The notes under the pieces are model-generated. The model was given only the letters and a program-made list of their open reading frames with translations. It did no database searches and was not told the origin of the DNA. This document shows positions 1 to 64,000 of a stretch of 64,000 nt of DNA, one piece after another. Numbering within the stretch: the first letter of the stretch is position 1; each line of letters begins with the position of its first letter. The DNA lies in the NCBI GenBank assembly GCA_029866965.1, contig CP123444.1, positions 909,501-973,500 on the forward strand, read 5' to 3'. The position numbers were made by a program, and so were the translations under genes. The stretch is from Flavobacteriaceae bacterium YJPT1-3. GTDB lineage: Bacteria; Bacteroidota; Bacteroidia; Flavobacteriales; Flavobacteriaceae.

Positions 1-2
1 TG

Positions 3-80
3 GTGGGAGCGCTGGTTTGGGTAAAACTATACCCGCGCTTTGTTTTCCTATTGTCTCCGGATACCGTACTTTTGCTTATC
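3..80 (+). CDS. possible C-terminal end of an upstream gene (partial)
   Basis: Frame 3 from the window edge is open for 25 codons to a TAA at 78-80 and reads as a hydrophobic tail ending SPDTVLLLI. Frames 1 and 2 are also short and open, so this is only the most protein-like reading. If real, its last codons overlap the feoA promoter. I do not recognise the protein. Confidence 0.25.
67..74 (+). promoter_or_regulatory. feoA promoter -7 box
   Basis: TACTTTTG matches the Bacteroidota -7 consensus TAnnTTTG and lies 28 bp before the feoA GTG. A TTG at 40-42 is a possible -33 element, with slightly long spacing (24 bp). Confidence 0.55.
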
Positions 81-99
81 TAAATTCAATCTAAATAAG
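76..99 (+). promoter_or_regulatory. candidate metal-regulator operator in front of feoA
   Basis: Two direct copies of ATCTAAAT (78-85 and 89-96) lie exactly 11 bp apart, immediately downstream of the -7 box, where a bound repressor would block initiation. Read on the minus strand the site begins TTATTTAGATT, which resembles the left half of the palindrome upstream of the AraC/hemA genes (27698-27712). A Fur-type or DtxR-type regulator is the natural candidate. This is inference from position and symmetry. Confidence 0.35.
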
Positions 100-102
100 T
101 AG

Positions 103-330
103 GTGATCACCCTGGATCAATTAAAACGCGGCGAAAAAGCGATTATCAAATCATTTGAAGTCGAGCACCTTCCCTTGAAATTGCTAGAAATGGGGTGTCT
201 GCCGGGCAACGAAGTGGAGCTGGTGCAAATGGCCCCCTTCCAGGATCCCATCTACCTCAACATCAATGGTAGCCATCTGGCTATTCGCCGGGAAACGGCC
301 CTGCGCATTGAAATTGAACTCCTCCCCTAA
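103..330 (+). CDS. feoA: FeoA ferrous iron transport accessory protein
   Basis: This 75-residue protein is a single SH3-like FeoA domain (LPLKLLEMGCLPGNEVEL, LAIRRETALRIEI). It is cytoplasmic and modulates the FeoB G-protein pump. The start is GTG at 103, which gives the normal family length and begins directly at the conserved fold. Its TAA abuts the feoB ATG without a spacer, so the two are translationally linked. Regulation by iron is likely, given the repeat sequence between promoter and start codon. Confidence 0.93.
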   Translation: MITLDQLKRGEKAIIKSFEVEHLPLKLLEMGCLPGNEVELVQMAPFQDPIYLNINGSHLAIRRETALRIEIELLP

Positions 331-2445
331 ATGGCCAGACAGATTAATGTATCACTCATCGGCAACCCGAATACGGGCAAGACTTCGGTCTTTAATCACC
401 TGACCGGCCTCAATCAAAAAGTGGGTAACTACCCCGGTATCACTGTAGAGAAAAAAGAGGGAGTTTGCAAATTGCCACGAGGAGTCAAAGCGCACATACT
501 CGATTTACCGGGCACCTATAGCCTAAATGCTTCTTCTCTGGATGAGAACGTGGTCATCGAGCTGCTGCTCAACAAAAATGATAAAGACTATCCGGATGTA
601 GCCGTGGTCGTCTCTGATGTAGAGAACCTCAAACGCAATCTCCTCCTGTTCACCCAGATCAAAGATCTTAAGATCCCCACCATACTGGTCATCAATATGG
701 CGGATCGCATGAAACGCAAGGGGATCACCCTGGACATTGAGCAGATGGAAGAGCGGCTCAAAACCAAGATCGTCTTGGTGAGTGCTCGCAAAAATGAAGG
801 TATTGACGAACTCAAACACTGGATTTCGGAATACTCCAAACTACCCCTGGAGCCTTGTTTAAATGCGTCCAGCATAGCACCCGACTATTTCGACCGCCTC
901 CGCAAAGCTTTCCCTAATCAAGATCTGTACAAACTTTGGCTGGTCGTTACTCAGGACGTCAACTTTGGAAAACTGGAACGGAAAGAAATGAGTGCTTTAG
1001 CCACCTTCCAGACCGAATCGGTCAGCAATCTCAAGCGTTTGCAGCAAAAAGAAACCATTCAGCGCTATAAATTCATCAATGATACCCTCAAGGAAACACT
1101 AACCATTGATGTCAATGCCGCTCGTGATCTGCGCAGCCGACTGGACCGTATTTTGACTCATAAAGTTTGGGGGTACGTGATCTTTTTTGGCATTTTACTG
1201 CTGATCTTTCAGGCCATTTACGATTGGAGCAGCTATCCCATGGATTTTATCGATAGCGCATTTGCGTCCTTGAGTGAATGGACCAAAAGCAACCTCCCTC
1301 CCGGTAAATTCACCGATCTGATTGCCGAAGGCATCATCGCCGGACTGGGCGGGATCGTCATTTTCATTCCGCAAATTGCCTTCCTGTTCCTGTTTATCGC
1401 CTTATTGGAAGAAAGCGGTTATATGAGTCGGGTCGTATTTCTCATGGACCGGGTTATGCGGCGTTTTGGCTTGAGCGGTAAAAGTGTTGTACCTCTTGTT
1501 TCCGGTACGGCCTGTGCCATTCCTGCGATCATGGCTACCCGTAACATTGAGAGCTGGAAGGAGCGCTTGATCACCATTTTAGTGACCCCCTTTACCACCT
1601 GCTCCGCGCGCTTACCGGTTTATCTGATCATCATTGCGCTGATCATCCCGGATAAAGAAGTGCTGGGCATCTTCAACATGCAGGGCCTTACTTTGATGTT
1701 GTTGTACATGATCGGTTTTGGAGCCGCCATTGGCTCGGCCTGGATTCTCAACAAAATCCTCAAGATCAAAAGTCGAACCTTCTTCGTCATTGAGATGCCC
1801 AACTACAAATTACCCATGGCTAAGAATGTAGCGTTTACGGTGATCGAAAAGACAAAATCCTTTGTGGTCGATGCAGGAAAAATTATCCTCGCCATCAGTA
1901 TTGTCTTGTGGGTACTGGCCTCCTACGGTCCGAACGATCAATTTGAAAATGCAGAAACTATCATGCAGGGACAGATGGAAGAAGGCGCTTTCGCGAAAGC
2001 GGAATTAGACCAAAAAATCGCCTCTTACAAGCTCGAGCACAGCTATATTGGCTACCTCGGTAAAGGGATAGAGCCCGTGGTCAGACCTCTAGGGTACGAC
2101 TGGAAAATTGGGATTGCCATCATCAGTTCTTTTGCCGCACGGGAAGTCTTTGTAGGAACGTTGGCCACCATTTACAGTGTAGGGGATGATGAAGAAGAAA
2201 CCATCAAAAATCGTATGGCCGGAGAGATCAACCCGGTCCTGGGCACGCCCCTGTTCAATTTTGCCAGTGGCGTTTCATTGCTTTTGTTTTATGCCTTTGC
2301 CATGCAATGCATGAGTACGCTGGCCATTGTAAAACGAGAGACCAACAGTTGGCGTTGGCCCTTGATTCAGTTAGTAGGAATGACCATTTTTGCGTATCTT
2401 ATAGCATTGGCGGCCTATCAGATCTTGAAAGGAACCACCCTATAA
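331..2445 (+). CDS. feoB: FeoB ferrous iron permease
   Basis: This 704-residue inner-membrane Fe2+ transporter has an N-terminal G domain with G1 GNPNTGKTS (residues 11-19), DLPG (G3) and NMAD (G4). A helical GDI-like region follows, then a polytopic membrane core with two Gate motifs (GLGGIVIFIPQIAFLFLF and the later IISSFAAREVFVGTL), and the conserved VSGTACAIPAIMATR segment. Length is typical. A perfect GCTTTCGCGAAAGC palindrome encodes AFAKA inside a poorly conserved charged linker between membrane segments. The gene is in an operon with feoA and the small Cys-rich protein that follows. Confidence 0.97.
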   Translation: MARQINVSLIGNPNTGKTSVFNHLTGLNQKVGNYPGITVEKKEGVCKLPRGVKAHILDLPGTYSLNASSLDENVVIELLLNKNDKDYPDVAVVVSDVENLKRNLLLFTQIKDLKIPTILVINMADRMKRKGITLDIEQMEERLKTKIVLVSARKNEGIDELKHWISEYSKLPLEPCLNASSIAPDYFDRLRKAFPNQDLYKLWLVVTQDVNFGKLERKEMSALATFQTESVSNLKRLQQKETIQRYKFINDTLKETLTIDVNAARDLRSRLDRILTHKVWGYVIFFGILLLIFQAIYDWSSYPMDFIDSAFASLSEWTKSNLPPGKFTDLIAEGIIAGLGGIVIFIPQIAFLFLFIALLEESGYMSRVVFLMDRVMRRFGLSGKSVVPLVSGTACAIPAIMATRNIESWKERLITILVTPFTTCSARLPVYLIIIALIIPDKEVLGIFNMQGLTLMLLYMIGFGAAIGSAWILNKILKIKSRTFFVIEMPNYKLPMAKNVAFTVIEKTKSFVVDAGKIILAISIVLWVLASYGPNDQFENAETIMQGQMEEGAFAKAELDQKIASYKLEHSYIGYLGKGIEPVVRPLGYDWKIGIAIISSFAAREVFVGTLATIYSVGDDEEETIKNRMAGEINPVLGTPLFNFASGVSLLLFYAFAMQCMSTLAIVKRETNSWRWPLIQLVGMTIFAYLIALAAYQILKGTTL
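1987..2000. repeat. 14-bp palindrome GCTTTCGCGAAAGC, copy in feoB
   Basis: Perfect copy, read as Ala-Phe-Ala-Lys-Ala in the gene's frame. Confidence 0.9.
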
Positions 2446-2460
2446 AGCGACACCTTAACT

Positions 2461-2607
2461 ATGGAAATCCTACAAACCATACTGACCTTAATCACCTTCC
2501 TTCTGGCGGTGGGTTATCTGGTGACGAAATTTATTTGGAAACCGGCTTTTCTCAAGGGAAAGAAATCGGGTAAAGGCTGCGGAGAGGACGACTGTGGTTG
2601 CCACTAA
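2461..2607 (+). CDS. FeoB-associated Cys-rich membrane protein
   Basis: This 48-residue ORF starts 15 bp after feoB. It has one N-terminal transmembrane helix (about residues 5-22, LTLITFLLAVGYLVTKF), a short basic stretch and a C-terminal tail CGEDDCGCH. That architecture (a single helix followed by a Cys cluster, directly behind feoB) is the known FeoB-associated Cys-rich protein family. The Cys/His tail may handle Fe2+ at the cytoplasmic face; the function is unproven in the family. Confidence 0.85.
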   Translation: MEILQTILTLITFLLAVGYLVTKFIWKPAFLKGKKSGKGCGEDDCGCH

Positions 2608-2608
2608 A

Positions 2609-3016
2609 TTACTCTACAGTCAGTAACAAGCAGTACCTCTTTTTTTCTTGATTCTCCTCACCCGCTACCGGATAAGGTTCCAGAGCCTGGGCTGTGATGA
2701 GCAGATCTTCGCCGTTATAGATCACCGGCAATGCGCCAGCATCCAATTTGATTTCCCGTATCCCTTTCGATTTTCCCTGCCGAAACAATTCGACGGCAAC
2801 AATGGCCTCACCCGCCCAAATGCATTGCACATTTTTAGGACAGCGGGAATCTGTGATCACCTCCACAAATTTTAGCTGTATTGCTCCCAGATCAGCGGTT
2901 TCTCCCTGTCCCAAACGGACCCTTAGCGCTGAGGTCTCCGAAACCCCAACCAAGGTATCCTGGCTCCAGGAGGTTCCAGCCAAAAGCAAACAAAAAAAGA
3001 GAGCGAATATTTTCAT
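2609..3016 (-). CDS. conserved secreted protein with DSRCP..CxWAG motif
   Basis: This 135-residue protein has a clear signal peptide (cleavage near SWSQ, about residue 19). The mature part carries the motif DSRCPKNVQCIWAGEA with two cysteines that could form a disulfide; it recurs in small secreted Bacteroidota proteins of unknown function. It lies 75 bp downstream of the Tro-type permease gene on the same strand and may be read through from that operon. It converges on the feo operon with only one base between stop codons. No function is assigned. Confidence 0.75.
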   Translation of the reverse strand: MKIFALFFCLLLAGTSWSQDTLVGVSETSALRVRLGQGETADLGAIQLKFVEVITDSRCPKNVQCIWAGEAIVAVELFRQGKSKGIREIKLDAGALPVIYNGEDLLITAQALEPYPVAGEENQEKKRYCLLLTVE

Positions 3017-3091
3017 GAGTTGTGTTTTATGGACCAGAAAAAAATCCTGGCCTACTGTCGCTAAATACGTAAAAATTATGCCATTGTTGCA

Positions 3092-4252
3092 TCAGCCTCT
3101 AAAAAGGAAGAAACGGTCTTTCAATTCCTCAATAGCCGTTTCTTTATTGGTCGTGATGTAGCGCAGAGCCTCATCCGTAAATTCCTGTCCTTTTGGGGTC
3201 AGGAAAACGACTTGATTATCGATTTGGATCAGGTTATTCTTAAGTGCCAGGTCCAGAACCGATTTAGAACGCACCCGTTGCCAGTTGATGTGTTCCTGCA
3301 AATGATTTACATGACGCTCCTCCTCCTGGCTATGATTTTGAAGATGCAGTAAAAAGGTAAGCAAGGAAACTTCAATACTCTGTCGTTTTTCTTTATAGAT
3401 GACCGAGATCACGCCTCGTTTGGGAGCAAATAAGTACACCAGAAAGAACAACAGTCCTAGAACGGTAGTAATGGAACCGGCTATGGAGGCATCCAAGGCA
3501 TAGGCTACCCAATACCCGGCGACGGCGGCAACTACACCAAAGATCGAACTGAGCACGAGCATGGTTTTCAGACTATCGGTCAATAGATAAGCGGCGGCTG
3601 CCGGAGCAATGATAAGCGCCACCACCAGTACGGCTCCCACAGCATCAAAGGCACCCACTACGGTTACGCTGGACATGCTCATCAGGCCGTAGTGAATCAA
3701 GACGGGAGAAAAGCCCAGTGAAGTGGCCAATCCCTTATCAAACGTACTCAGCTTTAATTCTTTGAAGAAGGTAATCAACAGAACAAGGGTCCCCAACAGA
3801 ATGGTAGAGATGACCCAAAGCGATTTCGGACCCAGATCCATATCGCCCCAGTACAACCGATCAAATGGAGCGAAGGCAAGTTCGCCAAGCAGCACGGCAT
3901 CGATATCCAGATGGACATCATTGGCATGCTGCGCGATCAAAAGCACTCCCACGCTAAAAAAAGCAGGGAAGACCAGGCCAATAGCCGTATCTTCTTTAAC
4001 CAAACCTGTTTTTTGGATCTGCTCTACGATAAATACAGTAAGCACCCCGCTCAAAGCAGCAAGTAAGATCAACCAGGGCGAATTCAGATCTTGGGTAAGA
4101 AAAAAGCCCAATACGATGCCTGGCAATATGGAGTGGCTAATCGCATCGCTAATCATGGCCATTTTCCGCAACACCAGAAAAGTGCCCGGTAGAGCGCAGG
4201 CGATGGCCACCAAGGCGGCGATGAGCTGTATTTCTATTTGCGCATTACTCAT
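3092..4252 (-). CDS. Mn/Zn ABC transporter permease with C-terminal winged-helix extension (second permease)
   Basis: This 386-residue ABC-3 family permease (ZnuB/MntB/TroC/D type) has about eight transmembrane segments in residues 1-285, including the family segment VGAFDAVGAVLVVALIIAPAA. The remaining roughly 100 residues are soluble. They resemble a DtxR-type winged helix plus dimerisation helices (HLQEHINWQRVRSKSVLDLA, LIQIDNQVVFLTPKGQE). Its start overlaps the end of the other permease gene by 8 bp, so the two are translationally coupled. The pair probably forms a heterodimeric channel with the ATPase encoded at 5843-6583. Confidence 0.88.
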   Translation of the reverse strand: MSNAQIEIQLIAALVAIACALPGTFLVLRKMAMISDAISHSILPGIVLGFFLTQDLNSPWLILLAALSGVLTVFIVEQIQKTGLVKEDTAIGLVFPAFFSVGVLLIAQHANDVHLDIDAVLLGELAFAPFDRLYWGDMDLGPKSLWVISTILLGTLVLLITFFKELKLSTFDKGLATSLGFSPVLIHYGLMSMSSVTVVGAFDAVGAVLVVALIIAPAAAAYLLTDSLKTMLVLSSIFGVVAAVAGYWVAYALDASIAGSITTVLGLLFFLVYLFAPKRGVISVIYKEKRQSIEVSLLTFLLHLQNHSQEEERHVNHLQEHINWQRVRSKSVLDLALKNNLIQIDNQVVFLTPKGQEFTDEALRYITTNKETAIEELKDRFFLFRG

Positions 4253-5360
4253 GTTCCGGCGTATTTGGACTGTACATGGTTTCAGCTTCTTCGTAACCCT
4301 GGGGAGTCATTGACCACATTTGACCTTCAATCTGAATCAAACCCTGCTCTTCCAATTTTTTTAATGTTCTTCGGGTAAAGCCCTGAAAATTATTCAAGAT
4401 CCGAATCGCGTGAGGATGCGAAATATCCTCATGGGTCTGAGCGATCTGATGCATAAAAGCCAGGGTTTTCTTTTCCTTCAGCGTATTCCGATTGCGTTGA
4501 AAGCGAATTTCCCGAAATAGAAGGCCGCGACCCGGAGAAAAGACAAAGGACAGTAAAACAAATGCCGCCGCCACCAGAACGATCACGGGCCCGGTGGATA
4601 GATTATTACTACTGGCACTGATGGCCGTTCCAAATACCCCGGCAAAGGCACCAAAAAGGGCAGCCAGTCCAACCATGGTACTCAGTTTATTGGTCCATTG
4701 ACGGGCAGCCGCAGCCGGCGCCAACAGCATAGCACTCATCAAGACCACGCCCACGGTTTGCAAGCCCAGCACAATAGCCAGTACAATGAATGCCGTGATC
4801 AGTATATCTAAAAATCGGGTATTGAAACCCAGGGTTTTGGTATACTCTGCATCAAACAAGAGCAGTTTGAGTTCTTTCCAAAACAGCAGAAGTACGATCA
4901 AACTGACCCCGGTTACTATAGCCATCACCCAAACATCTTTTTCCACCAGTGTGGCCGCCTGACCAAATAAATACTTGTCCAATCCAGCTTGATTGGCATT
5001 GGGCAACTTCTGGATGAAGGTAAGCAGTAACATGCCAAATCCAAAGAAGAGGGAGAGTACCAATCCAAGGGCAGTATCACTTTTCAAACGGGTACGCTTC
5101 ACGATGCCCTTGATCCAGAACGTTCCGATCAGTCCACTCACCAGTGCTCCGACCAGCAAAAGATTGCTGTCTTTGACCCCGGTAATCAAAAAGGCCAGAG
5201 CGATACCTGGCAGAGCCGCATGAGAAATGGCGTCACCCAATAAACTTTGCTTCCGCAAAACCGCAAAACTTCCCAGCATCCCGCAAATACCCCCCAGCAA
5301 CGCCGTTCCCAAGGTAATGGTACGCAAGGTGTAGTTGGTAAAAAAGTCCTGGAGTTCCAT
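4245..5360 (-). CDS. Mn/Zn ABC transporter permease with C-terminal winged-helix extension (first permease)
   Basis: This 371-residue ABC-3 family permease has the core ALLGGICGMLGSFAVLRKQS, LLGDAISHAALPGIALAF and a VGVVLMSAMLLAPAAAAR segment. As in its partner, a C-terminal cytoplasmic tail of about 80 residues (from about residue 290) looks like a winged helix (HPHAIRILNNFQGFTRRTLKKLEEQGLIQIEG). Such tails are known on TroC/TroD-like permeases. The gene is followed by the other permease (8-bp overlap). It is separated from the ATPase gene by the S23 element, although permease and ATPase genes normally touch. Confidence 0.88.
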   Translation of the reverse strand: MELQDFFTNYTLRTITLGTALLGGICGMLGSFAVLRKQSLLGDAISHAALPGIALAFLITGVKDSNLLLVGALVSGLIGTFWIKGIVKRTRLKSDTALGLVLSLFFGFGMLLLTFIQKLPNANQAGLDKYLFGQAATLVEKDVWVMAIVTGVSLIVLLLFWKELKLLLFDAEYTKTLGFNTRFLDILITAFIVLAIVLGLQTVGVVLMSAMLLAPAAAARQWTNKLSTMVGLAALFGAFAGVFGTAISASSNNLSTGPVIVLVAAAFVLLSFVFSPGRGLLFREIRFQRNRNTLKEKKTLAFMHQIAQTHEDISHPHAIRILNNFQGFTRRTLKKLEEQGLIQIEGQMWSMTPQGYEEAETMYSPNTPEHE

Positions 5361-5364
5361 GGGT

Positions 5365-5406
5365 GTTAGTCGTTAGTCGTTAGTCGTTAGTCGTTAGTCG
5401 TTAGTC
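5365..5406 (+). repeat. six tandem copies of heptamer GTTAGTC
   Basis: Six perfect head-to-tail copies of GTTAGTC are followed by a partial GTT. They begin 5 bp upstream of the permease start codon (minus strand) and form the 3' border of the inserted S23 gene. The other border carries the same heptamer in inverted, degenerate form (5812-5832). Confidence 0.95.
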
Positions 5407-5428
5407 GTTTAAGAAAATTCATTGATTG

Positions 5429-5791
5429 TTACTTCTTCAAATACTTCTTTAAAGTGTGGATCATTTTTGATAATTCTATAAGCTTTTCTCGTAGACTTTG
5501 ATTATTCTCATCGTCTAAGTAGCCTCTCCTATTAGCAATTGTGGAACAGACTAAGCATTCCTGTACCGAGTTTGTAGCGATCTGCAAAAATCTATGAAAT
5601 TGGGCGTCGGTATCTCCAGCACCTTCAGCTATATTCAAAGCAATAGAACAGGCCGCACGGCGGAATTGAGACCTAAGACCATAATTTTCGTTTTCTGGAA
5701 ATTGCTCAGAAATACTATATACCTCGTCAATAAACTTCAAGCTTTTTTGATAAACCTTGAGTTCTTCAAACTTGAAAGCTTCTTCCTTCAT
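5429..5791 (-). CDS. four-helix-bundle protein, S23/IVS family
   Basis: This 120-residue all-helical protein has the family signature FEELKVYQKSLKF, then YGLRSQFRRAACSIALNIAEG. The family (23S rRNA intervening-sequence protein, also related to the accessory protein of diversity-generating retroelements) has no settled function. The gene lies between the permease and ATPase genes of one ABC importer, is co-directional with them, and is bordered by inverted heptamer repeats. I read it as an inserted mobile cassette that has left the operon readable. No reverse transcriptase or rRNA lies nearby. Confidence 0.9.
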   Translation of the reverse strand: MKEEAFKFEELKVYQKSLKFIDEVYSISEQFPENENYGLRSQFRRAACSIALNIAEGAGDTDAQFHRFLQIATNSVQECLVCSTIANRRGYLDDENNQSLREKLIELSKMIHTLKKYLKK

Positions 5792-5811
5792 CTTTAAATT
5801 ATTTCACTATC

Positions 5812-5832
5812 GACTAATGACTACCGACTACA
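5812..5832 (-). repeat. degenerate inverted heptamer copies (GACTAAC-like)
   Basis: GACTAAT, GACTACC and GACTACA follow one another with exact 7-bp period. GACTAAC is the reverse complement of the GTTAGTC unit at 5365-5406, so the S23 gene lies between inverted heptamer arrays. Confidence 0.8.
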
Positions 5833-5842
5833 GGCTTACAAC

Positions 5843-6583
5843 CTAACCTTGTACACTCACCTTATAATTAATACCATAGGTGAGCGTCAGATTATCGTCA
5901 TTGAAAATTTCCTTGACGGGTCCGGTGGCAATTCCTTTTACGTTGAGGAAGGTCACCCAGTCAAAATATTCTGGGACGGTCTGTAAGTCGTGATGTACGA
6001 CGATCAAGGTCTTTCCGGCTTTCCTTAGCTCTTTCAGGATATTGATGATGGCCCGTTCCGTGGAAGCATCCACCCCTTGAAAAGGCTCATCCATCAAATA
6101 AATCGAAGCGTTTTGCACCAATGCCCGGGCCAGAAAGATACGCTGTTGCTGACCCCCGCTCAACTGACTGATCTGCCGACTGCGAAATTCGAGCATGCCT
6201 ACCTTTTCTAGGGCCTCCAAAGCCGCTTTCTTCTCCTTTTGTCCGGGTCGTTTAATCCAACCCAGACTGCCATAGGTTCCCATCATGACCACATCGAGTG
6301 CTGTAGTGGGAAAATCCCAATCCACACTTCCCTTTTGCGGCACATAGGCTACCTTATCCACCTGCGATTGGTAACTCTTTCCAAACACCTTTACCGTGCC
6401 GGCTATAGGTTTTATGATCCCAAGGATGGATTTGATCAGCGTTGACTTACCGGCTCCATTCGGTCCCACGATGGCCATCAACACACCCTCCGGAACCGCC
6501 AGATCGATGTCCCAAAGCACGGGTTTATAATCATAGGCGACCGTGAGGTCATCCACCTGTATGGCCAATTGTTTCGCTTTCAT
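5843..6583 (-). CDS. troB: Mn/Zn ABC transporter ATP-binding protein
   Basis: This 246-residue ABC ATPase has Walker [10 protein letters not shown] (about residue 40), signature LSGGQQQR, Walker B IYLMDEP and the switch His in VVHHDL. It matches the ZnuC/MntB/TroB subfamily that powers high-affinity Mn2+/Zn2+ import. Its start overlaps the end of the binding-protein gene by 4 bp. The gap of 482 bp to the permease genes is filled by the S23 element. Confidence 0.93.
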
Positions 6584-7509
6584 CGTAAGGCGTCAACCAT
6601 GGTGTTGACGTTGTATTTAAACATTCCAATATAGGTGCCCTCTAGCGTTCCGGTAGTTCCCAAAGCATCCGAAAACAAGGTTCCACCAATCTGTACATCA
6701 AAATCCTGAGCATTCACCGCTGCCTGCAGAGCCTCAATCGTGCGACGAGGTACGCTTGATTCCACAAAAATGGCTTTGACCTGATGATCAATGATGAATT
6801 GGGCAAGGCGTTGAACATCTTGCACTCCTGCTTCCGTAGCCGTTGACAAGCCTTGCAGGCCTACCACTTCAAATCCAAAGGCTCTTCCGAAGTAACTGAA
6901 GGCATCATGTGCGGTGACCAGGATACGCTGCTCTTCCGGTAAGCTCGCAATGGTGGTCTGGATTTCTTCTTTTAGGGCTTCCAACTGATTTAAATATGCT
7001 GTTTCCGCTTTCGCGAAAGCTTCCTTGTGCTCAGGCGCTAATTGTTGCAGTTGTCTGCTCATTTCTTGAGTGATCTGTTTCCAATAATCAATATCAAACC
7101 AGATGTGCGGATCGTAATTGGAAGCAAAGTAATCGGATCCGATCAGGGTATCGGGATCCAGAGCTTTCTCGGCCAAAGCCACTGTTTGAATGGAACGACC
7201 CATTTTTTCAAACACCTCAACCAGTTTGCCCTCCAGATGCAAACCGTTATAGAAGATCACATCGGCCTGGGTCAATTTACGTACATCCCCTTCGCTCGCT
7301 TTGTATAAGTGAGGATCCACCCCACTGCCCATGAGGCCTTCCACCCGGATGTGTTTCCCACCCAAGGCTTTGGCCAGGTCAGTGAGCATGGTCGTAGTCG
7401 TGACCACGTACAACTCCTCAGAGGGCTCTTTTTGATCCTGCTTACATCCGGCGAAAAGTCCGCCGATTACCAATACAATCCATATCCCTTTTTTCATAAC
7501 GCTTACCAT
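6580..7509 (-). CDS. troA: Mn/Zn-binding lipoprotein of the ABC importer
   Basis: This is a 309-residue cluster-9 solute-binding protein with a lipobox (GGLFAGC, Cys22). The likely metal ligands are H67 (VDPHLYK), H135 (DPHIWFD), H201 (AHDAFSYFG) and D281 (LFSDALG). This H-H-H-D set is that of Treponema TroA, which binds Zn2+ and Mn2+; the sequence alone does not decide the metal. A start at the second Met (MKKGIW, 7497) is equally plausible and avoids overlap with the upstream gene. A perfect GCTTTCGCGAAAGC copy encodes AFAKA (residues 164-168) in the helix region between the two lobes. Confidence 0.92.
7007..7020. repeat. 14-bp palindrome GCTTTCGCGAAAGC, copy in troA
   Basis: Perfect copy, read as Ala-Phe-Ala-Lys-Ala. 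Confidence 0.9.
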
Positions 7510-8294
7510 TTTCGTATTCGGTAACTAAATCCTGCACTCAACAGCAATTCCTGATCGGTGGTGATTCCGGAGCCTATGGTGGCGTCCAACTGTAAATCAG
7601 GATTGACCAGATAAGTCAGTCCGGCATCCCAGCTGTGATTCGGACTGCTGTCTTCGGGCAGGTCTCCGTAAATTTCTGCGTACAGACCCAGGCGTTCTGT
7701 GAGGCCGTAGCCATAGGCCAGGGTATAGACATAGGCCGCTTCCGGCGAATCGTCACGCCATTGCATACCTATATTGTAGGCGATTCCGGAACGCTCGCTC
7801 AAGGAATGATCAAAAGAAAATCGGAAATCGACGCCTGTGGTTTCCGGTCTAAAATCCTGACCCGCCGATAAGGGTAAATACACATGACCCAATAAACCGA
7901 TTTGCGGCCAGAAACCGTTCCGATCAGCAATACCGATCTTGGCTCCTACCAGCAGCGGCTGCAAGCCACTTTGAATATTGTCCAGTTCTGTTCCGGCGAT
8001 TTCTGTCCGTATTTCTTGAAAGTCCCAACCCAGGCGCAATTCCAGATTATCCAGCAAACCGTAGCGCAAGAGCATGGTGTTCAAGGTCCAGGCTTTCTGC
8101 GTCACAGGACCGTTTTCGAACTCTTCGTAAAAAGTTCCGGTTTCGATCTGAAGAAAACCGCGCTGGACGAGATTAGGTGCTTCCGTCGCATCCGGTCGAT
8201 CGGTAATGAGCGGCTCGACAGCGGTCGATTCTTGCTGTGCCCAGGCAAAAGATCCGTAAATCAACAAGCCCAGGAGTAGTTTATGTTTTGTCAT
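7503..8294 (-). CDS. outer-membrane beta-barrel-like protein of the metal importer operon
   Basis: This protein of about 263 residues has a signal peptide (MTKHKLLLGLLIYGSFAWAQ). The body is composed of alternating beta segments, with an N-terminal LITDRPDATEAPNLV motif and a C-terminal aromatic-rich strand, like the transporter/phenol MetA-type barrel family. I prefer the ATG at 8294 to an upstream one at 8330, because it starts at the signal peptide and lies downstream of the divergent promoter at 8328-8335. As the first gene of the Tro-type operon it could move the metal or a chelate across the outer membrane. That role is inferred from context. Confidence 0.7.
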   Translation of the reverse strand: MTKHKLLLGLLIYGSFAWAQQESTAVEPLITDRPDATEAPNLVQRGFLQIETGTFYEEFENGPVTQKAWTLNTMLLRYGLLDNLELRLGWDFQEIRTEIAGTELDNIQSGLQPLLVGAKIGIADRNGFWPQIGLLGHVYLPLSAGQDFRPETTGVDFRFSFDHSLSERSGIAYNIGMQWRDDSPEAAYVYTLAYGYGLTERLGLYAEIYGDLPEDSSPNHSWDAGLTYLVNPDLQLDATIGSGITTDQELLLSAGFSYRIRKW

Positions 8295-8314
8295 ACGAAT
8301 AAACGTTCTTTTTG

Positions 8315-8322
8315 TATTTTTG
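8315..8322 (+). promoter_or_regulatory. promoter -7 box of the mntR-like gene
   Basis: TATTTTTG matches TAnnTTTG, 25 bp before the ATG at 8348. Confidence 0.6.
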
Positions 8323-8327
8323 ATTAA

Positions 8328-8335
8328 CAAAACTA
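8328..8335 (-). promoter_or_regulatory. divergent promoter -7 box of the Tro-type operon
   Basis: On the minus strand TAGTTTTG matches TAnnTTTG, 34 bp before the ATG at 8294. It lies back-to-back with the plus-strand box at 8315-8322. A TAAC-N12-GTTA inverted repeat across 8325-8344 is a candidate operator, so one repressor dimer could control both directions. Confidence 0.5.
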
Positions 8336-8347
8336 TAAAAGTTAGCC

Positions 8348-9040
8348 ATGTCTAACAAATTAAACTTGACAAATTTAACCAAGAGTGAAGAGGATTATCT
8401 AAAAGCGCTCTTTTCGCTCAGTCAGGGTGGCCAAAAAAAGGTGGGCAATAACCAACTGGCTGATTATCTGGAGCTCTCTCCGGCTTCGGTCAATAATATG
8501 GTTAAGAAACTGAGTGCCAAGGAACTGGTGAATAGTGAGCGCTATGGAAAACTGGAGTTAAGCGCCGAAGGGCGTGCCTTGGCGGTTAGTTTGATCCGTA
8601 AACATCGCTTGTGGGAGACCTTTCTCTACGATCATTTGAACTTTCGCTGGGATGAGGTGCATGAGGTTGCCGAACAGTTGGAGCACATCAAATCGACCAA
8701 GCTCATTGAGGAGCTCGATCGGTTTATGGATTATCCCCAAAAAGATCCTCACGGAGAGATCATCCCCGATGCGGATGGTAGTTATCGGATGGAACCGCGA
8801 ATCCGTCTCTCCAAATTAGCTGCCGGAGACCAGTGTCAACTCGTCGCTGTCGACGATGATTCAGTAGCCTTTCTCCAGTATGTCACTCAGTTGGGATTGG
8901 CCTTATCCACCACCATAGAGGTGCTTGAGCTGCGGGAGTTTGATGGCTCCATCAAAATCAAATTCGACGATTCTGTGGAAACCGTATCCAAAAAATTCGC
9001 CGATCTGGTCTTTGTTAAACGCCTGGAGGATGAAGCCTAA
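8348..9040 (+). CDS. mntR: DtxR/MntR-family metal-dependent repressor
   Basis: This 230-residue protein has an N-terminal winged helix (TKSEEDYLKALFSLSQ, QLADYLELSPASVNNMVKKL), a helical metal-binding and dimerisation domain (RKHRLWETFLYDHLNFRWDEVHEVAEQLEHI) and a C-terminal FeoA/SH3-like domain (from about residue 155). It is divergent from the Tro-type importer and most likely represses it when Mn2+ (or Fe2+/Zn2+) is plentiful. Its last 11 bp overlap the lycopene cyclase start. Confidence 0.92.
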   Translation: MSNKLNLTNLTKSEEDYLKALFSLSQGGQKKVGNNQLADYLELSPASVNNMVKKLSAKELVNSERYGKLELSAEGRALAVSLIRKHRLWETFLYDHLNFRWDEVHEVAEQLEHIKSTKLIEELDRFMDYPQKDPHGEIIPDADGSYRMEPRIRLSKLAAGDQCQLVAVDDDSVAFLQYVTQLGLALSTTIEVLELREFDGSIKIKFDDSVETVSKKFADLVFVKRLEDEA

Positions 9041-10196
9041 AACCTACGACTATATTTTTACCGGAGGTGGCTTGGCCGCTCAACTCTTGGTGTACCGCTT
9101 GACTCAGGACGCTTATTTTAAAGATCACCGTATCCTCATCATCGACGCTGAGGAAAAATCATCAGACGATCGTACCTGGTGCTTTTGGGATACCGCTGAT
9201 CACGAATGGTCTGCACTTGTTGACAAATCCTGGAACTCTATTTACTTTGGCCATCCTGAAGGCTTTTTCGATCGCTATGCACTGTCACCCATGTCCTACC
9301 ACATGATGCGCAGCAGTACTTTTTATCAATTCATGAGGCAACAGTTTGAAGCCTCCAATCAGGTGGAATGGGTTCAAGCCACGGTAGTGGGGATAGACGA
9401 CCGTGGGGATCAGGTGCTGGTTCGCACATCAGAAGACACCTTCACATCAAAGAAAGTCTTTAGCAGCATTTACCGACCCGATTCCCTGAACAAGCAGACA
9501 GGATACGAGGTCTTGCAACAGCATTTTGTGGGTTGGTTTGTGGAAACTCCACAACCCGAATTTGATGATCAGGCGGCTACTTTTATGGATTTCAGTATCC
9601 CGCAGCGTGGCAATACCCGCTTTATGTACATACTGCCGGAATCACCCACCAAAGCCTTATTTGAATATACCTTGTTTTCGGAGAGGCTGTTGAAGCGGGC
9701 AGAGTATGAGGCAGCCATAGCTGACTACCTCAAATCAAAGCATATTACAGAATATACTATCATCGAAAAAGAACAGGGATGCATTCCTATGAGCTGTTAT
9801 CCCTTCCATAAAGCAAGCTCCAAAAATGTGCTTCCCATCGGTACTGCAGGTGGATGGACCAAGCCCAGTACCGGTTTTACTTTTACGCACAGCGATAAGC
9901 AAGCGAAGAACCTTACCGTATTTCTTAAGCAGCAAGACGATCTGCGTCGTTTTTATCGTCGTGATCGATTCTGGTACTATGATCTGCTTTTTATTGATGT
10001 GCTTTCGCGAAAGAATGAACTGGGCGCCCAACTCTTTTCCACCCTGTTCAAGCGCAATGAACCTACCCGAATATTGCGTTTTCTCAACAATGAGACCCAG
10101 GTGTGGGAAGAATTAAAGATCACGCTCAGTTTACCACCCAAAGAATTCATCAAGGCAGTTTGGAATCAACTAAACAAAAAGAAAACCGCTACTTAA
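9030..10196 (+). CDS. crtY: lycopene cyclase family protein
   Basis: This 388-residue flavoprotein-like cyclase begins YDYIFTGGGLAAQLLVYRL (dinucleotide-binding fold) and carries RTWCFWD and FMDFSIPQ segments typical of the CrtY/CrtL lycopene beta-cyclase family. It would form beta-ionone rings in carotenoid synthesis. The ATG at 9030 starts exactly at the Rossmann strand and sits behind GGAGG; an upstream in-frame start at 8925 would be an artefact inside mntR. No other carotenoid gene is near. A near-perfect palindrome copy (10001-10014, last base differs) encodes LSRK. Confidence 0.9.
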   Translation: MKPKTYDYIFTGGGLAAQLLVYRLTQDAYFKDHRILIIDAEEKSSDDRTWCFWDTADHEWSALVDKSWNSIYFGHPEGFFDRYALSPMSYHMMRSSTFYQFMRQQFEASNQVEWVQATVVGIDDRGDQVLVRTSEDTFTSKKVFSSIYRPDSLNKQTGYEVLQQHFVGWFVETPQPEFDDQAATFMDFSIPQRGNTRFMYILPESPTKALFEYTLFSERLLKRAEYEAAIADYLKSKHITEYTIIEKEQGCIPMSCYPFHKASSKNVLPIGTAGGWTKPSTGFTFTHSDKQAKNLTVFLKQQDDLRRFYRRDRFWYYDLLFIDVLSRKNELGAQLFSTLFKRNEPTRILRFLNNETQVWEELKITLSLPPKEFIKAVWNQLNKKKTAT

Positions 10197-10932
10197 AGCC
10201 GCGTTCTTTTTGAATCGTCTCATAGGCTTCCTGCACTTTACGAAACTTCTCCTCGGCCCCCTGACGATAGGCTTCATCCATGTGTTGTAGCTTGTCCGGA
10301 TGGTATTTTTTAGCCATGGTGCGAAATGCCTTTTTGACCTCTGCATCTGTGGCCGTTTTATCAATTTCAAGGATTTTATAGGAAGAATCGGCTTTTTGAA
10401 TGAACATGGCTTTGATGCTCTCAAAATCCCGGCTGTTCAGGCGAAAATAGCCCGCAATACGGGAGAGCATGTTGACCTCCGGATCACTTATTTTTCCGTC
10501 GGCTTGAGCGATCCCAAAAAGGAAATGGAGAATCTGTAAACGCACCTCATAGCGGGTTCGCTGGTTCAGGTAATTGCAAATACGTGCTGCAGACACCTCG
10601 CGCTTTTTGATGACCTCATTAAAAGTTCGGAACGTAGCATTGGCCCGTTCTTTCCCGTAGGCCTGAACAAAATACTTTTGCACATAGTCCATTTCCCGTT
10701 GAGAAATGGTACCATCGGCTTTGATCACTACAGAGGCCAGGGAGAGTAAATTCAACTCAAAATCCCCTGGGGACACATGAGTAGCTCCGCCCTGAAAAGG
10801 ATTTTGAAAGGAGCCTCCTCCTAGGGAACCTTTAGTAAACGAATCGATCAGGCTTCCAATGAGGTATCCCACCACGGCTCCAAAAAAACCTCGGAAAGTG
10901 AATCCAATAATGGCGGCCAACCATTTAATCAT
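10189..10932 (-). CDS. TerB-like and J-domain co-chaperone (DjlA-like)
   Basis: This 247-residue protein has an N-terminal glycine-rich hydrophobic segment (residues 3-30, GFTFRGFFGAVVGYLIGSLI), a TerB-like helical domain (about 55-175, with acidic KADGTIS and QADGKIS metal-binding-like loops) and a C-terminal J domain with the HPD tripeptide (KYHPDKL). It probably recruits DnaK at the membrane, as DjlA does. Its 3' end overlaps that of the convergent crtY gene by 8 bp. Confidence 0.9.
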   Translation of the reverse strand: MIKWLAAIIGFTFRGFFGAVVGYLIGSLIDSFTKGSLGGGSFQNPFQGGATHVSPGDFELNLLSLASVVIKADGTISQREMDYVQKYFVQAYGKERANATFRTFNEVIKKREVSAARICNYLNQRTRYEVRLQILHFLFGIAQADGKISDPEVNMLSRIAGYFRLNSRDFESIKAMFIQKADSSYKILEIDKTATDAEVKKAFRTMAKKYHPDKLQHMDEAYRQGAEEKFRKVQEAYETIQKERGFK

Positions 10933-11004
10933 AGCAATTTATTTTCAGGGGCAAAAGTAAAGCCTTTGCAGCGTATTGGTCGGCGAATTTGACAAATTGT
11001 TACC

Positions 11005-11093
11005 GCGCGTTAGGGATGGCAGTGGCATCCTGCTGCCTGTGTGCGGCAGATAAAACGGACAGCCCGGGCGGCGGTGTTCCACCGCCGCAACGC
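11005..11093 (+). other. multi-hairpin element, candidate Bacteroidota structured repeat
   Basis: A closing stem GCGTT (11007-11011) / AACGC (11089-11093) encloses three hairpins: GGATG/CATCC, CTGCTGC/GCGGCAG, and a 9-bp GCGGCGGTG (11068-11076) / CACCGCCGC (11080-11088) with loop TTC. The segment TTAGGGAT near the 5' side and AGCCCGGGC near the 3' side look like sequence I associate with intergenic repeats in Bacteroidota genomes. GC content is much higher than in the flanking DNA. It lies in a 256-bp gap between divergent genes. Confidence 0.55.
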
Positions 11094-11127
11094 CATAGGA
11101 AATTTCAATGCTGTAATTAATTGTGGT

Positions 11128-11141
11128 GACTAACGACTGAG
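11128..11141 (+). repeat. solo copies of the GACTAAC heptamer
   Basis: GACTAAC followed by GACTGAG is the same heptamer as at the S23 element borders, without any S23 gene. It may be a remnant or an empty target. Confidence 0.45.
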
Positions 11142-11161
11142 GCAAGCCCATGCTTTTTAGT

Positions 11162-11169
11162 TATCTTTG
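11162..11169 (+). promoter_or_regulatory. promoter -7 box of the bacilliredoxin gene
   Basis: TATCTTTG matches TAnnTTTG. The ATG follows 19 bp after it, so the leader is very short. Confidence 0.65.
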
Positions 11170-11188
11170 CAACGTAAAAAATAGAACT

Positions 11189-11599
11189 ATGTATCCAGCA
11201 GAATTAGTAAAACCCATGCGTGAAGACCTGACTCGTCACGGCTTTACGGAACTCCATACCACTGAAGATGTCGAAGCCGCCATGAAAAAGAGCGGAACTA
11301 CGCTTGTCGTGGTCAATTCCGTTTGTGGTTGTGCGGCAGCCAATGCCCGTCCCGGTGCGATTCACGCCCTACAGAACGACAAAACTCCTGATCATTTATT
11401 TACCGTATTCGCGGGCGTTGATCGGGAAGCCACTGATCTGGCTCGAAGCTTTATGGTCCCTTTTCCTCCCTCTTCGCCTTCTATGGCCTTGTTCAAAGAT
11501 GGAGAGTTGGTGCATATGTTAGAGCGTCATCACATTGAAGGACGTCCGGCGGAGCTGATCGCTGAAAATTTAAAAGATGCCTTTGACGAGCATTGCTAG
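11189..11599 (+). CDS. BrxA/BrxB family bacilliredoxin
   Basis: This 136-residue protein of the YphP/YqiW family has a thioredoxin-like fold with the redox CGC motif (VVNSVCGCAAANARPG). Family members reduce mixed disulfides of cytoplasmic proteins with low-molecular-weight thiols. The ATG at 11189 is chosen because it starts at the conserved MYPAELVKPMREDL and lies just after the promoter. An upstream ATG at 11150 would precede the promoter. A strong terminator follows. Confidence 0.93.
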   Translation: MYPAELVKPMREDLTRHGFTELHTTEDVEAAMKKSGTTLVVVNSVCGCAAANARPGAIHALQNDKTPDHLFTVFAGVDREATDLARSFMVPFPPSSPSMALFKDGELVHMLERHHIEGRPAELIAENLKDAFDEHC

Positions 11600-11620
11600 T
11601 CTGTAGGCCTAACAATCAAA

Positions 11621-11648
11621 AGCCATCTCTGGAGAGGTGGCTTTTTTT
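11621..11648 (+). terminator. intrinsic terminator after the bacilliredoxin gene
   Basis: Ten-bp stem AGCCATCTCT / AGAGGTGGCT (one T-G pair) with a GG loop, followed by a run of seven T. Confidence 0.9.
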
Positions 11649-11668
11649 ATTCCTACCTATCTATTCTT

Positions 11669-12319
11669 ATGGAGAAAATTCTAATTGAAAAAGCCAAAGC
11701 CTTCGTTCAGGACAGCTTGAAGCATGCAGAAGGCGGTCACGATTGGTTTCACGTGTTACGGGTGTATCGCAATGCCCTATTGATAGCCGAAAAAGAAGCG
11801 GTCGATACCACTACGGTAGCTCTGGGCGCACTGCTGCACGACATCGCCGACCCTAAATTTCACGATGGTGATGAAACGCTGGGTCCACGACTGGCTCGGG
11901 AATTTTTACAAGAGCAGAATGCCCCCGGCGAACTGATTGAGGAGGTGATTTATATTATTCAACACTGTTCCTTTGGAGGTGGGTTTCAGAAGGCCAAGAA
12001 ACCTTCCTTAGCGTTACAGATCATCCAGGACGCCGATCGTTTGGACGCTCTTGGGGCAATTGGGATTGCCAGAACCTTCAATTATGGAGGCTTTAAAAAT
12101 CGAGCCCTCTACGATCCTTCCATTCCACCTCAACAGTATGCAACCAAAAGCGCCTATCGCAATTCCAAGGCGCCCACCATCAATCATTTCTATGAAAAAT
12201 TATTATTGCTCAAAGACGAAATGCACACCACAACAGCAAAGAAGATCGCTGAGGAGCGGCATGCATTTATGGAAACCTTTTTAGAACAGTTCTACGCAGA
12301 ATGGGAAGGAAAAAAATAA
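11669..12319 (+). CDS. HD-domain phosphohydrolase
   Basis: This 216-residue protein of the YedJ-like HD superfamily has metal-binding residues in GGHDWFHVLRVYRNA, LLHDIADPKF and IIQDADRLDALGAIGIAR. It is a predicted nucleotide or phosphate-ester hydrolase of unknown substrate. Length is typical. It has no operon partner: a terminator lies on each side. Confidence 0.88.
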   Translation: MEKILIEKAKAFVQDSLKHAEGGHDWFHVLRVYRNALLIAEKEAVDTTTVALGALLHDIADPKFHDGDETLGPRLAREFLQEQNAPGELIEEVIYIIQHCSFGGGFQKAKKPSLALQIIQDADRLDALGAIGIARTFNYGGFKNRALYDPSIPPQQYATKSAYRNSKAPTINHFYEKLLLLKDEMHTTTAKKIAEERHAFMETFLEQFYAEWEGKK

Positions 12320-12341
12320 CCCGCTGCGTGTGCAGCGGGTT
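12311..12341 (-). terminator. intrinsic terminator for the vWA/plug gene
   Basis: Perfect 10-bp stem AACCCGCTGC / GCAGCGGGTT with a 4-base loop. The U-tract lies on the minus strand (A-run at 12311-12316), so it serves the minus-strand gene at 12364-14622. Confidence 0.85.
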
Positions 12342-12363
12342 AGACTATGAAGGGGATCAAAGA

Positions 12364-14622
12364 TTAAATCTGAATGCGATCAATAGTCACCTTATCCTCA
12401 TATCGATACAAGGGTAATACGCGTACTTCTTTGGTCTCCTGGGCAGTACCGTAATTTTTATATACAGTATACTTTAGATAAGTCGGCACCTGATTTTGAT
12501 TCTCTCCCAAATAGCGCAGATTCACGATCCATTCTCCACGACCGGCATCATCCAGAATAAATTCTTCGGTTGAAAAGCCTAATCGATTTTCATCCAACAA
12601 ACGTTGCAGATTGTCAGCTGCCGTGTGTTTCCAGGTGAAATACTTCTTGTCCGGGCTTACGAATTGAATCTCAAAATCATCATTAGGATTGTTGTAGTCA
12701 ATTACGACGCGCACATCCTGCTTGTATCCAACCTTTAGGTAATCATTATCCAATTGGCTGAAATCGACCTTCTCTTTGTGATTGGCGATCAAATGACGCA
12801 ATTCATTATCGATTTCCGATTGTAGTCCACTGAAATCGACCTGAGGAACCGAATTGTTGATCATGGCTAAATAAAAGTCAAAGGCTTTTTGATACGCCCC
12901 CTGTTCTACATAAAGCAAAGCCAAATCTCTGTAGGATTGAGCCGCGTAGGGTTCTAGCTCCAGGATGCGTTCGTAGACCTTAGTCGCACGATCGATCTCT
13001 CCTTCAGCTTCCAGTTCGTAAGCCAGCGTTTTTAAAGCTTTTACATTCTCGCTTCCGATCTCCCCAATATTGGAACGTATAATCTCTGATTTTTTCGGAT
13101 CATATTTTTTGAAAAAATCAGCGACTTCCAGGTAATACGGAATATTCAAAGCATTTTCCTTACGGCTATCTTGATAGACCACAAGAGCTTCGTTATACGA
13201 TGTGGTCGCTTGCAACGGCTTTAAAAAATCAGGCGTCTCATCTACCTGAGTATAGAACAACGGACTCTCTTGATAATCGTTTCCACGAATCAAAGCCGTA
13301 TTAAAAGCTTCCTGCTCCATCCTTGACAAGCTATAAGGACCTGTCTTGGTGGTCACGATCAATACGCCATTACGCGATTGTGTACCGAATAAGGACATTC
13401 CGGCTTGAATACTTCGGGTAAAGGTGACCGTTTGAATGTTGTTGATGTCCACATAAGGAATCTGTTGTTCGCTAAAATCCCCTCCGAAGGCCACACCATC
13501 AATGACGACCAGTAATCCGGCCGGTAGGGAAATCGATCCGCTGTAGGATCCAACTCCAAAACCAAGTCCGGGAAACTTTCCGCTTACAGCGGTCATTAGA
13601 TCGATGGCTGCTGGATTTAATTCGTCTCCAGTAATGGTGTAGGCGCGATACCCTAAAATTCGTTTATCCACTTTACCCAAAACGGTTCTGATCTCATTGC
13701 GCAATTCCTCCTCCTGATCCTGAACAACACCATTGACCACAACGGCCTCCAGCATTTCATTTTTAGAAGCCAGTTCGAGTTCTATGGGTTCATTGCCGGT
13801 TATTTTCACTTCTTTCGGGTAAGTCCCGAAAAAATCAAAGGTGAGAATATCCCCTTTTCGGGCCATGATCTCAAAATTCCCATCGGCATCCGTCTCTACG
13901 GTTCTAAGACTATTCTTAAGCCCTACTTCAACCCCTTGAATGACTTCGGAGGCATTTTTGATCTTCCCGCTAATCAACATCAGACCGTCGTCATCATTGT
14001 TCCGTTTTAAGCTTTCGCGAAAGCGTATCGCGCGATAGCTTTCTTGAACTCCATTCGCCTTGAGATTGACATATCGCCCTTTGGTAATAGCGGCCAGTTG
14101 AGCCAAGAGTGCTGCATTATCCTGTTTAACACTACTCACCAAAAACATGGGTTTCTTCGCCGAAACACGGAAACTGCCAAAGCTGGCATTACCATCAGTA
14201 AAGAGCAGAACCGCATCCGTATCTGAAGTGGGGCGAACCTGACTGAAATCGGTAGCGCCATCCGGACGTAGATCAGCCAATTTCTGAGCTAAGGCAGTGA
14301 TGTCTCCATTTTCGATCAAAAAAGTAGATTCCTTTTCTTCAATGTCAAAGGTGGTCAGTTTGACCTGCACTCGGGGTAATTCCTGAAAATACTGCTTGAG
14401 AAATTCCAGTTCAAGCGCTTGATCGCGGCTTTCCATGGATTTTGAGTTGTCCCAATAAATGTGCACCTGATCCTGACTCTCGAAGTCAAAAGTGCTTTCA
14501 TCGGTGGGAGTACTTGTTCGGGAATACGCTGGTGCTTCTCCCTCATTCAATGCGATTTCATTCTGGCCGTAAGTTGCAATTCCTAAAAGCAGACTTAAGC
14601 TTCCTATTAGTATCTTTTTCAT
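12364..14622 (-). CDS. secreted vWA / carboxypeptidase-regulatory / TonB-plug / TPR protein
   Basis: This 752-residue protein has a signal peptide (residues 1-19). A von Willebrand A-like domain follows with a MIDAS-like set (D58xS60xS62, T124, D142). Next come a CarboxypepD_reg-like beta sandwich (about 215-290), a TonB plug-like domain (about 325-445, SGKFPGLGFGVGS, GLLVVIDGV, ARNGVLIVTT-like end) and helical repeats resembling TPR (about 520-610). The C-terminal part (about 660-752) is beta-rich. No 22-strand barrel follows the plug. I do not know its function; an envelope scaffold is one possibility. A perfect palindrome copy is read in a second frame as RFRES. Confidence 0.8.
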   Translation of the reverse strand: MKKILIGSLSLLLGIATYGQNEIALNEGEAPAYSRTSTPTDESTFDFESQDQVHIYWDNSKSMESRDQALELEFLKQYFQELPRVQVKLTTFDIEEKESTFLIENGDITALAQKLADLRPDGATDFSQVRPTSDTDAVLLFTDGNASFGSFRVSAKKPMFLVSSVKQDNAALLAQLAAITKGRYVNLKANGVQESYRAIRFRESLKRNNDDDGLMLISGKIKNASEVIQGVEVGLKNSLRTVETDADGNFEIMARKGDILTFDFFGTYPKEVKITGNEPIELELASKNEMLEAVVVNGVVQDQEEELRNEIRTVLGKVDKRILGYRAYTITGDELNPAAIDLMTAVSGKFPGLGFGVGSYSGSISLPAGLLVVIDGVAFGGDFSEQQIPYVDINNIQTVTFTRSIQAGMSLFGTQSRNGVLIVTTKTGPYSLSRMEQEAFNTALIRGNDYQESPLFYTQVDETPDFLKPLQATTSYNEALVVYQDSRKENALNIPYYLEVADFFKKYDPKKSEIIRSNIGEIGSENVKALKTLAYELEAEGEIDRATKVYERILELEPYAAQSYRDLALLYVEQGAYQKAFDFYLAMINNSVPQVDFSGLQSEIDNELRHLIANHKEKVDFSQLDNDYLKVGYKQDVRVVIDYNNPNDDFEIQFVSPDKKYFTWKHTAADNLQRLLDENRLGFSTEEFILDDAGRGEWIVNLRYLGENQNQVPTYLKYTVYKNYGTAQETKEVRVLPLYRYEDKVTIDRIQI
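14011..14024. repeat. 14-bp palindrome GCTTTCGCGAAAGC, copy in the vWA/plug gene
   Basis: Perfect copy, read as Arg-Phe-Arg-Glu-Ser, a different frame from the feoB copy. Confidence 0.9.
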
Positions 14623-14701
14623 AGTCTTTTAATTTCTGTAAATAGCACAAATATCGTGCCGACTTCCCTCATTTTTAATCTATTAAAGATACGGAAATAT
14701 T

Positions 14702-15775
14702 TTAAAAAAGCGTCCATTGTCCGTGCTTGAATTTAGAATGTAGAGCACAGTTCAACTCAGGCATAGACCGATCGGTCAGGTATTTGGCTCTGGCGATGCT
14801 GAATTGCTGTTTGATGTGTTCAGCCCACTGACCTTCTCCTTTCATTCGGGTACCAAAACGGGAATCGTTGAGCTGCCCTCCATGACAGGCTGCAATTTGA
14901 TTCAAAATTCGCTGGGCACGATCCGGCAGTGCTTTTTGAAGCCAGTCTTCAAATAACAGCCCTAAGGCACCATTCAGGCGCACCACCGTATGGCCCACAT
15001 CTAAGGCACCTCGTGCAGCAACCTCCCGAACCAGGGGGATGATCTCGTGGTCATTGAGCGAAGGGATGATGGGCGCCATCATGACGCGGACCGGTATGCC
15101 TGCTTTACTCAATTGCTCAACGGTTTCTAAACGTTTTTTTATGGAAGCTGTTCGCGGTTCCAACAATTGACGGGTTCGCTCTTCCAGAGAAGTAATGGAA
15201 ATATATACACGGACTAATTCTTCTTCTGCCAGTGGCTTTAAAAGATCCAGATCGCGAAGTATCAAACTGTTCTTAGTAATAATGCCTACCGGATGTCTGT
15301 ATTTCAAGAACACTTCGAGCAAGCTGCGGGTCAACTTCATTGTTCGCTCCACCGGTTGATAGCAATCGGTATTCCCGGATAGTCCTATGGGTATTGCTTC
15401 CCAGTGCTTTGACTTTAGTTTTTTTTCCAATAATTCGGGTGCATTTTTTTTGATTAAGATCTTCTGCTCAAAATCCAGGCCTGCACCAAGACCCCAGTAT
15501 TCGTGAGAATTTCGCGCATAACAATAAACACACCCATGCTCGCAACCCTGGTACGGATTCAGAGAATACTGCATACCGACGTCCGGGCTATTGACCTTGT
15601 TGACAATCGTCTTGGGAAAGGTGGGTATATAGGTGGTTTGCTTAGGTCTGGCCTCTTCTCCTTCTTGCTCACAGTAATTCAGAAAGTCGTCCCGCATCTC
15701 TTCGTGAAGATTACTGAACTTATTGGGTAATCGCTTTTGAGCACCCCGACCTTTTATGTAATTGGTTTCCTCCAT
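14702..15775 (-). CDS. PA0069-family radical SAM protein
   Basis: This 357-residue protein has the iron-sulfur motif C78xxxC82xxC85 (NPYQGCEHGCVYCYARNSHEYWG), as in the SplB-like PA0069/Rv2578c family. It carries LSGNTDCYQPVERTMKLTR and VRVMMAPIIPSLNDHE, both family-typical. It would cleave S-adenosylmethionine to a radical; the substrate is unknown in the family. It is a single-gene unit divergent from the Gfo/Idh oxidoreductase gene. Confidence 0.92.
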   Translation of the reverse strand: MEETNYIKGRGAQKRLPNKFSNLHEEMRDDFLNYCEQEGEEARPKQTTYIPTFPKTIVNKVNSPDVGMQYSLNPYQGCEHGCVYCYARNSHEYWGLGAGLDFEQKILIKKNAPELLEKKLKSKHWEAIPIGLSGNTDCYQPVERTMKLTRSLLEVFLKYRHPVGIITKNSLILRDLDLLKPLAEEELVRVYISITSLEERTRQLLEPRTASIKKRLETVEQLSKAGIPVRVMMAPIIPSLNDHEIIPLVREVAARGALDVGHTVVRLNGALGLLFEDWLQKALPDRAQRILNQIAACHGGQLNDSRFGTRMKGEGQWAEHIKQQFSIARAKYLTDRSMPELNCALHSKFKHGQWTLF

Positions 15776-15862
15776 ATGGAATATTTACAAAATTATGGAT
15801 TTATTCCTTATGTCGGAGTTCGCTTTGAATTATTTAACTTTAAAGTTTTAATACCTTTCTCT

Positions 15863-17278
15863 ATGAAGCGTCGCCAATTTCTGAAGCAAACCGCAGCGGC
15901 CAGTGCTGCTTTTTCTATAGTCCCCAGCTTTGTGCTTGGAAAAAACCACATTCCTCCTAGTGATACCTTGTACATCGGAGCCATAGGTGTAGGCGGTAGA
16001 GGCGCAGGGGTCATTTACGAGCTCAATCAAACCAAACGAGTGAAATTTGTGGCCTTATGCGACGTAGACGATCGTCGCGCTTCGGAAACCTTTTCCCGCT
16101 ATCCTAAAGCCAAACGATTCAAAGATTTTCGAAAGCTCTACGATGCTCATCTGAACGATATTGATGCGATCATGGTAGCCACTCCTGATCATACCCATGC
16201 CACTATAGCCTTGCCTTTTATGCGTGCCAAGAAGCATGCTTATGTTGAAAAACCACTTACGCATAATATCTATGAGGCCCGATTGATGACCCAAACCGCA
16301 GCCGAAAACGGCATTATCACCCAAATGGGAAATCAGGGAAGCTCCAGTGATGGTATTAGACGTGCCCAGGAAATGATTGATGCCGGAATGATCGGTAAAG
16401 TAAATCGGGTGGATTGTTGGACTAATCGGCCGGTCTGGCCTCAGGGATTCCGACACATTACTGAAGGACAAGCTGTGCCCGAAGGTCTGGACTGGGACCT
16501 CTGGTTAGGTCCGGCGCAAGTGAGACCCTACAACGAAGCGTATCTACCCTTTAAATGGCGAGGCTGGTGGGACTTCGGTACCGGAGCCATGGGCGATATG
16601 GGATGCCACATTATGGAGACCCCATTCAAGACCTTAGGCCTACGCTATCCTTATGAAGCCGAAGCGAGCTGTACCACCGTTTGGTCTGGCGATTTTGTGG
16701 AAGCCGATTACAGTGAAGCCTGTCCACCGTCGTCCATTGTGCGGCTCAAGTTTGACAGTCCCAAGTATGGTGATCTTTCGCTGAATTGGTATGATGGAGG
16801 CATCATGCCTGATCTACCCCCAGAGCTCAAGGACGGCGAAAAGCCCGGTGATGGAGGCGGAGGAAGTATATTTTACGGAGATCAAGGCATCATGGTGACG
16901 GATACCTATTCTGCCAATCCTCGACTATTGCCGAGCGCTACAATGGCAACTGCGACGCTACCCGCTGAAACACTACCCCGTATCGAAGAAGGACATGCCG
17001 GAAATTGGGTGAATGCCTGTTTAAATAACGGCACTACCTCCTCACCATTCTCCTATGGCGGACCCTTAACGGAAGCTGTTCTCATGGGGAATCTGGCCAT
17101 TAAAGCCTATCAATATAAAACGCTTAAAGCAGGCAAGAAAGTGGGCGACTGGGATCCTTACCAATATCCGGGACGCCGAACTTTACAATGGAACGGTGAA
17201 GACATGCGTGTCACCAATTACGACCTGGCCAACGATTGGGTGAAACGAGACTATCGCGAGGGCTGGAGTTTGACTTAA
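15863..17278 (+). CDS. Tat-exported Gfo/Idh/MocA family oxidoreductase
   Basis: This 471-residue protein has a twin-arginine signal (MKRRQFLKQTAAASAAF), so it folds with its NAD(P) cofactor before export. The Rossmann domain follows (TLYIGAIGVGGRGAGVI) with the family EKP motif (YVEKPLTHN). The C-terminal domain is rich in Gly/Trp and typical of Bacteroidota sugar dehydrogenase homologues. Substrate unknown. The start is at the RR motif; the upstream in-frame extension overlaps the divergent gene. Confidence 0.92.
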   Translation: MKRRQFLKQTAAASAAFSIVPSFVLGKNHIPPSDTLYIGAIGVGGRGAGVIYELNQTKRVKFVALCDVDDRRASETFSRYPKAKRFKDFRKLYDAHLNDIDAIMVATPDHTHATIALPFMRAKKHAYVEKPLTHNIYEARLMTQTAAENGIITQMGNQGSSSDGIRRAQEMIDAGMIGKVNRVDCWTNRPVWPQGFRHITEGQAVPEGLDWDLWLGPAQVRPYNEAYLPFKWRGWWDFGTGAMGDMGCHIMETPFKTLGLRYPYEAEASCTTVWSGDFVEADYSEACPPSSIVRLKFDSPKYGDLSLNWYDGGIMPDLPPELKDGEKPGDGGGGSIFYGDQGIMVTDTYSANPRLLPSATMATATLPAETLPRIEEGHAGNWVNACLNNGTTSSPFSYGGPLTEAVLMGNLAIKAYQYKTLKAGKKVGDWDPYQYPGRRTLQWNGEDMRVTNYDLANDWVKRDYREGWSLT

Positions 17279-18057
17279 TTCCCTGGAAAATCAGCTTTTC
17301 GCTTTTCTAAAAAAGCCGAAGTCCCTTCTTTGAAATCTTCGGTACCGAAGCAGCGCCCAAAAGCCTTGATTTCTGCTTTGTATCCATCCACCCCCGTTTG
17401 ATATCCGGCATTAACGGCTTCGATCGCTTCAGCAATAGCCACACTGGAGTTACGCATGATCTTCTGTGCCCGCTCATCGGCAAGGGCTAGCAGTTCATCA
17501 GGAGTGGTCACGTGGTTGACCAATCCATACTCCAGCGCTTGTTGCGCTCCAATCATTCCAGCCGTCATGATCATTTCCAAGGCTCTGCCTTTACCCACCA
17601 ATTGGGGTAAACGCTGCGTGCCTCCATAGCCGGGGATGACTCCCAGGGAGGTTTCCGGCAGTCCCATTCGGGCATTGTCACTCGCTATTCGAAAGTGACA
17701 GGCCATGGCCAATTCTAAGCCTCCTCCAAGGGCAAAGCCGTTGATGGCCGCAATCACAGGAGTGCCCAACTGTTCCACAAAATCAAAGAGCTGTTCTTGC
17801 CCTTCTTTGGCCAGGGCCGCTCCCTGAGCCACATCAAAATGGGCAAATTCAGAAATATCCGCCCCAGCTACAAAGGCCTTTTCTCCGCTTCCTGTCAATA
17901 TGATGATCTTAGTGTCTGCGTCCTGATCCGCTTTCGCGAAAGCGTCATGCAACTCTTCAATCGTCGCTTTATTTAAGGCGTTGAGTTTATTGGGGCGATC
18001 GATAGTGATCACGGTGATCCCATCATCAAATTCAGACAGAATGTTGTTGTATTCCAT
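17275..18057 (-). CDS. enoyl-CoA hydratase/isomerase (crotonase family)
   Basis: This 260-residue crotonase-fold enzyme has the CoA-binding/oxyanion segment AFVAGADISEF, GGGLELAMACHFRIA, and the catalytic region GLPETSLGVIPGYGGTQRLPQL. Two Glu positions typical of hydratases are present. It probably hydrates short-chain enoyl-CoA in fatty-acid or amino-acid degradation. The Met at 18057 is the true start; an 82-codon upstream extension overlaps the kinase gene in another frame. A perfect palindrome copy encodes AFAKA. Its stop overlaps the convergent oxidoreductase stop. Confidence 0.93.
   Translation of the reverse strand: MEYNNILSEFDDGITVITIDRPNKLNALNKATIEELHDAFAKADQDADTKIIILTGSGEKAFVAGADISEFAHFDVAQGAALAKEGQEQLFDFVEQLGTPVIAAINGFALGGGLELAMACHFRIASDNARMGLPETSLGVIPGYGGTQRLPQLVGKGRALEMIMTAGMIGAQQALEYGLVNHVTTPDELLALADERAQKIMRNSSVAIAEAIEAVNAGYQTGVDGYKAEIKAFGRCFGTEDFKEGTSAFLEKRKADFPGN
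17930..17943. repeat. 14-bp palindrome GCTTTCGCGAAAGC, copy in the enoyl-CoA hydratase gene
   Basis: Perfect copy, read as Ala-Phe-Ala-Lys-Ala. Confidence 0.9.
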
Positions 18058-18100
18058 GGTCGAAATATTAGAAATTGAAAAGCAAATCGGGCGGAAAAGA

Positions 18101-19552
18101 CTAATTCTTCGGGAAAATAACCTTAAAGATCGTCCCCTGACCCGGCTTGGAAGTAAAGGTAATGGTTCCCTCGTAAGTTTCCACAATGTTCTTGACCATC
18201 CCCAGACCCAATCCCATACCGCTCGTTTTCGTCGTAAATTTTGGTTCAAAGATCTTGGGAGCATTGAGATCCGTAATGCCAACTCCATTATCAGCCACGG
18301 CAATCTCCACCTCAGCCCCTAGATCGCTTACGGTCACAACAATACGCGGTTCCTCTTTGTGCGCGGTAGCCTGAATGGCATTTTTGACCAGATTGGTCAC
18401 GACCCGGATAAGCTGGGTTCGATCAAATTTAGCCATAAGCTCGTCCTCCTGGCTTTGAAAGACGATGCGGTTTTCATTAAAAATCTCTAAGGATAGGCGA
18501 ACGATCTTTGGCACATTCAATACCTCGCTTTGCTGAGCCGGCATATCGGCAAAATTGCTGAAGGCAGAGGCTATGGAGCTCATGGTATCGATCTGTTGGA
18601 TCAGGGTATTACTGTATTCACGTACCTTGTTCTTGATTTCGGGGTCCTCGGGATCGAAACGGCGTTCAAAACTCTGCACGGTTAGGCGCATGGGAGTCAG
18701 CGGATTTTTGATCTCGTGGGCGACCTGTTTGGCCATTTCTCTCCACGCCTGCTCGCGTTCACTGCGCGCCAACTTAGCTGCACTCGCCTCCAATTCATCA
18801 ATCATGCCGTTGTAGGCATCGACCAGGGTTCGAATCTCTTCACTGGCCTCTGTGGTTTCAATGCGCTGATTGCGCTTCTCCAGGCGTGTATCCGTAATTT
18901 TTTGACTAATCGCATTCAGGCTTCGGGTGATGTATTTGGATAAGAAATAGGCCAATACAATGGCAGCCAGGAGCATGAAGATGTATACCGTACCCAGGCG
19001 CTTTAGGAATTCAGCCAATTCTTCTGAAAAGAAGTCGTCGTCCTCCAAATAGGGCAGGTTTAAGATGGCCAAGGGCTTAGCCTGACGATCATTGATATAG
19101 GTAAAAGACGATTGAAAATTCCGCTCACTGTTGTTGTAGGTAAGGACCACCCTTTTTTGTGGATCGTTGGCCAATTCGTTGACGATGTCCTGATCCAATT
19201 GTTTAGGCACTGAATCGAGGATGAGGGAGGCCTTGGAGGTTTTTAGCAGACGCCCTTCCAAATCGTAGAAATTGAGTTGAAGATTATGCACTTTAGCGAT
19301 CTTGTAGATCTCCCGGGCGAAAATAAGGGGTATTTTATCGGTTTTGACCTCATACGTGGTTTCATACAGCACGTAATTGATGTGCTCTTTGATGGCCTCT
19401 TCCTTACGTTCTAGCCGTTCTTCGTGGTAATCTTTAGCCTCCTCCCGATACTGATACACCGCCATCCCGGCAATGAGTATCGAGGCGCCCACCACGAGGA
19501 GGATCATGGTGACGAAAATTCGCGTGCGTAAGGAAAAATTATTGAGTTTCAT
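18101..19552 (-). CDS. NtrY-like sensor histidine kinase
   Basis: This 483-residue membrane kinase has TM1 (about 12-32), a periplasmic sensor region, TM2 (about 188-208) and a HAMP region. The phospho-acceptor is H279 (AHEIKNPLTPMRL), followed by N box NLVKNAIQA and G boxes DNGVGI and GMGLGLG. HEIKNPLTPMR is the NtrY-subfamily motif. No response regulator gene is adjacent. It lies 18 bp downstream of hemJ and 43 bp upstream of the enoyl-CoA hydratase gene, and may share their transcript. Confidence 0.92.
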   Translation of the reverse strand: MKLNNFSLRTRIFVTMILLVVGASILIAGMAVYQYREEAKDYHEERLERKEEAIKEHINYVLYETTYEVKTDKIPLIFAREIYKIAKVHNLQLNFYDLEGRLLKTSKASLILDSVPKQLDQDIVNELANDPQKRVVLTYNNSERNFQSSFTYINDRQAKPLAILNLPYLEDDDFFSEELAEFLKRLGTVYIFMLLAAIVLAYFLSKYITRSLNAISQKITDTRLEKRNQRIETTEASEEIRTLVDAYNGMIDELEASAAKLARSEREQAWREMAKQVAHEIKNPLTPMRLTVQSFERRFDPEDPEIKNKVREYSNTLIQQIDTMSSIASAFSNFADMPAQQSEVLNVPKIVRLSLEIFNENRIVFQSQEDELMAKFDRTQLIRVVTNLVKNAIQATAHKEEPRIVVTVSDLGAEVEIAVADNGVGITDLNAPKIFEPKFTTKTSGMGLGLGMVKNIVETYEGTITFTSKPGQGTIFKVIFPKN

Positions 19553-19570
19553 AGGTGCGTCTCCAGGGCA

Positions 19571-20155
19571 TCAAAAGTCAGGCCGCTTTCCATCTGGCTT
19601 TTCGCTTTCCGCCCTGCCCGCTGCCGTGGTGCGAAAGCGTTTGTATAACTTGATTCCCAGCATCAGTACGACCGCCAATCCGATCAAGCCTACTAAACCC
19701 CAGATCCAGTGGGTGGTGCTTTTGGTAATGGCGAGGAAAATCACCGCAAATAAGATGAGCGTAGTCCCTTCATTCCAAATACGCATAAAGTTTGAACTGT
19801 AGCGAAATAGTCCTCGCTGCAATTGCTTAAACATCAAATGGCATTTCCAATGATAGGCGTACAAGAGCACAATAAACCCCAACTTGATCTGCATCCAGGG
19901 AGCGTAAAGCAAACCGGTATTGATGATGAGCATGGCAATTGCAAAGCTACTCGCCAAGACCAGAGATGGCCAGGTAATGATGTACCACAACCGTTTGGTC
20001 ATTAATGCGAGTTGAGCAGAGAGAATGCTTCTATCCGGCTCCGGCTTGTCTTGCGCCTCGATATGATAAATGAACAAGCGGGGCACATAAAACAAGCCGG
20101 CAAACCAGGTGACCACAAAAATGAGGTGCAAGGCCTTTAAATAGCCATAGTCCAT
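19571..20155 (-). CDS. hemJ: HemJ-type protoporphyrinogen IX oxidase
   Basis: This 194-residue protein has about four to five transmembrane segments and HemJ family (UPF0093/CopD-like) motifs: ALHLIFVVTWFAGLFYVPRLFIYH with the heme-ligand His, MQIKLGFIVLLYAYH, and RIWNEGTTLILFAVIFL. It oxidises protoporphyrinogen IX to protoporphyrin IX, the step before ferrochelatase, encoded 4.7 kb away. No hemG or hemY is in the window. The C-terminal basic tail is lineage-specific. Confidence 0.85.
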   Translation of the reverse strand: MDYGYLKALHLIFVVTWFAGLFYVPRLFIYHIEAQDKPEPDRSILSAQLALMTKRLWYIITWPSLVLASSFAIAMLIINTGLLYAPWMQIKLGFIVLLYAYHWKCHLMFKQLQRGLFRYSSNFMRIWNEGTTLILFAVIFLAITKSTTHWIWGLVGLIGLAVVLMLGIKLYKRFRTTAAGRAESEKPDGKRPDF

Positions 20156-20167
20156 AAAACGCTTGGG

Positions 20168-23100
20168 TTATTCCTCCTCAACAAACAGGTACTTTAAATT
20201 CAAGTTGTTGAAGGATTGATTAAAAGCTGCGACCTCTTCATCCAAAAGCTGGTCAAATTGATCCAGTTCTTTTTCAATAGCCGCAGTCAACTCATTTTTT
20301 ACCGCAATATCCTGTTCGGTAGGTCCAAAATCTCCCATGCCCACCAGCGCATTCAAATGCCCCAGTTTATTGGTCAGTTTGATCGGGAAATTCAAGGGAT
20401 CCTGACCGCTTCGATTCTGGGTCTGGTACAACTCTTTTTCGATGGCACTCAAACTATCCTGAAGCGTTTGTGCTTTTTCGCGTAAATCATCCGTACGCGC
20501 ATCGTCTTTGTACTGCTCCTGAAACGACTTGAGTTGGCCGTTAATATTTCTGATCTTTTTGATGCTTTTATGGGCTCGATCAACCGTCTTATTAACACTG
20601 GTGATAAAATCATGCTGTGCCTGCATCTCGGCAACTGAGGCTTCGGCTCTTGGATCGGCCAGTATGGTAAAATTCTGTTGTTGAGTGCTTCCATTGTGGT
20701 TTAGGCTCACCGTATAGGTGCCTGGCACGGCCTTGGGTCCGTCCAGACTAGCCCACCATAAGATCATTCCGTCCAGACGCTCTGCACCGTCTCCAGTAGT
20801 ATCCCAGACAAAATCGTTAAATCCTTTTTTCACCTCCAGTTTCGCTTTTTTATCGAAGGTGCTGTAGGTTTTGATGGTGTCTCTGGACGTCGTCATATAA
20901 GTGAGGGAAACCGAATCTTTTTTGGGATCAAATTGATCCACATAGAAATAAGTGATCACTCCGTTGGGATGATTGGTTCCTTCCGTCTTGCTTCCCTCTC
21001 GACTCCATCCGTCCATGCGGTAGGCGTCTTTTGGTTTGAGCAGGTAGGCGTCTGTTCCCGCTTTACCGCTACGCTCTCCCTTTGTTCGTGAATCTCGCGA
21101 GCTCGATTTCGCGAAAGCGGACAATTGATGCACTACCGATAGATCGTCGATCATCCACAAACTACGGCCTTGAGTTGCTACAATGAGGTTGTTGTCTTTG
21201 ATGGTCAAATCAGTGATGGGCACGATGGGGAGATTCAATTGAAAAGGCTCCCAGCTGCCGCCATCATTGAAGGAAATATACATGCCGGTCTCAGTACCCG
21301 CATAGAGCAAGCCTTTCTGTTTGGGATCTTCCCGAAGCACCCGTGTAAAATGCTCAGCCGGGATCCCATTGGTGATTTTTTTCCAACTCTTCCCGTAATC
21401 GGTCGTTTTGTACAGATAGGGCGTGAAATCCCCCAGTTTATATCGGGTTCCAGCTATGTAGGCGGTCCCTTCATCAAAGGCCGAGGGTTCAATGCTGTTG
21501 ATCATCATCCATTCGGGCATGCCTTTAGGGGTTACATTTTCCCAGGATTGACCTCCATTCCGACTCACATGTACGAGTCCGTCGTCGCTACCTACCCAAA
21601 GTAATCCCTCTTTCAACGGACTTTCATTAGCGGCAAATATGGTACAGTAGTATTCTACCGATGTATTATCCTGAGTGATAGGTCCTCCGGACGATTTGAG
21701 TTTTTCCGGATCATTCCGGGTGAGATCTGGACTGATCACCTCCCAGCTTTGTCCTTCATTGGTGGTAACGTGTACGTGATTAGAGAAGGTGTACAGTTTA
21801 TTAGGATCGTGTTTACTGAACATGATCGGGAAATTCCACTGAAAGCGGTACTTCATATCCTCGGCTCCGTGTCCCATGGGGTTATCGGGCCATACAGATA
21901 CCGAACGTACGGTCTCTCGCTCGTGATTCACCCGGGTCAAGAAGCCGTCATAACTCCCTCCGTATACAATTTCATTGTTCTTCGGGTCGATGGCGATATG
22001 GGCCGATTCTCCTCCGGCCGTAGGCTCCCAGTCCTCATCGGTAATTGCCCCGCCACTGGTACGGTGGGGTATACGAATGGTACTGTTGTCTTGTTGAGCC
22101 ACGTAAATGCGATAGGGGAAACTATTGTCGGTAGTCACCCGATAAAACTGCGAAGTCGGTTGGTTGTGATAGGTACTCCAGGTTTCTCCACCATCGTAGG
22201 TCACTTGCGCTCCTCCATCATCTCCAATGATCATCCGTTGCGGATTTTCAGGAGCGATCCACAGATCATGATGATCTCCGTGAGGGGCGTTATAAGTGCT
22301 GAACGTTTTTCCGCCGTCCGTTGATTTGTGGTAACGCACGTTAAGCACATAGACTACATCTTCATCTTGAGTATCGGCATAGACCCGGGTGTAATACCAG
22401 GCCCGTTGGCGCAATTTGCGCTCGTCATTAACCTGATTCCAGGTGGCTCCTCCATCCTCACTGCGGTAGAGTCCGCCAGCATCTTTATTTTCGACTATAG
22501 CCCAGACACGATCGCTGTTGACCGGGGAAACTGTAACGCCGATGATCCCAAGCGTCCCCTCTGGAAAGCCTTCGTTTTTACTGATTTCTTTCCAGGTTTC
22601 TCCACTGTCGGTACTTTTCCACAAGGCAGAGCCATCACCACCAGAACTCAAGCTGTACGGCGTTCTTCGCACATTCCAGGTAGAAGCGTAGAGAATGCGA
22701 TGATTATTAGGATCAAAGGTCAGATCGACAGCTCCTGCATTTTCATTGCTGAATAGGACCTTACGCCAGGTTTTCCCGCCATCTGTGGTCTTATAAACGC
22801 CGCGTTCTTCGGTAGGCTTATAGATGTTACCCATCACCGCCGCATAGACGATATCCGGATTGTCGGGATGGATCGCAATTCTTGGAATGTGCCGACTTTT
22901 ATCCAGGCCGGCGCGCTCCCAGGTTTTCCCGGCGTTGACTGATTTCCACATCCCGTAACCCGAGGAAACATTTCCACGAACGGTCTTTTCACCTCCCCCT
23001 ACGTAAATCACGTTCGGATCGCTTTCGGCCACCTCAACAGAGCCTATACTTCCACCAAAAAAACCATCGGAGATATTCTCCCAGGTACGACCTCCGTTCT

Positions 23101-23311
23101 CTGTTCGCCATACACCACCTCCAGTGGCTCCAAAATAAAAGAGATTGGGTTTTCCCGGAACCCCGGTTACGGCTGCGCTTCGACCTCCTCTAAAAGGACC
23201 GACAAGACGGTATTCCAAACCATCATAGTATTTCTTGTCGTAGGTGTTTTGCGCTTGATTGTGCTGTGGCAGAAGTAGTGCGACACAGAGTAGAAGTAAA
23301 ATTCGAATCAT
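20168..23311 (-). CDS. secreted VPS10/sortilin-like BNR beta-propeller protein
   Basis: This 1047-residue protein has a signal peptide (cleaved after about residue 20). Its first 720 residues hold many Asp-box/BNR repeats (RTENGGRTWENI, KSVNAGKTWE, KTTDGGKTWRKV, RSEDGGATWNQV, SRNGGQSWENV), forming sortilin-like propellers. The last 300 residues contain a beta domain and a charged helical region. Such proteins are common in Bacteroidota and annotated as glycosyl hydrolases, but without catalytic evidence. A near-perfect palindrome copy lies at 21105-21118. Confidence 0.88.
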   Translation of the reverse strand: MIRILLLLCVALLLPQHNQAQNTYDKKYYDGLEYRLVGPFRGGRSAAVTGVPGKPNLFYFGATGGGVWRTENGGRTWENISDGFFGGSIGSVEVAESDPNVIYVGGGEKTVRGNVSSGYGMWKSVNAGKTWERAGLDKSRHIPRIAIHPDNPDIVYAAVMGNIYKPTEERGVYKTTDGGKTWRKVLFSNENAGAVDLTFDPNNHRILYASTWNVRRTPYSLSSGGDGSALWKSTDSGETWKEISKNEGFPEGTLGIIGVTVSPVNSDRVWAIVENKDAGGLYRSEDGGATWNQVNDERKLRQRAWYYTRVYADTQDEDVVYVLNVRYHKSTDGGKTFSTYNAPHGDHHDLWIAPENPQRMIIGDDGGAQVTYDGGETWSTYHNQPTSQFYRVTTDNSFPYRIYVAQQDNSTIRIPHRTSGGAITDEDWEPTAGGESAHIAIDPKNNEIVYGGSYDGFLTRVNHERETVRSVSVWPDNPMGHGAEDMKYRFQWNFPIMFSKHDPNKLYTFSNHVHVTTNEGQSWEVISPDLTRNDPEKLKSSGGPITQDNTSVEYYCTIFAANESPLKEGLLWVGSDDGLVHVSRNGGQSWENVTPKGMPEWMMINSIEPSAFDEGTAYIAGTRYKLGDFTPYLYKTTDYGKSWKKITNGIPAEHFTRVLREDPKQKGLLYAGTETGMYISFNDGGSWEPFQLNLPIVPITDLTIKDNNLIVATQGRSLWMIDDLSVVHQLSAFAKSSSRDSRTKGERSGKAGTDAYLLKPKDAYRMDGWSREGSKTEGTNHPNGVITYFYVDQFDPKKDSVSLTYMTTSRDTIKTYSTFDKKAKLEVKKGFNDFVWDTTGDGAERLDGMILWWASLDGPKAVPGTYTVSLNHNGSTQQQNFTILADPRAEASVAEMQAQHDFITSVNKTVDRAHKSIKKIRNINGQLKSFQEQYKDDARTDDLREKAQTLQDSLSAIEKELYQTQNRSGQDPLNFPIKLTNKLGHLNALVGMGDFGPTEQDIAVKNELTAAIEKELDQFDQLLDEEVAAFNQSFNNLNLKYLFVEEE

Positions 23312-23384
23312 GGTAGTGTGCTTTATATTTTTTCGCGTAGGCTAAAAATAGAGAAAAAAGCAGAGCCTTCCTTCGATATACACG

Positions 23385-24776
23385 CTAATCTGCCTGACTG
23401 GCCGGAATGAGTTTCTCTTTCACTTCTTTACGTAAGAAATAGCCGGTTACCGCCGTGGAGAGCACGTCAGCAATGGGAAAGGACACCCATACCCCCAATA
23501 CCCCCATAAAGGGCGGAAGGATCAAAATGAGTGGAATAAGGAAGAACCCTTGCTTTGTCAGACTAAGCAGTAGCGCTGGAACCGCTTTGCCAATGGCTTG
23601 AAAATAGGAAGCCCCGATCAATTGAACCGCAATGACCGGTGTGGCCAGAAATACCCATCGTAGGGCATCGGGCGTACGCGATAGGAGTTCTGTATTATTT
23701 GCCTGGGTAGCAGCGTCTAAACCGGATCTGCCACTGACGAAAATCGCCACGATGTCTTCGGGGAAAATCATGATGATCGCAAAAATCAACAAAGCCAGGC
23801 CGCCGGCATATTTAAGGGAGGTGTTGATGGTTTCTCGAACACGCTGGTACTTTTCAGCTCCGTAGTTGTATCCGGCAATGGGCATAAAGCCTTGATTGAC
23901 CCCGATGACGGGGAAGAGGGCGAACATCAGCATCCTGCTGATGATGCCGTAGCTGGCCACATCCAGGGCATCACCATAGGTGATAAGTACGTTATTCAAA
24001 AGAATGGTTAACACAGAGATTACTCCTTGTCGAGCCAGGGTAACAAAACTGAGTCCGCTAATTTCATTAACGATCTTGGGTTTTAAGACAAAGCAGGCCG
24101 GCTTTAGGCGTAGTTCACTTTTAAAGACGAAAAACCATAAGATGAAGCCAAAACATACCGCATAAGAAATAAAGGTAGCCCAGGCGGCTCCTTCCATGCC
24201 GTAGCCCAACACATTGATCAGGATATAATCCATCAGGATGTTGCCGATGGCGGGCAGGATCATGGCGACCATGGCGAACTTGGGTTTGCCCTCGGCCCGG
24301 ATGACGTTATTGCCCATCATACACATGGCCAACATAACAATGCCGTAGAGCACAATGCGGTAATAGGTCAAGGCAAGATCCTTAAAGCTGTCATCCGCTC
24401 CAAAGAATTGAATCAGGTCGTTGGCAAAGATCAATCCGAGCACAGCCAATAAGCCGGAGGTAAGTACGGTCAGGGTAATCTGATTCCCGAACACCCGAAG
24501 TGCCTTATCGTCATCATTGGCCCCAAGCGCTCTGGAGAGTACAGAACTTCCGCCGATTCCCACAGCCAGTCCGATGGCGCCAATAAAAAAGGTGACCGGT
24601 AATACTACCGTAATCGCACTGATGGCTAGTGGACCGATCCATCGACCGACAAAAATGGTATCCACGATCATGTTGAGTGACATGACCAAAATTCCGATGG
24701 ACGCCGGAACAGCTTGTTGAACCAGAAGTTTACTGATCGGTTGTGTACCTAAAGCTGCTGAATTATTCTTAGCCAA
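23385..24776 (-). CDS. MATE family efflux transporter
   Basis: This 463-residue protein with twelve predicted transmembrane segments shows MatE repeats (PASIGILVMSLNMIVDTIFVGR; LARQGVISVLTILLNNVLI). The Na+- or H+-coupled drug/organic-cation exporter family is clear; the substrate is not. Confidence 0.92.
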   Translation of the reverse strand: MAKNNSAALGTQPISKLLVQQAVPASIGILVMSLNMIVDTIFVGRWIGPLAISAITVVLPVTFFIGAIGLAVGIGGSSVLSRALGANDDDKALRVFGNQITLTVLTSGLLAVLGLIFANDLIQFFGADDSFKDLALTYYRIVLYGIVMLAMCMMGNNVIRAEGKPKFAMVAMILPAIGNILMDYILINVLGYGMEGAAWATFISYAVCFGFILWFFVFKSELRLKPACFVLKPKIVNEISGLSFVTLARQGVISVLTILLNNVLITYGDALDVASYGIISRMLMFALFPVIGVNQGFMPIAGYNYGAEKYQRVRETINTSLKYAGGLALLIFAIIMIFPEDIVAIFVSGRSGLDAATQANNTELLSRTPDALRWVFLATPVIAVQLIGASYFQAIGKAVPALLLSLTKQGFFLIPLILILPPFMGVLGVWVSFPIADVLSTAVTGYFLRKEVKEKLIPASQAD

Positions 24777-24849
24777 TGAATGAAGTTTGATCGTTCATAA
24801 AAGTACGCTATTGTGAGGCGATTTAAAGATGGCCTAAAAATGCTGAAAC

Positions 24850-25890
24850 TTATGCAATCGCGGTTGCGTTATGCACCACGGCCCAGGAATTGATCCAGCC
24901 GGCGACCACCTGTATCCATTCCGGACGATCGTTCAGGCAAGGGATGGTTGTAAATTCTTTTCCTCCGGCTTCATGAAAGATTTCTTCTCCTTCCATGGCG
25001 ATCTCTTCTAATGTCTCCAAACAATCAGAAACGAAGGCAGGAGTTACAATGGCCATCTTTTTTAGGCCTTCTTTCCCAAAACGTTCTATGGTACGATCGG
25101 TATAGGGTTGCAGCCACGGATCAAAGCCCAATCGCGATTGGAATGAGGTGCTGTAGGTGTCCGGCTCCAGTTGGAGATACTCAGCCACCAATCGGGTGGT
25201 CTCATAGCACTGATGACGATAGCAGTACTGATGGGCCGGTGACGGGGTCACACAGCAACTACCATCTATTTTGCAGTGGGATTTGGTGATGTCACTTTTA
25301 CGAATATGTCGTTCCGGTACGCCGTGATAACTAAACAGTAAATGCTCATAATCAACCCCCTCTAAATGCTCGCGTATACTGTGACTTAGTGCGGCGATGT
25401 ATTCCGGGCGTTGGTAAAATGCGGGAACTTCACTAATGGTCATGTGCTGAAAATGTTCCTGACGCAATTCTTCCGCCAAGACCAAGATCGTTTCTGTAGT
25501 GGCCATCGCAAATTGAGGGTACAAGGGAATGATCAACACTTCATCTACACCTTGCTCATCCAGTTCTTTTAAGCCGGACAGAATATTGGGGGTACCGTAA
25601 CGCATAGCCAGGGCCACAGGAATATCCACTTCTTGCTGAACTTTGGCTTGCAAACGCTCGGAAAGGACAATGAGGGGAGAGCCTTCTTCCCACCAAATTT
25701 TCTGATAGGCTTTAGCGCTCTGCTTGGGTCTTGTGTTTAGTATAATTCCTTTAACCAGTAAGGTCCTGGCCCATTTGGGCACGTCAATCACCCGCTCATC
25801 CATCAGGAATTCTCCCAGGTATTTTTTGACATCCTTGGGATCCGTACTGTCTGGAGATCCTAAATTGACCAATAACACGCCTTTATTCAT
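24850..25890 (-). CDS. hemH: ferrochelatase
   Basis: This 346-residue cytoplasmic enzyme begins GVLLVNLGSPDSTDPKDVKKYL. It has the catalytic His in FSYHGVPERHI and the conserved PAFVSDCLETLEEI. It inserts Fe2+ into protoporphyrin IX. Cysteines near DGSCCV and HQCYETT could be iron-sulfur or structural; I cannot decide. It is transcribed alone, 2 kb from the heme operon and in the opposite direction. Confidence 0.95.
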   Translation of the reverse strand: MNKGVLLVNLGSPDSTDPKDVKKYLGEFLMDERVIDVPKWARTLLVKGIILNTRPKQSAKAYQKIWWEEGSPLIVLSERLQAKVQQEVDIPVALAMRYGTPNILSGLKELDEQGVDEVLIIPLYPQFAMATTETILVLAEELRQEHFQHMTISEVPAFYQRPEYIAALSHSIREHLEGVDYEHLLFSYHGVPERHIRKSDITKSHCKIDGSCCVTPSPAHQYCYRHQCYETTRLVAEYLQLEPDTYSTSFQSRLGFDPWLQPYTDRTIERFGKEGLKKMAIVTPAFVSDCLETLEEIAMEGEEIFHEAGGKEFTTIPCLNDRPEWIQVVAGWINSWAVVHNATAIA

Positions 25891-25997
25891 AGCTTTCCAT
25901 CTTGTGAATGATTGTAAAATTAAGCCACCCCGTGACGAAACATTCCCTCTGTGCCATGGTTTTTTATTATATCAGCATTGCCAGGAGGCACTTATTC

Positions 25998-26777
25998 CTA
26001 GTACCCGCTTACCTCACGCCCCAAGGTCCATTGAATGGCTCGTAGCATATGCTCCTGGAAGTCAGGTTCGTCAAAAGCGGCAGCATCGTGCCCTGCGCCC
26101 ATGTAATAGGATCGCCCTCCCAGACTTTCGTGAAACCAGGCAATAGGATGATCATCACCATTGGTGCCTCCTTCATAAGAAGATTCATCCAGGTACAGCA
26201 GGGGGATGATTTCAGCATTCCAGGATTTGTAATTATACCACTCATCCTTACGGACTACCGTGTCCGCAAAATGAGCAGTGGTGGGGTGGTCTTGCTCCGA
26301 CTTGAACACGCGTGCCGTTCTCATGTTGGGATTGTTGGGATGACCGTCAAAATAAGCGCCTACTAATTGGCCATAGAAAGGCCAATCGTATTCGGTGTCG
26401 GCTGCCGAATGAATCCCAAAAAAGGCTCCTCCTTGCCGGATATATTTTTCCAGGGCTTGCTCCTGATCTGGTCCTAAAACATCCAAGGTGGTATTTAAGA
26501 ACACGATTAAATCGGTCTCGGCCAATCGCTTTGTATTGATCTCCAGGGAGTCTTCGGTAGCGCTTACGCGAAAGTTATTGGCTGTGCCCAATTCTTTGAT
26601 CAAAGCGGTGCCGCGTTCGATAGAGGCGTGACGATACCCATTGGTCTTGGAAAACACCAGGACCTGCGTTTGTTTCTCCTTTTCGATTTCTGTGACTTCG
26701 CGGTCCGATTTGGCATTCCCCTGGCAACTACACAGGCTTAAAAAGACCCCTCCTAGCAAGCATAAGATTTTATTCAT
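25998..26777 (-). CDS. ThuA-domain lipoprotein
   Basis: This 259-residue protein has a lipobox (LSLCSC) and a ThuA-like class I glutamine-amidotransferase-like fold (VLVFSKTNGYRHASIERGTALI, GGAFFGIHSAADTEYDWPFYG, MGAGHDAAAFDEP). ThuA-like proteins are linked to sugar metabolism in some bacteria. The gene directly follows the AraC regulator gene (3 bp apart) and may be co-transcribed with it. Confidence 0.88.
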   Translation of the reverse strand: MNKILCLLGGVFLSLCSCQGNAKSDREVTEIEKEKQTQVLVFSKTNGYRHASIERGTALIKELGTANNFRVSATEDSLEINTKRLAETDLIVFLNTTLDVLGPDQEQALEKYIRQGGAFFGIHSAADTEYDWPFYGQLVGAYFDGHPNNPNMRTARVFKSEQDHPTTAHFADTVVRKDEWYNYKSWNAEIIPLLYLDESSYEGGTNGDDHPIAWFHESLGGRSYYMGAGHDAAAFDEPDFQEHMLRAIQWTLGREVSGY

Positions 26778-26780
26778 TGG

Positions 26781-27683
26781 TTAGAGATTAGTGGTGACCG
26801 ATTGTATGTATTTTTTGGGTGTGGTTCCAAATTTCTTTTTAAAAGCCGCAATAAAATGGCTACTGGTACTGTAGCCTACCTGATGGCCCACTTCGTTCAC
26901 ATTATGAGCCCCAGTGGCCAAGAGTTGGCGTGCCGTTTCCATTTTATAATCAAAAAGAAAGCTATATACAGGCTCTCCGTAGATTTGTTTGAAACCTTCT
27001 TTGAGTTTATTGATGGAGAGTTGAATTTCATCAGCCAATTCCTGCAGCGTGGGAGGTTCTGCCATCCGGCTGATGATCAATTCTTTGGCTTTTTTGATTT
27101 TAGCCACATTCTCCTCATCCACTAAAAATGGACATTGCTCTATATCCACATCAGCGGGTCTATTGAAATACAAGCTGAGTAATTCGTAAGCCTTTCCTTT
27201 AAAGTAGAGTTCTTTGACTGAGGGATGTAAATTGTAATTGATCAATTGATTCAACACTACCGCCATGGCCGGCGATACCAAACCATCTTTATAGTATTTG
27301 CGTTCCTTGTTCTCTTCACTCAAAAAGGTGATAAAGCTCGCTTCTCGCGAAAAAAGACTGTGGAATTTTTTTATGGAGATGAGTACAGACACCATCCAGG
27401 TATCCGGCGCCAGATTCAAATTAAGGGGCAGTTCCCGCTGCGGATTATAGAGTAACAGTGAGTGCTCCTCCTGCAGGGGTAATTGATAATTCCCCTGGTT
27501 GAACTGCAACTGCAGGGATCCTTTAATGCAAAAATGAAATTGAATGATCGAACTGCTGACTGATCGGCTAAACTGTTGAAATTCTTGCCCTTGCTGGTCA
27601 AAAAGCAGAATGCTAAAACCGGGTTCTATAACGGTTTCAGAAACCAGGCTTCCAGCGTTATTTTCTAGTTCTTTTAAATTCAA
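26781..27683 (-). CDS. AraC-family transcriptional regulator
   Basis: This 300-residue protein has a C-terminal double helix-turn-helix AraC domain (about residues 200-298, SINKLKEGFKQIYGEPVYSFLFDYKM, VGHQVGYSTSSHFIAAFKKKFG). The N-terminal sensor part has no recognisable ligand site. It is divergent from hemA with a 182-bp shared region holding a 15-bp palindrome 15 bp upstream of its start. A role in iron/heme-responsive control of the hem operon is plausible but inferred. Confidence 0.9.
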   Translation of the reverse strand: MNLKELENNAGSLVSETVIEPGFSILLFDQQGQEFQQFSRSVSSSIIQFHFCIKGSLQLQFNQGNYQLPLQEEHSLLLYNPQRELPLNLNLAPDTWMVSVLISIKKFHSLFSREASFITFLSEENKERKYYKDGLVSPAMAVVLNQLINYNLHPSVKELYFKGKAYELLSLYFNRPADVDIEQCPFLVDEENVAKIKKAKELIISRMAEPPTLQELADEIQLSINKLKEGFKQIYGEPVYSFLFDYKMETARQLLATGAHNVNEVGHQVGYSTSSHFIAAFKKKFGTTPKKYIQSVTTNL

Positions 27684-27697
27684 AACGCATTCTTTAT

Positions 27698-27712
27698 TTA
27701 GAATAATTCTAA
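27698..27712. promoter_or_regulatory. 7-1-7 operator-like palindrome upstream of the AraC gene
   Basis: TTAGAATAATTCTAA is a perfect 7-1-7 inverted repeat, the geometry of Fur/PerR/Zur-family boxes (for example PerR TTATAATnATTATAA). It lies between the divergent AraC and hemA genes, closest to the AraC start. Confidence 0.55.
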
Positions 27713-27825
27713 TTAATAACGCTTAAGGTACCGTCATTAACCCCCCAAAAGTAGTGGTTTTCCACTGAATTTAACACAGAATGCATCAGAAGCTACAGCT
27801 ACCGACACTATTCATGCCGTCAGCG

Positions 27826-27857
27826 TTGTTTTTTTTTCAAAGATCAAGATATTTTTG
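27826..27857 (+). promoter_or_regulatory. hem operon promoter
   Basis: TTG (27826-27828) and TATTTTTG (27850-27857) are separated by 21 bp, a close match to the Bacteroidota sigma-A consensus. The hemA ATG follows 8 bp later, so the leader is nearly absent. Confidence 0.65.
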
Positions 27858-27865
27858 CATCGCAC

Positions 27866-29131
27866 ATGACACAAGCGTCGCATAACGGTCATTCCTTAAA
27901 ACGATTTTTCGCAGTAGGCCTCAGCTACAAGAAGGCAGACGCTGCGATACGAGGGCATTTCAGTATTGACGAACATGCTCAAAAAGCCATTTTACTACAG
28001 GCCAGGAATGAGGGTATTCCCGCATTATTAGTGATTTCCACCTGCAACCGAACAGAGCTCTATGGCTTTGCTCAGGAGGCTGATCAATTGATTAATCTGC
28101 TTTGTGAGCATACTCAGGGTACGCTCGACGAATTTCGTGAAGTGGCTTATATTCATTCCAATCAGGAGGCCGTAGATCATATGTTTGCCGTGGGTACCGG
28201 CTTAGACAGTCAGATTCTAGGCGACTTCGAGATCATTGGCCAACTCAAAGCCGGGTTCAAAAAAGCGAAGAAGCTGAAAATGACCAATCCTTTTTTGGAA
28301 CGTTTACTCAATGCAGTGATTCAAGCCAGTAAGCGCATAAAAAATGAAACCGAGATCTCCAGTGGCGCCACCTCGGTCAGTTTTGCAGCGGTGCAATACA
28401 TTTTAGCGCGGGTTCCCTACGTGAGTGAAAAAAACATCCTCCTATTCGGTACGGGTAAGATCGGGAGAAATACCTGTGAAAATCTGGTGAAGCATACCCG
28501 AAATGAACACATAACGCTCATCAACCGGACTAAGGGTAAGGCAGAGCGTATCGCCGGCAAGTTTAACCTGGTCGTCAAAGACTATGCGGATATTCAGAGC
28601 GAGATCACCCAAACCGATGTTCTGGTAGTCGCCACCGGAGCGCAGCAACCTACCATTGATCGGAGTCTGTTATTTCTAAAAAAACCACTGCTTATTCTGG
28701 ACCTGTCCATTCCCAAGAATGTACATGAAAATGTGACCGAGCTGGATCATGTCACCCTAGTTCATTTGGACGATTTATCGCGTATAACTGATCAAACCCT
28801 GGAAGCCCGCAAATCACAAGTTCCGAAGGCCAGACGGATCATTGCTGAAATCAAAGCCGATTTCAACTCCTGGCGAGAAACCCGAAAGTTTGCTCCAACC
28901 ATCCGCGCCTTAAAGAGTAAGCTGAACGAACTTACGGATGGTGAAATCAACAATCATCGAAGAAAAGCTAACGATTTTAACGAAGAACAGGCCGCTCAGC
29001 TCAGCGCCCGAATCGTACAGAAGATCACCAACCACTTCGCACACCATCTCAAAGAAGAGGGGGAAGATCTTGATGACCGCTTGCAGTTGATCCAAAAAGT
29101 ATTTCAACTCGAAGAAGACGCTCATGAATAA
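27866..29131 (+). CDS. hemA: glutamyl-tRNA reductase
   Basis: This 421-residue enzyme has the active-site Cys in VISTCNRTELYG, GTGLDSQILGDFEIIGQ, the NADPH-binding segment LLFGTGKIGRNTCENL and a C-terminal dimerisation helix. It makes glutamate-1-semialdehyde, the committed step of C5-pathway heme synthesis. First gene of the hem operon, overlapping hemC by 8 bp. hemL is not in the window. Confidence 0.96.
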   Translation: MTQASHNGHSLKRFFAVGLSYKKADAAIRGHFSIDEHAQKAILLQARNEGIPALLVISTCNRTELYGFAQEADQLINLLCEHTQGTLDEFREVAYIHSNQEAVDHMFAVGTGLDSQILGDFEIIGQLKAGFKKAKKLKMTNPFLERLLNAVIQASKRIKNETEISSGATSVSFAAVQYILARVPYVSEKNILLFGTGKIGRNTCENLVKHTRNEHITLINRTKGKAERIAGKFNLVVKDYADIQSEITQTDVLVVATGAQQPTIDRSLLFLKKPLLILDLSIPKNVHENVTELDHVTLVHLDDLSRITDQTLEARKSQVPKARRIIAEIKADFNSWRETRKFAPTIRALKSKLNELTDGEINNHRRKANDFNEEQAAQLSARIVQKITNHFAHHLKEEGEDLDDRLQLIQKVFQLEEDAHE

Positions 29132-30047
29132 GCGCAGCATCCGCATTGGGACTCGAGAGAGTCAGCTCGCGCTATGGCAAGCTCGTACCGTACAGCAAAG
29201 TCTGGAAGAAAAAGGCTACTCTTGCGAGCTAGTCCCCATTTCGTCCACCGGAGATCAAGTCTTAGATCAACCGCTCTACACGCTGGGAATTACCGGAATA
29301 TTTACGAAAACTCTTGATGTAGCTATGCTCAATGGACAAGTAGATATTGCTGTACACAGCATGAAAGACGTGCCTACCACCTTACCTCAAGGAATCGTGC
29401 AAGCGGCTGTGCCCCCTCGCGCTACGGCAGAGGATATTCTGGTACTCCATCCCGATCAACCCGAGGCTGATTTCTTCAACGAGCCAGCCACCATCGCCAC
29501 CGGAAGCCTGCGACGCCAGGCCCAGTGGCTGCACCGCTATGGACATCACGAAGTGGTCGACCTGAGAGGCAACGTAAACACTCGGCTGAAAAAATTGAAA
29601 GACAGCACCTGGCAAGGGGCTATTTTCGCGAAAGCGGGACTCGAACGTATTGAAGTATTGCCGGATCATTATATCAATCTGGATTGGATGATCCCTGCTC
29701 CGGCCCAAGGGGCCATGATGGTGGTGGCCTTAGCAAAGGACGACTATTGCCTGGAGGCTTGTGCACATCTTAATCACTCAGCCTCAGAACAGTGTACTGC
29801 CGTAGAAAAGCAATTTCTAAAAACGCTGGAAGGAGGCTGTACCGCTCCCATTGGTGCTCTGGCCACACGAGTCAATGGTCGCATACAGATCAAAGGAGCC
29901 TTGCTTAGTCTGGATGGACAAACCAAGATCGAGGTCGCTAAAGATGCTCCCGCAGCAGAATGGCATCAATTAGGTGCGAGCGCTGCTCAGGAGGTTTTGG
30001 ATCGAGGAGGCGCTGAAGTCATGGCTGCTTTGAAAAAAATGCAGTAA
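29124..30047 (+). CDS. hemC: porphobilinogen deaminase (hydroxymethylbilane synthase)
   Basis: This 307-residue enzyme starts RIGTRESQLALWQA. It carries VHSMKDVPTTLPQG and the dipyrromethane-cofactor Cys in LEGGCTAPIGAL (about residue 240). It polymerises four porphobilinogens. It overlaps hemD by one base (TAATG). A palindrome copy with two end mismatches (29622-29635) encodes IFAKA where the family usually has a short variable stretch. Confidence 0.96.
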   Translation: MNKRSIRIGTRESQLALWQARTVQQSLEEKGYSCELVPISSTGDQVLDQPLYTLGITGIFTKTLDVAMLNGQVDIAVHSMKDVPTTLPQGIVQAAVPPRATAEDILVLHPDQPEADFFNEPATIATGSLRRQAQWLHRYGHHEVVDLRGNVNTRLKKLKDSTWQGAIFAKAGLERIEVLPDHYINLDWMIPAPAQGAMMVVALAKDDYCLEACAHLNHSASEQCTAVEKQFLKTLEGGCTAPIGALATRVNGRIQIKGALLSLDGQTKIEVAKDAPAAEWHQLGASAAQEVLDRGGAEVMAALKKMQ

Positions 30048-30748
30048 TGCGAATACTGAGCACAAAAATATTGAAAGAAAATCAGCGCGAACTGATCTTG
30101 AATGCCGGGGCGCAGCTGGTGAGCTATGAAGCCATCAAGATCGTCCCTATCCCTTTTTCTATTCCCGATGATATGCAGCAGGTGATCCTGACCAGTCAGC
30201 ATGCCGTTCGGCTATTCCACGACGCTTATCAAAAAAAAGCGATGCCACAGAAAGCAGATCTTCCCATCGCGGTATTTAGCGTGGGACCTAAAACGACAGC
30301 AATCATTCAATCGTTAGGCTATCCTGTAAAGCATCAGGCAGAGTCAGCAGGCGAATTGGCTCGATGGATCCTCAAGCATGAACCCAAAGGGTCTTTTACC
30401 TTCTTTTGCAGCCGTATCCGAAGGGATGAACTTCCAGACCTTTTGGCTGAACACCACATCAATCTGAATCAAGTTCCGGTATACGACGCTGTAGCTCAAG
30501 AACCCAAAGTCACCGGCCATTTTGATGCCGTATTGTTTTTCAGTCCGAGTGCCGTGCACGCTTTCGCGAAAAGCCTACCGGCAGGCATGGAAGCGAACCC
30601 GACAAAAAATACCCTGGCTTGTTGCATCGGTCCGACCACAGCGGCAGCAGCGCAAGATTATTTTGACGCCATTGCGATCGCTCATTCGACCAGCGTCGAG
30701 AGCACCATCGCTAAAGCCATCAACACTTTGAAAAAACAAACGATCTGA
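30047..30748 (+). CDS. hemD: uroporphyrinogen-III synthase
   Basis: This 233-residue protein has a HEM4-type two-domain fold with low overall conservation, recognised by LTSQHAVRLF, FSVGPKTTAII, VPVYDAVAQEP, VLFFSPSAVHAF and CCIGPTTAAAA, and by its place between hemC and hemE. It cyclises hydroxymethylbilane. A palindrome variant at 30560-30573 encodes AFAK next to the conserved FFSPSAV. Confidence 0.9.
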   Translation: MRILSTKILKENQRELILNAGAQLVSYEAIKIVPIPFSIPDDMQQVILTSQHAVRLFHDAYQKKAMPQKADLPIAVFSVGPKTTAIIQSLGYPVKHQAESAGELARWILKHEPKGSFTFFCSRIRRDELPDLLAEHHINLNQVPVYDAVAQEPKVTGHFDAVLFFSPSAVHAFAKSLPAGMEANPTKNTLACCIGPTTAAAAQDYFDAIAIAHSTSVESTIAKAINTLKKQTI

Positions 30749-30777
30749 CTTTAAAAGCAGACGATTAAATCCTGTTC

Positions 30778-31803
30778 ATGATTAAAAACGATTTATTTCT
30801 AAGAGCCCTTAAAGGAGAAACTGTAGATCGCCCCCCGGTATGGATGATGCGCCAGGCGGGACGCTACCTGCCTGAGTTTATGGAGCTCAAAAACAAATAC
30901 GATTTTTTCACCCGCTGTCAGACTCCGGAATTGGCCAGTGAGATCACGGTCCAGCCCATTCGACGCTATGGAATGGATGCCGCGATTCTTTTTAGCGATA
31001 TTCTGGTTATTCCTCAGGCCATGAATATTGAGGTCGAAATGAAAGCCGGTGTGGGGCCTTGGTTGCCTGATCCTATCCGCCAGGCAAAGGATCTCGACCG
31101 GGTAATCGTACCGGATATCGACGAAACCCTGGGCTATGTGATGGAGGCCATTACGATGACCAAAGAAAAACTTAAGGATGAAGTCCCCTTGATTGGATTT
31201 GCGGGCAGTCCGTGGACTATCCTGTGCTATTGCGTTCAGGGGCAAGGCTCCAAAAATTTCGACAAGGCTAAGGAATTCTGCTTTACCCAACCCGAGGCCG
31301 CTCATCAGCTACTGCAGAAGATCACAGATACCACTATTGCTTACTTAAAAAAGAAAGTAGCAGCAGGAGTCAACGCCGTACAAGTGTTTGACAGTTGGGG
31401 AGGCATGCTTTCTCCTACCGATTATCAGGAATTTTCCTGGAAGTATATCCAGCAAATCATTGATGCCCTTAAAGAGGAGGCGCCTGTGATCGCCTTTGGT
31501 AAGGGATGTTGGTTTGCGCTGGATACCATGGCTAAAAGCAGTGCAGCGGCTCTGGGTGTAGACTGGACCTGTAGCCCGAAAAACGCCCGCTATTTGACAG
31601 GCGGCCAGATCACCTTACAGGGTAATTTTGATCCCACCCGTCTATTTTCGCCTCCGGCAGAGATCAAGCGAATGGTGCATGAGATGATCAACGCTTTTGG
31701 GAAGGATCGCTATATCGTGAATCTGGGTCACGGAATCTTGCCCAATATTCCCATCGAAAACGCAGGGGCTTTTATTGAAGCCGTAAAAGAATACAAGGGC
31801 TAA
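30778..31803 (+). CDS. hemE: uroporphyrinogen decarboxylase
   Basis: This 341-residue enzyme has the signature [17 protein letters not shown] and the conserved [16 protein letters not shown]. It converts uroporphyrinogen III to coproporphyrinogen III. Only 29 bp separate it from hemD. Its stop overlaps the next gene's start. Confidence 0.96.
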
Positions 31804-32297
31804 TGGCTGTAAGGGCCTTTCTCAAGCGTTTACGACCTGCTCAGTTTTGGGAGCTCATCAAACTGTTTGGTGGACATCCCCTATACGCCTGGATAACTTT
31901 TCGGGCTACGCGTAAGACCGTGGCTCGTGCTTATGAACATTTTGGCAAACGCCACCACAAGAACTATCCGGCCAATGCTTTTCGTCACGCTTTGTGGAAT
32001 GTGCTTATCGCAAAAGGCATCTCAGATTTAGGCCATACGACAGATAAGGCAAGCTATTGGGCCAAACGCATCACCGATTGGCACGAAGATTTTTCGCCCA
32101 ATTCGCCCTTGGAGCGGGCTATGGATTTACACAATAATGAGGTGGGACGGCTTTTATTTGCCAAGAATCCGGGAAAAACAGTGCCGTTCTTTATTAATTC
32201 TTTACTGGCTCTCACCCGACGTTCCTTACGAATTACTGCGATCTCAGAGATCCCTAAAGGGAAGCTGCGCATGGTGCATTTGATAGAACCTATTTAA
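31803..32297 (+). CDS. DUF6973-like protein in the hem operon
   Basis: This 164-residue basic protein is translationally coupled to hemE (TAATG). It contains ANAFRHALWNVLIAKG and MDLHNNEVGRLLFAKN, two His/Asn motifs that resemble a small metal-dependent hydrolase-type helical domain (DUF6973-like). No signal peptide is seen. Its conserved position in a heme operon suggests a linked role but does not prove one. Confidence 0.75.
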   Translation: MAVRAFLKRLRPAQFWELIKLFGGHPLYAWITFRATRKTVARAYEHFGKRHHKNYPANAFRHALWNVLIAKGISDLGHTTDKASYWAKRITDWHEDFSPNSPLERAMDLHNNEVGRLLFAKNPGKTVPFFINSLLALTRRSLRITAISEIPKGKLRMVHLIEPI

Positions 32298-32927
32298 ATG
32301 GTGTTGCAGGCGACCAAAATCATCGAGCGTTACGATAAGCCTTTTGAATACCTCAGCGTATTTCTAAAGGCATTGATCGTTTATCAATTCTGGATGCTGT
32401 GGTCGCAACCGGAACTCACTGATGCCCCTCGCATAGCCGACATTGGTTCGCTCATGGCCTTTGAATTTGTGATGGTACACAGTGGGGTCTTTATGGCGGT
32501 TTTTCCTAAAAAGTATTCCCTGTATATCTTCCTACCTTTTTACGGAGTTTTTGCCTGGGTCTTTTCTCTGGTCATGGATGATTACATCATTCTGATCATC
32601 TATCTGCTGGTCGTCATTAATCGTATGCGGTTTGCGTTCTCTGATGTTCCGCAATGGATGAAAAACAGATCGATTCTTGCCTCTGTAGTCGCCGTCATCC
32701 TGTACATGATCACCATTTTCATAGCGATCAGCGGCTTGATGCCTAAACTGGGACTTGATTCAAACTATTTGGAAGTCACCCAGTTCTCTTCACTTAGCTC
32801 AGCAAGTGGTACTTTTGTAGACGAGCCGCATACTGCGCTCGCCTTTGGCTGCATGTACTATTTGTCACTGGCTGGTGTAGAAATTTTACTGATTAACCAA
32901 TTCGAAAAACGACGCCCTGCCACTTGA
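32298..32927 (+). CDS. integral membrane protein of the hem operon, unknown function
   Basis: This 209-residue protein has five to six predicted transmembrane segments (for example SLYIFLPFYGVFAWVFSLVM, YIILIIYLLVVIN, ILASVVAVILYMITIFIAI). It follows the upstream gene without a gap and precedes hemF by one base. I do not recognise the family. Confidence 0.8.
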   Translation: MVLQATKIIERYDKPFEYLSVFLKALIVYQFWMLWSQPELTDAPRIADIGSLMAFEFVMVHSGVFMAVFPKKYSLYIFLPFYGVFAWVFSLVMDDYIILIIYLLVVINRMRFAFSDVPQWMKNRSILASVVAVILYMITIFIAISGLMPKLGLDSNYLEVTQFSSLSSASGTFVDEPHTALAFGCMYYLSLAGVEILLINQFEKRRPAT

Positions 32928-32928
32928 A

Positions 32929-33846
32929 ATGAGAGATTTAAAAATTAAAGATCAATTTGTAAACTACATCCTCAGTCTTCAAGACACCATCACAGACCGT
33001 CTGGAAGCTATAGACGGTTTAGCCGTCTTTCAGGAAGATCATTGGAAACGCCCGGAAGGAGGTGGTGGCCGTACCCGGGTCATCGAAGACGGAAAGGTCT
33101 TTGAAAAAGGTGGCGTGAATACGTCACAGGTGCACGGCGAACTTCCGCAGACCATGCAGGACTATTTTGACGTTCAGGATGCTCAATTTTTTGCTTGTGG
33201 CCTGTCTCTCGTCTTACATCCTTACAACCCCATGGCACCTACGGTGCACGCCAACTGGCGCTACTTTGAGATGTATAATTCAGAAGGAGAGGTGGTTGAT
33301 CAATGGTTTGGCGGCGGACAGGATTTGACTCCCTATTATCTTTTTGAAGAAGATGCTCAGCATTTTCATGCGGTATGCAAGGCCGCCTGCGATGCCCACG
33401 ATCCGGAATTCTATCCGCAGTACAAAGAGCGCTGTGATACGTATTTTTACAACAGTCATCGCCAGGAAGCCAGGGGTATTGGAGGCTTATTTTTTGATTA
33501 TTTAAAGGCCACACCGGAACGGAGTATGCGGCAATGGTATGATTTCGTTACTCAGGTGGGCGACAGCTTTCTGGAGGCTTATGTGCCTATTGTGGAGCGG
33601 CGCAAAGAGCTCGCTTTCGCGAAAGCGCACCAAGACTGGCAACAAATCAGAAGAGGGCGTTATGTAGAGTTTAACTTGGTGCATGATAAAGGGACTCTTT
33701 TTGGGCTGCGCACCAATGGTCGGATTGAAAGTATACTCATGAGCCTACCCCCGGTGGTGCAGTGGAAATACGACCACAGACCCGTTGCCGGAAGTGAAGA
33801 AGAGCGCTTATTAAACGTGTTGAAGAACCCTAAAGATTGGGTGTAG
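32929..33846 (+). CDS. hemF: oxygen-dependent coproporphyrinogen-III oxidase
   Basis: This 305-residue aerobic HemF is recognised by TVHANWRYFEMYN, WFGGGQDLTPYYLFEEDA and FEFNLVHD-like RYVEFNLVHDKGTLFGL. It oxidatively decarboxylates coproporphyrinogen III, so heme synthesis here can use O2. A perfect palindrome copy encodes AFAKA. Confidence 0.96.
   Translation: MRDLKIKDQFVNYILSLQDTITDRLEAIDGLAVFQEDHWKRPEGGGGRTRVIEDGKVFEKGGVNTSQVHGELPQTMQDYFDVQDAQFFACGLSLVLHPYNPMAPTVHANWRYFEMYNSEGEVVDQWFGGGQDLTPYYLFEEDAQHFHAVCKAACDAHDPEFYPQYKERCDTYFYNSHRQEARGIGGLFFDYLKATPERSMRQWYDFVTQVGDSFLEAYVPIVERRKELAFAKAHQDWQQIRRGRYVEFNLVHDKGTLFGLRTNGRIESILMSLPPVVQWKYDHRPVAGSEEERLLNVLKNPKDWV
33613..33626. repeat. 14-bp palindrome GCTTTCGCGAAAGC, copy in hemF
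   Basis: Perfect copy, read as Ala-Phe-Ala-Lys-Ala. Confidence 0.9.
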
Positions 33847-33869
33847 TAGACGTAAAAGAACAAGAAATT

Positions 33870-34841
33870 ATGCTGAGAAGAAATAGACGCCTGAGAACTA
33901 CCGCTGCAATTCGTCAGCTCACTCAGGAAACACAACTTTCGGTCAACGACTTTATCGTGCCTCTTTTTGTTGTCGAAGGTCAAGGGATTCGAGAAGAAAT
34001 TCCTTCCATGCCCAACTACTTTCGATATAGCCTGGACGGTCTCAAGAAAGAGGTTCACGAGCTCTGGGATTTAGGCCTTAAAAGTGTTTTGCTCTTTGTC
34101 AAGGTTCCTGACGAACTTAAAGACAATGCCGGTACTGAAGCCCTTAATCCAGAGGGTTTGATGCAACGTGCCATTCAGGAAGTAAAGGCAGCCTGCCCCG
34201 AAATGCTGGTCATGACTGATGTAGCCTTAGACCCCTACTCCAGTTATGGACATGATGGGATTGTTGCTGATGGACAGATCATAAACGATGACACCAATGC
34301 CGTTCTGGCGGAGATGGCTTTATCCCATGCCCGGGCCGGTGCTGATTTTGTGGCCCCCAGTGATATGATGGATGGCCGTATTTTTGAGATTCGCTCCTTA
34401 TTGGAAGATGAAGGCTATCACGATACCGGTATCATGAGTTATAGTGCGAAGTATGCTTCCGCTTTCTACGGGCCGTTTCGCGATGCGCTGGATTCTGCTC
34501 CCGGTTTTGGCGATAAAAAAACCTATCAAATGGATCCTGCCAATCGACTGGAGGCCATCAAAGAGACCCAAATGGACATTGAGGAAGGCGCTGACATCGT
34601 CATGGTCAAACCTGGGCTTTGCTATTTGGATATCGTACGAGACCTGCGCGAGCAAATTCAGGTGCCAATTGCCGTTTACCAGGTCAGTGGAGAATACGCC
34701 ATGCTTAAGGCCGCCGCTTCAAAGGGATGGCTGAATCACGACGCCGTGATGCTGGAGCAATTAATCGCCATCAAGCGAGCCGGTGCGAGTATGGTCGCTT
34801 CTTATTTTGCTAAAGACGCAGCCAGACTGCTCAACAGCTAA
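33870..34841 (+). CDS. hemB: delta-aminolevulinic acid dehydratase (porphobilinogen synthase)
   Basis: This 323-residue enzyme has the Schiff-base lysines in SYSAKYASAFYGPFRDA and MVKPGLCYLDIVRDL. The metal-site segment reads DVALDPYSSYGHDG, with Ala/Asp in place of the Cys cluster (DVCLCEYTSHGHCG) of zinc enzymes. It therefore belongs to the zinc-independent, Mg2+-type class. The ATG at 33870 begins at the conserved RRNRRLR; an earlier in-frame start overlaps hemF. Last gene of the hem operon. Confidence 0.95.
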   Translation: MLRRNRRLRTTAAIRQLTQETQLSVNDFIVPLFVVEGQGIREEIPSMPNYFRYSLDGLKKEVHELWDLGLKSVLLFVKVPDELKDNAGTEALNPEGLMQRAIQEVKAACPEMLVMTDVALDPYSSYGHDGIVADGQIINDDTNAVLAEMALSHARAGADFVAPSDMMDGRIFEIRSLLEDEGYHDTGIMSYSAKYASAFYGPFRDALDSAPGFGDKKTYQMDPANRLEAIKETQMDIEEGADIVMVKPGLCYLDIVRDLREQIQVPIAVYQVSGEYAMLKAAASKGWLNHDAVMLEQLIAIKRAGASMVASYFAKDAARLLNS

Positions 34842-34922
34842 TCCTTTGAGCCACGTTACGATTTTCATAATGCGTCCTCCTTTTAGCGTAATTATGGTAC
34901 ATTTAAGGTTCAAAAGTGATTT

Positions 34923-36005
34923 ATGACGCTATTAATCGTTTACGCACTCGTTTCCATCTTTTTTTCCTTTCTCTGTTCAATACTGGAGGCGGCCTTGCTC
35001 AGTTTTACCCCTTCTTTCATTAAAATCAAAAGGAAGGAGGGAAAAGGCTATGCACAAACCTTAGCCAATTTCAAAAAAGACATTGATAAGCCCTTAATTG
35101 CCATTCTTACCTTAAATACGATTGCGCATACCGTAGGAGCCATTTTAGTAGGCGTGCAGGCCGAGAAAGTATGGGGCAGCGGCAACAACGCAGTAGGAAT
35201 CGTTTCTGCAGTAATGACGCTGCTGATTCTGATTGTCTCAGAAATTATACCGAAAACCATTGGAGCCACCTACTGGAAATCGCTGGGCGGATTTACGGCT
35301 ACCTTTTTAAATATTATACTCTTCCCTTTAAAATACACCGGGATACTGTGGATTTTGATGCTCACTACCCGACTGATTGGAAAAAGTGCTCACGTCAGTA
35401 CCATGAGCCGGGAAGAATTTATGGCACTTACTGATGCCGCTGAAGAAGATGGCGTTTTTGAAGAAAACGAGACCTTGGTCATCAAAAACTTGATGGTCTT
35501 TAAGTCTGTTAAAGCCAAAGATGTGATGACCCCTTTTCCGGTGGTCACCCTGGAAGATGAAACCACAACGCTAGACGCCTTTCACGAGCAGAATAAAAAT
35601 CTAAAATTTTCCCGTATCCCAATTTACAGTGGGAAGTCGCACAATGTAACCGGCTTCGTACTCAAAGACGATATTCTGGAAGAAATTGTAGAGGAAAAAG
35701 GAGACCGCCCGCTAAGTGATATCAGACGAGAAATCTTAGTGATAGATGCACAGAAACCCATCCCGGAATTGTTTGAGACATTTGTTCAAAAGCGCGGTCA
35801 TATCGCTTTGGTCGTTGATGAATTTGGGAACACAATCGGGGTGGTAACCATGGAAGACATTATCGAGACTCTGCTTGGTTTGGAAATCATGGATGAGAGC
35901 GATACGGTAGAAGATATGCAACAGCAGGCTCGAAAAAATTGGGAACGTCGTGCCAAACGCATGGGAATAGATTTAGAAGAGGCCGAACAAAGCAATGACG
36001 GATAA
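34923..36005 (+). CDS. CNNM (DUF21) and CBS-pair membrane protein
   Basis: This 360-residue protein has an N-terminal DUF21/CNNM domain with three to four transmembrane segments (about 1-150, ILEAALLSFTPSFIKIK) and a CBS pair (about 195-320, MTPFPVVTLED, HIALVVDEFGNTIGVVTMEDIIE). It lacks the C-terminal CorC domain. Homologues transport or regulate Mg2+/Co2+ or divalent ions. It overlaps ogt by 11 bp. Confidence 0.9.
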   Translation: MTLLIVYALVSIFFSFLCSILEAALLSFTPSFIKIKRKEGKGYAQTLANFKKDIDKPLIAILTLNTIAHTVGAILVGVQAEKVWGSGNNAVGIVSAVMTLLILIVSEIIPKTIGATYWKSLGGFTATFLNIILFPLKYTGILWILMLTTRLIGKSAHVSTMSREEFMALTDAAEEDGVFEENETLVIKNLMVFKSVKAKDVMTPFPVVTLEDETTTLDAFHEQNKNLKFSRIPIYSGKSHNVTGFVLKDDILEEIVEEKGDRPLSDIRREILVIDAQKPIPELFETFVQKRGHIALVVDEFGNTIGVVTMEDIIETLLGLEIMDESDTVEDMQQQARKNWERRAKRMGIDLEEAEQSNDG

Positions 36006-36480
36006 TCAGGTTTCAGCCATTGTCGATAGTCCATTGGGCAAAGTTCTTTTAGAGGGCCATGCTGAAGGCCTGACCAAAGTTCAATTCGTGGCGGGTAATA
36101 GTGCGCCAACCTCAGCCCTTCCTGAGGAACTTCAAGACGGCGCCATTCAATTACAAGAGTATTTTAAAGGAGAGCGCAGACAATTCGATCTACTCCTAGC
36201 CCCCGATGGAACAGACTTTCAAAAGCAAATTTGGGACTTACTCCAACACATTCCCTATGGCAAAACAGAGTCTTATTTAACCCTCTCCAAACGGTATGGA
36301 GATGAAAAAGCCATTCGGGCCATCGCCGCTGCCAACGGTCGAAATCCCCTCGCCATTGTCATCCCCTGCCATCGCGTAATAGGCAGCGACGGATCACTCA
36401 CAGGCTATGCCGGTGGGCTTTCGCGAAAGCAATGGTTGCTAGACCATGAGTCTCCGGCACAACAAATGCGGTTGTTTTAA
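35995..36480 (+). CDS. ogt: methylated-DNA--[protein]-cysteine S-methyltransferase
   Basis: This 161-residue suicide enzyme has the acceptor motif IVIPCHRVIGSDGSLTGYAGG. It transfers O6-methylguanine methyl groups to its Cys. Its start lies within the CNNM gene. A perfect palindrome copy encodes LSRK directly after the YAGG segment, a place where the family normally has GLxRKxxLL; the motif therefore fits the conserved residues. Confidence 0.95.
   Translation: MTDNQVSAIVDSPLGKVLLEGHAEGLTKVQFVAGNSAPTSALPEELQDGAIQLQEYFKGERRQFDLLLAPDGTDFQKQIWDLLQHIPYGKTESYLTLSKRYGDEKAIRAIAAANGRNPLAIVIPCHRVIGSDGSLTGYAGGLSRKQWLLDHESPAQQMRLF
36417..36430. repeat. 14-bp palindrome GCTTTCGCGAAAGC, copy in ogt
   Basis: Perfect copy, read in the third frame as Leu-Ser-Arg-Lys. 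Confidence 0.9.
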
Positions 36481-36514
36481 TCTTTATCTTTAAGGAAACG
36501 AAAACATCTTCGCC

Positions 36515-37228
36515 ATGGTGAGTAGACTCAATCTGGAGCACATCCTTTTTTTAGATATTGAAACGGTACCCCAACAGAAGCGATTTGAAGATCTTGACGA
36601 GGAGTCGCAACAGTTATTTGCCGACAAGACCAGCTATTTACGAAAAGAGGAGATCAGTCCCGAAGACTATTACGAGCGAGCGGGCATCTGGGCTGAATTT
36701 GGCAAAATCATCTGTATCTCGGTGGGCTATTTCAAGGGTAGTGGAGACCGGAGACAATTTAGAACTACTTCCTTTCACGGTGACGAATCCAAACTTCTGA
36801 AGGATTTTAAATCGCTTTTGGAAACTCATTTCAACCGGCCGCAGCACTTGCTATGCGCCCATAATGGAAAAGAATTTGACTTTCCTTATATCGCAAGACG
36901 AATGATCATTCAGGGCATCAGTTTACCCACTAAGCTAAATCTGTTTGGAAAAAAACCCTGGGAAGTACCTCATCTGGACACCTTAGACCTCTGGAAATTC
37001 GGTGACTATAAGCACTATACTTCGTTACGATTATTGACCAAAGTCTTAGGCATTCCCTCTCCCAAGACCGATATAGACGGCTGTCAGGTGCGTCAGGTCT
37101 ATTATGAGGAGCAGGACATTGACCGTATCATTCTTTATTGTGAGCGGGATACGGTGGCCGTAGCCCAGGTGCTCTTAAAGCTGCGCAATGAAGAATTATT
37201 GCACGACAACGAACTGCTTTCTGTATAA
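36515..37228 (+). CDS. predicted 3'-5' exonuclease (PolB-like)
   Basis: This 237-residue DEDD-type exonuclease has motif I ILFLDIETVP (residues 10-19), motif II AHNGKEFDFPYIARR and a C-terminal ERDTVAVAQVLL, as in the predicted PolB-like exonuclease family. It probably acts in DNA repair or processing. Confidence 0.88.
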   Translation: MVSRLNLEHILFLDIETVPQQKRFEDLDEESQQLFADKTSYLRKEEISPEDYYERAGIWAEFGKIICISVGYFKGSGDRRQFRTTSFHGDESKLLKDFKSLLETHFNRPQHLLCAHNGKEFDFPYIARRMIIQGISLPTKLNLFGKKPWEVPHLDTLDLWKFGDYKHYTSLRLLTKVLGIPSPKTDIDGCQVRQVYYEEQDIDRIILYCERDTVAVAQVLLKLRNEELLHDNELLSV

Positions 37229-37255
37229 AAAAAGCCCCGAGTTTTCACTCGGGGC
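37227..37255 (-). terminator. intrinsic terminator for the M4 protease gene
   Basis: Stem GCCCCGAG / CTCGGGGC with a 6-base loop. The U-tract is on the minus strand (A-run 37227-37233). Confidence 0.88.
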
Positions 37256-37284
37256 CCTTCCACAATTGATTGGTTAAATAATTG

Positions 37285-40200
37285 CTATTGCTTAACTAGC
37301 TTATGGGTCTCCTGCATGCCATTAGCCGCGCTAACCTTAATGAAGTATACGCCTGGTGCTAGTTGGGCTACATTCAAACGTTCTGCAAATTGCTCATCGG
37401 TCCGCTCACCGTAAGATTTGCTGATTACCGCTCTTCCTTGCAGGTCGAAAACCTGAACCATAACTTCAGTAGCTTCCTCTTCCAGGTCTAAGGCGAGACG
37501 AATGTCGGTGAAGTTGCGCGCAGGATTCGGGAATACTAAAAAGTCTCCTTCAAATGTTGCGCTTTCAGCAGTATCTCCAGCAAAAGACTGGAACCCTCCA
37601 AGTTCAACCAGGCTGTTCTCCGGTGCAAAACCGGCTCCACCAGAACTCGCTGTAATCACCACCTCATCAATGTATATTTGATCTCCATTGGCAGAAGCAT
37701 CACACTGGAATCTGAACTTCGCATTATTGGTGAAGTTGTAATTCGCGCTGCTCAGGTTGACGGTAGCCGTATAAAAGGTGTTATTGTTGAAGCTAGACCC
37801 TCTAGCATAAGCGGCAACGGTTTGCCATCCAGAACCATCGTTATAGCGTACCCAAAAGTCTTCTCCATTCTCCATACTATAGGCATAAAAAGAGAAGGTG
37901 ATCTCCACATTATCGTAGCCGGTTAAGTCGTAGCCAGCTGCAGTGGTCATGGAAGAAGCATTTCCTGAATTATCGCGGATGCGAATGGAATAGGTGCCCT
38001 CAGCAGAACGTGTTCCGGCATAGCGGTAACAATCGCTTCCACCATCTAACCATCCGTCCCAGCCGGTTTCAAAATAACTGGCGATAAGCTGATCACTGGT
38101 AGGCCCTCCACCACCACCACCACCGGTAGTGGTCACATTTACGGTGTTGCTTGCTGCCGATTGATTTCCAGCAGCATCTTTGGCCACCACATAGTACGAA
38201 TAACTCGTTCCAGGCGCTAAGCCGGTCACATTGGCTGCCGTACCCGTTACGGTACCTAATAGAGCTCCATCAGCATACACATCGTAACCGGTGACGCCTA
38301 CATTATCAGTAGAAGCAGTCCAGGAAAGATCTACAGTAGTATCAGTAATATTAGAAGCCGTTAAACTTCCCGGAGCTGTTGGTGCCTCGGTATCGGCTGT
38401 GTTTTCTGCCTCCGTGGTAAAGGTCACCGTGTTACTCTGCGCCGACGTATTCCCGGCTGCGTCTTGAGCTACCACATAATAGGAATAACTGGTGCTTGCC
38501 GTCAAGCCGGTTAAATTGGCTGACGTACCGGTTACCGTACCTAATAAAGCTCCGGCTGCCGTATACACATCGTAGCCCGTAACTCCCACATTGTCTGTAG
38601 AGGCGGTCCAGCTTAATGTCGCAGTGGTCTGAGTGATGTTAGAAGCTGTCAATGATCCGGGAGCGGTTGGTGCTTCCGTATCCGGAGCCGAAGCCCCAAT
38701 AGTAATGGTATAGTCTTCTACTTCCCCGTAGGTAAAGGTTTCACAAGAAGTTGGAATACCATTGTACTTCATGGACACACGCATACGGGTATCGCCATCT
38801 ACCGCAGCGGCAGGTACCGTAAAGTTTCCGCTTACCGAAGTGGCCGTAGTCGCTGCCTGGCTAAATACCAATTCTCCGCTATCGGTGAAGCTTCCATTTT
38901 GATTGTAATCAATCCAGACCGCATAGCCTTCAGAATACACTGTACCTGTCCAGGTTGGAGTGATGGTAATTGTTGCGGTTGCTCCTTTTTCTAAAGTCGT
39001 GCTGATCGCTGTATAATCGGTATATCCACCAGTAGCGCCTGAGGTATTGTCAATGGAGCCTATTTGAACGCGTCCAATATATTCATCATTCACATTATTC
39101 CCTTGTGAAGTACAGTAATTGGGTCCTCCAGGGTTGCCTCCTCCATAAGCCTCGCCTACATTCACGGCGTAGAAGGCATTGGTCACGGCTTCCTCTTCCG
39201 GGCCACCGGCACCGTAAAGTTCAATAGCCGAGTTGATGGCTGCGCTACGCGCGTTGGCAAAAGTACTATTAGCGGAAAGGTAGAGGGTGGTCATGCGATA
39301 AGAAATCTGAGCGGCCTTTTCCATCCCAATCCCGGTAACGCTGTAATTGTCCCCTACGTCGTTGGATCCGGAACCACCAACTGCAGTCAAATAAAACCAG
39401 TAATTAAGTACTCCTGAATTGGTGTGAACTCCACAATAATCATTGGTACGGGTTGGTGTCCCACAATTGGGGTTGATCCAATAGGTTCCTCCATAGGTGT
39501 CGGGCTGTCCCAAAGACTTAGGATCGCTCATGGAACGCAGCGCAGCGGATCCTGTTCTGCGGTCAATCTCATCTCCAATCAACCAAATGGCTGCATCTGG
39601 ATTGGTATCACTACCTTTCCCTTTGGCAAAATGCTCCACTGCAGCACCCCAGATATCAGAAAAGCCTTCATTCATGGCTCCTGATTCTCTTTGATAGGCC
39701 AGATTAGAAGTGAACTGGGTTACCCCATGTCCAATTTCATGGGCGGCCACATCAATACTGGTCAAGGCGTCAAAGAAACCGTTGCCTTCCTGACCGTTGG
39801 AGGATCCGTCACCATAGGACATCACGTTAAAATACCAGAATGCATTATCGTAGTTCTGATCGACATGGACGTAGCTTCTTAACTGAGAGCCATTTCCGTC
39901 ATAGCTGCTACGACCGTGCTTTTGTAAAAAGTAATCATAGGTGTTCATCGCGCCCCAATGTGCGTCTAAGGCAGCATTATCTTTGGCGGCGTTATTGAAT
40001 TCTGCAGCCGTCCAATTGTTGTCTGCGTCAGTGAACTCTGTATAATTATTAATGTAAGGCAGAGAAGAATTCCCGGGCGCCTGATTGTTTGCGTTTCGTG
40101 TATACACTTTGCGCGAGGGATCAGAAAGAATATAATTTCCGCCGCTTAAGGTAGTCTCGATGGTTTGACTCCCGCTGTAACGGGTAGCTGCTGTTCCCGC

Positions 40201-40944
40201 AGCAAATTCTTCGTAGGCTTCTTTAACCATTACTTTGGAAGGTGTCGCTTTCGCGAAAGCACGTCCATCATGACCTTTGTTATCGGCATGAAGCACACGG
40301 TTGTTGAAGAACAAGGCCTGGCCGTTCTGTGCATCGATGTACAAATCACCACCGCCCAGAGGCTTGATGGTAAATATCTCGAATTTGTAGGCCAGTTTCA
40401 TCGACACTTCGTCGCGATCGTAAACCGGTAAAACCACCAGCTCTCCTTTAGGTTTTTCATACCCCAGTTCCTTAGAGGCTCCCTGATCTTCCCAAAGGTA
40501 AGACTGGGCTCCGGTATTGGAAATGGCACGGGAAAAAGCCTGGGTTCTGCTGATTTTCGGGCTTACACTAAGATCATCGATAGCATAAAACTCTCCGCTA
40601 ACGGAAAGTAATTCACCGTTCTTCTCGTGTACGGTAGGTTTAGCAAATTCTACTGGTACACCTTTATAATACTGCTGCATTTTTTGATGTGTAAAGCCTT
40701 GCTTGTCTCGATCAGCCTGAATAGCCTGAAAATCATTGCCTTCTGCCAGATTGAAATGCGTCCGTAACACTGCTGCCCCACTGGCTGCTGATTTCTGCAT
40801 TTGGCTGTCAAATTTGAACAGCCCATTGTACTGGGGATTAATTTTTTCCGTTTCCTTTAAAGCGGGCTTGTCCTGAGCTTGTGCAGCCAAGGCGCCTAAA
40901 ACCATTAAAGAAAAGAAAAAAATGCTTTTGTAATTTTTCTTCAT
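37285..40944 (-). CDS. secreted M4 (thermolysin-like) metalloprotease with GEVED, FN3 and T9SS sorting domains
   Basis: This protein of about 1219 residues has, in order: signal peptide; FTP/PepSY-type propeptide; M4 catalytic domain with zinc ligands H402 and H406 (HEIGH) and E426 (NEGFSDIWG); a GEVED domain (CETFTYGEVEDYTI); two fibronectin-III repeats; a poly-Gly linker; a jelly-roll-like domain; and a type A T9SS C-terminal sorting domain (LVFPNPARNFTDIR ... LAPGVYFIKV). It is exported through the outer membrane by type IX secretion and degrades extracellular protein. The ATG at 40944 (MKKNYKS) starts the signal peptide. A perfect palindrome copy encodes AFAKA in the propeptide. Confidence 0.95.
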   Translation of the reverse strand: MKKNYKSIFFFSLMVLGALAAQAQDKPALKETEKINPQYNGLFKFDSQMQKSAASGAAVLRTHFNLAEGNDFQAIQADRDKQGFTHQKMQQYYKGVPVEFAKPTVHEKNGELLSVSGEFYAIDDLSVSPKISRTQAFSRAISNTGAQSYLWEDQGASKELGYEKPKGELVVLPVYDRDEVSMKLAYKFEIFTIKPLGGGDLYIDAQNGQALFFNNRVLHADNKGHDGRAFAKATPSKVMVKEAYEEFAAGTAATRYSGSQTIETTLSGGNYILSDPSRKVYTRNANNQAPGNSSLPYINNYTEFTDADNNWTAAEFNNAAKDNAALDAHWGAMNTYDYFLQKHGRSSYDGNGSQLRSYVHVDQNYDNAFWYFNVMSYGDGSSNGQEGNGFFDALTSIDVAAHEIGHGVTQFTSNLAYQRESGAMNEGFSDIWGAAVEHFAKGKGSDTNPDAAIWLIGDEIDRRTGSAALRSMSDPKSLGQPDTYGGTYWINPNCGTPTRTNDYCGVHTNSGVLNYWFYLTAVGGSGSNDVGDNYSVTGIGMEKAAQISYRMTTLYLSANSTFANARSAAINSAIELYGAGGPEEEAVTNAFYAVNVGEAYGGGNPGGPNYCTSQGNNVNDEYIGRVQIGSIDNTSGATGGYTDYTAISTTLEKGATATITITPTWTGTVYSEGYAVWIDYNQNGSFTDSGELVFSQAATTATSVSGNFTVPAAAVDGDTRMRVSMKYNGIPTSCETFTYGEVEDYTITIGASAPDTEAPTAPGSLTASNITQTTATLSWTASTDNVGVTGYDVYTAAGALLGTVTGTSANLTGLTASTSYSYYVVAQDAAGNTSAQSNTVTFTTEAENTADTEAPTAPGSLTASNITDTTVDLSWTASTDNVGVTGYDVYADGALLGTVTGTAANVTGLAPGTSYSYYVVAKDAAGNQSAASNTVNVTTTGGGGGGGPTSDQLIASYFETGWDGWLDGGSDCYRYAGTRSAEGTYSIRIRDNSGNASSMTTAAGYDLTGYDNVEITFSFYAYSMENGEDFWVRYNDGSGWQTVAAYARGSSFNNNTFYTATVNLSSANYNFTNNAKFRFQCDASANGDQIYIDEVVITASSGGAGFAPENSLVELGGFQSFAGDTAESATFEGDFLVFPNPARNFTDIRLALDLEEEATEVMVQVFDLQGRAVISKSYGERTDEQFAERLNVAQLAPGVYFIKVSAANGMQETHKLVKQ
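38115..38690 (-). repeat. two tandem fibronectin-III repeats within the M4 protease gene
   Basis: Two domains of about 96 residues each start DTEAPTAPGSLTASNI and share WTASTDNVGVTGYDVY. The DNA copies lie about 288 bp apart and differ mainly at synonymous positions, so the duplication is not very recent. Confidence 0.85.
40247..40260. repeat. 14-bp palindrome GCTTTCGCGAAAGC, copy in the M4 protease gene
   Basis: Perfect copy, read as Ala-Phe-Ala-Lys-Ala. Confidence 0.9.
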
Positions 40945-41133
40945 TTTTGATGTAGTTATGGGAGTGTTAGATATAAATCCTTGCGCAATTGACAAGAATT
41001 TCCCAAATGTGCTAAAATTTTCTTAAAGTCATTCTGTTTTTTCGACGAAATGCAACGCTCACCATTAAGATTTTATTAACAGAGTGAATTTAGGGTCAAA
41101 ATCAATTCTTTTAAACTTGTACTTTTACAACGT

Positions 41134-42828
41134 ATGCAGGCCAACCCACTATTAACGGTTCACGATCTCACCCTGGGTTTTCAAGCAGGAAAATCATTCA
41201 CAGAAGTGCTTCATGCAGTATCATTTGATTTGTTTTCTAATGAAATCTTAGCCATCGTTGGCGAATCAGGATCCGGGAAGTCGGTTACGGCCCTGGCCGT
41301 CCTGGGCTTACTGCCGAAGAAACAAGTGAGGTTGACCAATGGTAGTATCACTTTTAAAGGTCAGGATCTATTGACAGCCACTCCCAAAGAACTTCGTAAA
41401 CTACGGGGGAACGCCCTCTCCATGATCTTTCAGGAGCCCATGAGTTCACTCAACCCGAGTATGCGTTGCGGTCAACAGGTCATGGAGGTATTACTGCGCC
41501 ATCAGAAAATAACTGCTCAGGAGGCTCGAGCAGAAACCTTAAGCTTGTTCAAACAGGTAAAACTTCCCCGTCCGGAATCCCTGCTCAACAGCTATCCTCA
41601 TGAACTCAGTGGAGGCCAAAAGCAGCGGGTAATGATCGCCATGGCCATCGCTTGTAAACCGGACATTCTAATCGCCGATGAACCCACCACCGCTCTGGAC
41701 GTTACCGTACAAAAAGACATACTCCTGCTTTTAAAGTCCCTACAATCCCAGTACGGGATGAGTATTATTTTTATTTCGCACGATTTAGACCTGGTCAGTG
41801 ATATTGCAGATCGAGTATTGGTGATGTACCAGGGTAAGGTGGTGGAGTCTGCTTCCGCGAAAGCGATCTTTCAACATCCACAACACCCGTACACCAGGGC
41901 CTTATTGAACGCCCGGCCTAAAATGACTGAGCGCCGCTCCCGCTTACCAACCATTCAAGACTTTTTGGAAGATAAAAATCTACCTCCTTTGAATACCCGC
42001 GAACAACGGGTCCGAAGACATCATGAAATCTACAGTCAGCCTCCTTTATTGGAAGTACGAAATGCCTCTAAAACTTTTTTTACGCGAGTAGGATTCTTCA
42101 GGAAACCTCAGGCTATTCAGGCGGTTGATTCCGTTTCTCTAAAAGTCTACGAAGGCGAAACGCTGGGCTTAGTGGGTGAATCGGGTAGTGGTAAATCCAC
42201 CTTAGGCAATTTGATTTTACAGTTAGACCAGGCCACTAGCGGAGAAATCCTGTATCGAGGAAAATCTTTGAACCAACTGAGTAGCCGGCAAATACGGGGT
42301 CTCCGTAAAGAATTACAATTGATCTTTCAGGATCCCTTTTCCTCTTTAAATCCCCGATTGACCGTGGGGCAGGCCATCAGTGAACCCATGCTGGTACATC
42401 AGTTGTATCCTGATGCGCAAGCGCGTAAGGAACGGGTGTTGTATATATTAAATCGAGTAGGTTTGAAGGCGGAGCATTATGACCGCTATCCTCATGAATT
42501 CAGTGGGGGTCAGCGCCAACGCATCGGTATTGCAAGGACCATAGCCGTAGCGCCCAAGTTGATCATTTGTGATGAGTCGGTTTCTGCCCTGGATATTTCC
42601 GTTCAGGCTCAGGTGCTTAATTTACTCAATGAATTGAAAGAAGATTTTGGCTTTACTTACATTTTTATTTCGCACGACCTGGCGGTAGTTAAATACATGG
42701 CCGATCAGCTGGTGGTCTTGCAAAACGGTAAAAAAGTAGAGCAAGGCGAAGCAGACGCCGTTTACGCAAATCCGCAGGAGGCTTATACTCAAGCGCTCAT
42801 CGAGGCTATTCCAAAAAAGAAATTTTAA
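41134..42828 (+). CDS. fused double ATP-binding protein of peptide-type ABC transporter (DppD-DppF like)
   Basis: This 564-residue protein contains two full oligopeptide-type ABC ATPase domains. The first has Walker A GESGSGKSV, signature LSGGQKQR and Walker B ILIADEP. The second has GESGSGKST, FSGGQRQR and LIICDES. The middle carries the oppA-type C-terminal extension (HPYTRALLNARP). The partner permease and binding protein are not in the window. A palindrome copy with one mismatch (41851-41864) encodes SASAKA. Confidence 0.92.
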   Translation: MQANPLLTVHDLTLGFQAGKSFTEVLHAVSFDLFSNEILAIVGESGSGKSVTALAVLGLLPKKQVRLTNGSITFKGQDLLTATPKELRKLRGNALSMIFQEPMSSLNPSMRCGQQVMEVLLRHQKITAQEARAETLSLFKQVKLPRPESLLNSYPHELSGGQKQRVMIAMAIACKPDILIADEPTTALDVTVQKDILLLLKSLQSQYGMSIIFISHDLDLVSDIADRVLVMYQGKVVESASAKAIFQHPQHPYTRALLNARPKMTERRSRLPTIQDFLEDKNLPPLNTREQRVRRHHEIYSQPPLLEVRNASKTFFTRVGFFRKPQAIQAVDSVSLKVYEGETLGLVGESGSGKSTLGNLILQLDQATSGEILYRGKSLNQLSSRQIRGLRKELQLIFQDPFSSLNPRLTVGQAISEPMLVHQLYPDAQARKERVLYILNRVGLKAEHYDRYPHEFSGGQRQRIGIARTIAVAPKLIICDESVSALDISVQAQVLNLLNELKEDFGFTYIFISHDLAVVKYMADQLVVLQNGKKVEQGEADAVYANPQEAYTQALIEAIPKKKF

Positions 42829-42830
42829 GT

Positions 42831-42861
42831 AAAAAAAAACGGGACCCGTGGGGTCCCGTTT
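42831..42861. terminator. bidirectional intrinsic terminator
   Basis: Perfect 10-bp stem AACGGGACCC / GGGTCCCGTT with a 3-base loop. The minus strand ends in nine U, so it is strong for the 40-residue ORF. In the plus direction, after the ABC gene, the T-run is weak. Confidence 0.85.
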
Positions 42862-42884
42862 CAAATTTTAGGGGTCAAACAAAC

Positions 42885-43007
42885 TTAAAACATGAAGAAA
42901 AATACTTTTTTAGTCAGGTAAGCGAAGTTACCCAAGACACGAAATGAGGCTTTTGCTCTTTCTGCCACCAGTTTCACCGGATTTTTTTGAGTTAGTGTAG
43001 GTTCCAT
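42885..43007 (-). CDS. candidate 40-residue small protein
   Basis: An ATG-to-TAA ORF on the minus strand encodes a basic N-terminal half (TQKNPVKLVAERAKASFRV) and an aromatic tail (KKVFFFMF). It has no Cys and no signal peptide cleavage site. It is enclosed between two strong minus-strand terminators (43027-43060 upstream, 42831-42861 downstream), which supports a transcribed unit. I do not recognise it. The amphipathic basic/aromatic composition allows a membrane-associated peptide or toxin-like role, but nothing shows this. Confidence 0.45.
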   Translation of the reverse strand: MEPTLTQKNPVKLVAERAKASFRVLGNFAYLTKKVFFFMF

Positions 43008-43026
43008 ATTTCAAAGTTTTGGGGTT

Positions 43027-43060
43027 AAAAAAAAATCCGCGGGGCTCCCCCCGCGGATTT
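43027..43060 (-). terminator. strong minus-strand terminator upstream of the 40-residue ORF
   Basis: Twelve-bp stem AAATCCGCGGGG / CCCCGCGGATTT with a 4-base loop. A run of nine U lies on the minus strand. It ends whatever is transcribed from about 43172 downward, or acts as an attenuator for the small ORF. Confidence 0.85.
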
Positions 43061-43172
43061 CAACAAATCATAACATTAAAACTCACTTTAGAAGTTTCTC
43101 CGTTATTAAAAACAGTAAAAAAGTCTCCTAGTCCATTTTTACTATCCTATCTAGAATCAACTAGAACTTGGG
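43027..43172 (-). ncRNA. candidate small RNA or attenuated leader
   Basis: From the promoter at 43178-43207 a transcript of about 145 nt would run to the terminator at 43027-43060. It holds no ORF longer than eight codons. The DNA shows nested pairings TCTAG/CTAGA inside TATCCTA/TAGGATA, and AGTCC just upstream can pair with GGACT just downstream. This matches no RNA family I know. The remaining 200 bp up to 43372 show only AT-rich sequence. Confidence 0.35.
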
Positions 43173-43177
43173 GACTG

Positions 43178-43207
43178 CTAATGTAGGATAATTTTTGTAG
43201 CCACCAA
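43178..43207 (-). promoter_or_regulatory. candidate promoter of the small RNA/leader
   Basis: On the minus strand TTG (43207-43205) is followed after exactly 19 bp by TACATTAG (43185-43178), one mismatch from TAnnTTTG. Confidence 0.4.
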
Positions 43208-43372
43208 ACAAAATGCTTAACAATTTTTGCTAAAATGTTAAAGTTTTGTGTATTTCATCGATTTTAGGCTGCACTTTAACGTTGTTTTGTTCAAAATGAG
43301 TTTTCTGATCCAAAAAGTGTAGAATTATTACACAGGCATTTTGTCGGTTTTTCTATGCATTTTATCATAAAA

Positions 43373-43400
43373 AACAACCTGTATTTCAGGTCGTTTTTTC
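43373..43400 (-). terminator. terminator of the scoAB operon
   Basis: Nine-bp stem AACAACCTG / CAGGTCGTT (one G-T pair), 5-base loop, U-tract in both directions; placed 22 bp after the scoB stop on the minus strand. Confidence 0.75.
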
Positions 43401-43421
43401 TTTTTTAAAGCGCATGAGTCA

Positions 43422-44075
43422 CTACAACTCCATTTCCGGTATTTCTCCTTCGACCACCAGGCGGCCTTCGGTGGCCTCTCTGATTTGATCTACAGTCACC
43501 CCCGGTGCCCGTTCTAACAAGCGAAATCCAGCCTCGGTCACTTCCATGACGGCAAGATTGGTTACAATCTTCGTAACGCAGCCCACTCCTGTTAATGGGA
43601 GCGTACAACGTTTCAATAATTTAGAGGCTCCGGCTCGGTTGGTATGCATCATGGCCACAATGATATTGTCAGCGCTGGCGACCAAATCCATGGCGCCACC
43701 CATTCCCTTAACCATTTTTCCGGGGATCTTCCAATTGGCAATATCTCCATTCTCCGCTACCTCCATGGCTCCCAGGATGGTTAGGTCAACATGCTGCCCA
43801 CGGATCATGGAAAAGCTCATGGCTGAATCAAAAAAGCTCGCACCCGGCAGGGCGGTAATGGTCTGCTTGCCCGCATTGATCAGATCAGCATCTTCTTCTC
43901 CTTCCCAGGGAAAGGGCCCCATACCCAGGATTCCATTCTCACTTTGAAATTCTACCTGAATATCATCGCGAACAAAATTGGCCACCAGGGTGGGAATGCC
44001 AATACCTAAATTCACATAGAAGCCATCTTTGACTTCTTTAGCAATGCGTTTCGCTATTCCGTTTTTATCTAACAT
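43422..44075 (-). CDS. scoB: 3-oxoacid CoA-transferase subunit B
   Basis: This 217-residue beta subunit has FYVNLGIGIPTLVANF, the catalytic Glu in FQSENGILGMGPFP, and GGAMDLVASADNIIVAMMHT. With ScoA it moves CoA from succinyl-CoA to acetoacetate. The Met at 44075 starts at the conserved DKNGIAKRIA; an upstream in-frame Met overlaps scoA. Confidence 0.94.
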   Translation of the reverse strand: MLDKNGIAKRIAKEVKDGFYVNLGIGIPTLVANFVRDDIQVEFQSENGILGMGPFPWEGEEDADLINAGKQTITALPGASFFDSAMSFSMIRGQHVDLTILGAMEVAENGDIANWKIPGKMVKGMGGAMDLVASADNIIVAMMHTNRAGASKLLKRCTLPLTGVGCVTKIVTNLAVMEVTEAGFRLLERAPGVTVDQIREATEGRLVVEGEIPEMEL

Positions 44076-44091
44076 AGTATGGTCTTCCTCA

Positions 44092-44796
44092 TTAAGCTTC
44101 TCGAGATCGAACCGTACGCTGTTCGATTCTCTTTTCATAATTTTTCCCTTGCAAAATACGCTGCACGAAAATTCCGGGAATGTGTATTTGATTGGGGTCT
44201 AAGGCTCCCGCGGGTAATAATTCTTCCACTTCCGCCACGGTGATCGTTGCGGCCCCACACATGTTCGGATTGAAATTGCGAGCGGTTCCTTTGAAAATAA
44301 GATTCCCGGCCTCGTCTCCTTTCCAGGCCTTAACGAAAGCAAAATCAGCTTTAAAAGCACGTTCTAATACGTACATTTTACCGTCAAACTCGCGCGTTTC
44401 CTTTCCTTCAGCCACCTCTGTTCCGTAGCCTGCAGGGGTATAGATCGCAGGAAAGCCAGCTTGCGCAGCACGACAGCGTTCAGCCAGTGTCCCCTGAGGG
44501 ATCAATTCAACCTCCAATTCACCGCTGAGCATCTGACGTTCAAATTCAGCGTTCTCCCCCACATAGGAAGAGATCATTTTTTTGATCTGGTGCTTTTGCA
44601 AAAGCAACCCCAGTCCGAAATCATCCACACCGGCATTGTTGGAGATACAGGTCAATCCTTTCACTCCCTTTTTGACTAAGGCGGCAATGGCATTTTCTGG
44701 AATTCCACAAAGACCAAATCCTCCCAACATGAGAGTCATGTCATTTGCAACACCGGCTATAGCCTCCTCTACCGTCTGTACTTGCTTATTAATCAT
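44092..44796 (-). CDS. scoA: 3-oxoacid CoA-transferase subunit A
   Basis: This 234-residue alpha subunit has the Gly-rich motif [15 protein letters not shown] and [19 protein letters not shown], and ends in a [24 protein letters not shown] region. It heads a two-gene operon for ketone-body/acetoacetate activation. The Met at 44796 matches the family N-terminus. Confidence 0.94.
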
Positions 44797-44880
44797 TCCC
44801 TTTAATTTCTTCGTTGAAAAATACGAAAAAACACCCGTCACTACAACGATTTCGACGCTTCATATTCGCGATGAACCACA

Positions 44881-44912
44881 AAAAAACCTCACGTCTTTGG
44901 TGAGGTTTTTTT
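44881..44912. terminator. terminator of the ricT-gldH-PBP1A operon
   Basis: Stem AACCTCAC / GTGAGGTT with A6 and T7 flanks. It is usable in both directions and lies 20 bp after the PBP1A stop. Confidence 0.85.
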
Positions 44913-44931
44913 ACTGTATTACGTTATCGTT

Positions 44932-47256
44932 CTAGAATTCCAACTCATCAGGGAGTTCGTCCTGATCGGTATTTTCAGGCGGCTTGGTGCAATCGATACG
45001 AATGGATAGATCACTGGGCCGCTCAAACTCTCCTTTGGAGACGTTGAGTTCTTCCTCATCGTAATTCTTCCTCATGTATAGCGCCCAGATAGGTAATGCC
45101 GTTGAAGCTCCTTGCCCGTAGGTCAGACTGCCAAAATGAACGGAGCGGTTCTCACCGCCCACCCAGACTCCGGTCACCAGGTTGGGCACAATGCCCATAA
45201 ACCAACCGTCACTTTGATTTTGAGTAGTTCCTGTTTTTCCCGCAATCGGATTTTCGAATCCATAGGGATATCCTGTAACCACCTTTTTGTAGTCCGGCCG
45301 TTCAGTTGCCCAGGTAGTCCGTAAGCGTTGTCCACTTCCACTTTGCGTGACCCCTTCCATCAAATTGAGGGTGACGTAGGCGGCTTCCTCGCTCAATACA
45401 TCCCGGGTTTGTGGCACGTGGCGATACAACACAGTACCATTTTTATCGGCAATGGTGGAGATCATTTGCGGTTCTACATAGACCCCTTTATTCGCGAAAG
45501 CGCCGTAGGCAGAAACCATTTCAAACAAGCTCAAATCTGCCGATCCTAAAGCTATTGATGGTACAGCAGGAATATTTTCTGTATCCACCCCTAATTTTTC
45601 GATCAGCTCGATCACAGGTTGTGGTCCTACCTTATCCATAAGTCTCGCAGAAACCGTATTCACTGAATTGGCCAATGCCTTCTTCATGGTAATCATGCCT
45701 CCGTACTGCCCTCCACTGTTTTTTGGGCACCAGTCTTCGGTCACGCCGTACTTGCCCTTTTCAATACAGGTCTGGGTGTTCGGCAGGGTATCGCAGGGGG
45801 AGATGTGCAATTGATCGACGGCCGTAGCATATAAAAAAGGCTTAAAGGTAGACCCCACCTGTCTTTTCGCTGTTTTCACCTGATCGTATTGAAAATGACG
45901 GTAGTTGATACCGCCAACCCAGGCACGCACCTCCCCGCTTTGGGGAACCATAGAAAGGACTCCGGCACGTAGAAATCGTTTATAATAAAGGATAGAATCT
46001 CGCGGCGTCATGATGGTATCCCGCTCACCCTGCCAGGTGAAAATGCTCATTTCCGCTTCTTTGGTAAAGGAATCGCGAATTTCCTGTTCCGATTTGCCCA
46101 TGGCCTCCATTTTCTTCCAACGGGCAGAAATACGCATCGCACTATTTACAATATTTTCCACCTCAGCGGGCTCAATATCCCGAAAAGGCGCTGTTTTGTT
46201 TTTCTCGTTTTGAGCATCGAACTCTTTCTGAAGATTGGCCATATGTTCATCTACCGCCTGCTCTGCATTTTTCTGCATACGGCTATCGATGGTGGTCGTG
46301 ATCACCAATCCATCTCTGTAAATATTATAGTATTCCGGATTTCCATCGGCATCGATACCTTTAGGATTCTCTTTAATCCAATCGGCCATGAATGCGCGTA
46401 GATATTCTCTAAAGTAGGTAGCGATCCCATCGGCATGACCTTCCGGAGAGAATTCCAGCTTCATGGGTAAGGCCATGAGCGAGTCCTTTTCGGCCTCGGT
46501 GATCTTTCCGGTTTCTTCCATGAGCGCAAGCACGGTGTTTCTCCGCTCCAGGGCTTTGTCTTTAGAGCGTTCCCGATATGGATTGTACTGCCGCGGATTT
46601 TTAAGCATGGCTGCAATGACCGCAGATTCTTCCGGATTCAACTCCATGGGTTCTTTTCCAAAATAGATTTTGGAAGCCGAACGAATGCCCACCGCTTGAA
46701 ACAAAAAGTCTTGCTTGTTCAAATACATGGTGATGATCTCCTCTTTAGTATACTGCCGCTCGAGACGAGTCGTGATGACCCATTCGCGCACTTTTTGGAT
46801 GACTCGCTCCAATTTGTTACTCGGGGTGTCAGAAAATAAGAGCTTGGCCAACTGCTGGGTGATCGTACTGGCCCCTCCCTTAGAACCCAAGTAAGCCACA
46901 GCCCTTGCCGTGCCTCGTGCGTCAATACCGGAATGGTCATAAAAGCGACGGTCTTCAGTGGCAACCACGGCGTCGATCAGGTTTTGAGGCAGGTCTTCGT
47001 ACTTGACCGGTGTTCTATTCTCGTTATAAAATTTCCCGAGGGTCTTGCCGTCTACCGAAAGGATTTCTGTGGCGAGATTAGTCTCCGGGTTCTCCAGTTC
47101 TTCAAAGGTGGGTAGGGTTCCAAACACTCCCCAGCTAGCCAGTAGAAATAGCAAAACCAGCAGGCCAATCCCGCCGGCAAATAGTCGCCAAAACCAGCTG
47201 ATGTAGCGGCTAAAATCTTGTGTGTTCTTTTTGGCTGATGCTTTTTTCTTGGCCAT
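44932..47256 (-). CDS. mrcA: class A penicillin-binding protein (PBP1A)
   Basis: This bifunctional peptidoglycan synthase of about 774 residues has a cytoplasmic Lys-rich N-terminus, one transmembrane helix, a GT51 glycosyltransferase domain (VVATEDRRFYDHSG, GGASTITQQLAKLLF) and a transpeptidase domain with nucleophile S469 (GSTFKPF), ANSVNT and GKTGTTQNQSDGWF. The ATG at 47256 (MAKKK) lies 5 bp after the gldH stop. A degenerate palindrome copy (45488-45501) encodes AFAN. Confidence 0.95.
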   Translation of the reverse strand: MAKKKASAKKNTQDFSRYISWFWRLFAGGIGLLVLLFLLASWGVFGTLPTFEELENPETNLATEILSVDGKTLGKFYNENRTPVKYEDLPQNLIDAVVATEDRRFYDHSGIDARGTARAVAYLGSKGGASTITQQLAKLLFSDTPSNKLERVIQKVREWVITTRLERQYTKEEIITMYLNKQDFLFQAVGIRSASKIYFGKEPMELNPEESAVIAAMLKNPRQYNPYRERSKDKALERRNTVLALMEETGKITEAEKDSLMALPMKLEFSPEGHADGIATYFREYLRAFMADWIKENPKGIDADGNPEYYNIYRDGLVITTTIDSRMQKNAEQAVDEHMANLQKEFDAQNEKNKTAPFRDIEPAEVENIVNSAMRISARWKKMEAMGKSEQEIRDSFTKEAEMSIFTWQGERDTIMTPRDSILYYKRFLRAGVLSMVPQSGEVRAWVGGINYRHFQYDQVKTAKRQVGSTFKPFLYATAVDQLHISPCDTLPNTQTCIEKGKYGVTEDWCPKNSGGQYGGMITMKKALANSVNTVSARLMDKVGPQPVIELIEKLGVDTENIPAVPSIALGSADLSLFEMVSAYGAFANKGVYVEPQMISTIADKNGTVLYRHVPQTRDVLSEEAAYVTLNLMEGVTQSGSGQRLRTTWATERPDYKKVVTGYPYGFENPIAGKTGTTQNQSDGWFMGIVPNLVTGVWVGGENRSVHFGSLTYGQGASTALPIWALYMRKNYDEEELNVSKGEFERPSDLSIRIDCTKPPENTDQDELPDELEF

Positions 47257-47260
47257 AATT

Positions 47261-47746
47261 CTATTGTTCTTCAACGCGTTCGATACGCAATCCTACTTGT
47301 GTTATTCCCGGGAGGGCTTGCAAGGGTTGCACTTCTCCCATGCGGCGCATGGCTGGCCGTATATGCAAGTGGTAGACTCCGCTTTCGCGAAAGCGCACTT
47401 GCTCTTTATACCATAACTTATTCTCTTTCAACTCGCTAAAACCAGTTCCTAACCATTGACCGTCAGATGCCGCCATTCGATACTCGAGGGTGTCTGTGAT
47501 GACTTTTCCATAGGGAAACTCCATTTTCGTGATCAAAAACAGATTGCTGAACGGATAATCATTGGTGTTCCGTAAGGTGATGAACGCGTCGTAAGGCTGA
47601 AGGCTGTCTTCCATTTTAAGTTGAAAGGTCACCGTTGAGTCTTGGTGCCACTGGGCGGGCAGATCTTGATACTCGTGATAAACACCGTGTTGATCACAGG
47701 ACATCATTCCTGCAATCAGGAGTAATCCAAAAAAAAGTCTACGCAT
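47261..47746 (-). CDS. gldH: GldH gliding motility lipoprotein
   Basis: This 161-residue lipoprotein (lipobox AGMMSC) matches GldH, a protein needed for gliding in Flavobacteriia and associated with the GldKLMN/T9SS machinery. The gene order ricT-gldH-PBP1A is known in the class. The Met at 47746 starts the signal peptide and overlaps the ricT end by 8 bp. A perfect palindrome copy is read as RFRES. Confidence 0.88.
   Translation of the reverse strand: MRRLFFGLLLIAGMMSCDQHGVYHEYQDLPAQWHQDSTVTFQLKMEDSLQPYDAFITLRNTNDYPFSNLFLITKMEFPYGKVITDTLEYRMAASDGQWLGTGFSELKENKLWYKEQVRFRESGVYHLHIRPAMRRMGEVQPLQALPGITQVGLRIERVEEQ
47381..47394. repeat. 14-bp palindrome GCTTTCGCGAAAGC, copy in gldH
   Basis: Perfect copy, read as Arg-Phe-Arg-Glu-Ser. 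Confidence 0.9.
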
Positions 47747-48917
47747 TGTTTTTAGTACTTCGGGATGACGATTTTTTTGTTCCTTTTCCTTTGCGCTTTC
47801 TACCCTTCTTTTTGGAGTGCCCTTTGGGTCGATCAAAACGAGTCAGACTGTCCTGTCCTACAACGTTCTCAAAGTCGATTTTAGTGTCTTGTACGTTCGA
47901 CTGGGCATACATTTCCAGGCTAGGCACCGGATCTTTTTTCTTGTTAGCAGCAATAACCTCATTGGCCTGTTCAGTAGTTAGCTTATGCCAGTTCATCCAT
48001 TCTCCCTCATAGGCATACCAAAGAAAGCCCTGAAAAATGTCTATTTTTTGACAAATGGCAGTGCCCTTCTCCGTATATAGCTTGGTTTCTGTTTTGGGAA
48101 AATCCTGAAGCGCATCGAGATAAGCATCCAACTCATAATTGAGGCAGCATTTAAGCTTCCCACATTGTCCGGCCAGCTTTTGAGGATTGAGAGAAAGTTG
48201 CTGATAGCGGGCAGCACTGGTATTCACTGATCGGAAATCAGTCAACCAGGTAGAGCAACACAATTCCCGGCCGCAGGATCCGATCCCGCCCAATCGGGCC
48301 GCTTCTTGCCGCAGTCCAATCTGCCGCATTTCGATGCGGGTTCTGAATTCGTGTGCGTACTCTTTGATGAGTTGACGAAAATCCACTCGGCTGTCTGCGG
48401 TGTAATAGAAAGTGGCTTTAGAACCGTCTCCCTGAAATTCGACATCGGAGATCTTCATTTTGAGATTGAGTCGGATAGCTATTTGTCGAGCCTTAACCTG
48501 TATAGCAGCTTCTCGATCGCGGACCTTTTGCCAAATGTCTATATCGCGCTGGGTGGCCTTGCGATAGATCTTCATCACTTCCTCGCCTTCCGTAGGCGCT
48601 TTTTTACGCTTCATTTGCACCCGAACCAATTCTCCGGTCAGGGTCACCATGCCAATGTCGTGTCCCGAAGGTGCCTGGGTAGCGACCAGATCGCCCATGC
48701 TCAAGGTTAATTTATCTTCGTTTTTGAAAAATTCTTTCCTGCTGTTCTTAAAGCGTACTTCTACAAAATCGAAAGGCTCCTGACCATCGGGAAGTTCCAT
48801 ATTGGCCAGCCAGTCAAAGACGGTCAGTTTATTGCAGCCGTCCGTCCCGCAGGTGCCGTTGTTCTTGCATCCTTTGGGTTGACCATTCTTATCTGTTCCG
48901 CAGCTACTGCACGCCAT
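47739..48917 (-). CDS. ricT: RicT/YaaT family PSP1-domain protein
   Basis: This 392-residue protein has an N-terminal Cys cluster (CSSCGTDKNGQPKGCKNNGTCGTDGC), a PSP1 domain and the family Cys motif GRELCCSTWL ... KLAGQCGKLKCCLNYE. In Bacillus the RicAFT complex binds iron-sulfur clusters and guides RNase Y. The C-terminus is Lys/Arg-rich (KGHSKKKGRKRKGKG). Confidence 0.92.
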   Translation of the reverse strand: MACSSCGTDKNGQPKGCKNNGTCGTDGCNKLTVFDWLANMELPDGQEPFDFVEVRFKNSRKEFFKNEDKLTLSMGDLVATQAPSGHDIGMVTLTGELVRVQMKRKKAPTEGEEVMKIYRKATQRDIDIWQKVRDREAAIQVKARQIAIRLNLKMKISDVEFQGDGSKATFYYTADSRVDFRQLIKEYAHEFRTRIEMRQIGLRQEAARLGGIGSCGRELCCSTWLTDFRSVNTSAARYQQLSLNPQKLAGQCGKLKCCLNYELDAYLDALQDFPKTETKLYTEKGTAICQKIDIFQGFLWYAYEGEWMNWHKLTTEQANEVIAANKKKDPVPSLEMYAQSNVQDTKIDFENVVGQDSLTRFDRPKGHSKKKGRKRKGKGTKKSSSRSTKNNA

Positions 48918-48942
48918 GTTGATTGAAAATTTCTGAAGATTA

Positions 48943-48972
48943 AGTCTCCTTGGAGACTGAGGATGTTTCCTC
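48943..48972 (-). other. two adjacent hairpins in the ricT leader
   Basis: AGTCTCC/GGAGACT with a 2-base loop (48943-48958) and GAGGA/TCCTC (48959-48972) lie 26-55 bp upstream of the ricT start, in the 119-bp gap after trhO. No U-tract follows, so a leader element is more likely than a terminator. Confidence 0.4.
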
Positions 48973-49036
48973 CTTTAGTCCTGCTAAATATACTATTAAT
49001 TATCGGGGAGTCGTGAGCGATTGAAGGTCCTGACAA

Positions 49037-50074
49037 TCAGCCCTTTCTTTGGTACTTGAGCTTCTCTGAACGTCCTTTTTTAAATATTTTATTGCTGTTT
49101 CCCTTGCCGGCTCGCAGTCGTTTTTGCTCTTCATAAGGCAAACTGGCGATTTCTTTGCATTCTTCCGAACAACACGCATCCATCGCCTGGGCACAGGATT
49201 CGCATTGAATGAAGAGTAAGTGGCAGGCCTCATTGGCACAATTCACATGAGTGTCGCAAGGGGCTCCGCATTGATGACACTGTGCGATAACGTGATCACT
49301 GATCTTCTCAGCCCTGCGATGATCGAATACGAAATTCTTCCCGAGGTACTTATTCTCCAGTTTCAATTGCTCTACCTGACGGGCGTACTCGATAATTCCT
49401 CCTTCCAGCTGATATACCTGCTTAAAGCCCTTGTGCTTGTAGTAAGCGCTCGCTTTTTCACAACGAATACCCCCGGTACAGTACATGACCAGTTTTTTAT
49501 CCTCCTTGTGTTCTTTAAGTTGTTCCTCAATCAGGTCAAGCGAATCTCGAAACGTATCGACATCCGGAGTGATCGCGCCCTGAAAATGACCGATTTCACT
49601 TTCGTAATGGTTACGCATATCGACCAGTACGGTGTCTTCGTCTTCCAGCAACTGATTAAAAGTAGGCGCATCCACGTGAATGCCTTTATTGGTCACATCA
49701 AAGGTTGCGTCATTGAGACCGTCAGCAACGATCTTAGGACGAACTTTGATCTTCAATTTAAGAAAGGATTTGGCATCCTGTTCGATCGCAATATTGAGTC
49801 GAACGTTTTCAAGAAAATAGATTCCGTCCAGAAAATCTTTAAATTCTTGAAATCGCTTGGCCGGCACAGAAAGCTGTGCATTAATTCCCTCATGAGCAAC
49901 ATAAATGCGCCCAAGAACATCCATAGCCTCCCAGGCTACGAATAAATGATTTCGAAAAAGGTGTGGATTGCCAATCTTGGCATATTGGTAGAAAGAGAGG
50001 GTAAGACGGTCTTCACCGGCTTCTTCAATAAGAATTGCTCTCTCTTTCGCGCTTAATTTATTGTACAGTTGCAT
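49037..50074 (-). CDS. trhO: tRNA uridine(34) 5-hydroxylase TrhO (rhodanese family)
   Basis: This 345-residue protein has an N-terminal acylphosphatase-like domain, a rhodanese domain with active Cys in VMYCTGGIRCEKA, and a Cys-rich C-terminal zinc-binding-like region (CHQCGAPCDTHVNCANEACH). TrhO hydroxylates U34 of tRNA. Confidence 0.94.
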   Translation of the reverse strand: MQLYNKLSAKERAILIEEAGEDRLTLSFYQYAKIGNPHLFRNHLFVAWEAMDVLGRIYVAHEGINAQLSVPAKRFQEFKDFLDGIYFLENVRLNIAIEQDAKSFLKLKIKVRPKIVADGLNDATFDVTNKGIHVDAPTFNQLLEDEDTVLVDMRNHYESEIGHFQGAITPDVDTFRDSLDLIEEQLKEHKEDKKLVMYCTGGIRCEKASAYYKHKGFKQVYQLEGGIIEYARQVEQLKLENKYLGKNFVFDHRRAEKISDHVIAQCHQCGAPCDTHVNCANEACHLLFIQCESCAQAMDACCSEECKEIASLPYEEQKRLRAGKGNSNKIFKKGRSEKLKYQRKG

Positions 50075-50102
50075 GCTATACCTTTAAAGTTGAAAGAAAG
50101 TG

Positions 50103-50133
50103 CAAAAGTAAGTAGAATTTGAGGCTTGACCAA
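50103..50133 (-). promoter_or_regulatory. trhO promoter
   Basis: On the minus strand TTG (50133-50131) and TACTTTTG (50110-50103) are 20 bp apart, a full consensus match. Confidence 0.7.
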
Positions 50134-50170
50134 TAAAAAATGCCCGGTGTGGATCACGGGGCATTTTTTT
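50134..50170. terminator. terminator between the 30-residue ORF and trhO
   Basis: Stem ATGCCC-GTG / CAC-GGGCAT with one internal mismatch, A6 and T7 flanks; on the minus strand it ends the small ORF. Confidence 0.8.
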
Positions 50171-50221
50171 AAGAACGGCTAATTCTGTTATTGTTTTCAA
50201 ACTTGAGTTCAAAAATCAACG

Positions 50222-50314
50222 TCAGCCGCCCTCGAGTGTGAAGGTGGAAGAAGCACCTAACGTAGTAGATCCAGCTCCGTCCTTCAAATGAATGGTACAT
50301 TTTTTAAACTTCAT
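50222..50314 (-). CDS. candidate 30-residue peptide ending Gly-Gly
   Basis: The ORF starts ATG AAG TTT and encodes MKFKKCTIHLKDGAGSTTLG and then a Ser/Thr-rich end TFTLEGG. A GAGGA lies 9-13 bp before the ATG and an intrinsic terminator lies 52 bp after the stop. Leader-like basic start, one Cys and many Ser/Thr residues could suit a modified peptide, but no modification or export gene is nearby. It occupies the otherwise empty 392 bp between trhO and recA. Function unknown. Confidence 0.4.
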   Translation of the reverse strand: MKFKKCTIHLKDGAGSTTLGASSTFTLEGG

Positions 50315-50466
50315 AGCAATGTTCCTCAATTAGAAGAGTGGAAAATTAAAAAAGGTTGCGTACTCCCTTGTTAAAATTTTTAGCTGCCCTTTCATAAAAG
50401 CGGTATGGTCTCCACAAAAAGAAATGGTACTTTTATACCTTAATTTTTAGAAATACAGTTGACCCT

Positions 50467-51474
50467 ATGAGCAGTGAAAAAGACGCCAAACTAAAAGCCT
50501 TAAAATTAACCCTGGATAAACTCGATAAAACCTACGGTAAAGGCACCGTGATGAAAATGGGAGACGAAGCCGTTGTTGAGGTCGACGTCATTCCATCAGG
50601 CTCCTTGGGGCTGGATGTTGCCCTGGGCGTAGGCGGCTATCCTCGTGGCCGGGTAATCGAAATTTACGGTCCCGAATCCTCTGGTAAAACCACCCTTACG
50701 TTGCATGCGATTGCAGAAGCGCAGAAAGCCGGAGGTATCGCTGCATTTATTGACGCCGAACATGCCTTTGACCGGTTTTATGCGGAAAAACTAGATGTCG
50801 ATATTGAAAACCTCATCATTTCACAGCCCGATAACGGCGAGCAAGCTTTAGAGATTACCGATAATTTGATCCGCTCTGGTGCTATTGACATCATTGTCAT
50901 CGACTCCGTTGCTGCCTTGACCCCAAAGAGTGAAATCGAAGGGGAAATGGGAGATTCGAAAATGGGCTTGCACGCTCGCTTGATGTCTCAAGCCTTGCGT
51001 AAACTGACCGCTTCTATCAGCAAGACTAAATGTACGGTCATATTTATCAATCAGTTGCGGGAGAAGATTGGGGTGATGTTCGGGAATCCCGAAACAACCA
51101 CTGGAGGAAATGCGCTTAAGTTCTATGCTTCTGTCCGACTCGATATTCGTCGCTCGACGCAGATTAAAGACAGCAACAGCGCTGTACAAGGGAATAAGAC
51201 CCGGGTAAAAGTCGTGAAAAACAAAGTAGCCCCTCCCTTTCGAACTGCCGAATTTGACATTATGTATGGAGAAGGGGTTTCCAAGATCGGAGAGATCATC
51301 GATCTTGGTGTAGACTACGAAATTGTTAAAAAGAGTGGTAGCTGGTTCAGTTACGAAGACACTAAACTTGGACAAGGCCGTGATGCAGTAAAAGCGCTGC
51401 TCAAAGACAATCCCGATCTGGCTGAAGAATTGGAAAAGAAAATCCATGAGGCCATTAAGATCACCACTTCCTAA
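50467..51474 (+). CDS. recA: recombinase A
   Basis: This 335-residue RecA has Walker [18 protein letters not shown], Walker B-like [11 protein letters not shown], loop L2 around [20 protein letters not shown], and a short C-terminal acidic/basic tail. Length is normal. It is followed by a UUCG-loop terminator. Upstream, TACTTTTA (50432-50439) is a near-consensus -7 box. Confidence 0.97.
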
Positions 51475-51482
51475 ATTTTATA

Positions 51483-51506
51483 AAAACCTTCTTCGGAAGG
51501 TTTTTT
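51483..51506 (+). terminator. recA terminator with UUCG tetraloop
   Basis: Nine-bp stem AAAACCTTC / GAAGGTTTT closing a TTCG loop, followed by further T. Confidence 0.9.
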
Positions 51507-51579
51507 CATTTTTCACGCAACCTTCTGGGCATCTGCACATCTACAGTGTAGAAAAATAAGTAGAACCCCAAAAATTTGC

Positions 51580-51990
51580 ATGAAGAAGTTCTTTGTATTG
51601 GTAGGGCTGATCATTTTTTGCTCGTCCTGCTCAGTTGATGATGATGGCCTGAGATTTCGTTATGAATTATCCCCTATAGTTGATGTGGAAATACCGGACA
51701 CCTTTGAGTTTGGGTTCGTGTATGATATCCCGATCACCTATCTCCGGGAAAGCAGTTGTCACGGATTTGAAGGTTTTGAAAATATACGTCGGGACAGCAC
51801 ACGTACTGTAGCGGTGGTGAGCACCGTTATAGAAGACGACACCTGTGAACCGCTTCTCGATGATTTGCGTACCGTTTCATTTCCTTTTGAAGTGTTATTT
51901 TCACAGACTTATGTCTTCAACTTTTATCAAGGAGACGATGAAAATGGCGAGCCAATTTATCTGACGAAAATGGTGCCTGTGAAAGAATAA
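51580..51990 (+). CDS. small lipoprotein upstream of an ECF sigma factor
   Basis: This 136-residue protein has a lipobox (FCSSC, mature Cys18) and a beta-rich body with two Cys pairs. It is 21 bp ahead of the sigma factor gene and likely co-transcribed. I do not recognise the family. A role in sensing for the sigma system is possible only from context. Confidence 0.75.
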   Translation: MKKFFVLVGLIIFCSSCSVDDDGLRFRYELSPIVDVEIPDTFEFGFVYDIPITYLRESSCHGFEGFENIRRDSTRTVAVVSTVIEDDTCEPLLDDLRTVSFPFEVLFSQTYVFNFYQGDDENGEPIYLTKMVPVKE

Positions 51991-52011
51991 CGATTTTTAG
52001 ACCCTAACCAT

Positions 52012-52554
52012 GTGAGTTTAGAGCAACTCATCAAAGACTGCAAAAAGAATAAACCGAAAGCGCAGGAGCAGCTCTATCAGCGCTATGCGGGCATATTGTT
52101 CACCATAAGTTTAAAATACTGTCGAAATCGCGCTGAGGCGGAAGATAATTTACACGATACCTTCCTCACCATTTTCAACAAAATAGAACAGTACAGTGGG
52201 CATGGAGCTTTTGAAGGCTGGTTAAAACGGATCGCCATCAATACCGCTTTACAGCGCTATCGTCAACAAGGTGTCTACGATATCGTAAATGAAGAAAATA
52301 TTAAAGAGGTTGAGGTTGAAGTAGATGAAGACGAGGTTTCTCTCGACTTTCTACTGAGCATCATCCAGGATTTACCGGATCGATACCGACTGGTGTTTAA
52401 TCTTTATGTGCTGGACGGCTATTCGCATAAAGAGATTAGTAAAATGCTCAATATAGCCGTAGGAACCTCAAAGTCTAATTTGGCTCGGGCACGAATGATT
52501 TTGAAAGAGCACATTGAATTATATAACGAACAGAAACACTCTCAAACCCCATGA
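52012..52554 (+). CDS. ECF-type RNA polymerase sigma factor
   Basis: This 180-residue sigma-70 family protein has region 2 (LYQRYAGILFTISLKYCRNRAEAEDNLHDTFLTIFNKI) and region 4 (LPDRYRLVFNLYVLDGYSHKEISKMLNIAVGTSKSNLARAR). The start is GTG at 52012; the ATG two bases earlier runs into a stop. It overlaps the following membrane-barrel gene by 4 bp (ATGA), the common sigma/anti-sigma arrangement. Confidence 0.93.
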   Translation: MSLEQLIKDCKKNKPKAQEQLYQRYAGILFTISLKYCRNRAEAEDNLHDTFLTIFNKIEQYSGHGAFEGWLKRIAINTALQRYRQQGVYDIVNEENIKEVEVEVDEDEVSLDFLLSIIQDLPDRYRLVFNLYVLDGYSHKEISKMLNIAVGTSKSNLARARMILKEHIELYNEQKHSQTP

Positions 52555-54026
52555 GGGACAAGAAAAACATAGACCGGCTCTTTCAAGAGCAATTCAAAGA
52601 TTTCGAGGCACAACCTCAACCGGAAGTCTGGGATCGTATTGTCCAAACGCGTAAACGTAAGGAAGAGGATCGTAAGATCATTCCGATCTGGTGGAAGTTA
52701 GGTGGCGTTGCGGCTGCCCTGGCTCTGCTGATCAGCCTGGGTATTTATCTCACCAGAACCCCGGGTACCGAATCTCAAATCGTAAATGATACCCTTACCC
52801 CTGAGGAGGATGGCCTGCTTGCTGAACCCTCCTCCGAAACAAAATCTTTTGGAATTGAGGAAGCTCGTCAACCGGTGCCATCGGACAATCCTAACAGAAG
52901 CCCTCGTAGCCTCCCTAATGCCGAGGCCAACTCCATAACTCAAACGGAAGCCTCCTACACCAAAGGCTCCGGTCAGCAAAGTAACCCTTTAAAAGAATCC
53001 CTTTTGGATCAAGAGGGTGGAGTCGCGGCTACAACTACTCAGGAAGAACAAACGATTGCTTCAGACCGGAATGTAATTTCAGAGGACGGTCTTTCGTCTC
53101 CTACCGCAGGAACTCCAAACATGGAAGAAGGAATTGCGATTCATGATGAGGAAACCAAAAACCCGGCCTCAAAGCCTGCTGAGGAACCTGTGGCAAGCAC
53201 TCCGGAAAAAACAACGGAGGTCACCTCACCGATGAGCTTAGAGGAGGCTGCTCTGGCCCAAAAAGAATTGCAAAACAAAATAAGTACTGAAGAAGCTTCT
53301 TCCAAAAAATGGAGTGTAGGTGCTGCTGTAGCTCCGGTGTTCTATGACAGTTTTGAAGGCTCCGGAGTGGCGCAGGAATTTTCAGATAACCTAAAAGCCG
53401 GAGATGTCAATCTAAGTGTAGGTGTTCAGCTGAGTTATGCCGTAAGTGAACGACTCAAAGTTCGATCAGGAGTTCATAAAGTAGATCTAAGTTATCGTAC
53501 TGGTGGTGTGGCCTTTGCACCCACCCTGCAAGGTTCAGAAATAAAAACCATTAATTATGCCGAAGATGCCCAAAATATTGCCCTTGGAAGAGCGGCCTTG
53601 CTTCGCCCTTTTGGACTGAACGATGCCGGGAACGGCTTGCGACCGGAGGCTCGTGTAGCTCCTAAAGCCGGATTCCTCACCCAAAATTTAGGCTATTATG
53701 AAATTCCCTTAGAATTAGAATATGCCCTAGTGAATAAGAAATTAGGAGTTCAGCTTATCGGTGGGTTGAGCACCCTAATGCTTTCGGATAATGAGATCAT
53801 CTTAAGTGATGGGGTGTCTTCCACCCTCATTGGATCGAGCAATAGTCTCAATGATGTCAGTTTTACCACCAATGTGGGGCTGGGTATCGACTATGAATTG
53901 AATAAAAATTTAAAATTGAATCTTGAGCCCATGTTCAAGTATCAACTCAATGCTTATACGAATGAGGTCAGTGACTTTAAGCCGTATTTTTTGGGCGTGT
54001 ACAGCGGGATCAACTTTAAGTTTTGA
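52551..54026 (+). CDS. anti-sigma-like membrane protein with outer-membrane beta-barrel domain
   Basis: This 491-residue protein has a cytoplasmic N-terminus of about 45 residues (DRLFQEQFKDFEAQPQPEVWDRI), a transmembrane helix (about 49-67), and a long Pro/Ser/Thr/Glu-rich periplasmic spacer. A C-terminal beta-barrel-like domain of about 230 residues ends in KPYFLGVYSGINFKF. The arrangement and coupling to the sigma gene suggest an anti-sigma factor physically tied to the outer membrane. This is inference. Confidence 0.75.
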   Translation: MRDKKNIDRLFQEQFKDFEAQPQPEVWDRIVQTRKRKEEDRKIIPIWWKLGGVAAALALLISLGIYLTRTPGTESQIVNDTLTPEEDGLLAEPSSETKSFGIEEARQPVPSDNPNRSPRSLPNAEANSITQTEASYTKGSGQQSNPLKESLLDQEGGVAATTTQEEQTIASDRNVISEDGLSSPTAGTPNMEEGIAIHDEETKNPASKPAEEPVASTPEKTTEVTSPMSLEEAALAQKELQNKISTEEASSKKWSVGAAVAPVFYDSFEGSGVAQEFSDNLKAGDVNLSVGVQLSYAVSERLKVRSGVHKVDLSYRTGGVAFAPTLQGSEIKTINYAEDAQNIALGRAALLRPFGLNDAGNGLRPEARVAPKAGFLTQNLGYYEIPLELEYALVNKKLGVQLIGGLSTLMLSDNEIILSDGVSSTLIGSSNSLNDVSFTTNVGLGIDYELNKNLKLNLEPMFKYQLNAYTNEVSDFKPYFLGVYSGINFKF

Positions 54027-54099
54027 GCTATGATGAAGAAAACTTGGTTAGTTTTTTAGTTGGTTAGGTTAATTATTGCCAAGCAATGATGAGAAAAGA

Positions 54100-54143
54100 C
54101 CGCCTTACTATCGATTGGTTACCGATAGGGGCGGCTTTTTTTT
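54100..54143 (+). terminator. terminator of the sigma factor operon
   Basis: CCGCC / GGCGG outer stem and CTATCG / CGATAG inner stem separated by small internal loops, then eight T. On the minus strand it can also act after plsC. Confidence 0.75.
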
Positions 54144-54888
54144 AGAACTCCCCGGTAAGTGCCGTTAAGATCCGCTTTCGCGAAAGCTCCCTCAACGCTT
54201 TGCGCTGCTCCGTCTTCATTCCTGCAGTAGGAATAAGTTCGAGTATCTTGGCGCGAAGCCGTCCGGGACCTCCCTGAAAGAAGCGATAGGGGAAACGTTT
54301 TTTATTGTCATAAAAGACAATAGGAACTATCGGAATCTGATGGTCTATAGCCAGACGAAAGGCCCCATCTTTAAACTGGTCCAGAACAACCTCCAAATCA
54401 TCAGGAACGCCTCCCTCTGGAAAAATACAAATACTCAGCCCTTGGTTTAGGCGGTCTTGTGCCTGCTGAAAGACTTTAGCCCGACTCTGAGCATCTCCGC
54501 GATCCACTAAAATGCAGGTTCGCTTATAAAAAAAACCAAATAAGGGGAAACGGGCCAATTCCTTTTTCCCCACGAATACAAATGGGTTACGCGTTACGTG
54601 AAGCATCATCATGATATCGATCATGGAGGTATGGTTGGCGATATACATATAACTGGCACGAAGCTGCGGTTTTGCTATTCGCTTAACCTTGGGCATAAAT
54701 CCCATCCCGAATAGGATAAAACGAGCCCAAAACCGCGCCAATCTAAAGAAGAACGGATACCAACTTTCTTTTAAAATGCTGATCAGTAGTACAGGAAGAA
54801 GTAAAAGGATAGGCAGGGCGATCAAGATGTAAAACCACACCCTCCAAAGCGCCACACCCATAGAACGGATCCATTTCATAGGGCTCAA
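54142..54888 (-). CDS. plsC: 1-acyl-sn-glycerol-3-phosphate acyltransferase family protein
   Basis: This 248-residue membrane enzyme has the acyltransferase HX4D motif (ANHTSMID), FPEGGVPDD and IPIVPIVFY. An N-terminal transmembrane helix spans about residues 15-38. It acylates lysophosphatidic acid in phospholipid synthesis. A perfect palindrome copy near the 3' end is read as LSRK. Confidence 0.9.
   Translation of the reverse strand: MSPMKWIRSMGVALWRVWFYILIALPILLLLPVLLISILKESWYPFFFRLARFWARFILFGMGFMPKVKRIAKPQLRASYMYIANHTSMIDIMMMLHVTRNPFVFVGKKELARFPLFGFFYKRTCILVDRGDAQSRAKVFQQAQDRLNQGLSICIFPEGGVPDDLEVVLDQFKDGAFRLAIDHQIPIVPIVFYDNKKRFPYRFFQGGPGRLRAKILELIPTAGMKTEQRKALRELSRKRILTALTGEF
54174..54187. 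repeat. 14-bp palindrome GCTTTCGCGAAAGC, copy in plsC
   Basis: Perfect copy, read as Leu-Ser-Arg-Lys. Confidence 0.9.
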
Positions 54889-55033
54889 AAATAGGATTTT
54901 AGTTTGGTTTGATTAGGAAGGGTGGTCGTCATTTCAATGAATGAACTCCGGCCAATAGGTCGGTTGGGCCTCCCGTAATTTAAGTAAGTATTGGCTTTTA
55001 AACGCTTTAAAAAACGTACCTTAAAAACAAAAA

Positions 55034-55198
55034 ATGTTTGGACTTTTTAAAAAGAAATCAGAAAAAGAAAAGCTGCAGCAAGAGTATCAAAAATTAATGA
55101 AGGAGTCTTACGAACTCTCCACCACCAATCGAAAGAGAAGTGATCAAAAAAGAGCAGAAGCTGAGGAAGTCATGAAAAAAATCGAGAGCCTATCCTAA
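55034..55198 (+). CDS. Lacal_2735 family small protein
   Basis: This 54-residue charged coiled-coil protein begins MFGLFKKKSEKEKLQQEYQK and continues LMKESYELSTTNRKRSDQK, the typical sequence of the Lacal_2735 family of Flavobacteriia. Function is unknown. It fills the gap between plsC and trpS; the 145 bp before it hold only a weak promoter-like TTG/TACCTTAA pair. Confidence 0.88.
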   Translation: MFGLFKKKSEKEKLQQEYQKLMKESYELSTTNRKRSDQKRAEAEEVMKKIESLS

Positions 55199-55247
55199 TG
55201 CTCCTGATCTCCTTGCGAGCCTTCAAAAGGCATCTTAAAATAATGCC

Positions 55248-55255
55248 TAAATTTG
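55248..55255 (+). promoter_or_regulatory. trpS promoter -7 box
   Basis: TAAATTTG matches TAnnTTTG, 19 bp before the ATG. Confidence 0.55.
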
Positions 55256-55274
55256 CCCAAATTTAAATTGGACT

Positions 55275-56246
55275 ATGGCTCGAATTTTAACGGGGGTTCA
55301 GAGTACGGGTACTCCTCACTTAGGAAATCTTTTAGGGGCTATTTTGCCGGCTATTCGTATGGCGAACACTCCCGCTAATGAATCTTTTCTTTTTATCGCC
55401 GATTTGCATTCCCTCACTCAAATTAAGGAAGGGGAAGTATTACGCGCAAACACCTTAGCCACTGCAGCCGCCTGGTTGGCTTGTGGGCTGGATATCGAAA
55501 AAAGTGTCTTTTACCGACAAAGTGATATTCCTCAAGTTACGGAGCTGTCCTGGTACCTCAGCTGTTTTTTTCCCTATCAGCGACTTACACTGGCGCACAG
55601 TTTTAAAGACAAAGCGGACCGTCTGGAAGACGTCAATGCCGGCTTATTTACCTATCCCATGCTGATGGCCGCTGATATCTTACTGTATGATGCGGAGTGG
55701 GTGCCGGTGGGAAAAGACCAGGCGCAGCATCTTGAAATGACTCGTGACGTGGCTTCCCGAATGCACGCTCAGTTGGGTAAAGATCTTTTTGTACTCCCTG
55801 AAGCACGCTTTAACGAAACGACCATGTATGTTCCGGGTACCGACGGCGAAAAAATGAGTAAAAGTAAGGGCAACCTGATCAATATTTTTTTACCGGAAAA
55901 GAAGCTTCGCAAGCAGATCATGAGCATCGCCACAGACAGTACGCCATTGGAGGACCCAAAAGACCCCGATACTTGTACGGTCTTTGCCCTGTATCAATTG
56001 CTGGCCACGGACGAACAAATTGCCGAGATGGCGCAAAATTACCGGGGGGGCAATTATGGCTACGGGCATGCAAAACAGGCCTTATTTGAACTTATTCTCA
56101 AGGAGTTTGGTGATATCCGCACGCGATTTGATCACTATATGAATCATCCAGAGGAGGTGGAAGAGGCTTTGCTGATTGGTGCAAAAAAAGCACAGCAAAC
56201 CGCCGATGACGTATTGGGCCGGGTACGTGAAGCCTTAGGCTACTAG
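55275..56246 (+). CDS. trpS: tryptophanyl-tRNA synthetase
   Basis: This 323-residue class I synthetase has the HIGH-type motif TPHLGNLLG and KMSKS (GEKMSKSKGN). It lacks extra domains and is of bacterial type. Its stop overlaps the convergent dprA stop by 4 bp. Confidence 0.96.
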   Translation: MARILTGVQSTGTPHLGNLLGAILPAIRMANTPANESFLFIADLHSLTQIKEGEVLRANTLATAAAWLACGLDIEKSVFYRQSDIPQVTELSWYLSCFFPYQRLTLAHSFKDKADRLEDVNAGLFTYPMLMAADILLYDAEWVPVGKDQAQHLEMTRDVASRMHAQLGKDLFVLPEARFNETTMYVPGTDGEKMSKSKGNLINIFLPEKKLRKQIMSIATDSTPLEDPKDPDTCTVFALYQLLATDEQIAEMAQNYRGGNYGYGHAKQALFELILKEFGDIRTRFDHYMNHPEEVEEALLIGAKKAQQTADDVLGRVREALGY

Positions 56247-57343
56247 GTCAATTCGAAGCGCTTACCGGGCAAAGGTCTCACTACTCCTTTAAGTTCCAGA
56301 CTGAGCAAGGTACTCGCCACCTGATGCGGCGGACGCATACACTGGAGAGCGATGGTATCTAACTGCTCGTTGTGCTGACGTTCAAGAACGTTAAAGACTT
56401 CTTGTTCCTGTGGTTCCAGATCCAAAAACAACTGCTTTTGTATCGGCTGGCTCGGGCGGTCTAAGGTCCAGTTCATGATGTATATCAGATCTGCGGCTGA
56501 GGTAAGCAGGTGGGCTTGATTTTGTTTGATCAGGTTGTTGCAACCCACACTCAGGGGATCATTCACTCTTCCGGGTACCGCAAACACATCACGGGCGTAG
56601 GAGTTCGCTAATTCGGCCGTGACCAACGATCCTCCCTGAGCGGCGCTTTCCATCACAACGGTCGCTTCACTAAGTCCGGCAATGATTCGATTACGCCTCA
56701 AGAAATTTTTACGGTCAAAGTGGTCAGTACTCCAGAAATCGGTCACAAAACCACCACGCTGCTCCATACCGGCCACATATTTTCTGTGCACAGCCGGATA
56801 CAATTTATCCAGGCCATGCGCAAGACAAGCCACGGTTTGAAGTCCGTGTCTCATAGCAGCCCTATGTGCAGCAATATCTACCCCATAGGCAAAACCCGAG
56901 ATGATCACCGGGTCTAGGGTTGCAATCTCCTCCATAAAGGCGTCTATCCGTTCGGCACCATAGGCCGTCATTTTACGCGTGCCCACGATACTGATCATAC
57001 GCGGGTTATCCCAATCAATAGTCCCTTTTTGAAATAAAAGCACCGGACCGTCCAGGCAATGCCGTAGACGTTCGGGATAGGCCTCGTCCTGATAGCCCAA
57101 TACGGCGATCCCATTCCCTTCGATGTAGCGTAATTCTGCTTTCGCGAAAGCAGCATGCGCCGGATCATAAAAGTGCTCCAGACGATGCGCCCCAATGCCC
57201 TCCACCTCCAGCAATGCAGCCTTTTTCTGTTCCAATACTGTAGTAGCCGCTCCGAAATGTCGTATCAGTTTTTTGATAGACGCATCTCCAAGGTTAGGAA
57301 TGCGCTGTAAGGTGAGCAGTGCCAAAAGAGCTGAAGATGACAT
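56243..57343 (-). CDS. dprA: DNA-processing protein DprA
   Basis: This 366-residue protein has an N-terminal helix-hairpin-helix-like region, the Rossmann core (ISIVGTRKMTAYG, SGFAYGVDIAAHRAAM, ELANSYARDVFAVPG) and a C-terminal winged helix. It loads RecA on incoming single-stranded DNA during transformation. A perfect palindrome copy encodes AFAKA; because dprA acts in uptake, an uptake-sequence role of the motif deserves testing. Confidence 0.95.
   Translation of the reverse strand: MSSSALLALLTLQRIPNLGDASIKKLIRHFGAATTVLEQKKAALLEVEGIGAHRLEHFYDPAHAAFAKAELRYIEGNGIAVLGYQDEAYPERLRHCLDGPVLLFQKGTIDWDNPRMISIVGTRKMTAYGAERIDAFMEEIATLDPVIISGFAYGVDIAAHRAAMRHGLQTVACLAHGLDKLYPAVHRKYVAGMEQRGGFVTDFWSTDHFDRKNFLRRNRIIAGLSEATVVMESAAQGGSLVTAELANSYARDVFAVPGRVNDPLSVGCNNLIKQNQAHLLTSAADLIYIMNWTLDRPSQPIQKQLFLDLEPQEQEVFNVLERQHNEQLDTIALQCMRPPHQVASTLLSLELKGVVRPLPGKRFELT
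57138..57151. repeat. 14-bp palindrome GCTTTCGCGAAAGC, copy in dprA
   Basis: Perfect copy, read as Ala-Phe-Ala-Lys-Ala. Confidence 0.9.
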
Positions 57344-57414
57344 GATTAGATCCTTTCTTTAAAAGTAAACTTTTCCGCCTGTTGATAAAAGTTTATAAAA
57401 TCACTCGGAACAGC

Positions 57415-57444
57415 TTGAGCCGTAGCCAGAAAATTATAACTTTG
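57415..57444 (+). promoter_or_regulatory. promoter of the HU-SPOR gene, leaderless
   Basis: TTG (57415-57417) is followed after 19 bp by TAACTTTG (57437-57444). The ATG begins only 5 bp later, so transcription should start at or within a base or two of the start codon. Confidence 0.7.
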
Positions 57445-57448
57445 AATT

Positions 57449-58384
57449 ATGCAGTTGGAGTCTTACATCAGTGATTTATTATATCGGTATGAATGTGTAA
57501 TCCTGCCTGAATTTGGTGCGTTCTTAACGCAGTATAAATCGGCTCAGGTGCATCAAAATACCCATGCTTTTCATCCGCCGAGCAAGGTGCTGTCTTTCAA
57601 CGGCCAATTGACGGCCAATGATGGACTCCTGGCTAATTACATGGCTAAGAGCGAAGCCATTCCCCATGAAGAAGCCAATCAACGCATTGCTCAGGAAGTG
57701 GCCCGTATGCATCGTGAATTGAAGCAAGGGAATACACTAGGTTTAAAGAATGTAGGAGAATTTCATCTGGGAGACGATCAGCAATTGCAATTTGAGCCCT
57801 CTCGTCATTTGAATTACCTTACCAGCTCGTTTGGTTTAGGCATGTTCACTACTCCACCGGTAGCCCGGGAAGTTTACAAAGAGCAGGTGGAAGAGCTGGA
57901 GGCTAAAGCCCCGCTCGCAATTACCGAAAGTAGAAGGGGAAATTACAACTGGCTTAAGTACGCGGCTGTAGGCCTGATCGCCCTGAGCGTAGGAGGTCTG
58001 CTAGGAATGAACTACCTCAAGAATGTAGAAAACTACAATGTAGTCGCCAGACAAGAAGCAGAAAGCCAACTGGAGCAGAAAATACAAGAGGCCACCTTTG
58101 CCATTGACAACCCTCTTCCTGCAATTACACTGACCGCGACCAAGCCCAGCGGTAAATACCATTTGGTCGCCGGAGCCTTCCGTATTGAAGAAAATGCTGA
58201 TCGTCAGGTGGAACGCTTACGTCAAAATGGCTATAAGGCTCGTATTTTAGGAACTAATCGTTACGGATTACATCAAGTGGTCTACAGCAGCCACGAAGAT
58301 GCTGAAACTGCACTGGCAGAACTTAAAAAGGTGCGACAAAACGAAAATAAGTCGGCCTGGCTCCTGGTGAAGACGGTAGACTAG
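57449..58384 (+). CDS. CCDC81-type HU domain and SPOR domain membrane protein
   Basis: This 311-residue protein has paired HU-like CCDC81 domains (about 1-140, ISDLLYRYECVILPEFGAF, NVGEFHLGDDQQLQFEP), a transmembrane helix (about 173-190) and a C-terminal SPOR domain (about 230-310, YHLVAGAFRIEENADRQVERL). SPOR domains bind denuded glycan at the division septum. A DNA- or protein-binding cytoplasmic part linked to the cell wall suggests a division-related role. Confidence 0.88.
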   Translation: MQLESYISDLLYRYECVILPEFGAFLTQYKSAQVHQNTHAFHPPSKVLSFNGQLTANDGLLANYMAKSEAIPHEEANQRIAQEVARMHRELKQGNTLGLKNVGEFHLGDDQQLQFEPSRHLNYLTSSFGLGMFTTPPVAREVYKEQVEELEAKAPLAITESRRGNYNWLKYAAVGLIALSVGGLLGMNYLKNVENYNVVARQEAESQLEQKIQEATFAIDNPLPAITLTATKPSGKYHLVAGAFRIEENADRQVERLRQNGYKARILGTNRYGLHQVVYSSHEDAETALAELKKVRQNENKSAWLLVKTVD

Positions 58385-58445
58385 TTCTTTTCTCTCCATT
58401 ATTTATCCAAAAGATCTTTAGCGTGGTCATTGCTCCTTCCTGACT

Positions 58446-58453
58446 TACCTTTG
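58446..58453 (+). promoter_or_regulatory. thioesterase promoter -7 box
   Basis: TACCTTTG matches TAnnTTTG. It favours the ATG at 58470 over the one at 58461, which is 7 bp from the box. Confidence 0.5.
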
Positions 58454-58460
58454 CCAGAAA

Positions 58461-58979
58461 ATGAAGTCTATGGAAGCCAAAACCCCTCGTGAATCGCGTG
58501 CTGTTCAAAGTGATATTGTATTGCCCAATGATACCAATCCATTACAGAATATGTTTGGAGGAGAATTATTGGCACGGATGGACCGGGTAGCCAGCATTGC
58601 TGCACGAAGACACTCCCGAAGAATTACCGTTACTGCTTCTGTCAATCACGTAGCTTTCAACAAGAGTATTCCTTTGGGCTGTGTAGTGACTATAGAAGCC
58701 CATATTTCAAGAGCTTTTAACACCTCAATGGAGGTTTTTCTGGATGTATGGGTGGAAGATCGCGAGAGCGGGAAGAAGACCAAAGCCAATGAAGCCATCT
58801 ATACCTTTGTAGCTGTTGATGATACCGGCACCCCGGTAAGCATCCCTCCGCTCCAACCCGAAACCGAGCTCGAACAGGAACGCTACGAAGCTGCTTTAAG
58901 AAGAAAGCAGCTTAGTCTAGTTCTGGCCGGTAAAATGAAACCTAAAGAAGCTACCGAGCTTAAAGCCCTCTTCCTGTAA
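58461..58979 (+). CDS. acyl-CoA thioesterase (hotdog fold)
   Basis: This protein of 169-172 residues is of the YciA-like type: LPNDTNPLQNMFGGELLARMDRVASIAARRH is the hotdog core with the catalytic acidic residue. It hydrolyses acyl-CoA to free acid and CoA. The second in-frame ATG (58470) may be the actual start. Confidence 0.92.
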   Translation: MKSMEAKTPRESRAVQSDIVLPNDTNPLQNMFGGELLARMDRVASIAARRHSRRITVTASVNHVAFNKSIPLGCVVTIEAHISRAFNTSMEVFLDVWVEDRESGKKTKANEAIYTFVAVDDTGTPVSIPPLQPETELEQERYEAALRRKQLSLVLAGKMKPKEATELKALFL

Positions 58980-58984
58980 TCTTT

Positions 58985-60403
58985 TTAGTTGCGGTAATTT
59001 AAAGCGGGGTCACGATCTCCCAACAGCGGTATATATTCAAAATCCGCTCCTCGTCTTTTCGCAAATTCTGCTTGAGCCTCCTCTAGTAATTGTGGGTTCT
59101 CTAACAGATCAATTCCGGTTAGGGTCAAGGTCTTGGCCGCGACCATCATGCCTTTTTCACCTATACTCATCCCACCCGCGGCAACCGCCTGCCAACTGTG
59201 AGCAGGGGTACCCGGCACCCAGGTAGCTGCCGACATGCCCACCGTGGGTACAGCAAAGCTTACATCGCCAACATCTGTAGACCCTCCCGGACGGGCGGAA
59301 GTATCATAAGGGGATACCCCTTCTACATACTGCGTATTGAGCTCCGTATCCAGGCTTTGGGCGATTTCCTTAGCAAATTTGGTCTCTTCTGGGGTATAGG
59401 TGAATCCACCTATTTCGTTGAGATTGTCAAACATGACCTTCTGCAAGGTAAGGTTAGGCAGCAATTCGTGAGTCCCTCCGATCATTTCATAATCCATGGT
59501 GGTGCCTGTACCCAGGGCAGCTCCTTCAGCGGCCTTGACCATACGGTCAAAGATGGAAATGACCACATCTCGCTTATCGTGACGGGCGTAGTAATAGACT
59601 TCGGCAAAGTCTGGAACCACGTTGGGCGCTTTACCTCCTTGCGTGATGATGTAATGAATACGGGCTTGCTCCGGGATATGCTCACGCATCATATTCACCA
59701 TATAATTCATAGCTTCTACACCATCCAGGGCAGAACGTCCCCGCTCCGGGGCGCCAGCCGCATGAGCCGAAACTCCGTAAAAACGGAATTTTGCCGATTT
59801 ATTTGCTAAAGCCGCTCCGGGATTGGCTGCATTTTTGTTTCCGGGATGCCAGTGCAGGGCTACGTCTACACCGTCAAACAGACCGGCTCGAGTGAGATAG
59901 ACCTTCCCTGAACCCCCCTCTTCTGCCGGACAACCATAAAATTTGATGGTCCCCGACTTTCCGGATTCTTTCAAATAGTTTTTAAGCGCAATAGCGGCCG
60001 CAGCCGAAGCAGTGCCAAAGAGGTGATGACCACAGGCATGGCCTGCCTCTCCACCGGCACTCATTTTTTTGGTCATGGCCTTTTGCGATAGCCCCGGTAA
60101 GGCGTCGTATTCTCCCAAAATGGCAATCACCGGAGCCCCGGAGCCGTAAGTGGCTACAAAGGCGGTCGGCATCCCGGCAACCCCAACCTCTAGTTTAAAA
60201 TCCTCTTCTTGAAGCGTCTTTTGCAAGAGGGCTGCGCTGCGTTCTTCCTGGTACCCCATTTCGGCGTACTCCCAAATGGTATGGGCAATTTTTTGGTATT
60301 CTTCCGATTTTTGATCTAAATCGGACAGGATTTGCTGATTGGAAGCCTGAGACCAGCTGAACAGGGTACCCAGACCGATAATGAGGGTAAGAAAAGTTTT
60401 CAT
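58985..60403 (-). CDS. secreted M20 family amidohydrolase (AbgB-like)
   Basis: This 472-residue enzyme has a signal peptide (about 1-20), the metal-binding motifs GHACGHHLFG and PAEEGGSGK, an M20 dimerisation domain and a late H in GTPAHSWQ. It resembles aminobenzoyl-glutamate or N-acyl-amino-acid hydrolases. Its signal peptide places it in the periplasm. Confidence 0.92.
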   Translation of the reverse strand: MKTFLTLIIGLGTLFSWSQASNQQILSDLDQKSEEYQKIAHTIWEYAEMGYQEERSAALLQKTLQEEDFKLEVGVAGMPTAFVATYGSGAPVIAILGEYDALPGLSQKAMTKKMSAGGEAGHACGHHLFGTASAAAAIALKNYLKESGKSGTIKFYGCPAEEGGSGKVYLTRAGLFDGVDVALHWHPGNKNAANPGAALANKSAKFRFYGVSAHAAGAPERGRSALDGVEAMNYMVNMMREHIPEQARIHYIITQGGKAPNVVPDFAEVYYYARHDKRDVVISIFDRMVKAAEGAALGTGTTMDYEMIGGTHELLPNLTLQKVMFDNLNEIGGFTYTPEETKFAKEIAQSLDTELNTQYVEGVSPYDTSARPGGSTDVGDVSFAVPTVGMSAATWVPGTPAHSWQAVAAGGMSIGEKGMMVAAKTLTLTGIDLLENPQLLEEAQAEFAKRRGADFEYIPLLGDRDPALNYRN

Positions 60404-60479
60404 AGAAGTGTGATTAGTGATGTATTAAAGATAGAGAAAAGTTAGGCTACCGGTCCCTATCTTTTCTCGGGAAGTTCTG

Positions 60480-61712
60480 CTACATATTGAAAATCCAGTT
60501 GGATGGGTTCAAACGATCGCTGTCTTTATAGACCAAAAACTTAAGAATCGTTTTTCCACTAAATGGATTGACGGAGATCGTTCCAAGATCTTGTTTAAGC
60601 GACACCACGTCATTCACCTTTACCTTGAGGTCTCTGATGTTTTGATATACGGATATGTAGTTTCCATGCCTGATATAGATCGCGCTGGCTGCTCCAGGTA
60701 GGTCTTGAATACGAAAAACGGTACCTCCAAAAATTGCTCGAGCCTTGCTTCCCGGGGTAGTTTCTATTTCCACCCCGCTATTGAATGTGGTTATATTGGG
60801 CAAGGTAGGGTGTTGTTGTCGGCCATATCCTTTGATGACCCGTCCCTTGAGCACGGGCCAGGGTAATTTCCCTTTATTGGCGACAAAGTCACTAGCAAGT
60901 GCTCTGGATTCAGCAGTTAAGGCAAAGGTTTTGCTGGTCGTTTCCTTACCTGCTTTTTTGTTGGAGGCCGCTATGGCTTCCTTAATAATCGCTTCGATCT
61001 GGCGGTCAATGCGATCTGCTTCTTTTTGTTTTTGCCTGATCTGCTGGGCAAAACTGCTTTCCTTTTTACGGACCTCAGCAATTAGAGCATCTTGTTGCTG
61101 CTTTTCTTGGCGGAGTTGTGCTCTGGCCGCACGGTTTTCGGCGATCAGGGCTTGTTTTTTCGCTTTTTGCTCGATGAGTTGCTTGTTGGTTTCTTGAAGT
61201 AAAGCGGTACGTTCTTTAATTTGATCGCCTTGTTTCTTACGATAGGCGGCGTACTGTTTCATGTACTGCAGTCGCTTATAAGCTTGCAAGAAATTCTCGG
61301 AAGAGAGCAAAAACATGATCCTGCTTTGCTGATTTTTACTTTTATAAGATTGCAAGACCATGCGCCCGTAATCTTCTTTGAGATTTTCGAGTTCCTCTCG
61401 CAACGCTGTAATCCTATCCAGATTGGTGTTTATCTTTCGCGTCAGCAAATTGGCCTGCTGATTAGTCACCTGAATTAGGTTTTCTCGGGTATTGATCCGT
61501 TGATCCAAATCTTCCACTTGAGTCAATATGGAGATCTCTTTCTTTTTAATTCCGGCGCGTAATTGTTCGATCTGGGCAATCTCTTGTTGCAGGGCTCTTC
61601 TCTTGGCTTCTAAAGCCGCTTGTTTATCCGTTTGGGCTCCTAATAATCCGCAACCCAATAAAAGGATACAAACACTCAAAAACTTAAGAAGGGATGGTTT
61701 CTGACTGTTCAT
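60480..61712 (-). CDS. EnvC-like murein hydrolase activator with degenerate M23 domain
   Basis: This 410-residue protein has a signal peptide, a long coiled coil (about 28-260) and a C-terminal LytM/M23 fold. The HxxxD ligands are replaced (FNSGVEI), and the YAHL motif reads YQNI, so zinc binding and catalysis are unlikely. That is the state of EnvC, which activates amidases for daughter-cell separation. It overlaps the DUF4292 gene by 4 bp. Confidence 0.9.
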   Translation of the reverse strand: MNSQKPSLLKFLSVCILLLGCGLLGAQTDKQAALEAKRRALQQEIAQIEQLRAGIKKKEISILTQVEDLDQRINTRENLIQVTNQQANLLTRKINTNLDRITALREELENLKEDYGRMVLQSYKSKNQQSRIMFLLSSENFLQAYKRLQYMKQYAAYRKKQGDQIKERTALLQETNKQLIEQKAKKQALIAENRAARAQLRQEKQQQDALIAEVRKKESSFAQQIRQKQKEADRIDRQIEAIIKEAIAASNKKAGKETTSKTFALTAESRALASDFVANKGKLPWPVLKGRVIKGYGRQQHPTLPNITTFNSGVEIETTPGSKARAIFGGTVFRIQDLPGAASAIYIRHGNYISVYQNIRDLKVKVNDVVSLKQDLGTISVNPFSGKTILKFLVYKDSDRLNPSNWIFNM

Positions 61713-62482
61713 AAATCGATGGCCTTATATCCATTCGGAATGGAAAAGGGAAAGGATACCCGAACATCAGTTTCGATGGTGCGTACATCCATTTCAATCT
61801 CTGTAATCTTGTCTCCTTCAAGAGCTCGAATACGGATAGACTTGGGGAGCCATCCTTTGCCTGCCCACTCATAATCGCCATAAGTCACGATGAGTGCTCG
61901 GTTTTCAGCTCTTTGCAACAATTGTTGCTGCTGCAATCGAAAATTCTGTGGATCGAAATAGAACAGCAGATCATAGTCGTTGGGCTGTATTTTTGGCACT
62001 ACCAAGTAGTGATCTTCTCCGGTGTTCGCTTTATAATTTCCACTTCGCAGATCGTAGACCGGTTGACCCAGAACCAATCGCTGCACTTGTTCATAGCTTA
62101 GTTCGGTCCCCAAAAAATCACTGATAAAACGAAAATCTCCGTCAAAATAGGAACGATTCACTTTTTCATAATAGCTCACTTTATCCGGTGTAAGCAGGGC
62201 CTTCCCTACGGTAATTCCGAGAAAAGAAGCACTGATCCATAAAGTCTCATCTTTCTCCATCCGGAGACTCACCCCGGCACTCTGACTCGTGTTTTCATCG
62301 CGATAGCGGACTCTAAGACGTTCCACCAATGTTTGAAATACAGGTTGTGAGCGATAATGGTTTTTAATGACTCGCGCAGTCGTCAGCTCTTCCAGGTTTC
62401 CCTCCCTTGCTGTTTTGGTTGATTTACAACCGGCCATAGCCAAGACCAGGGTGAGGATCACAATCCATTTTATTTTTCTCAT
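61709..62482 (-). CDS. DUF4292 lipoprotein
   Basis: This 257-residue protein has a lipobox (LAMAGC) and a body like the LolA/LolB-type beta sandwich seen in DUF4292 proteins (SLRMEKDETLWISASFLGITVGKALLTPD). It may handle lipids or lipoproteins. It sits between the TPR and EnvC-like genes, an order common in the class. Confidence 0.85.
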   Translation of the reverse strand: MRKIKWIVILTLVLAMAGCKSTKTAREGNLEELTTARVIKNHYRSQPVFQTLVERLRVRYRDENTSQSAGVSLRMEKDETLWISASFLGITVGKALLTPDKVSYYEKVNRSYFDGDFRFISDFLGTELSYEQVQRLVLGQPVYDLRSGNYKANTGEDHYLVVPKIQPNDYDLLFYFDPQNFRLQQQQLLQRAENRALIVTYGDYEWAGKGWLPKSIRIRALEGDKITEIEMDVRTIETDVRVSFPFSIPNGYKAIDL

Positions 62483-62483
62483 A

Positions 62484-63881
62484 TTACTGCGTCAATGCGG
62501 CTGCTTTTTTTCTATATTCTTCTGCTTTATCCTGCTGTCCCGAGGCACCATAGGAGCGCTCTAACGCTTTATAAAAGGCACTTTCCAAACTTGGATTGTC
62601 AAATACATAATCCAGTCCGTATAGCAAACTTTCTACGGCTTGATCAGACTGGTTCGTCTCTAGAGAGGCGTTGCCGTAAATGAGATATAGCATCGGTTGC
62701 GCTGGATATAATTCGAGAGCATTTTTACTCCCTTCAATAGCCTGTTCGAAGTGGCCTAATTCCATCTGCAGGGCCAGTGTCTCTTTGATCAAAACCAGAT
62801 TGTCCGGTGCACGAAGAAGGGCCAATTGATAATAGTTCAACGCTTGTTCTGTATCCCCTCGATTCTTATAGTAAGCCGCTAGAGACTGGTAGATATCAAT
62901 TTCTACTTCTTCTTCTGCAAATAGCTTTACAGCCTCTTCCAATTCAGGCTCGTAATCGGGATTTTCATTGACGAATAGCAAAAAGTCATTCAACACTTTG
63001 TGCTTGACCTGTGCGGTAATCTTATCGCTTTTCAAAACCTCCTGCATACTGGCAACCGCATCGTCTGTATTGCCGTCCTCCAGATAAAACTTATACAACG
63101 CCAGATGCACCACTTTTGATTCCGGATTGACCTTCAGTAACTCTTGTGCGGTGTCAAATGCTTTCTGGACGGCACCTTGCTCTGTGTACAGATAGATCAG
63201 TTTAAGATATTCTTCCTCGTTTTTTGGGTTGGTGCTGATTTGCTCGGTAAGGCGGTTGATCTGAGCCGATTTATCGGTGCTGCGATCATAGATCTCCTGC
63301 CTCAGGCTGTTGCGATAAGCATCTTTGCCCCAGTCTCTCTCTAACTCATCAAGCAGGGCCAGACCTTCCTCGTAACGCCCTGTGGCCGTATATAAGCGTA
63401 CCAAATGCTCTTTCCAAATGTCGTCGTAACCAATCAGCTTAAGCAATACTGCTTCTGCTTGCTCTGTGTCCTGTTGAGCGTAATATACTTCGTATAACAA
63501 TTCAAATACGTCCTCACGGGCTCCATCCAGATCTAGTGTTTTCTGGAAAGCCCGGGCAGCGGCAGGGTATTGTTTGAGGGCTAAATGATTCTTTCCTTTT
63601 TCGAAATATAATACGGCGCGTTGGGGCGCTATAGCAATACAGGCGTCTAAAGCAATTAGCGCTCGGTCGTAATTCTCGATGCCCTTTTGTTTCAAGGCTT
63701 CGAAAAAATTCTCCTGGAATTCATCAGAAACATTGCCCAGATCATCCACGTTCACATCCGCAAAGGGTGAAATTTCCTGAGCAAGACTAGTGCTTGTAGT
63801 TGCTAACATACAAAGCAAAAGAATCCCAAGTCCTTGTATCAAGGACGCTGAACTTCTTTTCCAAGCGTTGCCTCTGCTCAT
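62484..63881 (-). CDS. secreted TPR repeat protein
   Basis: This 465-residue protein has a signal peptide (cleaved after LAQ, about residue 35) and roughly eleven TPR units through the rest of the chain (KGKNHLALKQYPAAARAFQKTLDL, LAAYYKNRGDTEQALNYYQLAL). It is a protein-protein scaffold in the periplasm. One base separates it from the DUF4292 gene. Confidence 0.88.
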   Translation of the reverse strand: MSRGNAWKRSSASLIQGLGILLLCMLATTSTSLAQEISPFADVNVDDLGNVSDEFQENFFEALKQKGIENYDRALIALDACIAIAPQRAVLYFEKGKNHLALKQYPAAARAFQKTLDLDGAREDVFELLYEVYYAQQDTEQAEAVLLKLIGYDDIWKEHLVRLYTATGRYEEGLALLDELERDWGKDAYRNSLRQEIYDRSTDKSAQINRLTEQISTNPKNEEEYLKLIYLYTEQGAVQKAFDTAQELLKVNPESKVVHLALYKFYLEDGNTDDAVASMQEVLKSDKITAQVKHKVLNDFLLFVNENPDYEPELEEAVKLFAEEEVEIDIYQSLAAYYKNRGDTEQALNYYQLALLRAPDNLVLIKETLALQMELGHFEQAIEGSKNALELYPAQPMLYLIYGNASLETNQSDQAVESLLYGLDYVFDNPSLESAFYKALERSYGASGQQDKAEEYRKKAAALTQ

Positions 63882-63911
63882 TTCTTTTAACTATTGGATC
63901 CTACGGATTAC

Positions 63912-64000
63912 CTACTCCAGCACACTGTAATCTCCTATGCTGATCGCTTTGAAATTGCCGTTATACTGGACATGATTACCAATCATTGCCTGATCCAACT
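63912..64000 (-). CDS. C-terminus of a probable sugar phosphate nucleotidyltransferase (partial)
   Basis: Only the last 28 residues are visible, ending GNHVQYNGNFKAISIGDYSVLE. The hexapeptide-like IGN/ISIGD pattern and position ahead of the TPR-DUF4292-EnvC genes suggest a glucose-1-phosphate thymidylyltransferase-type protein. The call rests mainly on context. Confidence 0.55.
   Translation of the reverse strand, partial: LDQAMIGNHVQYNGNFKAISIGDYSVLE

Follow-up and report, generated by a model that had tools for sequence, protein, structure and literature searches.

Between the ATPase and permease genes of a metal-importing ABC operon in Flavobacteriaceae bacterium YJPT1-3 lies a small gene of the S23 (23S_rRNA_IVP) family, bordered on its two sides by heptamer repeats of opposite orientation. 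This arrangement raises the question of whether the gene and its repeats constitute a single entity that entered the operon as such and, if so, how it might have moved and what its protein might recognize. We approached this question by analyzing the 64,000-nucleotide stretch of DNA that contains the locus (hereafter the window; Table 1) together with S23 loci from a wide range of other genomes.

The S23 cassette and its insertion site

Table 1. Features of the S23 cassette and adjoining ABC transporter genes, with positions in the window
Feature	Position	Strand	Details
ABC-3 metal-import permease, downstream of the insertion	4245-5360	minus	PF00950, E 2e-74
Cassette 3' arm	5361-5398	.	Mirror partner of 5806-5843
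GTTAGTC tandem array	5365-5409	plus	6.4 perfect heptamers; TRF 100% matches, score 90; 3' side of S23
S23 / 23S_rRNA_IVP gene (predicted four-helix bundle)	5429-5791	minus	120 aa, intact; PF05635, TIGR02436
Cassette 5' arm	5806-5843	.	Starts at the ATPase stop codon; three degenerate GACTAAC-type units
ABC transporter ATPase, upstream of the insertion	5843-6583	minus	PF00005, E 1e-30

The original prediction for this locus, six perfect copies of GTTAGTC on one side of the S23 gene and three degenerate GACTAAC-type units in the opposite orientation on the other, proved accurate on both counts. The perfect array is by far the strongest short-period array of the 64 kb, while GACTAATGACTACCGACTAC, at about 5811-5830, comprises the three degenerate opposite-orientation units, which read TAGTCGG, TAGTCAT and TAGTCGA on the minus strand. 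One detail stands corrected: the gene lies on the minus strand, and hence the perfect array is the 3' arm and the degenerate array the 5' arm. With one mismatch allowed, TAGTCNNTAGTC occurs 13 times in the window where 1.8 occurrences are expected, and none of 100 shuffles reaches that count. The 3' arm and the reverse complement of the 5' arm are identical at 30 of 38 positions, and the flank-to-flank score of the locus is 22, whereas pairing its upstream flank with the other loci instead gives 8.7 on average and at most 18. Between the arms S23 is the sole ORF of note, with profile matches to the S23/Avd families only; as predicted, nothing resembling a transposase or a reverse transcriptase (RT) is encoded inside the cassette, which thus lacks the transposase of a classical insertion sequence. 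An Rfam search recovered no family near the cassette and PADLOC no anti-phage defense families.

The S23 protein scores well above the curated cut-offs of both PF05635 (E 8e-33, 113 bits; cut-off 33.8) and TIGR02436 (E 4e-32, 110.8 bits; cut-off 24), and its AlphaFold2 model (mean pLDDT 95.8) is a four-helix bundle, so that profiles and predicted fold together place it in the S23/23S_rRNA_IVP family. The nearest solved structures to the model are 2gsc (38% identity; Foldseek TM 0.89) and 2rld, the crystals of which contain five chains each; an S23 toroid is cited in PMC4990558. Avd is a remoter structural match (Foldseek; 4dwl, 8ub7), and the bAvd and DivGenRetAVD profiles match weakly, under their cut-offs. 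Among the 80 loci listed when about 85 thousand genomes were scanned, none encodes a close relative of the protein, identities being 34-48%.

The cassette was further predicted to split a gene pair that normally touches or overlaps, and a comparison with relatives bears this out. S23 is missing from the ATPase/permease junction in all 16 relatives with permeases approximately 73-78% identical to that of the window. The stop and start codons overlap in five of these (TAATG/TAATGG-type, 5-nt gap), several further S23-less relatives have gaps of tens of nucleotides or smaller, and longer gaps are seen in three (L039, L044 and L046), two of which (L039 and L044) contain no S23 remnant and show a period-7 signal too weak to establish solo arrays. 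Because none of the relatives carries S23 there and the genes touch or nearly touch in most of them, the comparison indicates that the cassette is a derived insertion, as opposed to a gene retained at this place by vertical descent. In another relative (L043) a different small ORF, apparently coding for a membrane protein, occupies the same junction. Both ABC-3 permeases of the window (3092-5360) are longer than the ABC-3 domain (Pfam residues 11-274 of 371), and their C-terminal extension, judged by eye from the translation, resembles a winged-helix domain.

Mirror-image period-7 arms at S23 loci

If the repeats belong with the gene, heptamer borders are expected at other S23 loci, and such borders were indeed found. 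We gathered 192 loci, later extended to 222: three from the organism's own genome, about 110 from the same family or order (60 genomes), 80 from named diverse genomes (Bacteroidota, Verrucomicrobia, Planctomycetes, Chloroflexi, Proteobacteria, cyanobacteria, archaea and others) and 30 from one genus. For each of the 168 usable loci (96 + 72), we scored the match of the 130-nt upstream flank of S23 to the 130-nt downstream flank in reverse complement. Own flank pairs average 16.8 in the order and 17.4 in the diverse set, as against 8.9 and 8.6 for re-paired flanks, a difference reached in none of 5000 permutations; the mean for control ORFs is 8.8. Scores of at least 14 are attained by 68-75% of S23 loci and by 3.5% of control ORFs, and in the direct-repeat orientation the signal of S23 flanks is far weaker. 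Chance or a general complementarity of flanks is ruled out by the permuted pairs and the control ORFs. Clear arms are absent at about a quarter of S23 loci.

The arms are periodic at seven nucleotides, the excess identity reaching approximately 0.2-0.4 at lags of 7 and 14 but lying at about zero or below at every other lag except 21. Typically there are four to five units per array (4.5-5 per arm), a number suggestively close to the subunit count of known S23 rings, which is five. At some loci, irregularities in one arm are matched letter for letter in the other (33/33 positions at L069 and 28/28 at L072), and the arms therefore look like mirror copies rather than the products of two independent slippage events.

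The S23 gene is co-directional with both neighbors at 172 of 189 loci and antisense to both at none. Arrays often keep their register into the end of the upstream coding sequence (identity of 0.41 versus 0.30, p 1.6e-4), and the stop codon therefore sometimes belongs to the array; TAG is in weak excess as the upstream stop (39/89 versus 18/68, p 0.03). Some S23 cassettes lie within core operons, namely groES/groEL (L251, L254) and purC/purF-like pairs (L023, L256, L257), the gene names being taken from translations.

Heptamer sequence and the turnover of sites

The sequence of the heptamer varies between S23 loci, even inside one genome, such that dissimilar S23 genes of the same genome have heptamers no more alike (cosine 0.056) than those of different genomes (0.055). 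Similar S23 genes at unrelated sites, on the other hand, show a heptamer cosine of about 0.2 (0.23) versus about 0.05, and this similarity is confined to heptamers read in the same direction with respect to S23; thus S23 proteins of the AYQKSF type (L031, L032, L033, L035, L165 and L169) are accompanied by CAGT-containing heptamers. Two trivial sources of this correlation were rejected: a genome-wide heptamer identity, since within-genome pairs are no more alike, and missed orthologous sites, which are excluded by direct flank comparison. These sequence comparisons indicate that the heptamer belongs to the element, following the S23 subfamily and not the genome, although common descent of gene and arms could account for the link even without recognition. 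The upstream sense arm is AG-rich and C-poor, with AG fixed in more arrays than any other dinucleotide (67% of arrays; CT 14%), position-specific conservation within the heptamer being weak (variance 0.51 versus 0.40).

The dynamics of individual sites could be followed in a genus (g41) in which 77 of 78 genomes carry S23, at about eight copies each, and which is probably Chryseobacterium because the arms at L156 match those of a Chryseobacterium sediminis locus (L143). Two of its sites lie approximately 16 kb apart. Of the 30 genomes shown for recJ/nadD, about nine have a filled site, four a nearly empty one (5-13 nt) and several an array-only one. The moxR/DUF58 site is filled in several genomes, consists of short inverted arrays without the gene in seven (73-102 nt), holds an S23 gene with an internal deletion in two and is a relic in several others. 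In several close genomes, G106 and G129 among them, the array-only site bears the heptamer of the S23 gene located at the other site.

Arrays without the gene also occur in the genome of YJPT1-3, where at least 12 TAGTCGG array loci lack S23, including arrays of 16 copies (L338, about 1552-1675; C1:576054-576170) and 10 copies (L343, 857-935). A second S23 gene of this genome (L006; C1:2046691-2047008), interrupted by an in-frame TAA, lies among molybdopterin-synthesis genes, with approximately 14 TTGAGGTG octamers as its 5' arm and degenerate GACTAAC-type units on its 3' side.

Nature of the S23 cassette

We consider it reasonably probable that the cassette represents a widespread class of small (about 0.4-0.5 kb) IVS-like insertion elements, the S23 protein of which recognizes its own heptamers. 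Such an element would occupy the gap from the stop codon of one gene to the start codon of the next on the same strand and would have come to the ABC operon as one unit. An S23 homopentamer ring would recognize the AG-containing heptamers on one strand, perhaps with each subunit engaging roughly one heptamer, and would thereby set the ends of the element, with strand breakage and joining supplied by host replication or repair enzymes or by another enzyme; the protein itself would probably be expressed through read-through from the host operon. The complementarity of the arms would be kept at the DNA level, either by their joint movement or by template-switch correction of quasi-palindromes, and not by selection on an RNA stem, while array-only loci would represent deletion or non-autonomous derivatives. 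The original observations thus hold and are general, and their interpretation fares well in part: the insertion is derived, other S23 loci share the heptamer borders, and targeting of the heptamer array by S23, which we infer, gains plausibility from the association of subfamily with heptamer and from the array-only copies.

The 23S rRNA intervening sequence (IVS) of Coxiella burnetii, inserted in helix 45, is approximately 0.4 kb long and likewise combines an S23 ORF with terminal inverted repeats (PMC4990558); two to three tandem GACAGAT heptamers, variable between strains, lie just upstream of its S23 gene (Warrier et al. 2016, PMC4990558). The cassette shares the ORF and, by its arm identity and flank score, the terminal inverted repeats, but both of its arms are heptamer arrays and it lies between protein genes. 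Because it is outside rRNA we do not file it as a classical IVS; the two may nonetheless be of one kind. More tentatively, operon-borne S23 cassettes and 23S rRNA IVSs might together form one ancient class of elements without a recognizable transposase or RT, in which a pentameric ring recognizes the mirror heptamers of its own subfamily, the two thus coevolving, and the repeat can spread gene-less.

An alternative is that the cassette acts as an IVS at the RNA level, with the arms pairing in the transcript, RNase III excising the S23 segment and the stem maintaining complementarity. The arms do pair in the predicted RNA fold of the cassette (z -2.6) and S23 is co-oriented with the operon, yet this reading appears unlikely. 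Selection on an RNA stem should make G:U mismatches in the arms outnumber A:C, and no such excess is seen (188 versus 209 and 100 versus 128; in the strict counts, 32 versus 34 and 22 versus 21); the stem is hence not visibly selected, in which respect the cassette also departs from the Coxiella IVS, and the complementarity of the arms presumably arises or persists at the DNA level. RNA processing at the arms could occur as a by-product.

It is distinctly unlikely that S23 is instead a settled regulator of host operons, binding the arrays in mRNA or DNA as operators at gene junctions. The model for such a function is TRAP, a ring protein with NAG repeats of a period of about 5. By analogy, S23 would combine a ring with AG-containing repeats on one strand, in a number near that of its subunits; it differs in its period of 7, its unrelated fold and the mirror-image second arm, and S23 binding is hypothetical. 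The dN/dS of S23 is approximately 0.11-0.12 at recJ/nadD and moxR/DUF58, indicating purifying selection, and the protein is therefore useful to something, be it the element or the host. This, together with long vertical persistence at groES/groEL, purC/purF, recJ/nadD and other sites, also fits a settled host function, as do the strand bias of the units and the array-only loci that carry the heptamer of an S23 gene elsewhere in the genome. However, the presence of S23 varies among close species, the functions of its sites are unrelated, pseudogenes and deletions are common, and a mirror-copy second arm is superfluous for an operator.

We regard as decidedly improbable the view that the arrays are general intergenic repeats produced by slippage and template switching, between which S23, like other small inserts, merely ends up. 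The arrays might represent a host repeat family of this kind, since S23-less intergenic arrays exist, some of them flanking a hairpin-rich repeat, and solo arrays are common; against this, the heptamers differ among the S23 copies of one genome, and track the S23 subfamily between genomes, and the density of period-7 arrays beside S23 is 17 times that in the remainder of these loci (with coding DNA counted). The hairpin-rich dispersed repeat (CGATACAT...CACTCAATGACC...TGTATCGA) abuts TAGTCGG arrays at L340, L341, L345, L346 and L348 (C1 at approximately 870.9, 875.1, 1999.0, 2607.9 and 2621.5 kb, respectively), and at L346 and L348 it has inverted heptamer arms on both sides; the arms may thus also flank cargo other than S23. 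Intergenic TAACTGA heptamers have been described from Beggiatoaceae, Cyanobacteria and Bacteroidetes (MacGregor 2015, PMC4679880). Like the arrays considered here, these are tandem heptamers in intergenic gaps by start codons, gained and lost among close species, but that work covers direct arrays of a single sequence and does not mention S23. As short inverted structures without a gene, array-only loci also recall MITEs and other non-autonomous elements, from which they differ in having tandem heptamers of variable sequence as ends; neither a transposase nor, as the flanks diverge, a target-site duplication is established for them.

It is exceedingly improbable that a resident RT or Y1 transposase mobilizes the cassette in trans, for in spite of the structural similarity of S23 to the Avd of diversity-generating retroelements and a correlation of S23 with Y1 counts (rho 0.47, 60 genomes), S23 correlates more strongly with genome size (rho 0.54) and not with RT (rho 0.04), and neither enzyme is needed: the organism's own genome has no RVT_1 or Y1_Tnp match, and among 38 S23-bearing relatives 25 lack RVT_1, 20 lack Y1_Tnp and 15 lack both. 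While S23 is predicted to share the four-helix-bundle pentamer fold of Avd, its locus also differs from a diversity-generating retroelement in having no RT, template or variable repeat.

In the open literature, as distinct from subscription papers and preprints, we found no account of inverted heptamer arms at S23 genes, the only related statement being the GACAGAT remark for Coxiella; provisionally, the S23 insertion element favored here is apparently undescribed. The S23/IVP family reaches about eight copies per genome in one genus and ranges from Bacteroidota to Chloroflexi and archaea, while the origin and function of IVSs continue to be described as unclear. Arms of inverted heptamers that track the subfamily give this family a testable substrate, may tie the 23S rRNA IVS to operon-borne elements and hint at mobility that involves no known recombinase. 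S23 elements may also account for part of the scattered intergenic heptamer arrays. At loci of Candidatus Chloroploca (L142), Thiohalocapsa (L145) and Sphaerospermopsis (L119) many more heptamer arrays lie within 10 kb of S23, and in the first two these are similar to the arms of the S23 cassette found there.
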